IMG/VR virus record: IMGVR_UViG_3300021368_002450 | Span: 1-40,510 of that record | DNA length: 40,510 nt | DNA from: a virus | Direction: 5' to 3' (one strand) | In this document: in pieces, positions 1-40,510 of the stretch | How the letters are laid out: every line of letters begins with the position of its first letter | Numbering within the stretch: position 1 is the first letter of the stretch | The notes under the pieces: generated by a model | Database searches by the model: none | Told to the model about the DNA's origin: nothing | The model's input: the letters and a program-made list of their open reading frames with translations, nothing else | Position numbers and translations under genes: made by a program

Positions 1-807
1 TATACAGTCGATTTCACTGGTATTGCCGCAACACCTTATGTAGGCAACTATACTGGTATAACGACTAACCCATACACCGGTAATTATACTGGCGTAACGA
101 CTAATCCATACACTGGGACTTATACGGGCGTCACTACTAATCCCTATACTGGAAACTATACCGGCGTTACAACTAATCCATATGTTGGAAACTTCACTGG
201 TATTTCCACCACAACATATGCTGGAGATTATACCGGCGTTACGACTAATCCATATACGGGTGATTTCACTGGTATTAGTGCGACACCTTATACGGGTGAT
301 TTCACCGGTATTAATGCAATACCTTATACCGGAAACTTCACTGGAATTAGTACCACACCTTATACCGGTGATTTTACTGGCATTCAGTCTATACCATACA
401 TCGGAACTTATACTGGTATTACAACCAATCCCTATACTGGAAACTATACCGGTATCACTACCAACCCGTATGTAGGTAACTACACCGGCGTAACAACTAA
501 TCCATATACCGGTCAATACACTGGTATCACCACTAATCCATATGTAGGTAATTATACTGGCGTAACGACTCAACCATATACTGGCAATTTCACTGGTATT
601 AGTGGGTTTGATTATACCGGTAATTATACTGGTGTAACAACTAACCCATACACCGGTAACTTCACCGGCATTAGTACGGCACCATATACAGGCAACTATA
701 CTGGTATAACGACTAACCCATACACCGGTAACTTCACCGGCATTAGTACGGCACCATATACCGGAAACTTTACCGGCATTGACGCAACACCTTATACTGG
801 TTCATTT
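1..807 (+). repeat. 36-bp coding repeat array A
   Basis: About 22 in-frame 36-bp units encode 12-residue repeats. Units of the YTGNYTGVTTNP class and the YTGNFTGISTAP class are interleaved. Position 4 is mostly Asn, with some Asp, Gln and Thr. The array is cut by the window edge, so its true length is unknown. Confidence 0.95.
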
Positions 808-3800
808 GAAAGGTTAGACACGGTTGAGTATACTGGAGATTATGCAACTTCTCGTGATAATTTGTACGCTGCAACTTTTGAGGGTAAGAATACAGTAACC
901 TTTACTCCATTAGGTGAAGCGTCTGTGTATCGTCAACACGGTCTTTCTAGTTGGATTGCAATGACTGGTGATAGCCCAATTCAATATTCTGCACCTTATC
1001 AGAGCACCAACATTTTTAAGGTCGATGCAACTACGAAAAATGTGAGTACTCAACTCACAACATCGGCTACTGATCCAGAACGCGGCACTTTCACAACGGG
1101 TGGTGCAGGAACAGAATATTATGCAGACAAACCGATTCACCTTCATGTGAATGCGGGTGATATGACTTTGGTTCCTTGGTCAATGCGTGGCCAACTCTTT
1201 GCACATTATATCACTCGAAATGCTCCATCGGTTATTCGATTCTATGCTCGTGAATCAGGTACCGTAACTGTTTATCGAGGTGGTGCAGGTATTGGTGGAA
1301 CACCTCTCACAACCGTATCATTGACCGCTGGTCAAATCGCTACTTATTCACATGGGACTTTGTCAACATGGTACTGGTATGAATCCGATGTTGATATGGT
1401 TGCGACAGCAGAAGGTGCTAATGGTTCTGACGCGGTTAAGATGGCGCCGATGGAAGATCGAATGTATCGCCATCGTGTTGGTAATAATATTAATGAAGAT
1501 GGTAATACGACCAATGTGGTGTCTACTGCATCTACTCTTCGTTCGACCGATGGTAAACGAGTCATGTCGGTTGCTATTGGTGATGGTGCGGGTGGTGACA
1601 GTGAAGTGCCTCTAGGTAATAGTCGATTATCAAACACATATTCGTGGGGTAACACTCTTAGTGACTTCACTCTTGTTGCGCCTAATGGGCCAACAAATGT
1701 GACCTTATGGAGTTGGAACGGAACTGCATGGAAAGAACGCGCGATCTACAGAATGAATGGAACACAAAACTCTCCTGCTACTGTTTTCCGTTCGGGTAAT
1801 GTTGGATTCTTTACTGAAGCACCGATTGCAGATGATTCGGGTTCATCCGCAAACTTCAATACTAATACCCATTGGAAGTGGGAAGGTGATGTACCATTCT
1901 ATCTAAGAATTAATGACACCGGCGATGATGAAGAAAGTATGCTGGGTTGGATGAACAACACTTATGGAAGTGAACAAACCCAATACTTTTCTGGTGTTTC
2001 GACCTATACTGGCAACTTTACTGGCATTAGTACCACACCATACACAGGTGACTTCACTGGTATAACGACTAACCCATACACTGGTAATTTCACCGGCATT
2101 AGTACGGCACCATACACCGGTAATTTCACCGGCATTAGTACGGCACCATATACCGGAAACTTCACTGGCATTAGTACGGCACCTTATACCGGAAACTTCA
2201 CTGGCATTAGTACCACACCTTATACTAGATCGTTTTTGACGAATACATACATAGGCGACCCAGCATTTAATCAAAACTATTCTGAAACCTTTGTAGGTGG
2301 TGGCGGCGTTTCTTCTTTCGCCGGAAATTACAATGTTTCAGGAACATTCCCTGGCCCTGAACCGATTACATTCTTCTTTGATTATACTGGAGATTATACG
2401 GGCCCAGCTGCGTCACCTTACGATGGCACATTCTTCATAAAAGAATATATCGGTTCTGCTGATTTTATAGGCAACTTTGATTCAGGGTCGACAGCTGTTT
2501 ACACCGGCCCTACAGTCACTTCAAGTTTTCAATACCAAGCAGCCGTTACTTACTGGCAGGAAATTCAAATGGACGCTGCTCTATGGCAAATTACTGTTCA
2601 ATGGCAAGGCGTGCAGGTTTACAGTAACGAGGTCTCTGGGACATTTCCGCCCAATACGGTCGTTGGTTCTGACGGCAATACTTATCGTCAAGGTACGAAT
2701 GTTATTGGTGGTAATTATTTTGTTCGACAGGAAGCAGTAAACTTTGTTGGTGGCGGTTCTGGCCCAGTCTATGATGGTAACTACGATAACACTCCATCGT
2801 TCACTGGTTCTCAATTAACTAATTATGACAACGGGGTCTATACCGGAAACTACACTGGCGTCACTACCAATCCATATACGGGCAATTACACTGGTGTAAC
2901 AACCAATCCATATGTAGGTAACTACACTGGCGTCACTACCAATCCATATACGGGCAATTACACTGGTGTAACAACCAACCCATATACAGGAGATTTTACA
3001 GGTATTTCCACCAATCCATATGTAGGAGATTTTACTGGGGTCACAAGTAGTAACTTTGTTGACGGCCCTTTTGTAGGAACACAATTAGAAAACTTTGTGA
3101 AAACATATACCGGTGTTATAACTGAACCCTACACTGGTAATTATACGGGTGTCACTACCAACCCGTATGTAGGTAACTACACCGGTATAACAACTAATCC
3201 GTACACCGGAAACTTCACTGGTATCTCAACTAATCCTTATACTGGCAACTACACTGGTGTGACAACCAATCCATACACCGGAAACTTTACAGGTGTTAGT
3301 GCAAGTACTTACGGCGGCGAATATACCGGAGTAACAACTCAACCGTACACTGGTGACTTCACTGGCATTAGTGCCACACCATACACTGGTGACTTCACTG
3401 GCATTAGTGCCACACCATACACTGGTGACTTCACTGGTATTAGTACGGCACCATATACGGGTAACTTTACTGGGATCAGTACAACACCTTATACCGGTGA
3501 TTTTACTGGATTGAGTGGTGTTCCATATACCGGTCAATACACTGGTATCACCACTAATCCATATACGGGCAATTACACTGGTGTAACAACCAACCCATAT
3601 GTAGGTAACTACACCGGTGTAACAACTAATCCATATACCGGTAACTATACTGGTATTACAACTAATCCATATGTTGGAAACTTTACAGGGATTAACAATA
3701 TTGACTACACTGGTAACTATACTGGTGTTACAACTCAACCATATACTGGCAACTTCACTGGGATTAGTGCCACACCTTATACCGGTGATTTTACTGGATT

Positions 3801-6800
3801 GAGTGGTCTCCCTTACACCGGTGATTTTACTGGCATTAGTACGGCACCATATACGGGTAACTTCACTGGTATTAGTGCGGCACCATATACCGGAAACTAC
3901 ACTGGTGTGACAACCAATCCGTACACCGGTAACTATACCGGCATCACCACTAATCCGTATGCGGGCAATTACACTGGTGTAACAACCAATCCATATGTAG
4001 GTGATTATACTGGAGTCACGACAGACCCATATACCGGAAATTATACTGGCGTAACGACCCAACCATACACAGGCAACTTCACCGGTATCAGCACCAATCC
4101 GTATACCGGTGATTTTACGGGTATACGACCAGTTGATTACACCGGAAACTTCACCGGCATTAATACAATACCGTACACCGGTAACTTCACTGGAATTAGT
4201 ACGGCACCGTACACTGGCAACTTCACTGGTATTAGTGCCACACCATACACTGGTGACTTCACTGGCATTAGTGCGACATCTTATGAAGGTGATTATGCCG
4301 CAGTTGATTTAGAAGAGTTTTCGGTCGCTTATACTCGAAACGAAGGTGGTGACCAATTCATTGTTGCAGGTGACAGTTATCTTGTCCCATCTGCTGATGC
4401 TATACCAGAAAGAAATCATGGTAGATCTTCATGGATAGTCATGGTGAGTGGCACTCAATTATATTCTGCCATCTATACCGGAACAGAGATTTTCCGTGAT
4501 CGAAATGGAACTGTAACAACCATTGTATCTGCAACTTCAGGGCCACAAAATGGTACTTTCGCTGTGACTCAAGGTGACATCATCTATTCGAATGGATTGC
4601 CGATCCATCTCATGGACGATGCGGTTCAACAAGCAATTGTACCCCTATCGTTAACGGGTCGAATATTCGGTACTGCGGTCAGTCGTGGTACCACAACTCT
4701 ATACTTTTGGTCACGAGATGCAGGTACAGTAACCTTCTATGAAGATGCAGGTACAAATGCTGGAGGCACTGGTATCAATGGAACACCTACAGACACTATC
4801 TCGCTTCCTGGCGGTTCGGTTGTTTCTTATGCTGTTGGCACACCAAACTATGTGGCGGGTGTGTCATATCACTTCTGGACATCGGATGTAGACATTGTTT
4901 CCACATCAACCAGTTCGAATGACCGTTTCATCGTACCACCCATGGCAGACGCAGGGGAGTCGCTCTACAAAAGAAGAAATGCATTCAGGCGAGCAGCGGA
5001 TGGTGGAGATGTAAGTAATACTGGCAACTATCGTCAAACAGATGTTAACGATCCTCACTTTGCAATTGAAATTGGAGATGGTGCGGGTGGTGATGCTACG
5101 CACGGTTTACCAGCTCGATATCTTTCGAATCATTACTCATGGGGTAGCACACTGAGTGACTTTGCACTTGTAATACCAAACTCTGGTTATGTGCGAATCG
5201 AAAGTTGGAATGGTTCTGCATGGGTAGAACATGAACAGTTCTTTGGTTCAGGTACCGATTCGAACCCAACTTATTTCTTCCGTGACGGTAATGCTGGATT
5301 TGGTGTTGCAGGAACAAATATCTCAGGTGGTTCAACTGTCGCAAACTTTAACGCCAACACTCTCTGGCGATGGAGAGGTTCTCAACCATTTTATCTCGTA
5401 ATCAATGACGCACCGGATGACGAAGAATCGTTGTTGGGTTGGATGGCCGATCTTGAAGATACAGTGTACATCGGCAATGAGTATGTCGGTGAATATACTC
5501 GTATTATTCAAACTCCATATACTGGTGATTTTACTGGAATTAGTGCGACACCTTACACCGGTAATTATACTGGTGTTACAACTCAACCATATACCGGAAA
5601 TTATACTGGTGTGACTGAGAACACATATGGTGGCGAATATACTGGTGTCACCCAAGTCCCTTATACCGGTCAATATACTGGTGTTACAACTCAACCATAT
5701 ACCGGAAACTTTACTGGTATTAATGCAATAACTTATGGCGGTGAATATACTGGAGTAACTTCAGATAACTATGAAGGACAATATACCGGTGTCACACAAC
5801 AAAACTATGAAGGACAATATACTGGTGTTACCACCAACCCATATGCAGGTCAATATACCGGTGTTACTCAGAACACATACGCAGGTCAATATACTGGAAT
5901 TACATCAGCACCTTACACCGGTGATTATACTCGTATCACTACAACTGTTTACGGTGGCGAATACACTGGCATCACTACCAATCCATATACCGGTAACTAC
6001 ACTGGTGTTACAGATGCACTTTATGTCGGTCAATACACCGGCGTAACGACTCAACCATATGCAGGTCAATATACTGGTGTTACACAACAAGATTACACCG
6101 GAGATTATACTGGAGTTACTGTAGCCCCTTATGCCGGTGATTATACTCGTATTACTACAACTGTTTACGGTGGTGAATACACTGGAGTCACGACAGACCC
6201 ATATACCGGAAATTATACCGGCATCACCACTAATCCATATACGGGCAATTACACTGGTGTAACAACTAACCCATATGCAGGTCAATATACTGGTGTTACA
6301 CAACAAGATTACACCGGAGATTATACCGGTGTTACTACTGATCCTTACACCGGTGATTATACTCGTATTACTACAACTGTTTACGGTGGCGAATACACTG
6401 GAGTCACAGAAACACCTTACACCGGTAACTACACTGGTGTTACAGATGAACTTTATGTCGGTCAATATACTGGTGTTACCACCAACCCATATGGTGGTGA
6501 TTACACTGGCATTACTCAACAGGATTACACCGGAGATTATACCGGTGTTACTACTGACCCATATACTGGTGATTATACTCGTATTACTACAACTGTTTAT
6601 GGTGGCGAATACACTGGCGTCACAGAAACACCTTACACCGGTAACTATACCGGCATCACCACTAATCCGTATGCGGGTCAATACACTGGAATCACAACTA
6701 ACCCTTACGGTGGTGATTATACTGGCATCACCCAGCAAGATTATACTGGACAATACACTGGCGTCACTCAAGACACGTATGCGGGTCAATACACTGGCGT

Positions 6801-8880
6801 CACAGAAACACCTTACACCGGAGACTATACTCGCATTGTTCAGGTTGATTACACCGGAGACTATACTCGCATTGTTCAGGTTGATTACACCGGAGACTAT
6901 ACTCGTGCACAAGAAGAAAACTATACAGGTGACTTCACAGGAATCAATCCAATTAATTACTCTGGTGGTTACACAGGTGTTGATGTAGAAACATATACCG
7001 GCGATTATACAGGTATCATTGAAGAATCATATACCGGTGACTATAGTCGTATCACTCAGTTCGATTATGCTGGACAATATACTGGTGTCACTCAGCAAGA
7101 TTATACCGGTCAATATACTGGCATCACCCAGCAAGATTATACTGGACAATATACCGGTGTGACAACGGATGGGTATGGAGGTAACTATACTGGTGTTACA
7201 CAACAAGATTACACCGGAGATTATACCGGTGTTACTACTGACCCATATACTGGTGATTATACAGGCATTACAACGGATGAGTATGTTGGTGAATATACGG
7301 TTGTTATTTCAGAAGATTACACAGGAAACTACGAACAAGATTATTCTGCTGACTATGTCGGACAGTATACTCGAATCGATCCCGAAAACTATGACGGGGA
7401 TTACACACGCATTATTCAAACACCATACACTGGTGACTTCACAGGTGTTCAAGAAATAACTTATTCTGGTGCTTATAGTGGTGATGACTTTGAACCTTAT
7501 ACCGGCCAGTACACGGGTGTTACACAACAAGATTACACCGGTGATTACACTCGTGCACAAGAAGAAAACTATACAGGTGATTATAGTCGTATAACCGAAT
7601 TTGATTATACAGGTGATTATACTTCCGTCGATATAGAATTATATGAAGGCGATTATACTCGTGTGACTTCAGATGGATATGAAGGTGATTATACGCGAGT
7701 TACTACTCAAGACTATACTGGCGAATATACTGGTGTCACTAGTCAGGATTATACAGGTGACTATACTCGAATCATTGATACAACATATGAGGGCGAATAC
7801 ACTCGCGTAACAGTCACGGATTATACTGGTGAATATACTGGTGTTATCGAAGAACCATATACGGGTGATTATACTGGTACGCCAGGCGAAGATTATACCG
7901 GTGAATATACTGGTATTATTCAAATAGATTACTCCGGTGATTATACGGGAGTTCTTGAAGAACCATATACGGGTGATTATACTCGAATTACGGAACTTGA
8001 TTACACCGGAGATTTCACAGGTGTTATCGAAGAACCATATACGGGCGATTATTCAGGTGCAGTTGTAGAACCTTACGCTGGCGACTATACTCGTGTTGAG
8101 AATTATTTGATTTTCACCGGCGATTATGGTAGAATAGATGAAGAACCATACACTGGAGATTACACTGGTATTATTGTCGAAACTTATTCAACTGAGTATT
8201 CGACAGCATTTACCAAGAATTATGAAGACATATATACCGGCGATTATGAAGGTGAATATTCAGCTGACTTCACTTCTGTATATGGTGAATCATATACTGG
8301 TGATTATACAAGATTATTTACTAAGAATTATGAAGGTGATTTCGAAGCAACCTATACCGGCGATTATAGTGGCGAATACAGTGGCAATTATACCGGTGAA
8401 TATGTTTCTGACTATACTTCAAACTTTACCTTAGATTTCACTGGAAACTATGAGGGAAATTATTCACCAGATTTCACTATAAACTATGATGGTCAGTATG
8501 TCCCAACATTTACCGGTGACGATTTCATTCGGAGTTTTGAGTCCAACTATATTCCGGCCGGATATACCGGTGAATTCACCGGAACCTTTATTCCATACTC
8601 CGGTCAATTTGAAGCGATTGATGAAGAGATATATACAGGGGAAGGTTTTGGTTCTACATATGAAGGTAACTATACGGGTCTTTCTTTCGAACGAACTTTA
8701 GAGATTGCATATATCGAAGAAGTTTATTCAAACAGTTTTGTAAGAAACTATGACGCAACTGGGGTTGAAGAAGTCTATACTGGAACTTTCGAAGGTTTAC
8801 AAATTTATGGTGCGGGGACAACACTCCTTGATCAACCAGCAGTAATTGAAACATACACATTATACTTGAGGGTGGCATAA
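1..8880 (+). CDS. Giant 12-residue-repeat virion protein (5' end outside window)
   Basis: The frame is open from base 1, so the gene starts left of the window; at least 2,959 residues are present, ending in TAA at 8878-8880. Most of it is a 12-residue repeat of type YTGNYTGVTTNP or YTGNFTGISTAP, roughly 140 units by spacing. It is interrupted by two related ~370-residue globular domains (853-1953 and 4321-5445) and a unique Gly/aromatic-rich stretch (about 2242-2835). The last ~230 residues degenerate into 4-residue repeats and a non-repetitive end. Repeat units almost lack Cys, Met, Lys, His and Trp. I see no catalytic motif. The position next to late structural genes and the extended repeat design suggest a very long tail fibre or surface filament; that is inference. 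A TTG at 862 could be mistaken for the start, but upstream codons continue the same repeat. I know no named family for the repeat. Confidence 0.9.
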   Translation, partial: YTVDFTGIAATPYVGNYTGITTNPYTGNYTGVTTNPYTGTYTGVTTNPYTGNYTGVTTNPYVGNFTGISTTTYAGDYTGVTTNPYTGDFTGISATPYTGDFTGINAIPYTGNFTGISTTPYTGDFTGIQSIPYIGTYTGITTNPYTGNYTGITTNPYVGNYTGVTTNPYTGQYTGITTNPYVGNYTGVTTQPYTGNFTGISGFDYTGNYTGVTTNPYTGNFTGISTAPYTGNYTGITTNPYTGNFTGISTAPYTGNFTGIDATPYTGSFERLDTVEYTGDYATSRDNLYAATFEGKNTVTFTPLGEASVYRQHGLSSWIAMTGDSPIQYSAPYQSTNIFKVDATTKNVSTQLTTSATDPERGTFTTGGAGTEYYADKPIHLHVNAGDMTLVPWSMRGQLFAHYITRNAPSVIRFYARESGTVTVYRGGAGIGGTPLTTVSLTAGQIATYSHGTLSTWYWYESDVDMVATAEGANGSDAVKMAPMEDRMYRHRVGNNINEDGNTTNVVSTASTLRSTDGKRVMSVAIGDGAGGDSEVPLGNSRLSNTYSWGNTLSDFTLVAPNGPTNVTLWSWNGTAWKERAIYRMNGTQNSPATVFRSGNVGFFTEAPIADDSGSSANFNTNTHWKWEGDVPFYLRINDTGDDEESMLGWMNNTYGSEQTQYFSGVSTYTGNFTGISTTPYTGDFTGITTNPYTGNFTGISTAPYTGNFTGISTAPYTGNFTGISTAPYTGNFTGISTTPYTRSFLTNTYIGDPAFNQNYSETFVGGGGVSSFAGNYNVSGTFPGPEPITFFFDYTGDYTGPAASPYDGTFFIKEYIGSADFIGNFDSGSTAVYTGPTVTSSFQYQAAVTYWQEIQMDAALWQITVQWQGVQVYSNEVSGTFPPNTVVGSDGNTYRQGTNVIGGNYFVRQEAVNFVGGGSGPVYDGNYDNTPSFTGSQLTNYDNGVYTGNYTGVTTNPYTGNYTGVTTNPYVGNYTGVTTNPYTGNYTGVTTNPYTGDFTGISTNPYVGDFTGVTSSNFVDGPFVGTQLENFVKTYTGVITEPYTGNYTGVTTNPYVGNYTGITTNPYTGNFTGISTNPYTGNYTGVTTNPYTGNFTGVSASTYGGEYTGVTTQPYTGDFTGISATPYTGDFTGISATPYTGDFTGISTAPYTGNFTGISTTPYTGDFTGLSGVPYTGQYTGITTNPYTGNYTGVTTNPYVGNYTGVTTNPYTGNYTGITTNPYVGNFTGINNIDYTGNYTGVTTQPYTGNFTGISATPYTGDFTGLSGLPYTGDFTGISTAPYTGNFTGISAAPYTGNYTGVTTNPYTGNYTGITTNPYAGNYTGVTTNPYVGDYTGVTTDPYTGNYTGVTTQPYTGNFTGISTNPYTGDFTGIRPVDYTGNFTGINTIPYTGNFTGISTAPYTGNFTGISATPYTGDFTGISATSYEGDYAAVDLEEFSVAYTRNEGGDQFIVAGDSYLVPSADAIPERNHGRSSWIVMVSGTQLYSAIYTGTEIFRDRNGTVTTIVSATSGPQNGTFAVTQGDIIYSNGLPIHLMDDAVQQAIVPLSLTGRIFGTAVSRGTTTLYFWSRDAGTVTFYEDAGTNAGGTGINGTPTDTISLPGGSVVSYAVGTPNYVAGVSYHFWTSDVDIVSTSTSSNDRFIVPPMADAGESLYKRRNAFRRAADGGDVSNTGNYRQTDVNDPHFAIEIGDGAGGDATHGLPARYLSNHYSWGSTLSDFALVIPNSGYVRIESWNGSAWVEHEQFFGSGTDSNPTYFFRDGNAGFGVAGTNISGGSTVANFNANTLWRWRGSQPFYLVINDAPDDEESLLGWMADLEDTVYIGNEYVGEYTRIIQTPYTGDFTGISATPYTGNYTGVTTQPYTGNYTGVTENTYGGEYTGVTQVPYTGQYTGVTTQPYTGNFTGINAITYGGEYTGVTSDNYEGQYTGVTQQNYEGQYTGVTTNPYAGQYTGVTQNTYAGQYTGITSAPYTGDYTRITTTVYGGEYTGITTNPYTGNYTGVTDALYVGQYTGVTTQPYAGQYTGVTQQDYTGDYTGVTVAPYAGDYTRITTTVYGGEYTGVTTDPYTGNYTGITTNPYTGNYTGVTTNPYAGQYTGVTQQDYTGDYTGVTTDPYTGDYTRITTTVYGGEYTGVTETPYTGNYTGVTDELYVGQYTGVTTNPYGGDYTGITQQDYTGDYTGVTTDPYTGDYTRITTTVYGGEYTGVTETPYTGNYTGITTNPYAGQYTGITTNPYGGDYTGITQQDYTGQYTGVTQDTYAGQYTGVTETPYTGDYTRIVQVDYTGDYTRIVQVDYTGDYTRAQEENYTGDFTGINPINYSGGYTGVDVETYTGDYTGIIEESYTGDYSRITQFDYAGQYTGVTQQDYTGQYTGITQQDYTGQYTGVTTDGYGGNYTGVTQQDYTGDYTGVTTDPYTGDYTGITTDEYVGEYTVVISEDYTGNYEQDYSADYVGQYTRIDPENYDGDYTRIIQTPYTGDFTGVQEITYSGAYSGDDFEPYTGQYTGVTQQDYTGDYTRAQEENYTGDYSRITEFDYTGDYTSVDIELYEGDYTRVTSDGYEGDYTRVTTQDYTGEYTGVTSQDYTGDYTRIIDTTYEGEYTRVTVTDYTGEYTGVIEEPYTGDYTGTPGEDYTGEYTGIIQIDYSGDYTGVLEEPYTGDYTRITELDYTGDFTGVIEEPYTGDYSGAVVEPYAGDYTRVENYLIFTGDYGRIDEEPYTGDYTGIIVETYSTEYSTAFTKNYEDIYTGDYEGEYSADFTSVYGESYTGDYTRLFTKNYEGDFEATYTGDYSGEYSGNYTGEYVSDYTSNFTLDFTGNYEGNYSPDFTINYDGQYVPTFTGDDFIRSFESNYIPAGYTGEFTGTFIPYSGQFEAIDEEIYTGEGFGSTYEGNYTGLSFERTLEIAYIEEVYSNSFVRNYDATGVEEVYTGTFEGLQIYGAGTTLLDQPAVIETYTLYLRVA
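853..1953 (+). other. Globular domain copy 1 in the giant protein
   Basis: A non-repetitive domain of about 367 residues. It shares a series of landmarks in the same order with the domain at 4321-5445: HGLSSWI / HGRSSWI near the start, KPIHL / LPIHL, SDVDMV / SDVDIV, IGDGAGGD in both, LSNTYSWGNTLSDF / LSNHYSWGSTLSDF, SWNGTAW / SWNGSAW, and DDEESMLGWM / DDEESLLGWM at the end. It looks beta-rich, with many aromatic and Gly residues. I do not recognise a named fold. Repeat units flank it directly. Confidence 0.85.
1999..2226 (+). repeat. 36-bp coding repeat array B
   Basis: About six units, nearly all of the FTGIST class. Neighbouring units around 2090-2160 are almost identical at DNA level, which suggests recent duplication. 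The array follows globular domain copy 1 and ends where the unique region at about 2242 begins. Confidence 0.9.
2839..3030 (+). repeat. 36-bp coding repeat array C
   Basis: About five units, mainly YTGNYTGVTTNP with alternating YTG and YVG starts. A 72-bp pattern of two units (YTG then YVG) recurs almost exactly. It is bounded by the unique region on the left and by a short spacer (about 3031-3105) on the right. Confidence 0.9.
3109..4281 (+). repeat. 36-bp coding repeat array D
   Basis: About 32 units mixing the VTTNP and ISTAP/ISATP classes. It includes an exact tandem 36-bp duplication at 3346-3381 and 3382-3417. It runs directly into globular domain copy 2. Confidence 0.95.
4321..5445 (+). 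other. Globular domain copy 2 in the giant protein
   Basis: About 375 residues, paralogous to the domain at 853-1953 (shared landmarks are listed there). The two copies have clearly diverged in residues but keep domain order and length. They lie about 3.5 kb apart with repeat arrays between them, which points to an old internal duplication of a globular plus repeat segment. Confidence 0.85.
5869..6732 (+). repeat. 216-bp higher-order repeat (four copies)
   Basis: Six 12-residue units form a 72-residue super-unit repeated in register at 5869-6084, 6085-6300, 6301-6516 and 6517-6732. Each copy carries YTRITTTVYGGEYTG at the same internal position. The last two copies are the most alike. A further unit beginning with QQDYTG starts at 6733. 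Confidence 0.85.
6821..6892 (+). repeat. Exact 36-bp tandem duplication
   Basis: Two identical 36-bp units (6821-6856 and 6857-6892) encode YTGDYTRIVQVD-type repeats and are followed by the start of a third. Identity at DNA level, against a background of synonymous variation, indicates a recent slippage or unequal-recombination event. Confidence 0.9.
8353..8520 (+). repeat. 12-bp/4-residue repeat tract
   Basis: Fourteen uninterrupted tetrads of the form [Tyr/Phe]-x-x-[Asp/Glu/Asn/Gln/Thr], such as YTGD, YSGE, FTLD and YDGQ. The upstream 12-residue unit reads as three such tetrads (YTGN, YTGV, TTNP) in which the third has lost its aromatic residue. Confidence 0.9.
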
Positions 8881-9341
8881 TGCAATACGAAATTTTAGAT
8901 AATGCATATTGGGAAGATGGCATTGACGACAAATCTGTCGTTAAATGTATTCGAATGCATAATGAGGGAAATCAACGGAGAAAAGAGGTTTGCGTTTTCT
9001 CCAAATTTTTGCCAGACCGTTCACTCTGTCCCCGATACAAAGAAGTGGTAAGTGTTGTCGGAACTGAAAGGATTGACGCAAACACAGTTGAACGAAGACA
9101 AAGAAAATCTTCTGAGGCAAAACATAATGAGGTCAAACAACAACAACAGCAGAAGACTCAAGAGCTAGAACACCTATTTCATATGAAATTAAAGGCTTTT
9201 CAGATTCCAGAAATCCGTGATAGTGAACGCAAAACCTTACGCACAAAGTTAAGACGATCCGAAAGTGAGGTTGAGATGAATGCGTATGCAACTCTTATTA
9301 TTGGTCTTGAAACGGGTATTTTAAATGAGCGAACCGACTAA
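8880..9341 (+). CDS. Hypothetical basic protein, possible accessory or chaperone
   Basis: A 153-residue protein whose ATG overlaps the stop of the giant gene (TAATG), so the two are probably translationally coupled; GAGGGTGG just upstream can serve as ribosome binding site. Residues 70-100 are Lys/Gln/Glu-rich with a five-Gln run and probably helical. Residues 115-130 are strongly basic (Arg/Lys). A helical segment ending near residue 145 contains EVEMNAYATLI. There is no signal peptide or membrane segment. I do not recognise a characterised family. The position directly after a giant fibre gene would suit a fibre assembly factor or small structural partner, but nothing in the sequence proves that. 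Confidence 0.75.
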   Translation: MQYEILDNAYWEDGIDDKSVVKCIRMHNEGNQRRKEVCVFSKFLPDRSLCPRYKEVVSVVGTERIDANTVERRQRKSSEAKHNEVKQQQQQKTQELEHLFHMKLKAFQIPEIRDSERKTLRTKLRRSESEVEMNAYATLIIGLETGILNERTD

Positions 9342-10089
9342 GGGTTACTTGATTGTAGCCAGCAGGAAAAAGTTTTTTTATCTCTCTGCACTTAATCTTA
9401 TAGAATCAATTCTCGATTTTTACCCCGATGCGAAGTGTTGTTTAGTCACCGAAGAACACTTCATCGATGATCGGGGTAGAAAATTATGTGATCAGATCTT
9501 GCTCTGTGATGATCATAAACGCGCGAAAATTACTGGAATGGCAAAGTCCCCCTATGACTTGACCTTCTACATCGATGCAGACACAGAATGTGAACACGAA
9601 GACATTGAAAAAGTGTTTGACTTATTCAATGGGCATGATATACTGTTCACGGGTCTCCCCGTAGAAAGACATTATTGTTATGCAGAAGTTTACTTTGAGG
9701 GTGCAAGAAAACCAGACGGAGAACCTGCTGGTTTTGAACTATGTGGTGGTGTGTGTTTATATGATATGCGAGTTCCTCTGGTTCGAGAGTTTTTAGATGC
9801 ATGGTACGAACTGACCGTTGAACAATATGCAGGTCGATGGTGGCCGAAAGATGAGAATGGCAATGAAGACCTAAAGAACTATCCAGAATCATTCAAGCGT
9901 TGGGATCAGTTTTCTCTTTGGTGGTTGACGAAGAAAGATGAAAGGTTCAAGGATTTAAATGTAGGAATCATGGAAGATGACGCACGGTGGAATTTTTATT
10001 CCAAGTACAAAGAATATTTGAATCACAACAAAGAACCGATTGTGATACGACACTATTCTTCAGCTGATGCGAAGCACGGACAATACTGA
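9325..10089 (+). CDS. Glycosyltransferase, GT-A type
   Basis: A 254-residue protein overlapping the preceding gene by 17 bases. It starts with a beta strand and an SRKKFFYLSALNLIESI-like helix (residues 12-30), as in nucleotide-diphospho-sugar transferases. It has a DxD motif (Asp84-Ala85-Asp86) after a hydrophobic strand, the usual metal and sugar-nucleotide site of GT-A enzymes. A Cys-Gly-Gly-Val segment (residues 140-143) matches the acceptor-side strand of such enzymes, and a His-Tyr-Ser segment lies near the C-terminus. Donor and acceptor cannot be read from sequence. Lying between a giant Thr/Tyr/Asn-rich fibre gene and other fibre genes, it may glycosylate virion proteins; DNA or host-surface modification is an alternative. 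Confidence 0.8.
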   Translation: MSEPTKGYLIVASRKKFFYLSALNLIESILDFYPDAKCCLVTEEHFIDDRGRKLCDQILLCDDHKRAKITGMAKSPYDLTFYIDADTECEHEDIEKVFDLFNGHDILFTGLPVERHYCYAEVYFEGARKPDGEPAGFELCGGVCLYDMRVPLVREFLDAWYELTVEQYAGRWWPKDENGNEDLKNYPESFKRWDQFSLWWLTKKDERFKDLNVGIMEDDARWNFYSKYKEYLNHNKEPIVIRHYSSADAKHGQY

Positions 10090-10090
10090 T

Positions 10091-10774
10091 ATGATGAAAG
10101 ACATTCCGTTAAATGACTTTGCGATAGACATCCTAAATGACTCATTGTGGATTTTAAAGGATGAGGTGTATAAGCGCGTCGAGTTAAGTTGTGAGAAACG
10201 GTATAATGAAAAGGATGCGGACTACTTCACTAGTTATGAATATTTTGAAAAGATTCGTGCGATGCACAATCAACATGATGGGTTTCCGGAGGTTTGTACC
10301 AACTATTCGTTTGGACACAACGGAATGCATTTTACAAAGGGAACTGCTCCCCTTGCGATGGATGAGGTTGGTCAGAAAGTAAACTCATTCCATCACAGAA
10401 TTCAGACACAATTAAATTTAAAACGAAATGCACTGTTTAGCGTCTATCCACCCAAGTATGGTTACATTTCATGGCACAACAATGCGAATGCCTCCGCATA
10501 CAACTTTGTGTTCACTTACAGTGAAACCGGAGATGGTTACTGGCGTCATTATGATACCAATCTTAAAGAGATGGTGACAATTCCAGATGTGAAAGGTTGG
10601 CAGTGTAAAGCAGGATACTTCGGTTCATATGTTGACGGTATCGATAAAGTATGTTATCATTCTGCAAGGAATACTGGCGATGGTCTCCGCATGACTATTG
10701 CATTCACTTTGGATCGAAGTGAAACATCTCATGGCATACAAGATTGGGTAATTGAAGATATTCGTGCCGAATAA
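10091..10774 (+). CDS. 2OG-Fe(II) oxygenase-like protein
   Basis: I place the start at ATG 10091, one base after the glycosyltransferase stop (227 residues). An in-frame ATG at 10067 inside that gene would add eight residues. The C-terminal half looks like the double-stranded beta-helix of 2-oxoglutarate/iron dioxygenases: YISWHNNAN (His129, Asn131), a beta-rich stretch, then CYHSARNTGDGLRM with His190 and Arg200 as candidate distal iron ligand and 2OG-binding Arg. The usual HxD/E acidic ligand is Asn here, so activity is uncertain. Such enzymes hydroxylate protein or small-molecule substrates. Pairing with a glycosyltransferase suggests hydroxylation of a fibre protein before glycosylation, which is inference. 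It ends just before a late promoter. Confidence 0.5.
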   Translation: MMKDIPLNDFAIDILNDSLWILKDEVYKRVELSCEKRYNEKDADYFTSYEYFEKIRAMHNQHDGFPEVCTNYSFGHNGMHFTKGTAPLAMDEVGQKVNSFHHRIQTQLNLKRNALFSVYPPKYGYISWHNNANASAYNFVFTYSETGDGYWRHYDTNLKEMVTIPDVKGWQCKAGYFGSYVDGIDKVCYHSARNTGDGLRMTIAFTLDRSETSHGIQDWVIEDIRAE

Positions 10775-10776
10775 TA

Positions 10777-10784
10777 TATAAATA
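10777..10784 (+). promoter_or_regulatory. T4-type late promoter
   Basis: Exact TATAAATA, beginning three bases after the stop of the oxygenase-like gene and ending 29 bases before the ATG at 10814. In T4 this box is read by RNA polymerase carrying the gp55 sigma factor with gp33 and the gp45 clamp. It would start transcription of the fibre gene block. Confidence 0.8.
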
Positions 10785-10813
10785 GAACCATAACACTTTT
10801 ATGGAACTATCTC

Positions 10814-11164
10814 ATGGCACACTACGAAGATCTCAGTATCGATCAAGGCACCGATGTCGCAATTGACATCTACCTCGTAAATAAAGATAATTCAAAGAAA
10901 GACCTTACAGGATACACTGCCGCGGCGAAAATGGCAACCAGTTATGACGCAGATAGTGACGATAAGATATCGTTCACTGCGGCAGTTGCTGCTCCCGCGA
11001 CAGACGGTATTCTTAATCTGTCTTTGACGAACGCACAGACTACTACACTCAACCCCAAGAAACGATATGTTTATGATGTAGAGATATCTCTCGATAGTGA
11101 TGGAACTACTACCATCGAGAGAGTCTTGCAAGGCCTCATCACTGTTACACCATCGGTCACATAA
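10814..11164 (+). CDS. Small beta-sandwich virion protein
   Basis: A 116-residue, Thr/Asp-rich protein. Its pattern (SIDQGTD start, DLTGYTAAAKM, LNLSLTNAQT, KKRYVYDVEI, LQGLITVTP) matches small beta-sandwich structural proteins common in marine T4-like phages and resembles N-terminal domains of baseplate or fibre proteins such as the BppU family. It is the first gene after the late promoter at 10777. There is no catalytic motif. Its exact place in the virion cannot be told; a baseplate- or fibre-attachment role is likely. Confidence 0.7.
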   Translation: MAHYEDLSIDQGTDVAIDIYLVNKDNSKKDLTGYTAAAKMATSYDADSDDKISFTAAVAAPATDGILNLSLTNAQTTTLNPKKRYVYDVEISLDSDGTTTIERVLQGLITVTPSVT

Positions 11165-11174
11165 GGACTGAACA

Positions 11175-11996
11175 GTGGCGAATTATCGCGTCGATAAGAT
11201 AACGGTTGGGTCACCCGACTACAAAGTTATTGTAGGAGATTATACCAAGGTATTAAAGGTAGTCGTCGGTGTGCCGGCTTCCAATGTCTTGGTGTCCAAC
11301 TCTGTCCTTCTCAACGATGTCGTTGGTATTACTACCGACAACATTCAAGAGGGAGATATTCTTGTCGCCGATGAAAACGGCATTCTCGTTAACCGAGCAA
11401 GTCAGGTCGATAAGATTGACGGCAAAGTATACGAAAGAGATGTTGAACGTGGTAAGATTTTAATTCGTCGTTCTCCCACGGATGGAACTCCAACCTCACT
11501 TAAATCTGGTGAACTTGCATATTCGTATCTACCAGATCCGTCATACGGTGGTGGAGGTAATGGTGGTGATCGACTTTACTTTGGTGTGGGGTCAGATGGT
11601 AGTTTAGATGCAGAACGCATCGACATCATCGGTGGTAAATATTTTACTGATCTTCTGGGACACACTCACGGAATCAATACACCCAACACCGCAGCAATTG
11701 TCGATTCTGCAAAGAGAATAAACGAGTGGTTTGTTAATGCCTTGCAAGCGGACTCTGCGTCAATTACAAATCTGTCCGTTAGTAGTATTAATGCCGCAGA
11801 TCTAATTGCAAATCTATTAGATGCGATTTCGGAGGGTGAAGGTATTGACATTAGAGAATCAGACGGTAAACTTGTAATTGCGGCAGAATTTGCAACAGCA
11901 ACAAACGCAGGTATTGTGTCTCTCGACTCTACTCAGTTCAATGTGAGTGGTACGGGACAGACAGAGATCACAACTTTGGACGGTGGAACATTCTAA
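11175..11996 (+). CDS. Fibre-like structural protein, GTG start
   Basis: A 273-residue protein starting at GTG 11175 with AAGGA about eight bases upstream. It has an N-terminal Val-rich beta region, an IRRSPTDGTPTSLKSGELAYSY-type motif (about residues 95-118) and a Gly-rich loop before DRLYFGVG, then a GKYFTDLLGHTHG segment followed by a likely helical coiled stretch rich in DSA. This is the usual plan of marine phage fibre proteins: a GELAYS head with a LYFG strand, then a trimeric stalk. The C-terminus is beta-rich (IREADGKL-like, then FATATNAGIVSLD). It is cotranscribed with the preceding gene. Confidence 0.65.
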   Translation: MANYRVDKITVGSPDYKVIVGDYTKVLKVVVGVPASNVLVSNSVLLNDVVGITTDNIQEGDILVADENGILVNRASQVDKIDGKVYERDVERGKILIRRSPTDGTPTSLKSGELAYSYLPDPSYGGGGNGGDRLYFGVGSDGSLDAERIDIIGGKYFTDLLGHTHGINTPNTAAIVDSAKRINEWFVNALQADSASITNLSVSSINAADLIANLLDAISEGEGIDIRESDGKLVIAAEFATATNAGIVSLDSTQFNVSGTGQTEITTLDGGTF

Positions 11997-12008
11997 TAAA
12001 TAAGAACT

Positions 12009-14336
12009 ATGGTAGACTTTACTCTCTTAAATAAACGAACAGATGTACCAGGCCGTAGGCCAGGCATCTCTCAGATCGAACTGGGTGAGATTGCGATCAA
12101 CACTCATGACGGTCGTATGTTTATTAAAAAGGATCAGGACGGCAACATCGAGGTTGTTCAGGTCGGTGATGATCGAGTCGACAATGTATTTTATGTGTCG
12201 AAGTCTGGTAAGCCAGGAAATCTTGGTACATCATTGCAGGATGCTTTCTCTACCCTTGATTCTGCAATATCGTTTGTTACAGCACAACAATCCTTCACCT
12301 TTGATGAAACCAAATGTCGTCGTGACTTTGGATTGATCTTTGATGGATTGTATCATGATATTGCTTTCGGAACAAACTACAATGCAGTAACATCGGGTTT
12401 ATCCTATCAAAGAGCAAGTGCGAATGTGGTACGAGAACAACAGATAGTCGCCACTCGTTCGGGTTTCAATGAAGCAAAGGGTGCGGTCGCATCGGTACCA
12501 GAAGTCAAAGAAAGCACAGGCGTTGATGGTGCATTACAGAGAAACAATCGTCATTGGTCAGAAGTCGTTGATATTTTGGTCAACGGTGCAACATCCACCG
12601 AAACTGCGGCAGACACTCTCGTGTTCCCCGCACCGTTGGTTCTGCCATCCGGTGATGCAGACGATGCGGCAATCATACTACAGAATAACCGGTCATACCT
12701 CAAAGACGAAGTGGTTGCATATATCACTGCGAACTATCCTGCTCTGACATACGACGAAACCAAGTGTCGACGGGATGTGGGTTTCATTGTCGATGCATTG
12801 ACATTCGACATACTCTACGGTGGTACACATGGTGTGCAGATTATCGCACAGTCTTATTTTGTGGATGGTGTGTCGCAGTTACCCGCAGGGCAACAGGCAC
12901 AATCTGTCGCATCATACACACACCTTGGTGTCATCATCGATGAGTTGGTTCGTAACGCATTGACATCTAACCTTGCTGCTGGTGCGGATGAAACTGGTAA
13001 CTCTGGTCAGTATGCCACATCCACCGAAGGTAATCAACTAAAAGACACACTGATTCCTATCTTTACCGATGTGATCGATGCAAACAGTCTGTCAGGATTA
13101 CCCGCAAAGATTGAACCTAATTACACATCTCGTGGTGTCAGTGTAGAACTGCGTGATGCGATCACTGCAACAAAGAAACTTGAAGACCTTATTATTACTC
13201 AATCCGTCGAACGAGCGGCAACAACCGGTGACACAACGATCTACTTAAAGTCGGGTGACTATACGATCAACAACCCGTTGAAGTTGCCACCCAAGACTGC
13301 AATCGTAGGAGACAACCTACGAACCGTAACCATTCGTCCACAGAGTGTAGACTCAGATCTATTCTACATGGACAACGGCACATTCATCAAGGATGTAACA
13401 TTCCGTGACCATCAAAGTCTTGCGGCGTGTGTGTCGTATGATCCCAGTGTGGACTCGCCAGGGGCTGGGCCTTTTATCATTCAGTCACCATATGTTCAGA
13501 ACTGCACATCAATTACCACAGATGGTGTGGGTATGCGTATCGATGGTTCGAAGTGTTCAGGACTTCGATCGATGGTATCAGACGCCTTTACACAGTATAA
13601 CGCAGCCGGTTACGGAGTGCAACTATTAAATCGTGGATATTCACAAATTGTATCAATGTTCACTATTTCGACACAGACATCCATCGAAGCAAAGTCGGGT
13701 GGTCAGTGTTCAATTGCAAACAGTAACGCATCGTTCGGTGACTTTGGTCTGGTTGCAGAAGGATCGAGTCCACCCTTGTATCGTGGACTTCTTGAGTCAG
13801 ACCAAGGTGTGTTTGCAGATGTGGTTCGTTTCACCGACATCCGAAATCTTGACTCATACAGTTACCTAGACGAATTAGATGCATTCAAGAAACCAAACTA
13901 CAACGATGCAATTCGTTTTGACAGCGAAGAATTTTTCTATACAATCACCAATGTGGATTCAGTTAGCCCTGGCGTCTATGATCTGACATTCTCACCACCG
14001 ATGAATACACCGAAGAAATCAGGTCAGACAGTCAACTTCCATCAACGGTCTCAGATCACAACCTCATCTCATACTTTCGAGTATGTGGGTTCAGGCACAA
14101 ATACATTCACTGCGATTCCTCAGAACGGTGGTATTCCTAGTCGATCACGCGAAGTCGTGTTTGATTCGGAGACACAAGAAGGTCTCGTGGTATTCACAAG
14201 TACGGATCAGTTGGGTGACTTCCGAATTGGTGCAGACTTGACAATTAACAGGGCAGCAGGACGAATTGAAGGTGAGACCTTTGAACGGTCTCTGTTCGAA
14301 ATTCTAACACCATACATCTTGGCACTTGAGGGTTAA
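12009..14336 (+). CDS. Large beta-helix fibre or baseplate structural protein
   Basis: A 775-residue protein. The N-terminus has a GISQIELGEIAINTHDGRMF segment (residues 19-38), the typical fibre head motif, then FYVSKSGKPGN and SLQDAFSTLDSAI, typical of pectate-lyase-like proteins. An internal duplication follows: DETKCRRD at residues 99-106 and again at 249-256, each followed by a helical F-x-x-D-x-L/I segment. Residues from about 400 to 620 look like a right-handed beta-helix (TTIYLKSGDYTI, KTAIVGDN, FIKDVTFRDH). The C-terminus DFRIGADLTINRAAGRIEG, ending in a FERSLFEILTPYILALEG-like tail, recurs in marine phage structural proteins. It probably forms a fibre or spike; polysaccharide depolymerase activity is possible but no catalytic residues are identifiable. 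Confidence 0.75.
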   Translation: MVDFTLLNKRTDVPGRRPGISQIELGEIAINTHDGRMFIKKDQDGNIEVVQVGDDRVDNVFYVSKSGKPGNLGTSLQDAFSTLDSAISFVTAQQSFTFDETKCRRDFGLIFDGLYHDIAFGTNYNAVTSGLSYQRASANVVREQQIVATRSGFNEAKGAVASVPEVKESTGVDGALQRNNRHWSEVVDILVNGATSTETAADTLVFPAPLVLPSGDADDAAIILQNNRSYLKDEVVAYITANYPALTYDETKCRRDVGFIVDALTFDILYGGTHGVQIIAQSYFVDGVSQLPAGQQAQSVASYTHLGVIIDELVRNALTSNLAAGADETGNSGQYATSTEGNQLKDTLIPIFTDVIDANSLSGLPAKIEPNYTSRGVSVELRDAITATKKLEDLIITQSVERAATTGDTTIYLKSGDYTINNPLKLPPKTAIVGDNLRTVTIRPQSVDSDLFYMDNGTFIKDVTFRDHQSLAACVSYDPSVDSPGAGPFIIQSPYVQNCTSITTDGVGMRIDGSKCSGLRSMVSDAFTQYNAAGYGVQLLNRGYSQIVSMFTISTQTSIEAKSGGQCSIANSNASFGDFGLVAEGSSPPLYRGLLESDQGVFADVVRFTDIRNLDSYSYLDELDAFKKPNYNDAIRFDSEEFFYTITNVDSVSPGVYDLTFSPPMNTPKKSGQTVNFHQRSQITTSSHTFEYVGSGTNTFTAIPQNGGIPSRSREVVFDSETQEGLVVFTSTDQLGDFRIGADLTINRAAGRIEGETFERSLFEILTPYILALEG

Positions 14337-14338
14337 TC

Positions 14339-14710
14339 ATGGCAATCCCATTAAATGAATTTAAAACGAGAACCGCGAAACTGGTCTCTAAACCTGTTGG
14401 TGGGTTTACCGGTGACAGTGATGTCATCTATACAACTCCCAACGGTATTACTGCGATTGTGTTGATGGCACAAGCGGCGAATACTTCTGAGACAGACATA
14501 CACAATGTGACTTTTCAACACTACGATACAACATCGGGTGTTGCTACCAGTTTAGTTCGAAACTTCGAAGTGCAACCCAATGACGCCGCGGGACTAATCA
14601 CCGGTAAATTGATTGTAGAGCAAAACAATCAGATTCGTGCATTTACAGAAGATCAAGCGGACAGTGATGTTCAATTGGTTTTCTCATTCCTACAGGCATT
14701 GAACGGTTAA
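14339..14710 (+). CDS. Small beta-rich virion protein
   Basis: A 123-residue protein starting two bases after the preceding stop, with GAGGG upstream overlapping the end of that gene. The plan (PLNEFKTRTAKL, IYTTPNGITAIVLMAQAAN, LVRNFEVQPNDAAGLITGKL, then a short C-terminal strand) matches small beta-sandwich structural proteins found repeatedly next to large fibre genes in marine T4-like phages. No catalytic features. Probably a capsid-decoration, baseplate or fibre-associated component; the exact site is unknown. Confidence 0.65.
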   Translation: MAIPLNEFKTRTAKLVSKPVGGFTGDSDVIYTTPNGITAIVLMAQAANTSETDIHNVTFQHYDTTSGVATSLVRNFEVQPNDAAGLITGKLIVEQNNQIRAFTEDQADSDVQLVFSFLQALNG

Positions 14711-14714
14711 TTAA

Positions 14715-17700
14715 ATGGCACAGAAACGACTGTCACAACTAAGTGGAAAGGTAAGGGTTCGAGCGTTTGGACGCTTGGACTCCGATCGTTATACTTTCCT
14801 AAACTTAGAACAGGCAGAACCCAATGCGGGTTTGCCTGAAAGTGATGGTGCCTTATTCACATCGTTGGTAGATGGTACTCGTAGTTTCACTACCACCCCA
14901 ACTCTCAGTGGACTAAGTTTCAACGCAAACTCCCTTGATTCTGTTATTGCGGACTCTAGATTCCTACTTGCGATTCGTGATCCGAAATCACTAGACAGTG
15001 TTGGTATTGTAAGTACTGCTGACTTTGCAGAAGCAATTTCTCAGGATACTCTTCAGACTGTCACTAATCGAGGTGATTCTACCAATCGTGATATCACTAT
15101 TGCGGGTCTGGTAATTACTGCAGCAGATAGTGACCCAACCACAACACTGATATTGGTCAAGAATTTACAGACTGATTCAGTAGGTATTCGATCATTTAAA
15201 TCACTCGCAGATGATCTTGGATTAATCTCTCAGGGTGATCAGTTGATCGCTAGTGGTCTGACTCTCACAGTTGACAGTGATCCATTTTCTACTACCGTTC
15301 TTGTTCAGGATCTACAAACTGATTCAGTTGGTATTCGATCGTTCAAATCTCTTGCGGATGATCTGGGACTGATATCACAGGGCGACCAGATCATTGCGAG
15401 TGGATTGACACTGCAAACCGATAGTGATCCTTTATCAACAACGGTATTGGTTCAGGATTTACAAACAGATTCAGTTGGCAAACGGTCATTTCAATCTCTT
15501 GCTGACGATGCGGGATTTGTACAACAAGGTGATGCAATTACTGCTGGTGGCCTTACTCTTACCGTTGCAGATAGTGATCCCGATTCTCTAACAGTTCTTG
15601 TTAAGGATTTACAGACAGATAGTGTAGGCATTCGATCCTTTGAGTCACTCGCAGATGATGTGGGTCTAATCAAACAAGGTGATCGTATCGATGCAAGTGG
15701 ATTGACACTGCAAACCGATAGCGACCCATTGTCAACAACCATACTGGTACAAGATCTGCAAACAGATTCGGTAGCGAAAAGATCGTTTGATGACCTCGCA
15801 GGCGATGCAGGACTTATCGCGCAGGGCGATGACATTGGTGCGGGCGGACTCACCATTGCTACGGTAGACAGTGATCCGAATACGAATCAAATTCTGGTAA
15901 TTAATCTTCAGACAGATAGTGTAGGCAAGCGGTCGTTTGGTGACCTTGCGGATGAAGCAGATCTTATTCGACAAGGAGATCGGATTGATGCAGGTGGTCT
16001 GACATTAGTCGCAGATAGTGATCCCAACTCACTCACCGTTCTGGTACAGGATCTACAAACAGATTCCGTGGGTAAACGGTCTTTCGAATCCCTCGCCGAT
16101 GATCTAGGATTAATTAAACAGGGTGATCGGATTGATGCCAGTGGACTCACCTTGCAGACCGATAGTGACCCCAATTCACTTACTGTTCTGGTACAAGATC
16201 TTGTCACTGATAGTGTTGGCAAACGGTCGTTTGAATCACTTGCTGATGATCTGGGATTAATCAGTCAAGGGGATCGTATTAATGCCAGTGGTTTAACACT
16301 ACAGACTGATAGCGATCCCAACTCACTCACGGTTCTGGTACAAGATCTTGTCACTGATAGCGTTGGCAAACGGTCGTTCGAATCTCTTGCTGATGACATT
16401 GGTTTAATCAGTCAAGGTGACCGCATCGATGCAAGTGGATTGACTCTTGCAACTGACAGTGATCCCAACTCACTCACTGTTCTGGTACAGGATCTACAAA
16501 CCGACTCAGTCGGTAAGCGGTCATTTGAATCATTAGCGGATGACCTTGGTCTTATCAAACAGGGCGATCGTATTGATGCCAGCGGACTTACCTTACAGAC
16601 GGATAGTGACCCAAATTCAATCACGGTACTCGTACAGGATCTCGCGACAGACTCCGTAGGAAAGAGATCATTTGAATCTCTTGCTGATGACCTTGGTCTA
16701 ATCAGTCAAGGTGATCGCATTAATGCCAGTGGACTTACCTTACAGACTGACAGTAATGCAGTTACCAATCAAATACTTGTTGTAGATCTTCAAACCGACA
16801 GTGTATTCAAGAGATCGTTTGGTGATCTTGCGGATGCCGCAGATCTCATTCGTCAGGGTGACCGAATCGATGCGGGTGGTCTGACACTAGTCGCAGATAG
16901 CTCGAATGATTTAACTGTTCTTACGATCGATCTTGTCAGTGACTCGGTTGGTAAACGATCCTTTGAATCGCTCGCTGATGATGTGGGTCTGATCAAACAA
17001 GGTGACCGCATCGATGCGAGTGGTCTAACATTACAGACCGATAGTGATCCAGATACAAACCAGATACTCGTTGTTGATCTGGTCACGGATAGTGTAGGTA
17101 AACGGTCATTCGGTGATCTTGCCGATGAAGCAGACTTGATTCGTCAGGGTGATCGAATTGATGCTGGAGGATTGACTCTTCTTGCGGACAGTGATCCTAA
17201 CTCAACCAATATTCTTGTTATCGACTTACAGACTGACAGTGTTGGTAAACGAAACTTTGCACAGTTAGCGGCCGAAGCAGATCTTGTACCCGACACTTTA
17301 CAGACGGTCACGGATCGAGGTGACTCTACCAATGTTGGTATTACTATCGGTGGTCTATCGATTACAGTCATTGACAGTAACCCCAGCACCAACCAGTTGT
17401 TGGTTGTCGATCTCACGACCGATAGTATCGGTATTCGAAACTTTGCGTCATTGACGGAAGAGGCAGGTCTTGGTCAGGACACATTACAAACTGTAACTGA
17501 TCGAGGCGACAGTACCGACAATGCAATAACCCTGAAACAAGGTTTGGTAGTAAACAATCTTCCCACCGATGGGACGACCACAGATGTTCTTGTCAAAACA
17601 AGTTCGGACAGTGTTGCGATTCGTACTTTTGCAAGTCTTGCTGCAACCGTCGAAGAGACATTACAGACAGTCACCGAACGAGGTGACAGTACCGATAGAG

Positions 17701-17825
17701 ATATTCTGATAAACGGTGCATCGTTGACCGCAGACTCAGTCAAGGCATCTGTAGGATTCTTTGATACCAATAATGTGCAATTAATCATTTACGATTCCGC
17801 AGGGTTAGTGCTCTGGGGAGCATAA
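14715..17825 (+). CDS. Repeat fibre protein with fourteen 49-residue repeats
   Basis: A 1,036-residue acidic, Asp/Ser-rich protein. Residues 151-837 are about fourteen repeats of 49 residues, each holding a TDSVGKRSFESLADD-type segment, QGDRIDASGLTLQTDSDP, and a hydrophobic TVLVQD strand. Before and after the array the related motif DTLQTVT-x-RGDST appears (about residues 112, 856, 924 and 985), typical of phage fibre stalks. The C-terminus ends in a short strand (VQLIIYDSAGLVLWGA). There are no catalytic motifs. It is probably a long trimeric fibre shaft. It is the last gene of the fibre block; its stop overlaps a late promoter (17821-17828). Confidence 0.75.
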   Translation: MAQKRLSQLSGKVRVRAFGRLDSDRYTFLNLEQAEPNAGLPESDGALFTSLVDGTRSFTTTPTLSGLSFNANSLDSVIADSRFLLAIRDPKSLDSVGIVSTADFAEAISQDTLQTVTNRGDSTNRDITIAGLVITAADSDPTTTLILVKNLQTDSVGIRSFKSLADDLGLISQGDQLIASGLTLTVDSDPFSTTVLVQDLQTDSVGIRSFKSLADDLGLISQGDQIIASGLTLQTDSDPLSTTVLVQDLQTDSVGKRSFQSLADDAGFVQQGDAITAGGLTLTVADSDPDSLTVLVKDLQTDSVGIRSFESLADDVGLIKQGDRIDASGLTLQTDSDPLSTTILVQDLQTDSVAKRSFDDLAGDAGLIAQGDDIGAGGLTIATVDSDPNTNQILVINLQTDSVGKRSFGDLADEADLIRQGDRIDAGGLTLVADSDPNSLTVLVQDLQTDSVGKRSFESLADDLGLIKQGDRIDASGLTLQTDSDPNSLTVLVQDLVTDSVGKRSFESLADDLGLISQGDRINASGLTLQTDSDPNSLTVLVQDLVTDSVGKRSFESLADDIGLISQGDRIDASGLTLATDSDPNSLTVLVQDLQTDSVGKRSFESLADDLGLIKQGDRIDASGLTLQTDSDPNSITVLVQDLATDSVGKRSFESLADDLGLISQGDRINASGLTLQTDSNAVTNQILVVDLQTDSVFKRSFGDLADAADLIRQGDRIDAGGLTLVADSSNDLTVLTIDLVSDSVGKRSFESLADDVGLIKQGDRIDASGLTLQTDSDPDTNQILVVDLVTDSVGKRSFGDLADEADLIRQGDRIDAGGLTLLADSDPNSTNILVIDLQTDSVGKRNFAQLAAEADLVPDTLQTVTDRGDSTNVGITIGGLSITVIDSNPSTNQLLVVDLTTDSIGIRNFASLTEEAGLGQDTLQTVTDRGDSTDNAITLKQGLVVNNLPTDGTTTDVLVKTSSDSVAIRTFASLAATVEETLQTVTERGDSTDRDILINGASLTADSVKASVGFFDTNNVQLIIYDSAGLVLWGA
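15165..17225 (+). repeat. 147-bp coding repeat array (14 units)
   Basis: Tandem in-frame units of 147 bp encode 49 residues, with one- or two-residue indels in a few units. The central units (about 16050-16740) are most alike; outer units diverge. Two subtypes alternate: SFESLADDLGLI and SFGDLADEADLI. Confidence 0.9.
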
Positions 17826-17828
17826 ATA
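17821..17828 (+). promoter_or_regulatory. T4-type late promoter (CATAAATA)
   Basis: CATAAATA matches the NATAAATA form of the T4-like late box. It overlaps the TAA stop (17823-17825) of the repeat fibre gene and ends 27 bases before gp13. ACTGGAGAAAAT upstream of the ATG supplies the ribosome binding site. Confidence 0.72.
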
Positions 17829-17855
17829 GAGTAAGAAACTTACTGGAGAAAATTC

Positions 17856-18605
17856 ATGGCAGTGCCAACAACTCGACAAACATTGATTGACTATTGTCTT
17901 CGAAGATTGGGACAACCGGTTATTGAAATTAATGTCGACACAGATCAGGTAGAAGACCGTGTGGATGATGCGCTGGCAATGTATCGTGAATTCCATGACG
18001 ATGCTACTGTGCGAACATTCTTAAAACATGAAGTGACTCAAACTGATATCGACAATGGTTATATTCCAATCTCATCTAACATACCTTATATCACAAAGGT
18101 CTATCCTCTAAATCCAACATACTCAAATGTTAATATGTTTGATATTCGTTATCAAATGATGTTGAATAGTCTGGGAGACTTTATGCAGTTCGCGGGTGGT
18201 ATGTCATACTACTACCAGTTGGAACAATACTTGGATTATTTGGATAACCTTTTGACTGGTCAACCTATCGTCACATTCTCACGAAACCAAAACAGGTTGT
18301 ATCTACACGGGAACTTTGAAGACAAGGATGTGATTGCCGGTCAGTTTATTATCGCAGAAGTATATGAGTTCATTGACGAATCTACATACAATGTGTGGAA
18401 TGATATTTTCGTAAAGGATTATACCACACAATTGATCAAACAGCAATGGGGTTCAAACCTAATTAAGTTTGAGGGTATGCAGCTACCTGGCGGTGTAACC
18501 ATGAATGGTCGTCAACTCTATGATGACGCAACACAAGAATTACAAAGACTAGAAGAAAAGATGCGCCTCGAATACGAGATGCCTGTTAGTTTCTTCATGG
18601 GATAA
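17856..18605 (+). CDS. 13: Neck protein gp13
   Basis: A 249-residue homologue of T4 gp13 (309 residues in T4), which with gp14 forms the neck that seals the filled head and joins it to the tail. The N-terminus (PTTRQTLIDYCLRRLG, then IEINVDTDQVEDRVDDALAMY) and the C-terminal QQWGSNLIKFEGMQLPGG segment are the conserved parts of the family in T4-like phages. It follows a late promoter and precedes gp14 by three bases, the T4 order. The start is supported by GGAG eight bases upstream. Confidence 0.9.
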   Translation: MAVPTTRQTLIDYCLRRLGQPVIEINVDTDQVEDRVDDALAMYREFHDDATVRTFLKHEVTQTDIDNGYIPISSNIPYITKVYPLNPTYSNVNMFDIRYQMMLNSLGDFMQFAGGMSYYYQLEQYLDYLDNLLTGQPIVTFSRNQNRLYLHGNFEDKDVIAGQFIIAEVYEFIDESTYNVWNDIFVKDYTTQLIKQQWGSNLIKFEGMQLPGGVTMNGRQLYDDATQELQRLEEKMRLEYEMPVSFFMG

Positions 18606-18608
18606 TAA

Positions 18609-19481
18609 ATGGCAACTAACCTCTACTTCACACAGGGAACACTGAACGAACAGACACTCTACGAGGATATCGTAATCGAATCCTTGAAGATGTATGGTCA
18701 GGATGTGTATTATATTCCCCGTGAAATTGTCAACCGTGACGGAATCTTTCAGGATGATTCTGTGTCTCGTTTTGACAATGCTTATCGATTGGAAATGTAC
18801 ATCGAAAATATCGATGGATTCGATGGCGAGGGTGATTTGTTCACCAAGTTTGGAGTAGAGATTCGTGACGCTGCAACATTTGTGGTCGCACGACGACGAT
18901 GGCATAACACCGTATCTCTTTATGAAAACGAAGAGGATACACCTTTCTATCGTCCTCGCGAGGGAGATTTGATTTATCTGCCTTTGTCGGGTTCTATGTT
19001 TGAGATTCAAAAAGTAGACACCGAACAACCGTTTTATCAGTTACAAAACTTGCCTATTTTCAAGATGCGATGTGAGTTGTTTGAATATAACGACGAAGAC
19101 TTTGATACCGGTGTCGACACAATCGATGTGGTTGAGAAAAACCACGCATATCAGAATGTTCTCACAGTTGGATCAAATTTATCGTTTGATGAAGGTGAGG
19201 TAGTGCGTCAGGTCAATGCAACCTTTACCATCAACGGTGAGGTGGTCAAGTATGACGAACCCAACGGTAAACTTTATGTTGCACACTCTGCAGCTACGGA
19301 TGGTGAATACCATGATTGGACAACTACTGCGGCGGTAGAGGGTCTCACTAACGGCGAATCGGTCACTCCAACTCAGGTTGGAGAAGACTTACAAGACGGT
19401 GCACAGAACTCAGACTTTGATACGATCGGAGATGGTTTCGTAGACTTCTCTGAGAGTAATCCGTTTGGAGATACACAATAA
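18609..19481 (+). CDS. 14: Neck protein gp14
   Basis: A 290-residue homologue of T4 gp14 (256 residues), the second neck protein. The N-terminus (LYFTQGTLNEQTLYEDIVIESLKMYG, residues 5-30) and YYIPREIVNRDGIFQDD are family hallmarks. The central part (REGDLIYLPLSGSMFEI to KMRCELFEYNDEDFDTGVDTID) also fits. About 110 residues follow as an acidic, beta-rich C-terminal part. Its stop overlaps the gp15 start (TAATG), consistent with coupled translation in the gp13-gp14-gp15 unit. Confidence 0.9.
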   Translation: MATNLYFTQGTLNEQTLYEDIVIESLKMYGQDVYYIPREIVNRDGIFQDDSVSRFDNAYRLEMYIENIDGFDGEGDLFTKFGVEIRDAATFVVARRRWHNTVSLYENEEDTPFYRPREGDLIYLPLSGSMFEIQKVDTEQPFYQLQNLPIFKMRCELFEYNDEDFDTGVDTIDVVEKNHAYQNVLTVGSNLSFDEGEVVRQVNATFTINGEVVKYDEPNGKLYVAHSAATDGEYHDWTTTAAVEGLTNGESVTPTQVGEDLQDGAQNSDFDTIGDGFVDFSESNPFGDTQ

Positions 19482-20743
19482 TGTTTGGCGGACACTTTTA
19501 TCATCAACGAATTCGCAACGCAGTCGCTGTATTTGGATCACTGTTCAACAATATTAATGTTGTGAGAACAAATAGTCAAGTGAAAGTGCCTTTGTCATAT
19601 GCACCCAAGAGAGACTTTCTTGCTCGTCTTGATGCAATGGTCGATGGTGAAAATTCAGAACGACAGATTGCAGTCAAACTACCTCGTATGTCATTCGAGA
19701 TTGTTGCGATGCAATATGATGCTTTGCGTCAGTTGCCAAAGACAAACCAGTGTGTGTTACCAGCAACTACTTTTGGTTCAGCGACTAAACTCTACACTCC
19801 CGTACCGTACAACATCAACTTTCAGTTGAATGTTTATGCGAAAGGTCAGGATGATGCGTTGCAGATTGTAGAACAGATTCTACCATACTTCACACCTTCA
19901 TACACTTTGACCGTAAAACCCCTTTCGAATTTTACAGGAGTTAAAGAAGACACTCCGATAACACTTCAGGGAATTACCTTTGTTGACGATTATGAAGCAC
20001 CACTTGAAGCACGAAGAACTGTAATCTACACTCTTGATTTCGAAATGAAAGTGATGATGTACAAGGACACTGGTAGTTCTGCACCAATCATTACTGATTT
20101 TGATGTTCAAAGTGCAAACTTAGATGGCGACCTTAACGAATTTTTCCGATCGCGCGATAGTGCAGCGTCTTTCCAATTGGGTAAAACCGCAACCACTTTG
20201 GAAGATACGGCAGTCAAAAAAGATTATCAGTCGTTCAATGTTCCTTTGACTACTCACGGATTGAGACTTGGTGATTCTGCGTCCAATGGTGAAGTAAGTG
20301 TGACTTACAATAAAATACTCACTTCGGCTAGTGGAATCATAGTTGCACAAGGTGAATATACATATACACCAGACTCAGATTACAATGGTACGGATCAATT
20401 CACTTTAGAATTGTTGTATGGTGATTCTGCAAATCCATCCACCATTACACATACTGTAGATGTTACTGTATCAGCAGTACAGGATGTGACATCAATTTCG
20501 TTAGGCCCATTCGCAGTGACAATTGGTGCGCCTTCGGTTGAAGATGTGTCAGGAAACGATCCATTCACAAGTCCAGCATACTCGATTGTGAGTCAGGGTT
20601 CTCGTGGTGTTGCACAAATTACACAAGCAGGTGTACTCACTTACAATGCATCTTCGGCAGGAACAGATACCGTAGTGTATGGAGTCACACCAACCGGTGG
20701 CACAAGAGAGAATGTCACTGTAACATATAACAACAGCGTATAA
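19481..20743 (+). CDS. 15: Tail completion protein gp15 with cadherin-like extension
   Basis: Residues 1 to about 198 match T4 gp15, the terminator ring that caps the tail tube and sheath and binds the neck: MFGGHFYHQRIRN start, VKVPLSYAPKRDFLARL, and DDALQIVEQILPYFTPSYTL. T4 gp15 has 272 residues; this one has 420. The extra C-terminal part has a cadherin-like or Ig-like domain (about residues 235-332) with the YTYTPDSDYNGTDQFTLEL signature, then a second short beta-rich domain (about 333-420). The extension would decorate the head-tail joint; its function is unknown. GGAGA ten bases upstream supports the start. Confidence 0.88.
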   Translation: MFGGHFYHQRIRNAVAVFGSLFNNINVVRTNSQVKVPLSYAPKRDFLARLDAMVDGENSERQIAVKLPRMSFEIVAMQYDALRQLPKTNQCVLPATTFGSATKLYTPVPYNINFQLNVYAKGQDDALQIVEQILPYFTPSYTLTVKPLSNFTGVKEDTPITLQGITFVDDYEAPLEARRTVIYTLDFEMKVMMYKDTGSSAPIITDFDVQSANLDGDLNEFFRSRDSAASFQLGKTATTLEDTAVKKDYQSFNVPLTTHGLRLGDSASNGEVSVTYNKILTSASGIIVAQGEYTYTPDSDYNGTDQFTLELLYGDSANPSTITHTVDVTVSAVQDVTSISLGPFAVTIGAPSVEDVSGNDPFTSPAYSIVSQGSRGVAQITQAGVLTYNASSAGTDTVVYGVTPTGGTRENVTVTYNNSV

Positions 20744-20746
20744 ATA
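20739..20746 (+). promoter_or_regulatory. T4-type late promoter
   Basis: Exact TATAAATA overlapping the TAA stop of gp15 and ending 27 bases before the next ATG. A GAGGAAG ribosome binding site follows at about 20762. Confidence 0.8.
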
Positions 20747-20773
20747 AAGATACGAATTCTTGAGGAAGAATAA

Positions 20774-22039
20774 ATGGCAGGCGTAAAGATTACAGAATTA
20801 ACAGCAGTTGACGGTCAGAATGTTGTCGATTCTGACCTCTTGGTCATTGTTGATAGAAGTGATGGTTCCGGTGGAGCAACTCGAAGCGTAACTCGTGGAG
20901 ATTTGTTTCAGACTGGTTCCGCAGGTAAAGTAGATAGAGTTAAGATCTCATATTCACCTTACCTGCGAGCTCGCCAGGCGGCGGATGATTTAGTCGATAG
21001 TGAGGCAAATGCTCTTTACCTATTAGTTTCTCCGGTTAACACTGACAATAGTCTTTCTACTGGCGATGACACTAACTCTACCAGTCTAGTCGATTCAGTT
21101 GGTATTGTTAATGCAAGCGGAAGGTTATATTTTAACGCAGATGATCGGTCTTTATACTCAACAAATGGAATCCGAACTAACAATAACACAGGAAGACTTG
21201 GTGGTATTGCAGACCAAGCGCTCGTTGCGGACTCTGCGAACTTTAACACTACTTCACTCAATGATGTCGTAGATACCTTTACGGGTTTGGTTACCGGTCA
21301 GGTACTCAAGTGGAACGGTAGTCAGTGGGCAAACGCAAACGACATTTCTGGTACTGCGGGTGTCGGTGTGATTGCAAAACAGATCAACACCAAGTCTGCG
21401 GGTGACGCAAATAACGAATTCTTACTACCACTTGTTCGCGCAGTAGGTGCGGACTCAGTAGAAGTTGATGGTGAAATAACATACAATGCATCAACTAATT
21501 CACTAACAGTACCTAACCTATTGGGTAACGCAACAAGTGCAACTACCGCAACAAATGCGACAGATGCGATTACAAGTGAACAACTTGTTGTCGATAGTGC
21601 AGGAACAGAAACACTTTACTTGATCGGTCGAGAATCAAATATCGCGGGAGCAGACAGCGCAAAGCTTGATGCTGCTCTAGGATACAACACCACAACCGAA
21701 ACTCTATTCGCACCTAATTTCTCTGGTGATGGTTCATCAGTCACGAATGTCGCGGCCGCATCTGCAACCAGTGCGAGTGCAGTCAATGTTTCTAGCGTGG
21801 GAGATGATGCCACATATTACATACATTTTGGTGATGCGACCAGTGGAACCGATGCGTTGAATGTAAATACCAATTTAAACTTCAACCCAAGCACTGGTTT
21901 GATGTCGGTCACTAATGTTTCGTACACACCTTCAACGGATGCACATTGGGCTGATCCCAACCCCACAACAGTTAAAAGTGCACTTGATCGCCTTGCTGCA
22001 GCGGTTTATGCATTACAGTCGAATACGGAGATAAGTTAA
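20774..22039 (+). CDS. Fibre-like structural protein, inserted after gp15
   Basis: A 421-residue protein rich in Asp, Ser, Ala and Asn. It begins with the fibre head motif VKITELTAVDGQNVVDSDLLVIVDRSDG, followed by TRSVTRGDLF. The middle contains a GQVLKWNGSQWANAND strand (residues about 176-191), a common phage fibre module. The C-terminus is low complexity (TSATTATNATDAI) and ends with a TPSTDAHWADPNPTTVKSALDRLAAAVYAL-like coiled segment. Domain plan and late promoter suggest a tail or neck fibre; whisker-like appendages near gp13-15 are one possibility. There is no enzyme motif. Confidence 0.65.
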   Translation: MAGVKITELTAVDGQNVVDSDLLVIVDRSDGSGGATRSVTRGDLFQTGSAGKVDRVKISYSPYLRARQAADDLVDSEANALYLLVSPVNTDNSLSTGDDTNSTSLVDSVGIVNASGRLYFNADDRSLYSTNGIRTNNNTGRLGGIADQALVADSANFNTTSLNDVVDTFTGLVTGQVLKWNGSQWANANDISGTAGVGVIAKQINTKSAGDANNEFLLPLVRAVGADSVEVDGEITYNASTNSLTVPNLLGNATSATTATNATDAITSEQLVVDSAGTETLYLIGRESNIAGADSAKLDAALGYNTTTETLFAPNFSGDGSSVTNVAAASATSASAVNVSSVGDDATYYIHFGDATSGTDALNVNTNLNFNPSTGLMSVTNVSYTPSTDAHWADPNPTTVKSALDRLAAAVYALQSNTEIS

Positions 22040-22040
22040 G

Positions 22041-22841
22041 ATGGCAGATATTAGAATATCGCAGTTACCGGAACTAGAAGTTGCCCCCGCAGATAGCGAT
22101 GTGTTGGTCATCAATGATGTGAGTGTGTCATCTACCAAGTCAATCACTTTCGGAAACCTTCTCACTAACTTTTCAAAACTTGTTACTGATTCAGCTACAG
22201 GGTTTGGAGGAACTGGAGATGGTGCGAAGGTCACTGGTGATTTCTTTGTTGCGAACGAATTACAGGTGGGTGGTGATTTGACGATGACCGGTACTCTAGA
22301 GACCGGAACTCTTAAACTCGACACTATGGAAAACCCAAATGGCGCATCTATCGAAAGTCTTGACAATATAAGGATGGATGACAACCTAGAACTTCGCCTT
22401 GGTACCGGCAATGATATGAAAATTTATCACGATGGGGATGATTCCTTTATCGACGAAGGCGGTACAGGAGGATTGCGTTTAAGAACGAACACGGGTATTG
22501 CTATTCGTAATAAAGTTTCAGATAAAAACTATTTCAGTGCAACTCGTTCTGGAGTCAATGGTGGTAAGGCGCGTTTATGGTATCAACAGGACTTAGATGG
22601 TGATGGTTTACATGATGGTGAGGACGAAGTAAAACTAGAAACTTACGACTCTGGTGTTAATATTTTCTCATTCGCCAATACACGCAGACTTCGAATCAAT
22701 AACGAGGGTGATGCTCCTGCTGTGCCAGCAGCTGCTACTGATGAAGGACAGATCGGTGAAATAAGATGGGACGCAAACCACATATACATATATGTCGCAG
22801 CAAACACTTGGAAACGAGTAGCAATTTCTACTTGGTCATAA
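22041..22841 (+). CDS. Fibre-like structural protein
   Basis: A 266-residue protein. The head motif (DIRISQLPELEVAPADSDVLVIND, then TKSITFGNLL, residues 3-41) resembles that of the preceding gene, so the two are probably paralogous at their N-termini. Next come GGDLTMTGTLETGTLKL and the LELRLGTGNDMKIYHDGDDSFI strand block (about residues 114-135), typical of trimeric phage fibre domains. It ends with a GQIGEIRWDANHIYIYVAANTWKRVAIS fold, also common at fibre tips. It starts one base after the previous stop, with GGAG 13 bases upstream. Structural role; receptor specificity unknown. Confidence 0.7.
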   Translation: MADIRISQLPELEVAPADSDVLVINDVSVSSTKSITFGNLLTNFSKLVTDSATGFGGTGDGAKVTGDFFVANELQVGGDLTMTGTLETGTLKLDTMENPNGASIESLDNIRMDDNLELRLGTGNDMKIYHDGDDSFIDEGGTGGLRLRTNTGIAIRNKVSDKNYFSATRSGVNGGKARLWYQQDLDGDGLHDGEDEVKLETYDSGVNIFSFANTRRLRINNEGDAPAVPAAATDEGQIGEIRWDANHIYIYVAANTWKRVAISTWS

Positions 22842-22844
22842 TTA

Positions 22845-25800
22845 ATGCATAATAACTTTTTGGACAGAAGGCGCCGAAACCTACGATTGCAACCGGATCA
22901 GGTGGATCTTATTCTACCTGAACACTTTGCAGCGCAATATCCAAAATTTATTAGTCTACTCAAATTCTATTATGAGTTTCAGAACGAAGAAAAGGCAACA
23001 GAACTTCTTCGTCACCTTTTTGCTTCGAGAGACATTACTGAAACTGATATAGAACTTCTATCGTACATCGAAGATGAATTACTCTTGGGTGATTCATACT
23101 TCGAAAGTTTTGCGACCGGTGACGCACAGAAACGCGCTGCAGCAAACTTTTCAAACACATTGTTTCGAACAAAGGGGACTAAGTTTGCAATTCAGTGGTT
23201 CTTTCGATCTTTCTTTGGATTAGATGCAGAAGTTGTAGAAACAAAAGATAATATTTTTGAGATTGGTGACCCCAACTCTCAGATTGGCCCTAACTCATTA
23301 CATTATATCACAGACGATAAACTTTATCAAACCTTTGCGTATCTGATTCGTACAGAAATTCCAATCTCAAAGTGGCGTGAACTGTTTAAGTTATTTGTTC
23401 ACCCAGCAGGAATGTATCTTGGTGCAGAACTATTGATCAAAGATGAAACATTGGTATCTTTGTTATCAGAAGATTCCGATGGAATTATCACCACCTCTAC
23501 AAGTCCGGTTTATAATCTCACAGTAACACCGTCGACCGAAGAGAGTGAGGGCACCACATTCAATTTTGCATTGACTGGAACCAACGCATCAAACGGAACT
23601 TATCTTTATTACATCGATACAGAAAATTTCACTGCATCACAGAATGATTTCGTATTTGCGTCGGACAGTGTGTTCCCCGATTCAGCAAATAAAAGAACAC
23701 TCGATTTCACCGGAGGTTCGGCAAGTTTCGATTTACAAATTCGTACAGACTCAGATGAAAGTGAGGGTACGGAAACTTTTCGCGTATACTTCCAAGACCC
23801 TGAAGGTCGTTCCATTGCAACATCTGATTTAAACATCGTAGATGCAGAATCTAAATTTTCGATTGCTGCTTCTTCTACTTCAATAACGGAAGGCGACTCT
23901 GTCCAATTCACCGTGACCGGTATACGAGATGTGCCTAACGACGGGTCGACAAATCTGTATTACAGACTCAACCCAATCAGTGCAGACAGTGACGATTTCT
24001 TGTCAGGTTCTTTCCCTGCAACCGGTTCTAAACAATCGTTCGCTATGAGAAACAATACTGCTGAGTTTAGTGTCCAGACCACGATTGACGGTAACTGGGG
24101 TTCAGCGGAAGGTGATGAAACATTTAATGTCACAGTATTCACACAGAGCGACATACTCAAAGCAACTTCAGACACCATTACTGTTACGAACACTACACCA
24201 CAATTTGACTTTGTGGGTAGAGCGTTAACAGAAGGCGAAGACATTGTTGTTGGATTATCAGTTGATCCGGTAACAGTTGGTCAAACAGTTGAGTACAGTA
24301 TTGAGGTGGGTGATAACAGAATCGTGACAAACACCGGTTCATTTGAAATCACTTCACCTACCGCAGAATATGTTCTAAGTCAGACATCGATAAGTGATGC
24401 TTTTGACTCCGTTATTAGTTTGGTAACTCTCGAAACCTTAACTCAGGCTTCAGGTGGTTATTATAATCCGGTCTTATCAAATACCGCTAACTATGCCATT
24501 GGAAGTGTAGCACCATCGTTCACTTCAATAGTACCAGATTTAGTTGGTCAAACGAACGATGAGGATGTTACCTTCACTATTACCGGAACTAATATTCCAG
24601 ACGGTAACTCAGCGAAATACTATATCGATCTGATTTCTCCGACAGAAACCGCAGACTTTGATCTGGGTGGTTCATTGCCCGTTTCGGTTGGAACCGCCGT
24701 TGATGTTTCATTCACAAGTAACTCTGGTTCAGTAACTTTGGGATTTGCTGCTGGTAGTGAAACAACAAACGAAGAATTTGATATCGTAATAATTGACACA
24801 GACGATGTCGAGGTATTGCGTCTCCGATATGCAATTGCAGGAGAAGTTGTATATGGTCTAACAACTCCGGCCGGAGGAACAGCAAACGAAGGTGATACCT
24901 TGACTCTGACCTTTGACCATGATGGTGGTTCAAACGGAACATACTACTACTATGTTAGTCCGGTTACGGGTTCAATTGACGCAGACGATTTCACTTCGGG
25001 ACACGCAACATCGAGTAGTCGAGCAACCTTCGCTGTAAGTAGCACTGGAACCAATACTGGTGAGGGAGATATCCAACTTGTAATCAGTTCGGATAGGAAA
25101 AGAGAAGGTTCAGAAGTCTTCCGTGTGTTTGTTTCAGAAACAGCAACCGGAGCAGTCATAGCACAGTCTGGTAACATAACAATTAGTGATACTTCAACTC
25201 AAACCTACACCATGAGCATGGCCGACATCACCGAAGGTAGTCCCTTGAATGCCATTGTGTCTCCAGATGTTGGAAATGATCCTAGTGACGAAACAATATT
25301 TGTAAACTTTGATATCACTAGTGGCAATAATATTGTATTAGGAGACTCAACTACATTGGGTCAGGTCGTGAATATAACGACCGGAAACAAGTCATTTATC
25401 TCGACGACTGCATCGACTTCTACGGTCGATGGCGATCGAACAATCACGGCAACTGCACATGTTGGCAGTCCGACAGGGACTCAGGTTGCCACGACGACAT
25501 GCACGATATCCGATGCCGCTCCGTCATACACACTGACGACAAATAAAACAAACGACAGTGCCAACGAAGGTGACACTATACAGTTTTCTTTCGGTGGTAC
25601 CAATGTGCCTAGTGGTATATATTATTACATCCTCAGTGATATTAATTATAAAATTATCGGAACAAATCAAGCGACAAATATTATCGAGAATGACATCATC
25701 TATTTGGGTGCAAACAATGATTTATCAAATCTTCAGACTGGAATGGAGATAAGAGGTTTATTCCCAGAACAGTATTTTGATTCTGAGGCAACCATAACTT

Positions 25801-26654
25801 TAATTAGTGATATAGGTCAGGTACCACCATATTATGATTACATTCAAATGTCAGAGAATGCATCGTCTAATGTTGCTTATTCAGCACCTCAAGGCGCGTA
25901 TTTTGCATTACCCCAAGTGTGGGAAGACTTTGATGATGCCGGTGCAGGTAATGGTAGAGCACCGTATGGAAGTTTCACTCATACCACTGGTACAACATCA
26001 ACCTTCAGTGTTGATGTCTCAGATACCGGTGATGTTGCAGATCCCGCAACTACCACATACACAATGCAGGTAAAATCTTCTCACGGTTCAAGCGGTACAG
26101 TATATAAAACCAGATCTTTCACAATCTACGATGGTGATGAAAACCCTGCACCGAATGTTCAGAGAGGCGATTTGACTAATCCACAAAATTTGTATGGTAA
26201 CTTTATAGGCGTACTCGACGGTGGCTCTACAGGACAGGTCAAAATAATATTTAATTCTAGTGGTAGTATTACAGTTGAAAGGGTTGACACTGATGTGGAT
26301 GATACTGGCGCACTGATTACTGACTCATATGGAAATTGGGTTGATGATACTGATACAGGTTTCGATGCTAATGATTTTGAAATACGAGCAGTAGAAATTA
26401 GTGAAACAAATCCATTCTCTCAAGTAGACACTGGTGATGGTTATGGTTCAGACTTCTTCGATATTACAGGTGAAAATTCAAGAAATGAATTTGGAATTAG
26501 AACAGTTGTACCTAGTGAAGAAGATCAATTAGTTGGTGGTGATAAAACATTTGACATTACTATTAGGGAAAAAGATGACCCTACAAATAATGTTTTCACA
26601 ACCAGAATAACATTATTTGTATCTACCAGATATATTGACGGCGATCAACTCTAA
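22845..26654 (+). CDS. Structural protein with about seven Calx-beta-like domains
   Basis: A 1,269-residue protein. Residues 1 to about 205 form a mostly helical module (LPEHFAAQYPKFISLLKFYYEF, then RTKGTKFAIQWFFRSFFGLD), seen at the N-terminus of many large virion proteins of marine T4-like phages and likely a particle-anchoring domain. From about residue 220, roughly seven Ig-like domains of 100-120 residues follow, each with the Calx-beta pattern: EG near the start, YY in the middle, DF, then a closing strand. One domain near residues 925-1025 holds an extra nested beta element. The C-terminal ~170 residues are acidic and unique. Probably a long surface fibre or adhesin-like decoration. 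It sits between gp15 and gp16, where T4 has nothing. Confidence 0.75.
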   Translation: MHNNFLDRRRRNLRLQPDQVDLILPEHFAAQYPKFISLLKFYYEFQNEEKATELLRHLFASRDITETDIELLSYIEDELLLGDSYFESFATGDAQKRAAANFSNTLFRTKGTKFAIQWFFRSFFGLDAEVVETKDNIFEIGDPNSQIGPNSLHYITDDKLYQTFAYLIRTEIPISKWRELFKLFVHPAGMYLGAELLIKDETLVSLLSEDSDGIITTSTSPVYNLTVTPSTEESEGTTFNFALTGTNASNGTYLYYIDTENFTASQNDFVFASDSVFPDSANKRTLDFTGGSASFDLQIRTDSDESEGTETFRVYFQDPEGRSIATSDLNIVDAESKFSIAASSTSITEGDSVQFTVTGIRDVPNDGSTNLYYRLNPISADSDDFLSGSFPATGSKQSFAMRNNTAEFSVQTTIDGNWGSAEGDETFNVTVFTQSDILKATSDTITVTNTTPQFDFVGRALTEGEDIVVGLSVDPVTVGQTVEYSIEVGDNRIVTNTGSFEITSPTAEYVLSQTSISDAFDSVISLVTLETLTQASGGYYNPVLSNTANYAIGSVAPSFTSIVPDLVGQTNDEDVTFTITGTNIPDGNSAKYYIDLISPTETADFDLGGSLPVSVGTAVDVSFTSNSGSVTLGFAAGSETTNEEFDIVIIDTDDVEVLRLRYAIAGEVVYGLTTPAGGTANEGDTLTLTFDHDGGSNGTYYYYVSPVTGSIDADDFTSGHATSSSRATFAVSSTGTNTGEGDIQLVISSDRKREGSEVFRVFVSETATGAVIAQSGNITISDTSTQTYTMSMADITEGSPLNAIVSPDVGNDPSDETIFVNFDITSGNNIVLGDSTTLGQVVNITTGNKSFISTTASTSTVDGDRTITATAHVGSPTGTQVATTTCTISDAAPSYTLTTNKTNDSANEGDTIQFSFGGTNVPSGIYYYILSDINYKIIGTNQATNIIENDIIYLGANNDLSNLQTGMEIRGLFPEQYFDSEATITLISDIGQVPPYYDYIQMSENASSNVAYSAPQGAYFALPQVWEDFDDAGAGNGRAPYGSFTHTTGTTSTFSVDVSDTGDVADPATTTYTMQVKSSHGSSGTVYKTRSFTIYDGDENPAPNVQRGDLTNPQNLYGNFIGVLDGGSTGQVKIIFNSSGSITVERVDTDVDDTGALITDSYGNWVDDTDTGFDANDFEIRAVEISETNPFSQVDTGDGYGSDFFDITGENSRNEFGIRTVVPSEEDQLVGGDKTFDITIREKDDPTNNVFTTRITLFVSTRYIDGDQL

Positions 26655-26989
26655 TGCATGATGAGAAAAAGAATATTAGGGACGACTACGAGACTTCTCG
26701 TGACACTTATCTCGAATTGATGGAGACCGGTAAGCGTGGGTTAGATCTCATGGTCGAGGTTGCACGAGAGTCAGAACACCCTCGTGCGTTTGAAGTATTG
26801 TCCGGTATGATTAAGAATGTTGCCGATGTGACTGACAAACTCATGGATCTAAATAAGAAGAACAAAGAGATCCTCGCAGAACCCAAGGCGGAAACAGAAG
26901 TCACCAACAACAATGTGTTTATTGGAAGTACCACCGATCTTCAACGGTTGCTTCATAGTGAAGAGAAAGATATAACTCCAGATGACTAA
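26654..26989 (+). CDS. 16: Terminase small subunit gp16
   Basis: A 111-residue homologue of T4 gp16 (164 residues), the regulator and DNA-recognition partner of the packaging motor. The central helix pair (LELMETGKRGLDLMVEVARESEHPRAFEVLSGMIKNVADVTDKL, residues 21-64) is the conserved coiled-coil core, and the NNNVFIGSTTDLQRLL segment (about residues 84-99) is typical of T4-like marine phages. Its start overlaps the preceding stop (TAATG) and its end overlaps gp17 by eight bases, the usual gp16-gp17 arrangement. Confidence 0.9.
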   Translation: MHDEKKNIRDDYETSRDTYLELMETGKRGLDLMVEVARESEHPRAFEVLSGMIKNVADVTDKLMDLNKKNKEILAEPKAETEVTNNNVFIGSTTDLQRLLHSEEKDITPDD

Positions 26990-28589
26990 TCATTATATGG
27001 GGAACCCCAATGTCAAGGGTGACGGGGTTCAACAGCAGTGGACAGAATACGATGTCAAAGAATATGCCAAGTGTATGCACGACCCAGCATATTTTGCGCG
27101 TGAATATGTCAAGATTATATCACTCGACAAAGGTCTTGTCAACTTCGATTTATACCCATATCAAGAAAAGATGTTCAATCATTTTGATGGCAATCGCTTC
27201 TCGATCGTACTCGCGTGTCGACAGAGTGGTAAGAGTATTTCGTCCGTTGTTTATCTTCTATGGTATGCTATATTTCATCCCGAAAAGACAATCGCGGTCT
27301 TGGCTAACAAAGGGGCTACAGCGCGTGAAATGCTCGCCAGAGTCACCTTGGCACTTGAAAACCTACCTTTTTTTCTACAACCTGGCTGTCGTGCACTCAA
27401 CAAGGGTTCTATTGAGTTTAGTAACAATAGTCGCATTATTGCTGCTGCCACTAGTGGTTCTTCTATACGGGGTATGTCTGTTAACCTGCTTTTTCTGGAC
27501 GAGTTTGCTTTTGTTGAGCGAGCAGCTGAGTTCTATACTTCGACTTATCCCGTTATCTCAGCGGGTAAAGATACGAAAGTTATTATTACTTCCACAGCGA
27601 ATGGTATTGGAAATACTTTCCATAAAATCTGGGAAGGAGCAGTACAACAAACGAACGAATATAAAGCGTTTACGGTAAACTGGTGGGATGTACCAGGCCG
27701 TGATGAGGCGTGGAAGAAACAAACCATTTCTAATACAAGTCAGTTACAGTTCGATCAGGAATTCGGCAACACATTCTTCGGCACCGGTGACACACTGATC
27801 AACGCAGAGACTCTTCTCAACTTCCGTGCAATGCCACCCAAGAAAATTTTAGAGGGTGGAGATTTCAAGGTTTACGATGAGACGCAACCAAAACACGATT
27901 ACATAATGACCGTCGATGTAGCGAAGGGTCGAGGGTTGGACTATAGCACCTTTTCGGTGATTGATGTTACTACCCGCCCGTTTAAACAGGTCGCAGTGTA
28001 TCGGAACAATCGTATCTCTCCAATACTCTTCCCTGATATTATATATAAAATCGCGAAAGCGTACAATAACGCATATGTGATAGTGGAGTCGAATGATGCT
28101 GGACAAGTTGTGTGCAACGGTCTGTATCATGATCTTGAGTATGAGAATATTCACTTAGAGTCTGCTGTCAAGAGAAATGCCATCGGTGTTGAGATGAATC
28201 GTAAAGTCAAACGCCTTGGTTGTTCTGGTATCAAAGATCTACTCGAAGAGAATAAACTACAGATTGTCGATGAAGACACAATCCTTGAGATATCGACATT
28301 CGTAGCGAAGGGTCAATCCTACGAAGCGAGTGACGGAAACCATGACGATTTGATGATGAATCTCGTGATGTTTGGGTTCTTCATATCGACACAGATCTTC
28401 AGTGACATGACCGATGTCAACATCAAGAAAATGATGTTTGAACAACAAATGGCAGCGATCGAAGCGGACATGGTGCCGTTTGGATACTTCGATGATGGTT
28501 CAGATGCAATCGCAGAAATAGAACGACAAGAAGAGATGAAGGACAAGGGTTGGATGATCCCGTGGCAAGAATACGATGAAACTTGGTAA
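26982..28589 (+). CDS. 17: Terminase large subunit gp17
   Basis: A 535-residue packaging ATPase/nuclease (T4 gp17 has 610). It pumps DNA into the prohead through the portal and cuts the concatemer. Walker A is CRQSGKS (residues 79-85), Walker B LLFLDE (169-174) with catalytic Glu174, and the coupling motif STAN lies at 204-207. In the nuclease domain, Asp312 (VDVAKGRG), Glu369 (VIVESND) and Asp455/Asp456 (NHDDLM) are the expected metal ligands. All key residues are present, so it looks active. It starts inside gp16; ATG 26997 is an alternative start. It is followed by a late promoter. Confidence 0.97.
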   Translation: MTNHYMGNPNVKGDGVQQQWTEYDVKEYAKCMHDPAYFAREYVKIISLDKGLVNFDLYPYQEKMFNHFDGNRFSIVLACRQSGKSISSVVYLLWYAIFHPEKTIAVLANKGATAREMLARVTLALENLPFFLQPGCRALNKGSIEFSNNSRIIAAATSGSSIRGMSVNLLFLDEFAFVERAAEFYTSTYPVISAGKDTKVIITSTANGIGNTFHKIWEGAVQQTNEYKAFTVNWWDVPGRDEAWKKQTISNTSQLQFDQEFGNTFFGTGDTLINAETLLNFRAMPPKKILEGGDFKVYDETQPKHDYIMTVDVAKGRGLDYSTFSVIDVTTRPFKQVAVYRNNRISPILFPDIIYKIAKAYNNAYVIVESNDAGQVVCNGLYHDLEYENIHLESAVKRNAIGVEMNRKVKRLGCSGIKDLLEENKLQIVDEDTILEISTFVAKGQSYEASDGNHDDLMMNLVMFGFFISTQIFSDMTDVNIKKMMFEQQMAAIEADMVPFGYFDDGSDAIAEIERQEEMKDKGWMIPWQEYDETW

Positions 28590-28591
28590 AT

Positions 28592-28599
28592 TATAAATA
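28592..28599 (+). promoter_or_regulatory. T4-type late promoter for sheath gene
   Basis: Exact TATAAATA two bases after the gp17 stop and 66 bases before the gp18 ATG, the longest leader in the window. AAAAAAAGGA at about 28650-28659 supplies the ribosome binding site. High-level expression of sheath and tube from a separate promoter is expected. Confidence 0.82.
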
Positions 28600-28665
28600 A
28601 ATGCATTGATGAACAAAACCGTATTATGTCACTTATCATAACCCAACGAAAAAAAGGATACGATT

Positions 28666-30444
28666 ATGGCTATTCTAAAGTCTGAATCTCCTGCCGTTAC
28701 TATTAGCGAAGTCGATGCGTCAGGCATAGTGCCATCGATCACTTCTTCTACTGGTGCGTTTGTAGGTGATTTTGCTTGGGGCCCCATCGATACTCCAGTT
28801 CTGGTCGGAAACGAAGCAGAACTAATCAGTAACTTTGGTTCTCCAGCATATCTCGACGAAGATTCTTCGTCAGTTGAATTCCTAGCAGCTAATCAATTTT
28901 TAAAATACTCTACAAGCATGTATGTTGTTCGCGGTGCGACCGCTAGTGCTCTTAATGCTGCTGATAGTTCAGATATTGATGCGTCAAACGGCGAAGCGAT
29001 TCAAATTACGAACCGTGACGATTTTGATGCCTCACGCTCCACAATCACAGCAACTTTCTTGGCAAAGTATGCTGGTTCAGTCGGTAACTCTATTGAAGTT
29101 TCTGTGTGTGCTGCAAACGCGACAGCATTTGACGCATGGGAATACGAGTCCGAGTTTGACGCTAAGCCTGGCACTTCTGACTTTGCGACCGATGCAGGCA
29201 CTACACTCGATGAAGTGCATGTTATTATCGCAGATGCAGGTGGTGATTTCACAGGCAAAAAGGACAGAGTTCTTGAGAAGTGGGAAAATGTTTCACTTAT
29301 CACGGACGCAAAAGACGAAAATGGACGAAGCAACTACATCTTGGATGTATTAAATGATCGTTCAGAATATGTCTACGGTGTACAACACCCAACATATTTT
29401 GGAGCTGCCAAGAAAGGTGCGGAGTTTGTTGCTAATACACATGGTGGTGGTAGTTCAGCTGCCAACGCGGCAAGAACTTGTCGACTTGGTCACGATGGTG
29501 TTGGTGTGGCTGTTTCAGGCGCGGCAGGTGCAAACTCCGGTGGTCTTGGTACTACTGAGTATGCCAGTGGATTCGACCAATTCGAAGACGAAAACACAAT
29601 TCAGGTGGATTTCTTAATCGCTCCATCTGTTGCTGTTTCAGCAACTCAGGGAACAATTGTAACTGATCTTGTTACAATTGCTGAAGGACGCAAAGACTGT
29701 GTGGTTGTTGCTTCACCTGCAAGGAACGATGTTATTGGACTCAATAGCAATACAACAATTCGAGACAACATTGTAGCAACTGCTGCATCGATGGGTAAGT
29801 CTTCTTACCTAGTTGTTGACAATAACTTCCTGAAGGTGTATGATAAGTACAACGACAGATATGTATTTATTCCAGCGTCTAGTTCTACTGCGGGACTCAT
29901 GGCAGCAACTGACAATGTTGCAGCTCCTTGGTTCTCACCTGCTGGTAGTCGTCGTGGACGATATCTTGGTGCGACTGCTCTTGCATTCAACCCAACAAAG
30001 TCAGATCGGGATGTGCTCTATAAAGCAGATGTAAACCCAATCTGTAACCTTCCTGGCCAAGGCATCACTCTATATGGTGATAAGACTGCACTAGGTAAGG
30101 CGTCAGCGTTCAGTAGAATTAATGTTCGTCGTCTGTTCATTGCAATGGAGAGAGCAATTAAGGGTGCAGCACAAAATGTGTTGTTCGAATTCAACGATGA
30201 GTTTACTCGTGCAGAATTTGTGGGTATTGTTGAACCCTTCCTCAGAGATATTCAGGGTCGTCGTGGTATCACTGACTTCCGTGTTGTCTGTGACGAAACA
30301 AACAATACTCCAGATGTTGTCGATTCGAACTCGTTTGTAGCGAGTGTTTTCGTGAAACCTGCTCGTTCTATCAACTATGTTCAGTTGAACTTTGTTGCTG
30401 TCAGAACTGGCGTTGATTTCGCTGAAATCATCGGTACGGTATAA
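28666..30444 (+). CDS. 18: Tail sheath protein gp18
   Basis: A 592-residue contractile sheath subunit (T4 gp18 has 659). The N-terminus (SPAVTISEVDASGIVPSI, then GAFVGDFAWGPIDTPVLV, residues 8-47) is the conserved sheath start. The C-terminal domain holds VEPFLRDIQGRRGITDFRVV and SFVASVFVKPARSINYVQLNF (about residues 523-578), the core that makes the inter-subunit mesh. The middle (about 120-300) is the variable, surface-exposed part, with Gly/Ala-rich loops. It lies directly before the tube gene, as in T4. Confidence 0.95.
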   Translation: MAILKSESPAVTISEVDASGIVPSITSSTGAFVGDFAWGPIDTPVLVGNEAELISNFGSPAYLDEDSSSVEFLAANQFLKYSTSMYVVRGATASALNAADSSDIDASNGEAIQITNRDDFDASRSTITATFLAKYAGSVGNSIEVSVCAANATAFDAWEYESEFDAKPGTSDFATDAGTTLDEVHVIIADAGGDFTGKKDRVLEKWENVSLITDAKDENGRSNYILDVLNDRSEYVYGVQHPTYFGAAKKGAEFVANTHGGGSSAANAARTCRLGHDGVGVAVSGAAGANSGGLGTTEYASGFDQFEDENTIQVDFLIAPSVAVSATQGTIVTDLVTIAEGRKDCVVVASPARNDVIGLNSNTTIRDNIVATAASMGKSSYLVVDNNFLKVYDKYNDRYVFIPASSSTAGLMAATDNVAAPWFSPAGSRRGRYLGATALAFNPTKSDRDVLYKADVNPICNLPGQGITLYGDKTALGKASAFSRINVRRLFIAMERAIKGAAQNVLFEFNDEFTRAEFVGIVEPFLRDIQGRRGITDFRVVCDETNNTPDVVDSNSFVASVFVKPARSINYVQLNFVAVRTGVDFAEIIGTV

Positions 30445-30456
30445 GGAGATTAGAAA

Positions 30457-31005
30457 ATGGCAATTTTAGGAGTAGATGACTTTAAGGCCCAGCTAAAGGG
30501 TGGAGGCGCTCGTGCCAATCTCTTTAAGGTCACTCTGAATTTTCCTGCGTATGCAGATGCAGGTGATGCACAAGCACAAGCATCATTTCTCTGCAAGACT
30601 GCGGCATTGCCCGCGTCAAGTGTAGGTCAGTTCGAAGTACCATTCAGAGGTCGTGTTCTAAAACTACCTTCTGAGAGAACATTTGATAACTGGACAGTAA
30701 CAATCTTGAACGACACGGATTTTGTGATTCGTGACGCGATGGAGCGTTGGTCAAATGGTATCTCTGGACACAGATTCAACACTGGACTTCTAGACCCGTC
30801 TGTCTATCAGGTGGACTTGGTTGTAGAACAACTGGATCGAGACCAGACTAGTGGAGAAGGTAAAGTAATCAAGCGTGTTGACCTACGTGGTGCATACCCC
30901 GTCAACATTAGCGAAATTGCGTTGGATTATGATACTACAGGTGCGATTGAGACATTCGATGTAGAATTTGCTTACCAATACTGGGAAGCGAATACAACTA
31001 GTTAA
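30457..31005 (+). CDS. 19: Tail tube protein gp19
   Basis: A 182-residue inner tail tube subunit (T4 gp19 has 163). Typical landmarks: an N-terminal FKAQLKGGGARANLFKVTLNFP, CKTAALPASSVGQFEVPFRGR (residues 48-67), a DNWTVTILNDTDFVIRDAMERW segment, and a C-terminal VNISEIALDYD followed by an aromatic strand. A strong AAGGAGAT ribosome binding site precedes the ATG. It shares its first residues MAIL with the sheath gene. A terminator follows. Confidence 0.95.
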   Translation: MAILGVDDFKAQLKGGGARANLFKVTLNFPAYADAGDAQAQASFLCKTAALPASSVGQFEVPFRGRVLKLPSERTFDNWTVTILNDTDFVIRDAMERWSNGISGHRFNTGLLDPSVYQVDLVVEQLDRDQTSGEGKVIKRVDLRGAYPVNISEIALDYDTTGAIETFDVEFAYQYWEANTTS

Positions 31006-31011
31006 TAAGTC

Positions 31012-31019
31012 TCTAAATA
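31012..31019 (+). promoter_or_regulatory. Late-promoter-like box before terminator (TCTAAATA)
   Basis: TCTAAATA matches the late box in seven of eight positions. It lies three bases before the terminator stem at 31022 and 45 bases before the portal ATG. A start five to seven bases downstream would fall inside the first stem arm. Confidence 0.45.
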
Positions 31020-31021
31020 AA

Positions 31022-31054
31022 GGGGAGACTTCGGTCTCCCCAATTTTTATTTTT
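31022..31054 (+). terminator. Rho-independent terminator after gp19
   Basis: A perfect 8-bp stem GGGGAGAC / GTCTCCCC closed by a TTCG tetraloop (31030-31033), followed by AATTTTTATTTTT. The C(UUCG)G loop is exceptionally stable. It separates the abundant sheath and tube transcript from the portal gene. Confidence 0.93.
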
Positions 31055-31064
31055 AGGAATTCAC

Positions 31065-32724
31065 ATGGCAGAAGAAAACGGTAGCGTCTTAAAACTTTTT
31101 GGATTTGAGATTAAGAGAGCAGGTGCAACAAAGAAAGAAACCGGCACTCAAAAACTCGCTTCGCCTGTTACCCCGACAGACATTGATGGTGCAGGATACA
31201 CATCAACTGCAGCAGGTTATTATGGTCAGTTTTTAAACATTGATGGTGATCAAGCAAAAGACAATCATCAACTTATCATGCGTTATCGTGGTGTATCACA
31301 ACATCCCGAAGTTGATATGGCAATCGAAGAAATCGTCAACGAATCAATTGTATCATCTGAATTAGAATCATCGGTCGAACTCTCTCTGGATGAGATTGAA
31401 GCTCCCGATAAGATCAAGGATGTCATACGACAAGAATTTGAAAGTATTGTGTCCATGTTGAAGTTCAACGATATGGGACATGATATATTCCGTTCATGGT
31501 ATGTGGACGGTCGAGTAGTTCATCACTTACTCGTAAACGAATCAAACCTCAAAGCAGGTATTCAAGAAATTCGTCTAATTGATGCTGCTCGGATTCGTAA
31601 AGTCAAAGAAGTCAAGTACAAAAAAGACCCCAAAACCAATGTAAAGATTGTAGATAAGGTTGATGAATACTATATCTACGATGAGAAGCCAGGTCAAACA
31701 AACACTTCTATTAAAATTTCTACGGATGCGGTAAGTTATGTCACATCTGGAGTGGTAGACGAATCTAAGAAAAAGATTTTGTCTCACTTACACAAGGCAC
31801 TGAAACCCATCAACCAATTGCGTATGATGGAGGATAGTCTTGTAATCTATCGTCTTGCTCGTGCACCAGAACGCCGTATCTTCTATATCGATGTGGGTAA
31901 TATGCCGCGTGGTAAGGCAGATCAATACATGAAAGACATCATGACCAAGTATCGTAACAAGTTGGTCTATGATGCAAACACCGGTCAGATCAAAGATGAC
32001 CGCAAGCATATGTCAATGCTTGAAGACTTCTGGTTACCCCGTCGAGAGGGTGGTCGAGGTACAGAGATCTCAACGCTACCAGGCGGTGATAATCTGGGTC
32101 AGATCGATGACATCATTTATTTTCAAAAGAGATTATATCGATCACTCAATGTCCCAGTGAACCGTTTGGAACAGGAAGCACAGTTCTCTCTTGGTCGATC
32201 TACTGAGATCTCGCGTGACGAGGTAAAGTTCCAGAAGTTTGTTGACCGACTGCGTCGTCGGTTCTCCATGATGTTTTTGGGCATCTTGAGAAAGCAACTC
32301 GTACTCAAAGGCATTATCACTGAGCAAGACTGGGAAGAGTGGAAAGACGACATCTATATTGACTATGTAAAGGACAATCACTTTACAGAACTCAAGGAGA
32401 TGGAGATTTACCGTGAGCGTGCGGGACTTCTCAATGAGATGGTCGGATTCGTCGGTGAGTATATCTCCAAAGAATGGGCGATGCGTAATATTTTGCGTCT
32501 GTCGGATGACGACATTGAACAGATGCGTAAAGAGATTGATGGTGAAATCAAGTCGGGTGAAGTGCCTGATCCTGAAGAACCTGAAGAGAAAGAACCACCA
32601 CAAGAACAAAAACCAATGCCTGTGAAGGTCGTTCCCGACGAACCTGAAGAAAAGAAAGAACGTTATATACCCTCTAATAATGATGAACTGACTGAAGAAT
32701 TGACACGGTACATGGCGAAGTTAA

Positions 32725-32738
<14 letters not shown>
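31065..32738 (+). CDS. 20: Portal vertex protein gp20
   Basis: A 557-residue portal subunit (T4 gp20 has 524), the dodecameric DNA channel at the head vertex and docking site for gp17 and the neck. Conserved parts include HQLIMRYRGVSQHPEVDMAIEEIVNESI (about residues 67-94), the DARGRIxK-like core (IRLIDAARIRKVKEVK), RLARAPERRIFYIDVGNMPRGKADQYM (about 264-290), and LPGGDNLGQIDDIIYFQKRLYRSLNVP (about 338-364). The C-terminus has an acidic, Pro/Glu/Lys-rich linker (about 502-535) longer than I expect. AGGA seven bases upstream of the ATG supports the start. The end overlaps the collagen-like gene by 14 bases. Confidence 0.95.
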
Positions 32739-33801
<1,063 letters not shown>

Positions 33802-33802
33802 T

Positions 33803-33810
33803 TATAAATA
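33803..33810 (+). promoter_or_regulatory. T4-type late promoter
   Basis: Exact TATAAATA two bases after the collagen-like gene stop and 43 bases before the ATG at 33854. A GGGAG ribosome binding site follows at 33841-33845; a weak hairpin (ACTC 33834-33837 with GAGT 33843-33846) could partly cover it. Confidence 0.8.
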
Positions 33811-33853
33811 AATCGTAGTAAAAACAATAACAGACTCTTTGGGAGTAACTTAA

Positions 33854-35794
33854 ATGCCAACAATTACAGATCCCGATAATTTATTCGACACCGGTGGTGA
33901 TTCCGCTGGTAAGAATATTCATATCGACACTGCCTTACGAACAATTAAGATTCGTAACAATTCTGCGGCTCCTAAAGGGCCGACACTCGACGAAACAGGT
34001 GTCACACTTCAGGCACTCTATTCTTTCTTAAAAGAAGAGTGGAAGGATGATCCTAACAGTAAATCACTCATCGCATATCCTTTCCCCTTGGTTGCGATTA
34101 CACCAGAACAGTTCGAATGGCGTTATGGATGGTCACCTGCTGACGATTCATCTCGTTCATTAATTCGTACTGCGGGATGGCGAGAATTTGGTACCGATGA
34201 TGCAACACAGTTGCGTGAGTACATTGGTACAATTTCTTTGGGTAATATCGACGGTGACCAGAACCAAGACGACGCCGGTGACCAACATAAAGTTTACTAC
34301 GGTTGGTTTAACGCCACAACTGGTGTCTCAGTCGCAGGGCCAACCGATTATGACTTCCCTGGCGAAGTAAACCAAGCGGTTCAAACCTTAGACTCTTCTG
34401 CGTTTGACTACCGTACAAATGTTCTGCGTCTATTCATTCGTCAAGAAGGTAAGACATTTGATCAGACTGACACAGTCGACATTGGTTTGGTAGCTGGATC
34501 AACATTACCATACAACACTCAACGATTCCCTCTTGTAGAAAACAATGACCTAAAAATCATTGGTACAGGTACAGAAGCATCTCCACAGTTCAGTGATGCT
34601 ATTATCGGAGCTGCTCGTGCTGCCGGTGAGAAGTATACTGCTCCAAACAGTTCAGGTCGAGATGGTTCGAAAATTGAATATCTTTCAACGGATGAGTCTT
34701 CATCTACATTCGGTTATTCGGAAGACCTCTTTGGTGGTTCTCAGGACTTCGGTGTCAAGATTACTTCAGAATCAGGTGTTGACGGCACTACTCCATTGAC
34801 AAATTCAGAACTGTATGCATGGGTACAGTATCAGTTGCGTCAGGATTCTGACCTCGCATTGGGTTCAACAAGTCTGTCAGGTAAGTTAGCGGACGAACTG
34901 CTAGAATTCGTTGGTGACACTCTGACAACTAAGCAGGTAACCAACATCGAACAGTCTGGTGCTCAAACTGGTACCGCAATCCTCAACATTAACGCTGATG
35001 ACATTAACAATACTCAGTTGTTGCCTACTGGTGCAACTGCAACTCTGAAGCGTTTCCCATTCTCTACCAACATTCAGGTATCGTTCTCTCAGGACATTCT
35101 TGATGACAGTGCGGACGCAAAAGTATTCCTGTACTACGATCGTACACGAGAATACGAAGTGGGTGCAGAGATTGCAACTTCTATCGTAATTAGTGATGTG
35201 GGTGCAAATGGTTCACAAGACTCTGCAAACTTTACATTGAATGGTGCAGTAAGTCCAACTCCATTGTTGAGAACTGGTACACCAGAAGGCCTAGACCCAG
35301 CCACAGAAGCAAATGCGTACTTCAGGTCTCACCTGAATGCGGGTACTGGTGCAAACCACAATATTGTCTGGAAAGTTACGACTATCTTCGATTCGACCAA
35401 CTTTGCTGCGATCACAATTGATGACACAGTTGCTCCAGAAAACGGAACATTGAGCACTGCGGGTGACGGAATTTACACTCACCCAATTAACTCACCTGCT
35501 GCGTTGCTTCTTGACTCTGCTGGTGCGACTGCGGAAAACAACATTGCACAGGCTGGAATATCGACTCTTGCTCCTGCTAATCTGGACGGTGATAATCGAT
35601 TCAATATCAGTTATGCATTCGATAACAACAGTCAAAAAGACCGTGAAACTGAACAACCATTTACAGTGAATGTTCGCGCTATCGGTCTTGCGACAGGTCA
35701 GTGGGTAGAAACTACCACTCGAATCACTCGACAGAACACCAACGCAATCTCAGTAGTGTCTCCGGTAGAAAGAAACTACGACAACCCAGCATAA
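33854..35794 (+). CDS. Large virion structural protein
   Basis: A 646-residue protein. The N-terminal ~110 residues (HIDTALRTIKIRN, VTLQALYSFLKEEWKDDP, LIAYPFPLVAITPEQFEWRYGW, LIRTAGWREFG) form a module I associate with uncharacterised structural proteins of marine T4-like phages. The rest is beta-rich: tandem Ig-like stretches with SDVGANGSQDSANFTLNG and NISYAFDNNSQKDRETEQPFTVNVRAIG. It ends in ERNYDNPA, nearly the same as the end of the gene at 36267-38348. No enzyme motif. It has its own late promoter and is followed by a terminator, so it is probably abundant. The exact site in the virion is unknown. Confidence 0.7.
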   Translation: MPTITDPDNLFDTGGDSAGKNIHIDTALRTIKIRNNSAAPKGPTLDETGVTLQALYSFLKEEWKDDPNSKSLIAYPFPLVAITPEQFEWRYGWSPADDSSRSLIRTAGWREFGTDDATQLREYIGTISLGNIDGDQNQDDAGDQHKVYYGWFNATTGVSVAGPTDYDFPGEVNQAVQTLDSSAFDYRTNVLRLFIRQEGKTFDQTDTVDIGLVAGSTLPYNTQRFPLVENNDLKIIGTGTEASPQFSDAIIGAARAAGEKYTAPNSSGRDGSKIEYLSTDESSSTFGYSEDLFGGSQDFGVKITSESGVDGTTPLTNSELYAWVQYQLRQDSDLALGSTSLSGKLADELLEFVGDTLTTKQVTNIEQSGAQTGTAILNINADDINNTQLLPTGATATLKRFPFSTNIQVSFSQDILDDSADAKVFLYYDRTREYEVGAEIATSIVISDVGANGSQDSANFTLNGAVSPTPLLRTGTPEGLDPATEANAYFRSHLNAGTGANHNIVWKVTTIFDSTNFAAITIDDTVAPENGTLSTAGDGIYTHPINSPAALLLDSAGATAENNIAQAGISTLAPANLDGDNRFNISYAFDNNSQKDRETEQPFTVNVRAIGLATGQWVETTTRITRQNTNAISVVSPVERNYDNPA

Positions 35795-35802
35795 TATAGA
35801 TA
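35795..35802 (+). promoter_or_regulatory. Late-promoter-like box before terminator (TATAGATA)
   Basis: TATAGATA differs from the late box at one position. It overlaps the end of the preceding gene's stop region, ends eight bases before the terminator stem and 47 bases before the ATG at 35850. It repeats the layout seen at 31012-31041. Confidence 0.45.
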
Positions 35803-35810
35803 AGTGATAA

Positions 35811-35838
35811 GGGGGGGATTCTCCCCCCTATTTTTTTT
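35811..35838 (+). terminator. Rho-independent terminator
   Basis: Seven G (35811-35817), a short ATTCT loop, six C (35823-35828), then TA and eight T (35831-35838). The stem is pure G:C. The U-tract leads directly into TTGGAGATAGATT, the ribosome binding site region of the next gene. Confidence 0.88.
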
Positions 35839-35849
35839 GGAGATAGATT

Positions 35850-36110
35850 ATGGAATTAACATTACAACAAGCTGCCGACGTAATCGGTAAAACACCCGAC
35901 GAAATTCTCTTTGTCGTGCAAGACGGTAGACTACCGTGCAACATACTTCCCGATCCTGAAATAGAATATAACGATGACGGCACGATTCGTTTTGTTGGCG
36001 AAAGGTCAGACGGTGTTGAGTATCGTTTTAAGTTTGATGATTGTATTGCTTTTAAAAAGGAACTAGACGAAGGTCTGGACGGAGAACTCAGACAAATATT
36101 AGAGGGATGA
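35850..36110 (+). CDS. Small protein with excisionase-like HTH N-terminus
   Basis: An 86-residue protein. Residues 1-28 (LTLQQAADVIGKTPDEILFVVQDGRLP) have the pattern of the MerR/excisionase-type winged helix: a helix, a turn, a second helix, and the DGRLP wing. The remaining ~55 residues are acidic with two short strands (IRFVGERSDGVEYRFKFDD) and a helix. The fold suggests DNA binding or a recycled HTH scaffold, but no function can be assigned. It is the first gene after a terminator, with TTGGAGAT upstream, and is followed by another tiny gene starting two bases downstream. Confidence 0.7.
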   Translation: MELTLQQAADVIGKTPDEILFVVQDGRLPCNILPDPEIEYNDDGTIRFVGERSDGVEYRFKFDDCIAFKKELDEGLDGELRQILEG

Positions 36111-36111
36111 G

Positions 36112-36267
36112 ATGGCCAGAGAACGAGTAAGAATCACTGTCGATGGGCTAGTCATTGAAGTTTTAAAAAATGGCGAGAGAACTTACCATGAATATAATTC
36201 TGAAATAGAAGCATTAAACTCAGCCAAAACTTTAATTGAAACCGAAATCACAGAGAGAACTGAGTAA
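36112..36267 (+). CDS. 51-residue hypothetical protein
   Basis: A short gene of 51 codons plus stop that is easily missed. It starts one base after the previous stop, with AGAGGGATGAG just upstream, and its stop overlaps the next ATG (TAATG). The product begins MARERVRITVDGLVIE, then NGERTYHEYNSEIEALNSA and a C-terminal helix rich in Glu and Thr. It looks like a beta-hairpin plus helix. I recognise no family. Tight coupling to both neighbours makes it a credible real gene. Confidence 0.7.
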   Translation: MARERVRITVDGLVIEVLKNGERTYHEYNSEIEALNSAKTLIETEITERTE

Positions 36268-38348
36268 TGGCAATTACGTTTGGTACCGGAGGTAGTGTCA
36301 AGGAAATGGTTCAATGGTACGACGCCGACACTACTGGTGGTTGGGGTGGTGCCAACGACGGACTAGAAGGGTTCGGTTCGAACATCGAGGGAACCGACTG
36401 TATTGTTGCGGCACTACGTAAAAACGAAAACGTTTCGATTACGTATACTGGCACATTAACAAGTATTCCATCTGGTTCTCAACTTATTTTCAATTTCTTT
36501 ACGACGATTGCCGCAGTATTAACTTCGCTTGATGTTGACGTAAACGATGGTGCGTCAGGAACAGCAAATTTCGATTTTTTGGCAGATTTTACTGGATCAG
36601 AAAAGGTTACATTACAAACATTTATTCCTATTGCTTTGGATTTAAGTGCTGGGACATTAAACGTTCCCACAAATAATTTATCCGATGTATCTTATAATAT
36701 TATTGTTCAAAACGTAAACATTAAAGCAGTTGATAATAACTTCTGGGATGCGGCTTATGTTGGTGATGGAATAACTCTAATTGGAACCACAGTAAGTGAT
36801 ACTCTGTTTTTGGAGGGTCATGATAACGACATCACCGCCGACATTCACAATGGTGTTTTACAAGCCTATGAAGATGTTGTTTTTGCACAACATAACATTG
36901 ATATCAATACTACTACAGGAAACAGTGACAAAGAAAGTCTCACCTTTATCGAAACATTAAACGGAACAAATAGTTACACATTAGGTGGGACAGGTACAGC
37001 AGTTTTTACAGGTACCAACATTCAAAGTACAGGCACGGTTACTCTTGTGGTTGACATGTCAAACATGACTTCGTTTAGTATGACTTCTGGATCTATTAAT
37101 AATGCTACAACGGTTACCTTTACAAGTGGTCAAAGTATTATTAGAGCCGTCTTCAATGATGTAACTACTTTAAACACTGGAACTTCGACGTTTAATGACA
37201 ACTCATTGAACACCGTTACCACTGCAAACATAGCATCAAATTCTTCGGGACTTCGATTAACTTCGGTCACTACACCAAACGTAACTGGAAACCTTACCGA
37301 CTGTATTATCAATTCTTCAGGAAGAGTTAGTGTAACAGGTGGAAACACGTTAACAGATTGTTCATTCACCGACACCTCCGCGACAACATCGGCAGTATTA
37401 GCAAGCACAACCACGATAGGAAACATTACGGGTTGTACTTTTACTCGAACTTCTGGAACAACCAATGCAATTGACATTGGTGATGTTGGTACAACAACTT
37501 CCGTAGATTTTACTGGAAACACATTGTCCGGTTATGGGACACAAACAGCAGGAGATGGAATTTCTAGTACCGCAGGTGGTGCAATTGCAGTAAACTTCAC
37601 ATCTAATGTCACATTAACAATTAATGTGGTTAGTGGTTCGACTATTCCTACGGTTGAGATAAGTGGTACTGGTACAGTTAATATTGTAGCGTCAATTACA
37701 ACTACTATTTCAGGCCTTTTAGGTAACTCAGAGATACGAGTATTAGATAATCCATCACCATACTCTGCAACTACATTACCAGCACCAAGTATCACTACTA
37801 TTGCATCAACTGAAACTGTGAGTGCAAACACCTTTACGGGTGATGGTACAAACTATTTTCAGATTAATACTGGAGGTGCATTTGTAACCATCGATGCAGT
37901 TGGCACCGCCGCATTCACAGATGCGGGTGTCTTGAGAGATGGAGACACCACAGCCGTCACGAACGGGACTGCATTATCGGATGGAGATAAAATAAGAGTA
38001 GTAGTACGAGATGACGCAGACAATCCTACATTACAGTTGTTTGACGAATTTGAAGTTGACGCTGATCCTACAGCACCTACTGGATCTTCAATAATTACCA
38101 AGACGGCTTCTTCTGGATTTACTTCTGCGTTTGGGTCTGCAATTACTGGATCAAACTCTAAGACTGTAACAGTAGAAAAAGTTGGAGCTAAGTTTGACTT
38201 CAATGTGTCTGATGGAGAGATTCTTGATTTCTTGGTGTTTAGAACGGGTAGCAATGCAATTTTATCCCTAAACAATGAGATCACATCAACCACGAACTCA
38301 TTCCCTATATCGCAGACCGGTGACAGAAACTATCGAGACCCAGCGTAG
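36267..38348 (+). CDS. Large beta-helix-like virion structural protein
   Basis: A 693-residue protein, very rich in Thr, Asn, Ser, Val and Gly. It begins with FGTGGSVKEMVQWYDADTTGGWGGANDGLEGF, a start I associate with marine phage structural proteins. Residues about 300-470 have short hydrophobic strands with Asn/Thr turns (TDCSFTDTSATTSA, IGNITGCTFTRTSG), as in a right-handed beta-helix. From about residue 560 the beta-rich C-terminus ends in DRNYRDPA, shared with the protein ending at 35794. No catalytic residues are evident. A fibre, spike or capsid decoration is likely. It is translationally coupled to the 51-residue gene. Confidence 0.68.
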   Translation: MAITFGTGGSVKEMVQWYDADTTGGWGGANDGLEGFGSNIEGTDCIVAALRKNENVSITYTGTLTSIPSGSQLIFNFFTTIAAVLTSLDVDVNDGASGTANFDFLADFTGSEKVTLQTFIPIALDLSAGTLNVPTNNLSDVSYNIIVQNVNIKAVDNNFWDAAYVGDGITLIGTTVSDTLFLEGHDNDITADIHNGVLQAYEDVVFAQHNIDINTTTGNSDKESLTFIETLNGTNSYTLGGTGTAVFTGTNIQSTGTVTLVVDMSNMTSFSMTSGSINNATTVTFTSGQSIIRAVFNDVTTLNTGTSTFNDNSLNTVTTANIASNSSGLRLTSVTTPNVTGNLTDCIINSSGRVSVTGGNTLTDCSFTDTSATTSAVLASTTTIGNITGCTFTRTSGTTNAIDIGDVGTTTSVDFTGNTLSGYGTQTAGDGISSTAGGAIAVNFTSNVTLTINVVSGSTIPTVEISGTGTVNIVASITTTISGLLGNSEIRVLDNPSPYSATTLPAPSITTIASTETVSANTFTGDGTNYFQINTGGAFVTIDAVGTAAFTDAGVLRDGDTTAVTNGTALSDGDKIRVVVRDDADNPTLQLFDEFEVDADPTAPTGSSIITKTASSGFTSAFGSAITGSNSKTVTVEKVGAKFDFNVSDGEILDFLVFRTGSNAILSLNNEITSTTNSFPISQTGDRNYRDPA

Positions 38349-38354
38349 TAAATG

Positions 38355-38362
38355 TATAAATA
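38355..38362 (+). promoter_or_regulatory. T4-type late promoter
   Basis: Exact TATAAATA seven bases after the stop of the preceding gene and 30 bases before the ATG at 38393. CCGGAGAAAAT upstream of that ATG is the same ribosome binding site type as at gp13. Confidence 0.82.
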
Positions 38363-38392
38363 GACTAATAGAGATTCTTCCGGAGAAAATAA

Positions 38393-40480
38393 ATGGCACT
38401 TGGAGATAAGAGATTCACACGGATACCACCAGAAAGCACTGGTGACCGTCTGTACATGATTCACACTGCCGAAATCGAATTCGAAAACAAAGGCAATTAC
38501 GATGCCGTTGTAGGTTATGAGTGGCAGATCGGTAAAATGTATAATATTGCAGGCTTCGGCGGAAACGGAATGGTTCATGTACATGGTGTTTACGACAAAG
38601 GTGATGGTACTGGTATTCTTGCAGTACACTACAATAAAGCTGCAAAGTTTGAAAATCTTGAACCTCAGACCGGTGCAAAAATTCAGTTTGATATTGATGA
38701 CGATGATGTATTAGAAAACATTGCCGATGTTAAGTCATTCTATGATGTCTACATCCCCGCACAAAATATCATGGGTTATGACAACCCCGAATACGGTCTT
38801 GATGTTGACAACCAAGGTTCAGCCAATGTTCGTTTCGCAGAAGGTCAACCACAGTTAGACGCATGGGGTAAGTTGCGTACTTCTGGTGCGACAATGCTGG
38901 GTAACTATGTGTTTGGTGGTGAGGCAAAGGTTACGGATAACTTCTCTCCCGTAGAGATCGACGGTGGTTATATTGACTACGATCAAACTCGAAAATCTGT
39001 AAAGGTCGGATTTGATCATACGGCTGTTACTGGGGCAACATTTGCGGGTAACACATCGAACACTTATCACCCATATATCCCAGGCTCTTCACACTTATGG
39101 CAGGGCACATTCTTACTGAACTCACCATCGTCTGGTGATGGCACAAACGGTGCGTACCGTCGTTGGGGTCTATTCGACGCAGACAACGGGTTCTTTTTTC
39201 AACTAGGAAAAGACGGTTACACTAAGGGTACTGCATCAACAACCAATGAAGGGTTCTGTGTTGTTATTCGTACAAAGACCAGTGGTACAGTAACCAATAC
39301 GATTATTCCACAAGACGATTTCAACGGCGATAAACTCGACGGTAGTGGTAGGTCACAGTTGACATTTGATCTCGAAAAGAACAACCAATACTGGATTGAT
39401 GCTCAGTGGCATGGTGCGGGTCGTGTTCGATTCGGTACATATCTGAACGGTACTCGTATCGTGATGCACACCTACTATGCGGGTAACATTGAAACAGTCG
39501 CAATGTCGCAGACTGCATCGTTGCCTTCATGTACATCGATCAAGTCGGCAGGTACACCACTCACTTCACTCTACATTGAGACGTGGGCACAGTCAGTATG
39601 GTCAGAGACAGAGCTGACACCAACTGAATTCGGTAAACCATCCACATACGCATCAACACACGCAACAGTCACCGCAAACATCGATAGTGACTGGCAGTAT
39701 TTGTTCTCAATGTCTCCGAAAGAAGTATTATCAGATGGTCGAGTCGATCATGCATTGTTTATGCCTACATCTATTAGTGCATTCGGATTCGATCAGACAT
39801 CGGGTGCGGCGAATGGTTTGGTCGCAGTCATTGATCTCAAAGCAGAGGTCAATTCTGTATTGAACCACGGTAACTGGACAGATATCCCAGGCACCAACGT
39901 GCAGTATTCATATCCAACCGCTGGCGACAGTGCATACGAAGGTGGTCTGACAAGATTACAAGAAATGTTTGCGGGAAGATACGAAACAGATCTGACTGAC
40001 ACATACAACAACTTTCAATACGGAGCACTCAAAAACTTCTCAGAAGACGGTGGTACAGCAGAGAATACAATTACTGGTGCGACACAGACAAATCCAGTTG
40101 TGATCACAACAGGTGAGTTGTTGAAGTTCACCAACCCTTCACCTCACACAGTAACATTCCCATTGAATACTAATCGATATCAAGGCAAACTTGAGATCAA
40201 CGATGTGGGTGGTATGACTCAATTGAACGGTAACAAGTATCTGATCAAACCAATCGGCACAACATCGTTTGAACTATACGATGATTCAGACGGATCAGGT
40301 AACATTGATCCCGCAAGCAGTGTTGACGGTTCAGCATTCGGTGCCTACACAACAGGCGGTACGGTCAAAGGGTTTAAGGGTTCGCGACTGACATGGAGTT
40401 TCTATGCCAAGACACGTACCGTATTACACGACAACGTGAAGTTGATGTTGACGATCAACTGGAAAGAGATTATCCAGTAG
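38393..40480 (+). CDS. Large virion structural protein
   Basis: A 695-residue protein. The N-terminal region (RIPPESTGDRLYMIHTAEIEFENKG, VVGYEWQIGKMYNIAGFGGNGM) and the middle (SSHLWQGTFLLNS; RRWGLFDADNGFFFQLGKDG; QYWIDAQWHGAGRVRFG) look like lectin-like beta-sandwich modules. Near the C-terminus, GMTQLNGNKYLIKPIGTTSFELYDD (about residues 602-626) matches the small beta domain annotated in phages as ubiquitin-activating E1 FCCH-like, which is structural here, not enzymatic. The last residues form a strand (HDNVKLMLTINWKEI). It is likely a fibre or baseplate-associated protein with carbohydrate-binding potential (inference). No further gene is readable in the last 30 bases of the window. Confidence 0.68.
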   Translation: MALGDKRFTRIPPESTGDRLYMIHTAEIEFENKGNYDAVVGYEWQIGKMYNIAGFGGNGMVHVHGVYDKGDGTGILAVHYNKAAKFENLEPQTGAKIQFDIDDDDVLENIADVKSFYDVYIPAQNIMGYDNPEYGLDVDNQGSANVRFAEGQPQLDAWGKLRTSGATMLGNYVFGGEAKVTDNFSPVEIDGGYIDYDQTRKSVKVGFDHTAVTGATFAGNTSNTYHPYIPGSSHLWQGTFLLNSPSSGDGTNGAYRRWGLFDADNGFFFQLGKDGYTKGTASTTNEGFCVVIRTKTSGTVTNTIIPQDDFNGDKLDGSGRSQLTFDLEKNNQYWIDAQWHGAGRVRFGTYLNGTRIVMHTYYAGNIETVAMSQTASLPSCTSIKSAGTPLTSLYIETWAQSVWSETELTPTEFGKPSTYASTHATVTANIDSDWQYLFSMSPKEVLSDGRVDHALFMPTSISAFGFDQTSGAANGLVAVIDLKAEVNSVLNHGNWTDIPGTNVQYSYPTAGDSAYEGGLTRLQEMFAGRYETDLTDTYNNFQYGALKNFSEDGGTAENTITGATQTNPVVITTGELLKFTNPSPHTVTFPLNTNRYQGKLEINDVGGMTQLNGNKYLIKPIGTTSFELYDDSDGSGNIDPASSVDGSAFGAYTTGGTVKGFKGSRLTWSFYAKTRTVLHDNVKLMLTINWKEIIQ

Positions 40481-40510
40481 TGATTCACTTCCGGTACGGA
40501 ACTCAGTGGG

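Follow-up and report, generated by a model that had tools for sequence, protein, structure and literature searches.

What kind of protein is encoded by the very long reading frame at the left end of this viral contig, and what might it do for its phage? The window, as we call the whole stretch of DNA analysed, is the full source record of 40,510 bases, and its left end lies inside the frame. On the + strand, frame 1 has no stop from base 1 until the stop codon at 8878-8880, as an earlier note on this DNA had claimed; the chance of such an open frame of 2,959 codons is about 10^-80 given the base composition, and the five other frames hold 55-258 stops each. That note had proposed retrieving the 5′ end from the full contig, but the record itself begins within the frame, and 2,959 residues is therefore a minimum for this ORF (1..8880), whose 5′ end falls past the contig edge. 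Searches of Pfam, PHROGs, PDB and BFVD gave no match for the giant protein, which agrees with its first description as a giant repetitive phage protein of no named family.

Tandem Repeats Finder reported 36-bp periods between 49 and 8059, plus the multiples 72, 108, 144, 216 and 432. Aromatic residues of the ORF are paired at lag 12 in 325 cases, against 68 ± 7 in 500 shuffles (maximum 89), and at lag 4 in 198 cases, against 68 ± 7 in shuffles (maximum 87). The 36-bp, 12-residue repeat described earlier is thus real, but the basic unit is four residues, [Y/F]-x-[G]-[N/D], and the 12-residue form is local. The 12-residue unit YTGNYTGVTTNP and its variants make up about 1,880 residues of the window frame. 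They fill four stretches (residues 1-293, 669-745, 947-1444 and 1828-2837) and dominate the frame only there, being interrupted by two homologous folded inserts, one irregular stretch and the C-terminus. In order on the + strand, repeat finding and residue pattern delimit array segment 1 (1..879), then come folded insert 1 (883..2001, aa ~295-667), array segment 2 (2005..2235), the irregular stretch, delimited by residue pattern, that separates array segments (2236..2838), array segment 3 (2839..4332), folded insert 2 (4363..5478, aa ~1455-1826), array segment 4 (5482..8511) and the C-terminal closing strand IETYTLYLRVA with the stop (8836..8880). The inserts are 40% identical to each other and have relatives in other loci (for insert 1, in L011/L091, L012 and L019). 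The Gly and Thr of the units are encoded by a mixture of synonymous codons, and the amino-acid pattern therefore seems to be maintained by selection, and not by recent DNA slippage alone.

When the first third of the frame was used as a tblastn query, the 50,697 GenBank phage genomes searched yielded one relative, Phage C48C1 (Kyanoviridae), so that a complete homologue of 3,347 residues, CDS0201 (WJE88074.1), is already on record, without a function and annotated only as 'hypothetical'. As in the window, CDS0201 has an aromatic array, along with a head and an ETYTLYVRVA end, and is followed by the same four genes in the same order (P0004, P0005, P0006 and P0007; 153, 254, 235 and 116 aa in the window; 32%, 53%, 36% and 57% identity between the two phages). 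Unlike that of the window, its array is Arg-rich.

An insert-domain query of IMG/VR gave no match, and the conserved neighbour genes were therefore used as queries. The second and third downstream genes gave 123 and 204 confirmed matches, and 80 of each were used, yielding 118 distinct loci, in 98 of which the contig extends 1.5 kb or more upstream of the module. Within these sets of 80 matches, an aromatic-array ORF with the tip motif lies upstream of the module in 93 of the 98 loci with room. The exceptions are one locus where the tip motif is internal and an extra domain follows (L021, same contig as L161), three whose array ORFs end in a different C-terminus (L098, L099 and L134), and one with a different tail protein at the position of the giant gene (L033). 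In a reverse search from the head, P0004-P0005-P0006 followed those copies with enough contig, and a second, upstream paralogue often stood in front of the module. The family is present in more than 100 IMG/VR contigs; it is common among these virus contigs yet matched only once among GenBank phage genomes, and has therefore escaped culture. Searches of open-access papers turned up nothing on the aromatic repeat or the gene module.

Complete members range from about 410 to 3,345 residues. An N-terminal head of ~270 residues is followed by ~130 to ~3,000 residues of array, and the protein ends in the motif ETYTLYVRxA; the head and the C-terminal motif are common to members. Among the smallest, members of about 440-450 aa (L129 7533-8849, L149 3142-4488) keep head, tip and module with a mini-array (NYAGPT, NYLGEASGAV), and lend themselves to expression and structure determination. 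Judging from these relatives, the head of the window's protein would lie beyond the left edge, and with it the remainder of the domain that its tip appears to complete.

The head is, by profile alignment and the predicted model, a triplication of three tandem related domains, D1-D3. In hhalign, D1 and D2 matched with an E-value of 3.6e-6, and D2 and D3 with probability 95 and an E-value of 2e-8, while column-shuffled controls reached at most probability 5. The AlphaFold model of a complete 764-residue member is confident in the head and again, after ~490 unconfident residues, in the final ten residues with the last strand (755-762); its last two blocks have pLDDT 76 and 92, while the array has 20-35 and no regular fold. 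The secondary elements run E-E-H-E-E / E-E-H-E-E-E / E-E-H-E-E [array] E, with D3 lacking its last strand. When the tip profile was scanned over 258 head windows, the top two scores fell on the last strands of D2 (11.7) and D1 (10.4), with the third best at 2.7; the closing strand of the window matches these same strands. An hhalign test in which the tip was shuffled gave no separation from chance (shuffles up to 49.3, real 45.4). Foldseek of the family model, with its unconfident array included, matched nothing in PDB or BFVD at E <= 0.001.

Since the strand that D3 misses is the one matched by the C-terminal motif, we take the array to be probably a loop within a domain, not a fibre with a free tip. 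Most simply, the tip would be D3's own last strand and the array would occupy the preceding loop. Model confidence and strand pattern are what suggest that tip and D3 touch in the 764-residue member, and the D3 that the tip joins may be its own or that of a neighbouring subunit. With head and C-terminal strand in one domain, the array seems to be anchored at both ends. The elongated beta-solenoid or ribbon filament inferred in the earlier note thus finds no support: the relative's array has pLDDT ~20-35 without regular fold, and the anchoring seems to leave no free distal end for a filament. An ordered array may still be compatible with this result, as the model is a monomer of a relative, built on a noisy repeat alignment.

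The tetrads common in the family carry Y/F at the first position, T/S/A/V/E at the second, mostly G at the third (R in some) and N/D/T/Q/E at the fourth. Among relatives, L097 and L112 for instance show almost 600 pairs of aromatics four residues apart. Across arrays, the distance from one aromatic to the next is a multiple of four in 73-89% of cases, one-residue register shifts are common (gaps of 5 and 9), and longer periods are local, such as 12 in the window and 30 in L011. So strict a four-residue period points to order in the array which the monomer model failed to capture. Tetrads are mostly Y/F, G, T/S/A/V and N/D, with almost no Lys, Cys, Trp, His, Met or Pro. A collagen-like array was rejected, there being no Gly-x-y pattern and almost no Pro. 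Arrays also change fast. As an example, the flanks of L108 and L109 share 98.7% identity across 11.9 kb, and yet their giants have 2,130 and 2,487 residues; among the examined sister pairs, head identity is 95-100%, almost always without gaps, while array indels reach 357 residues. Such rapid change between near-identical phages is a possible marker of host-phage arms races in uncultured populations.

The four downstream genes, all on the + strand, are conserved in order, with P0004 directly ahead of P0005 in 114 of 118 distinct loci and P0006 next after P0005 in 116 of 117. Genes overlap at 8880, 9325-9341 and 10067-10089, as in a translationally coupled operon, to judge by their arrangement. 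P0004 (8880..9341) had no convincing match in family searches, and our guess is a helper or chaperone. P0005 (9325..10089) has a DxD motif, D84-A85-D86, invariant in 47 sequences, from which we infer a GT-A glycosyltransferase; 26 of the 47 members match Glycos_transf_2 weakly, below the cut-off, and a profile search against PDB gave no match. P0006 (10067..10774) is predicted to fold as a double-stranded beta-helix (pLDDT 94.7) of the Fe(II)/2OG-oxygenase type. Its best Foldseek matches are prolyl hydroxylases, with a bacterial prolyl-4-hydroxylase at probability 1.00, and members of its family match 2OG-oxygenase PHROGs (five for PHROG 81 and two for PHROG 61). His137, His198 and Arg208 are invariant, and Asn139 takes the expected iron-binding Asp/Glu position, giving HxN for HxD. 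As the 2OG-oxygenase core is otherwise intact, this invariant HxN could reflect altered iron chemistry, or else a halogenase-like or an inactive site. P0007 (10814..11164) is a homologue of 'L-shaped tail fiber protein assembly' proteins (PHROG 3304).

P0006 shares its fold with the prolyl-4-hydroxylases (P. putida P4H 4j25, vCPH 5c5t), which are protein-modifying 2OG oxygenases, and differs from them in HxN. Prolyl or lysyl hydroxylation of the tetrads was rejected for their near lack of Pro and Lys. With almost no Pro, Lys or Cys in the tetrads, the plausible modification targets are therefore Thr/Ser, Asn/Asp or Tyr. C48C1 further encodes a nucleotide-sugar epimerase and a UDP-glucose dehydrogenase.

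The giant gene lies between baseplate genes and the head-tail adaptor gene (gp13), adjoining the fibre-assembly homologue; a tail-fibre-gene locus with an assembly helper is what a long tail fibre would have. In pelagimyophages the region ahead of the neck genes is a 'host recognition cluster' with tail fibres and glycosyltransferases, the latter read as LPS-modifying (PMC7029224). The present locus resembles that cluster in its pre-neck position and gene content; it differs in that the cultured pelagimyophage HTVC008M has no member of the giant family. The nearest terminase is that of C48C1 (74.5% identity), followed by those of cyanophages at about 48%. A cyanophage origin was rejected, as 12 long records had no psbA-family match. 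A search of genome collections for a host gave one good match, a 142-kb phage-like contig in a Sphingobacteriales MAG, which is too weak to name a host. This contig (L250, JAAXIF010000028.1) carries the whole module and two tandem giants.

From the gene order in the baseplate-gp13 region and the adjoining fibre-assembly homologue we propose that the giant is a tail-borne, modified, hypervariable adhesive loop of uncultured marine T4-like phages, an account that we consider moderately likely. The giant would be a surface protein, encoded in the tail-fibre region of a T4-like phage, whose head docks onto the tail or baseplate. The array would form a closed loop of ~130 to ~3,000 residues ([Y/F]-[T/S/A/V]-[G]-[N/D]) with both ends anchored in D3, bearing folded insert domains and reaching outward as a multivalent, low-affinity adhesive surface, its aromatics stacking on host or particle glycans. 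P0006 would hydroxylate and P0005 glycosylate the loop, P0004 and P0007 would aid folding or assembly, and gain or loss of units would allow quick change of reach and surface. The family with its order of genes, the triplication of the head, the homology of the tip strand, the variability of the arrays and the oxygenase fold come from computation, while virion location, adhesion and array modification are all inferred steps of this account.

In a linear and probably trimeric tail fibre, the earlier reading, the head would sit on the baseplate, the array would be an ordered beta shaft (solenoid or intertwined ribbon) and the C-terminus would bind the receptor distally. The strict four-residue period, the neighbourhood of tail-fibre genes and the four-residue VTGN repeats of other tail proteins speak for it. 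The long tail fibres of T4 and T5 (gp34/gp37, pb1) are indeed alike in their tail-region locus, nearby assembly helper and N-terminal head followed by a long repetitive part. The giant, however, is far longer, without profile or fold match to any fibre family, and its C-terminus appears to come back to the head and so to make no distal tip; in place of a receptor-binding end we found a strand with homologues in those that close D1 and D2. Together with the low array confidence and the common register shifts, this makes a linear fibre unlikely. The cyanophage S-RIM2 structural protein SWTG_00067 (YadA/VTGN-repeat) has an x-T-G-N four-residue repeat and the equivalent locus just before gp13, but its short repeat is aliphatic, its N-terminus is unrelated and it lacks the module. 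Array matches to S-RIM2 and other cyanophages were rejected as homologues, being only the short VTGN repeat in an unrelated tail protein. The low array confidence and the skewed tetrad composition would suit a disordered, sticky low-complexity loop, with aromatic stickers set between Gly/polar spacers in the manner of FG nucleoporins or FUS-like proteins; it would serve as an entropic brush or a condensate-like coat and bind no glycan specifically, but the spacing is far stricter than stickers require and folded inserts stand within the arrays, so we think this improbable.

The giant gene could also be a mere neighbour of a glycosyltransferase and an oxygenase whose substrates are host LPS or virion proteins other than the giant, as the reading of the pelagimyophage enzymes would suggest; the single fixed order with the array gene and the overlapping genes in over 100 divergent phages argue against this, and we rate it as somewhat unlikely. 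That the frame length is a product of assembly, with tandem units collapsed or expanded by short reads, is very improbable: the contig does end within the array, like many related contigs, but complete, independently assembled giants of 1,500-3,345 aa (C48C1 and many contigs) are in frame with head and tip.

Returning to the adhesive loop, we suggest only tentatively, and with somewhat less confidence than in the loop itself, that it represents a new architectural class of virus surface protein. A small domain would be present in three copies, the third of them interrupted by a hypervariable aromatic-repeat loop of up to ~3,000 residues that is modified by a dedicated glycosyltransferase and oxygenase; the product would be no fibre but a glycosylated loop tethered at its ends. 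Such a loop architecture, if true, would be a different solution to the phage appendage, tunable via unit number and probably bearing phage-added sugars, and some 3,000 residues at 0.34 nm each would give it a contour length of close to 1 micrometre. Of the many glycosyltransferases and 2OG oxygenases of these genomes, at least one would then gain a specific candidate target, for which the repeat offers a defined test peptide.

The window holds other unusual proteins. Just before gp13 (14715-17825) is a second repeat protein, of 1,036 aa with 49-residue (147-bp) units; its conserved part is present in up to 12 copies, about 60-75% identical, and the protein belongs to no convincing family. A 1,269-aa protein without known family (22845-26654) is inserted where the tail sheath stabiliser region borders on the terminase small subunit, and between the portal and the genes next to it (32725-33801) is a tail-fibre-like protein with collagen-like GERGEK and an 18-bp repeat at 32962-33020. 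In C48C1 (L168/L169), positions 1-100 kb carry seven tRNAs (Thr, Asn, Leu, Asp, Tyr, Ser, Ala), which mostly match the giant's most-used residues (T, S, Y, N, A, D), a match that may be chance.
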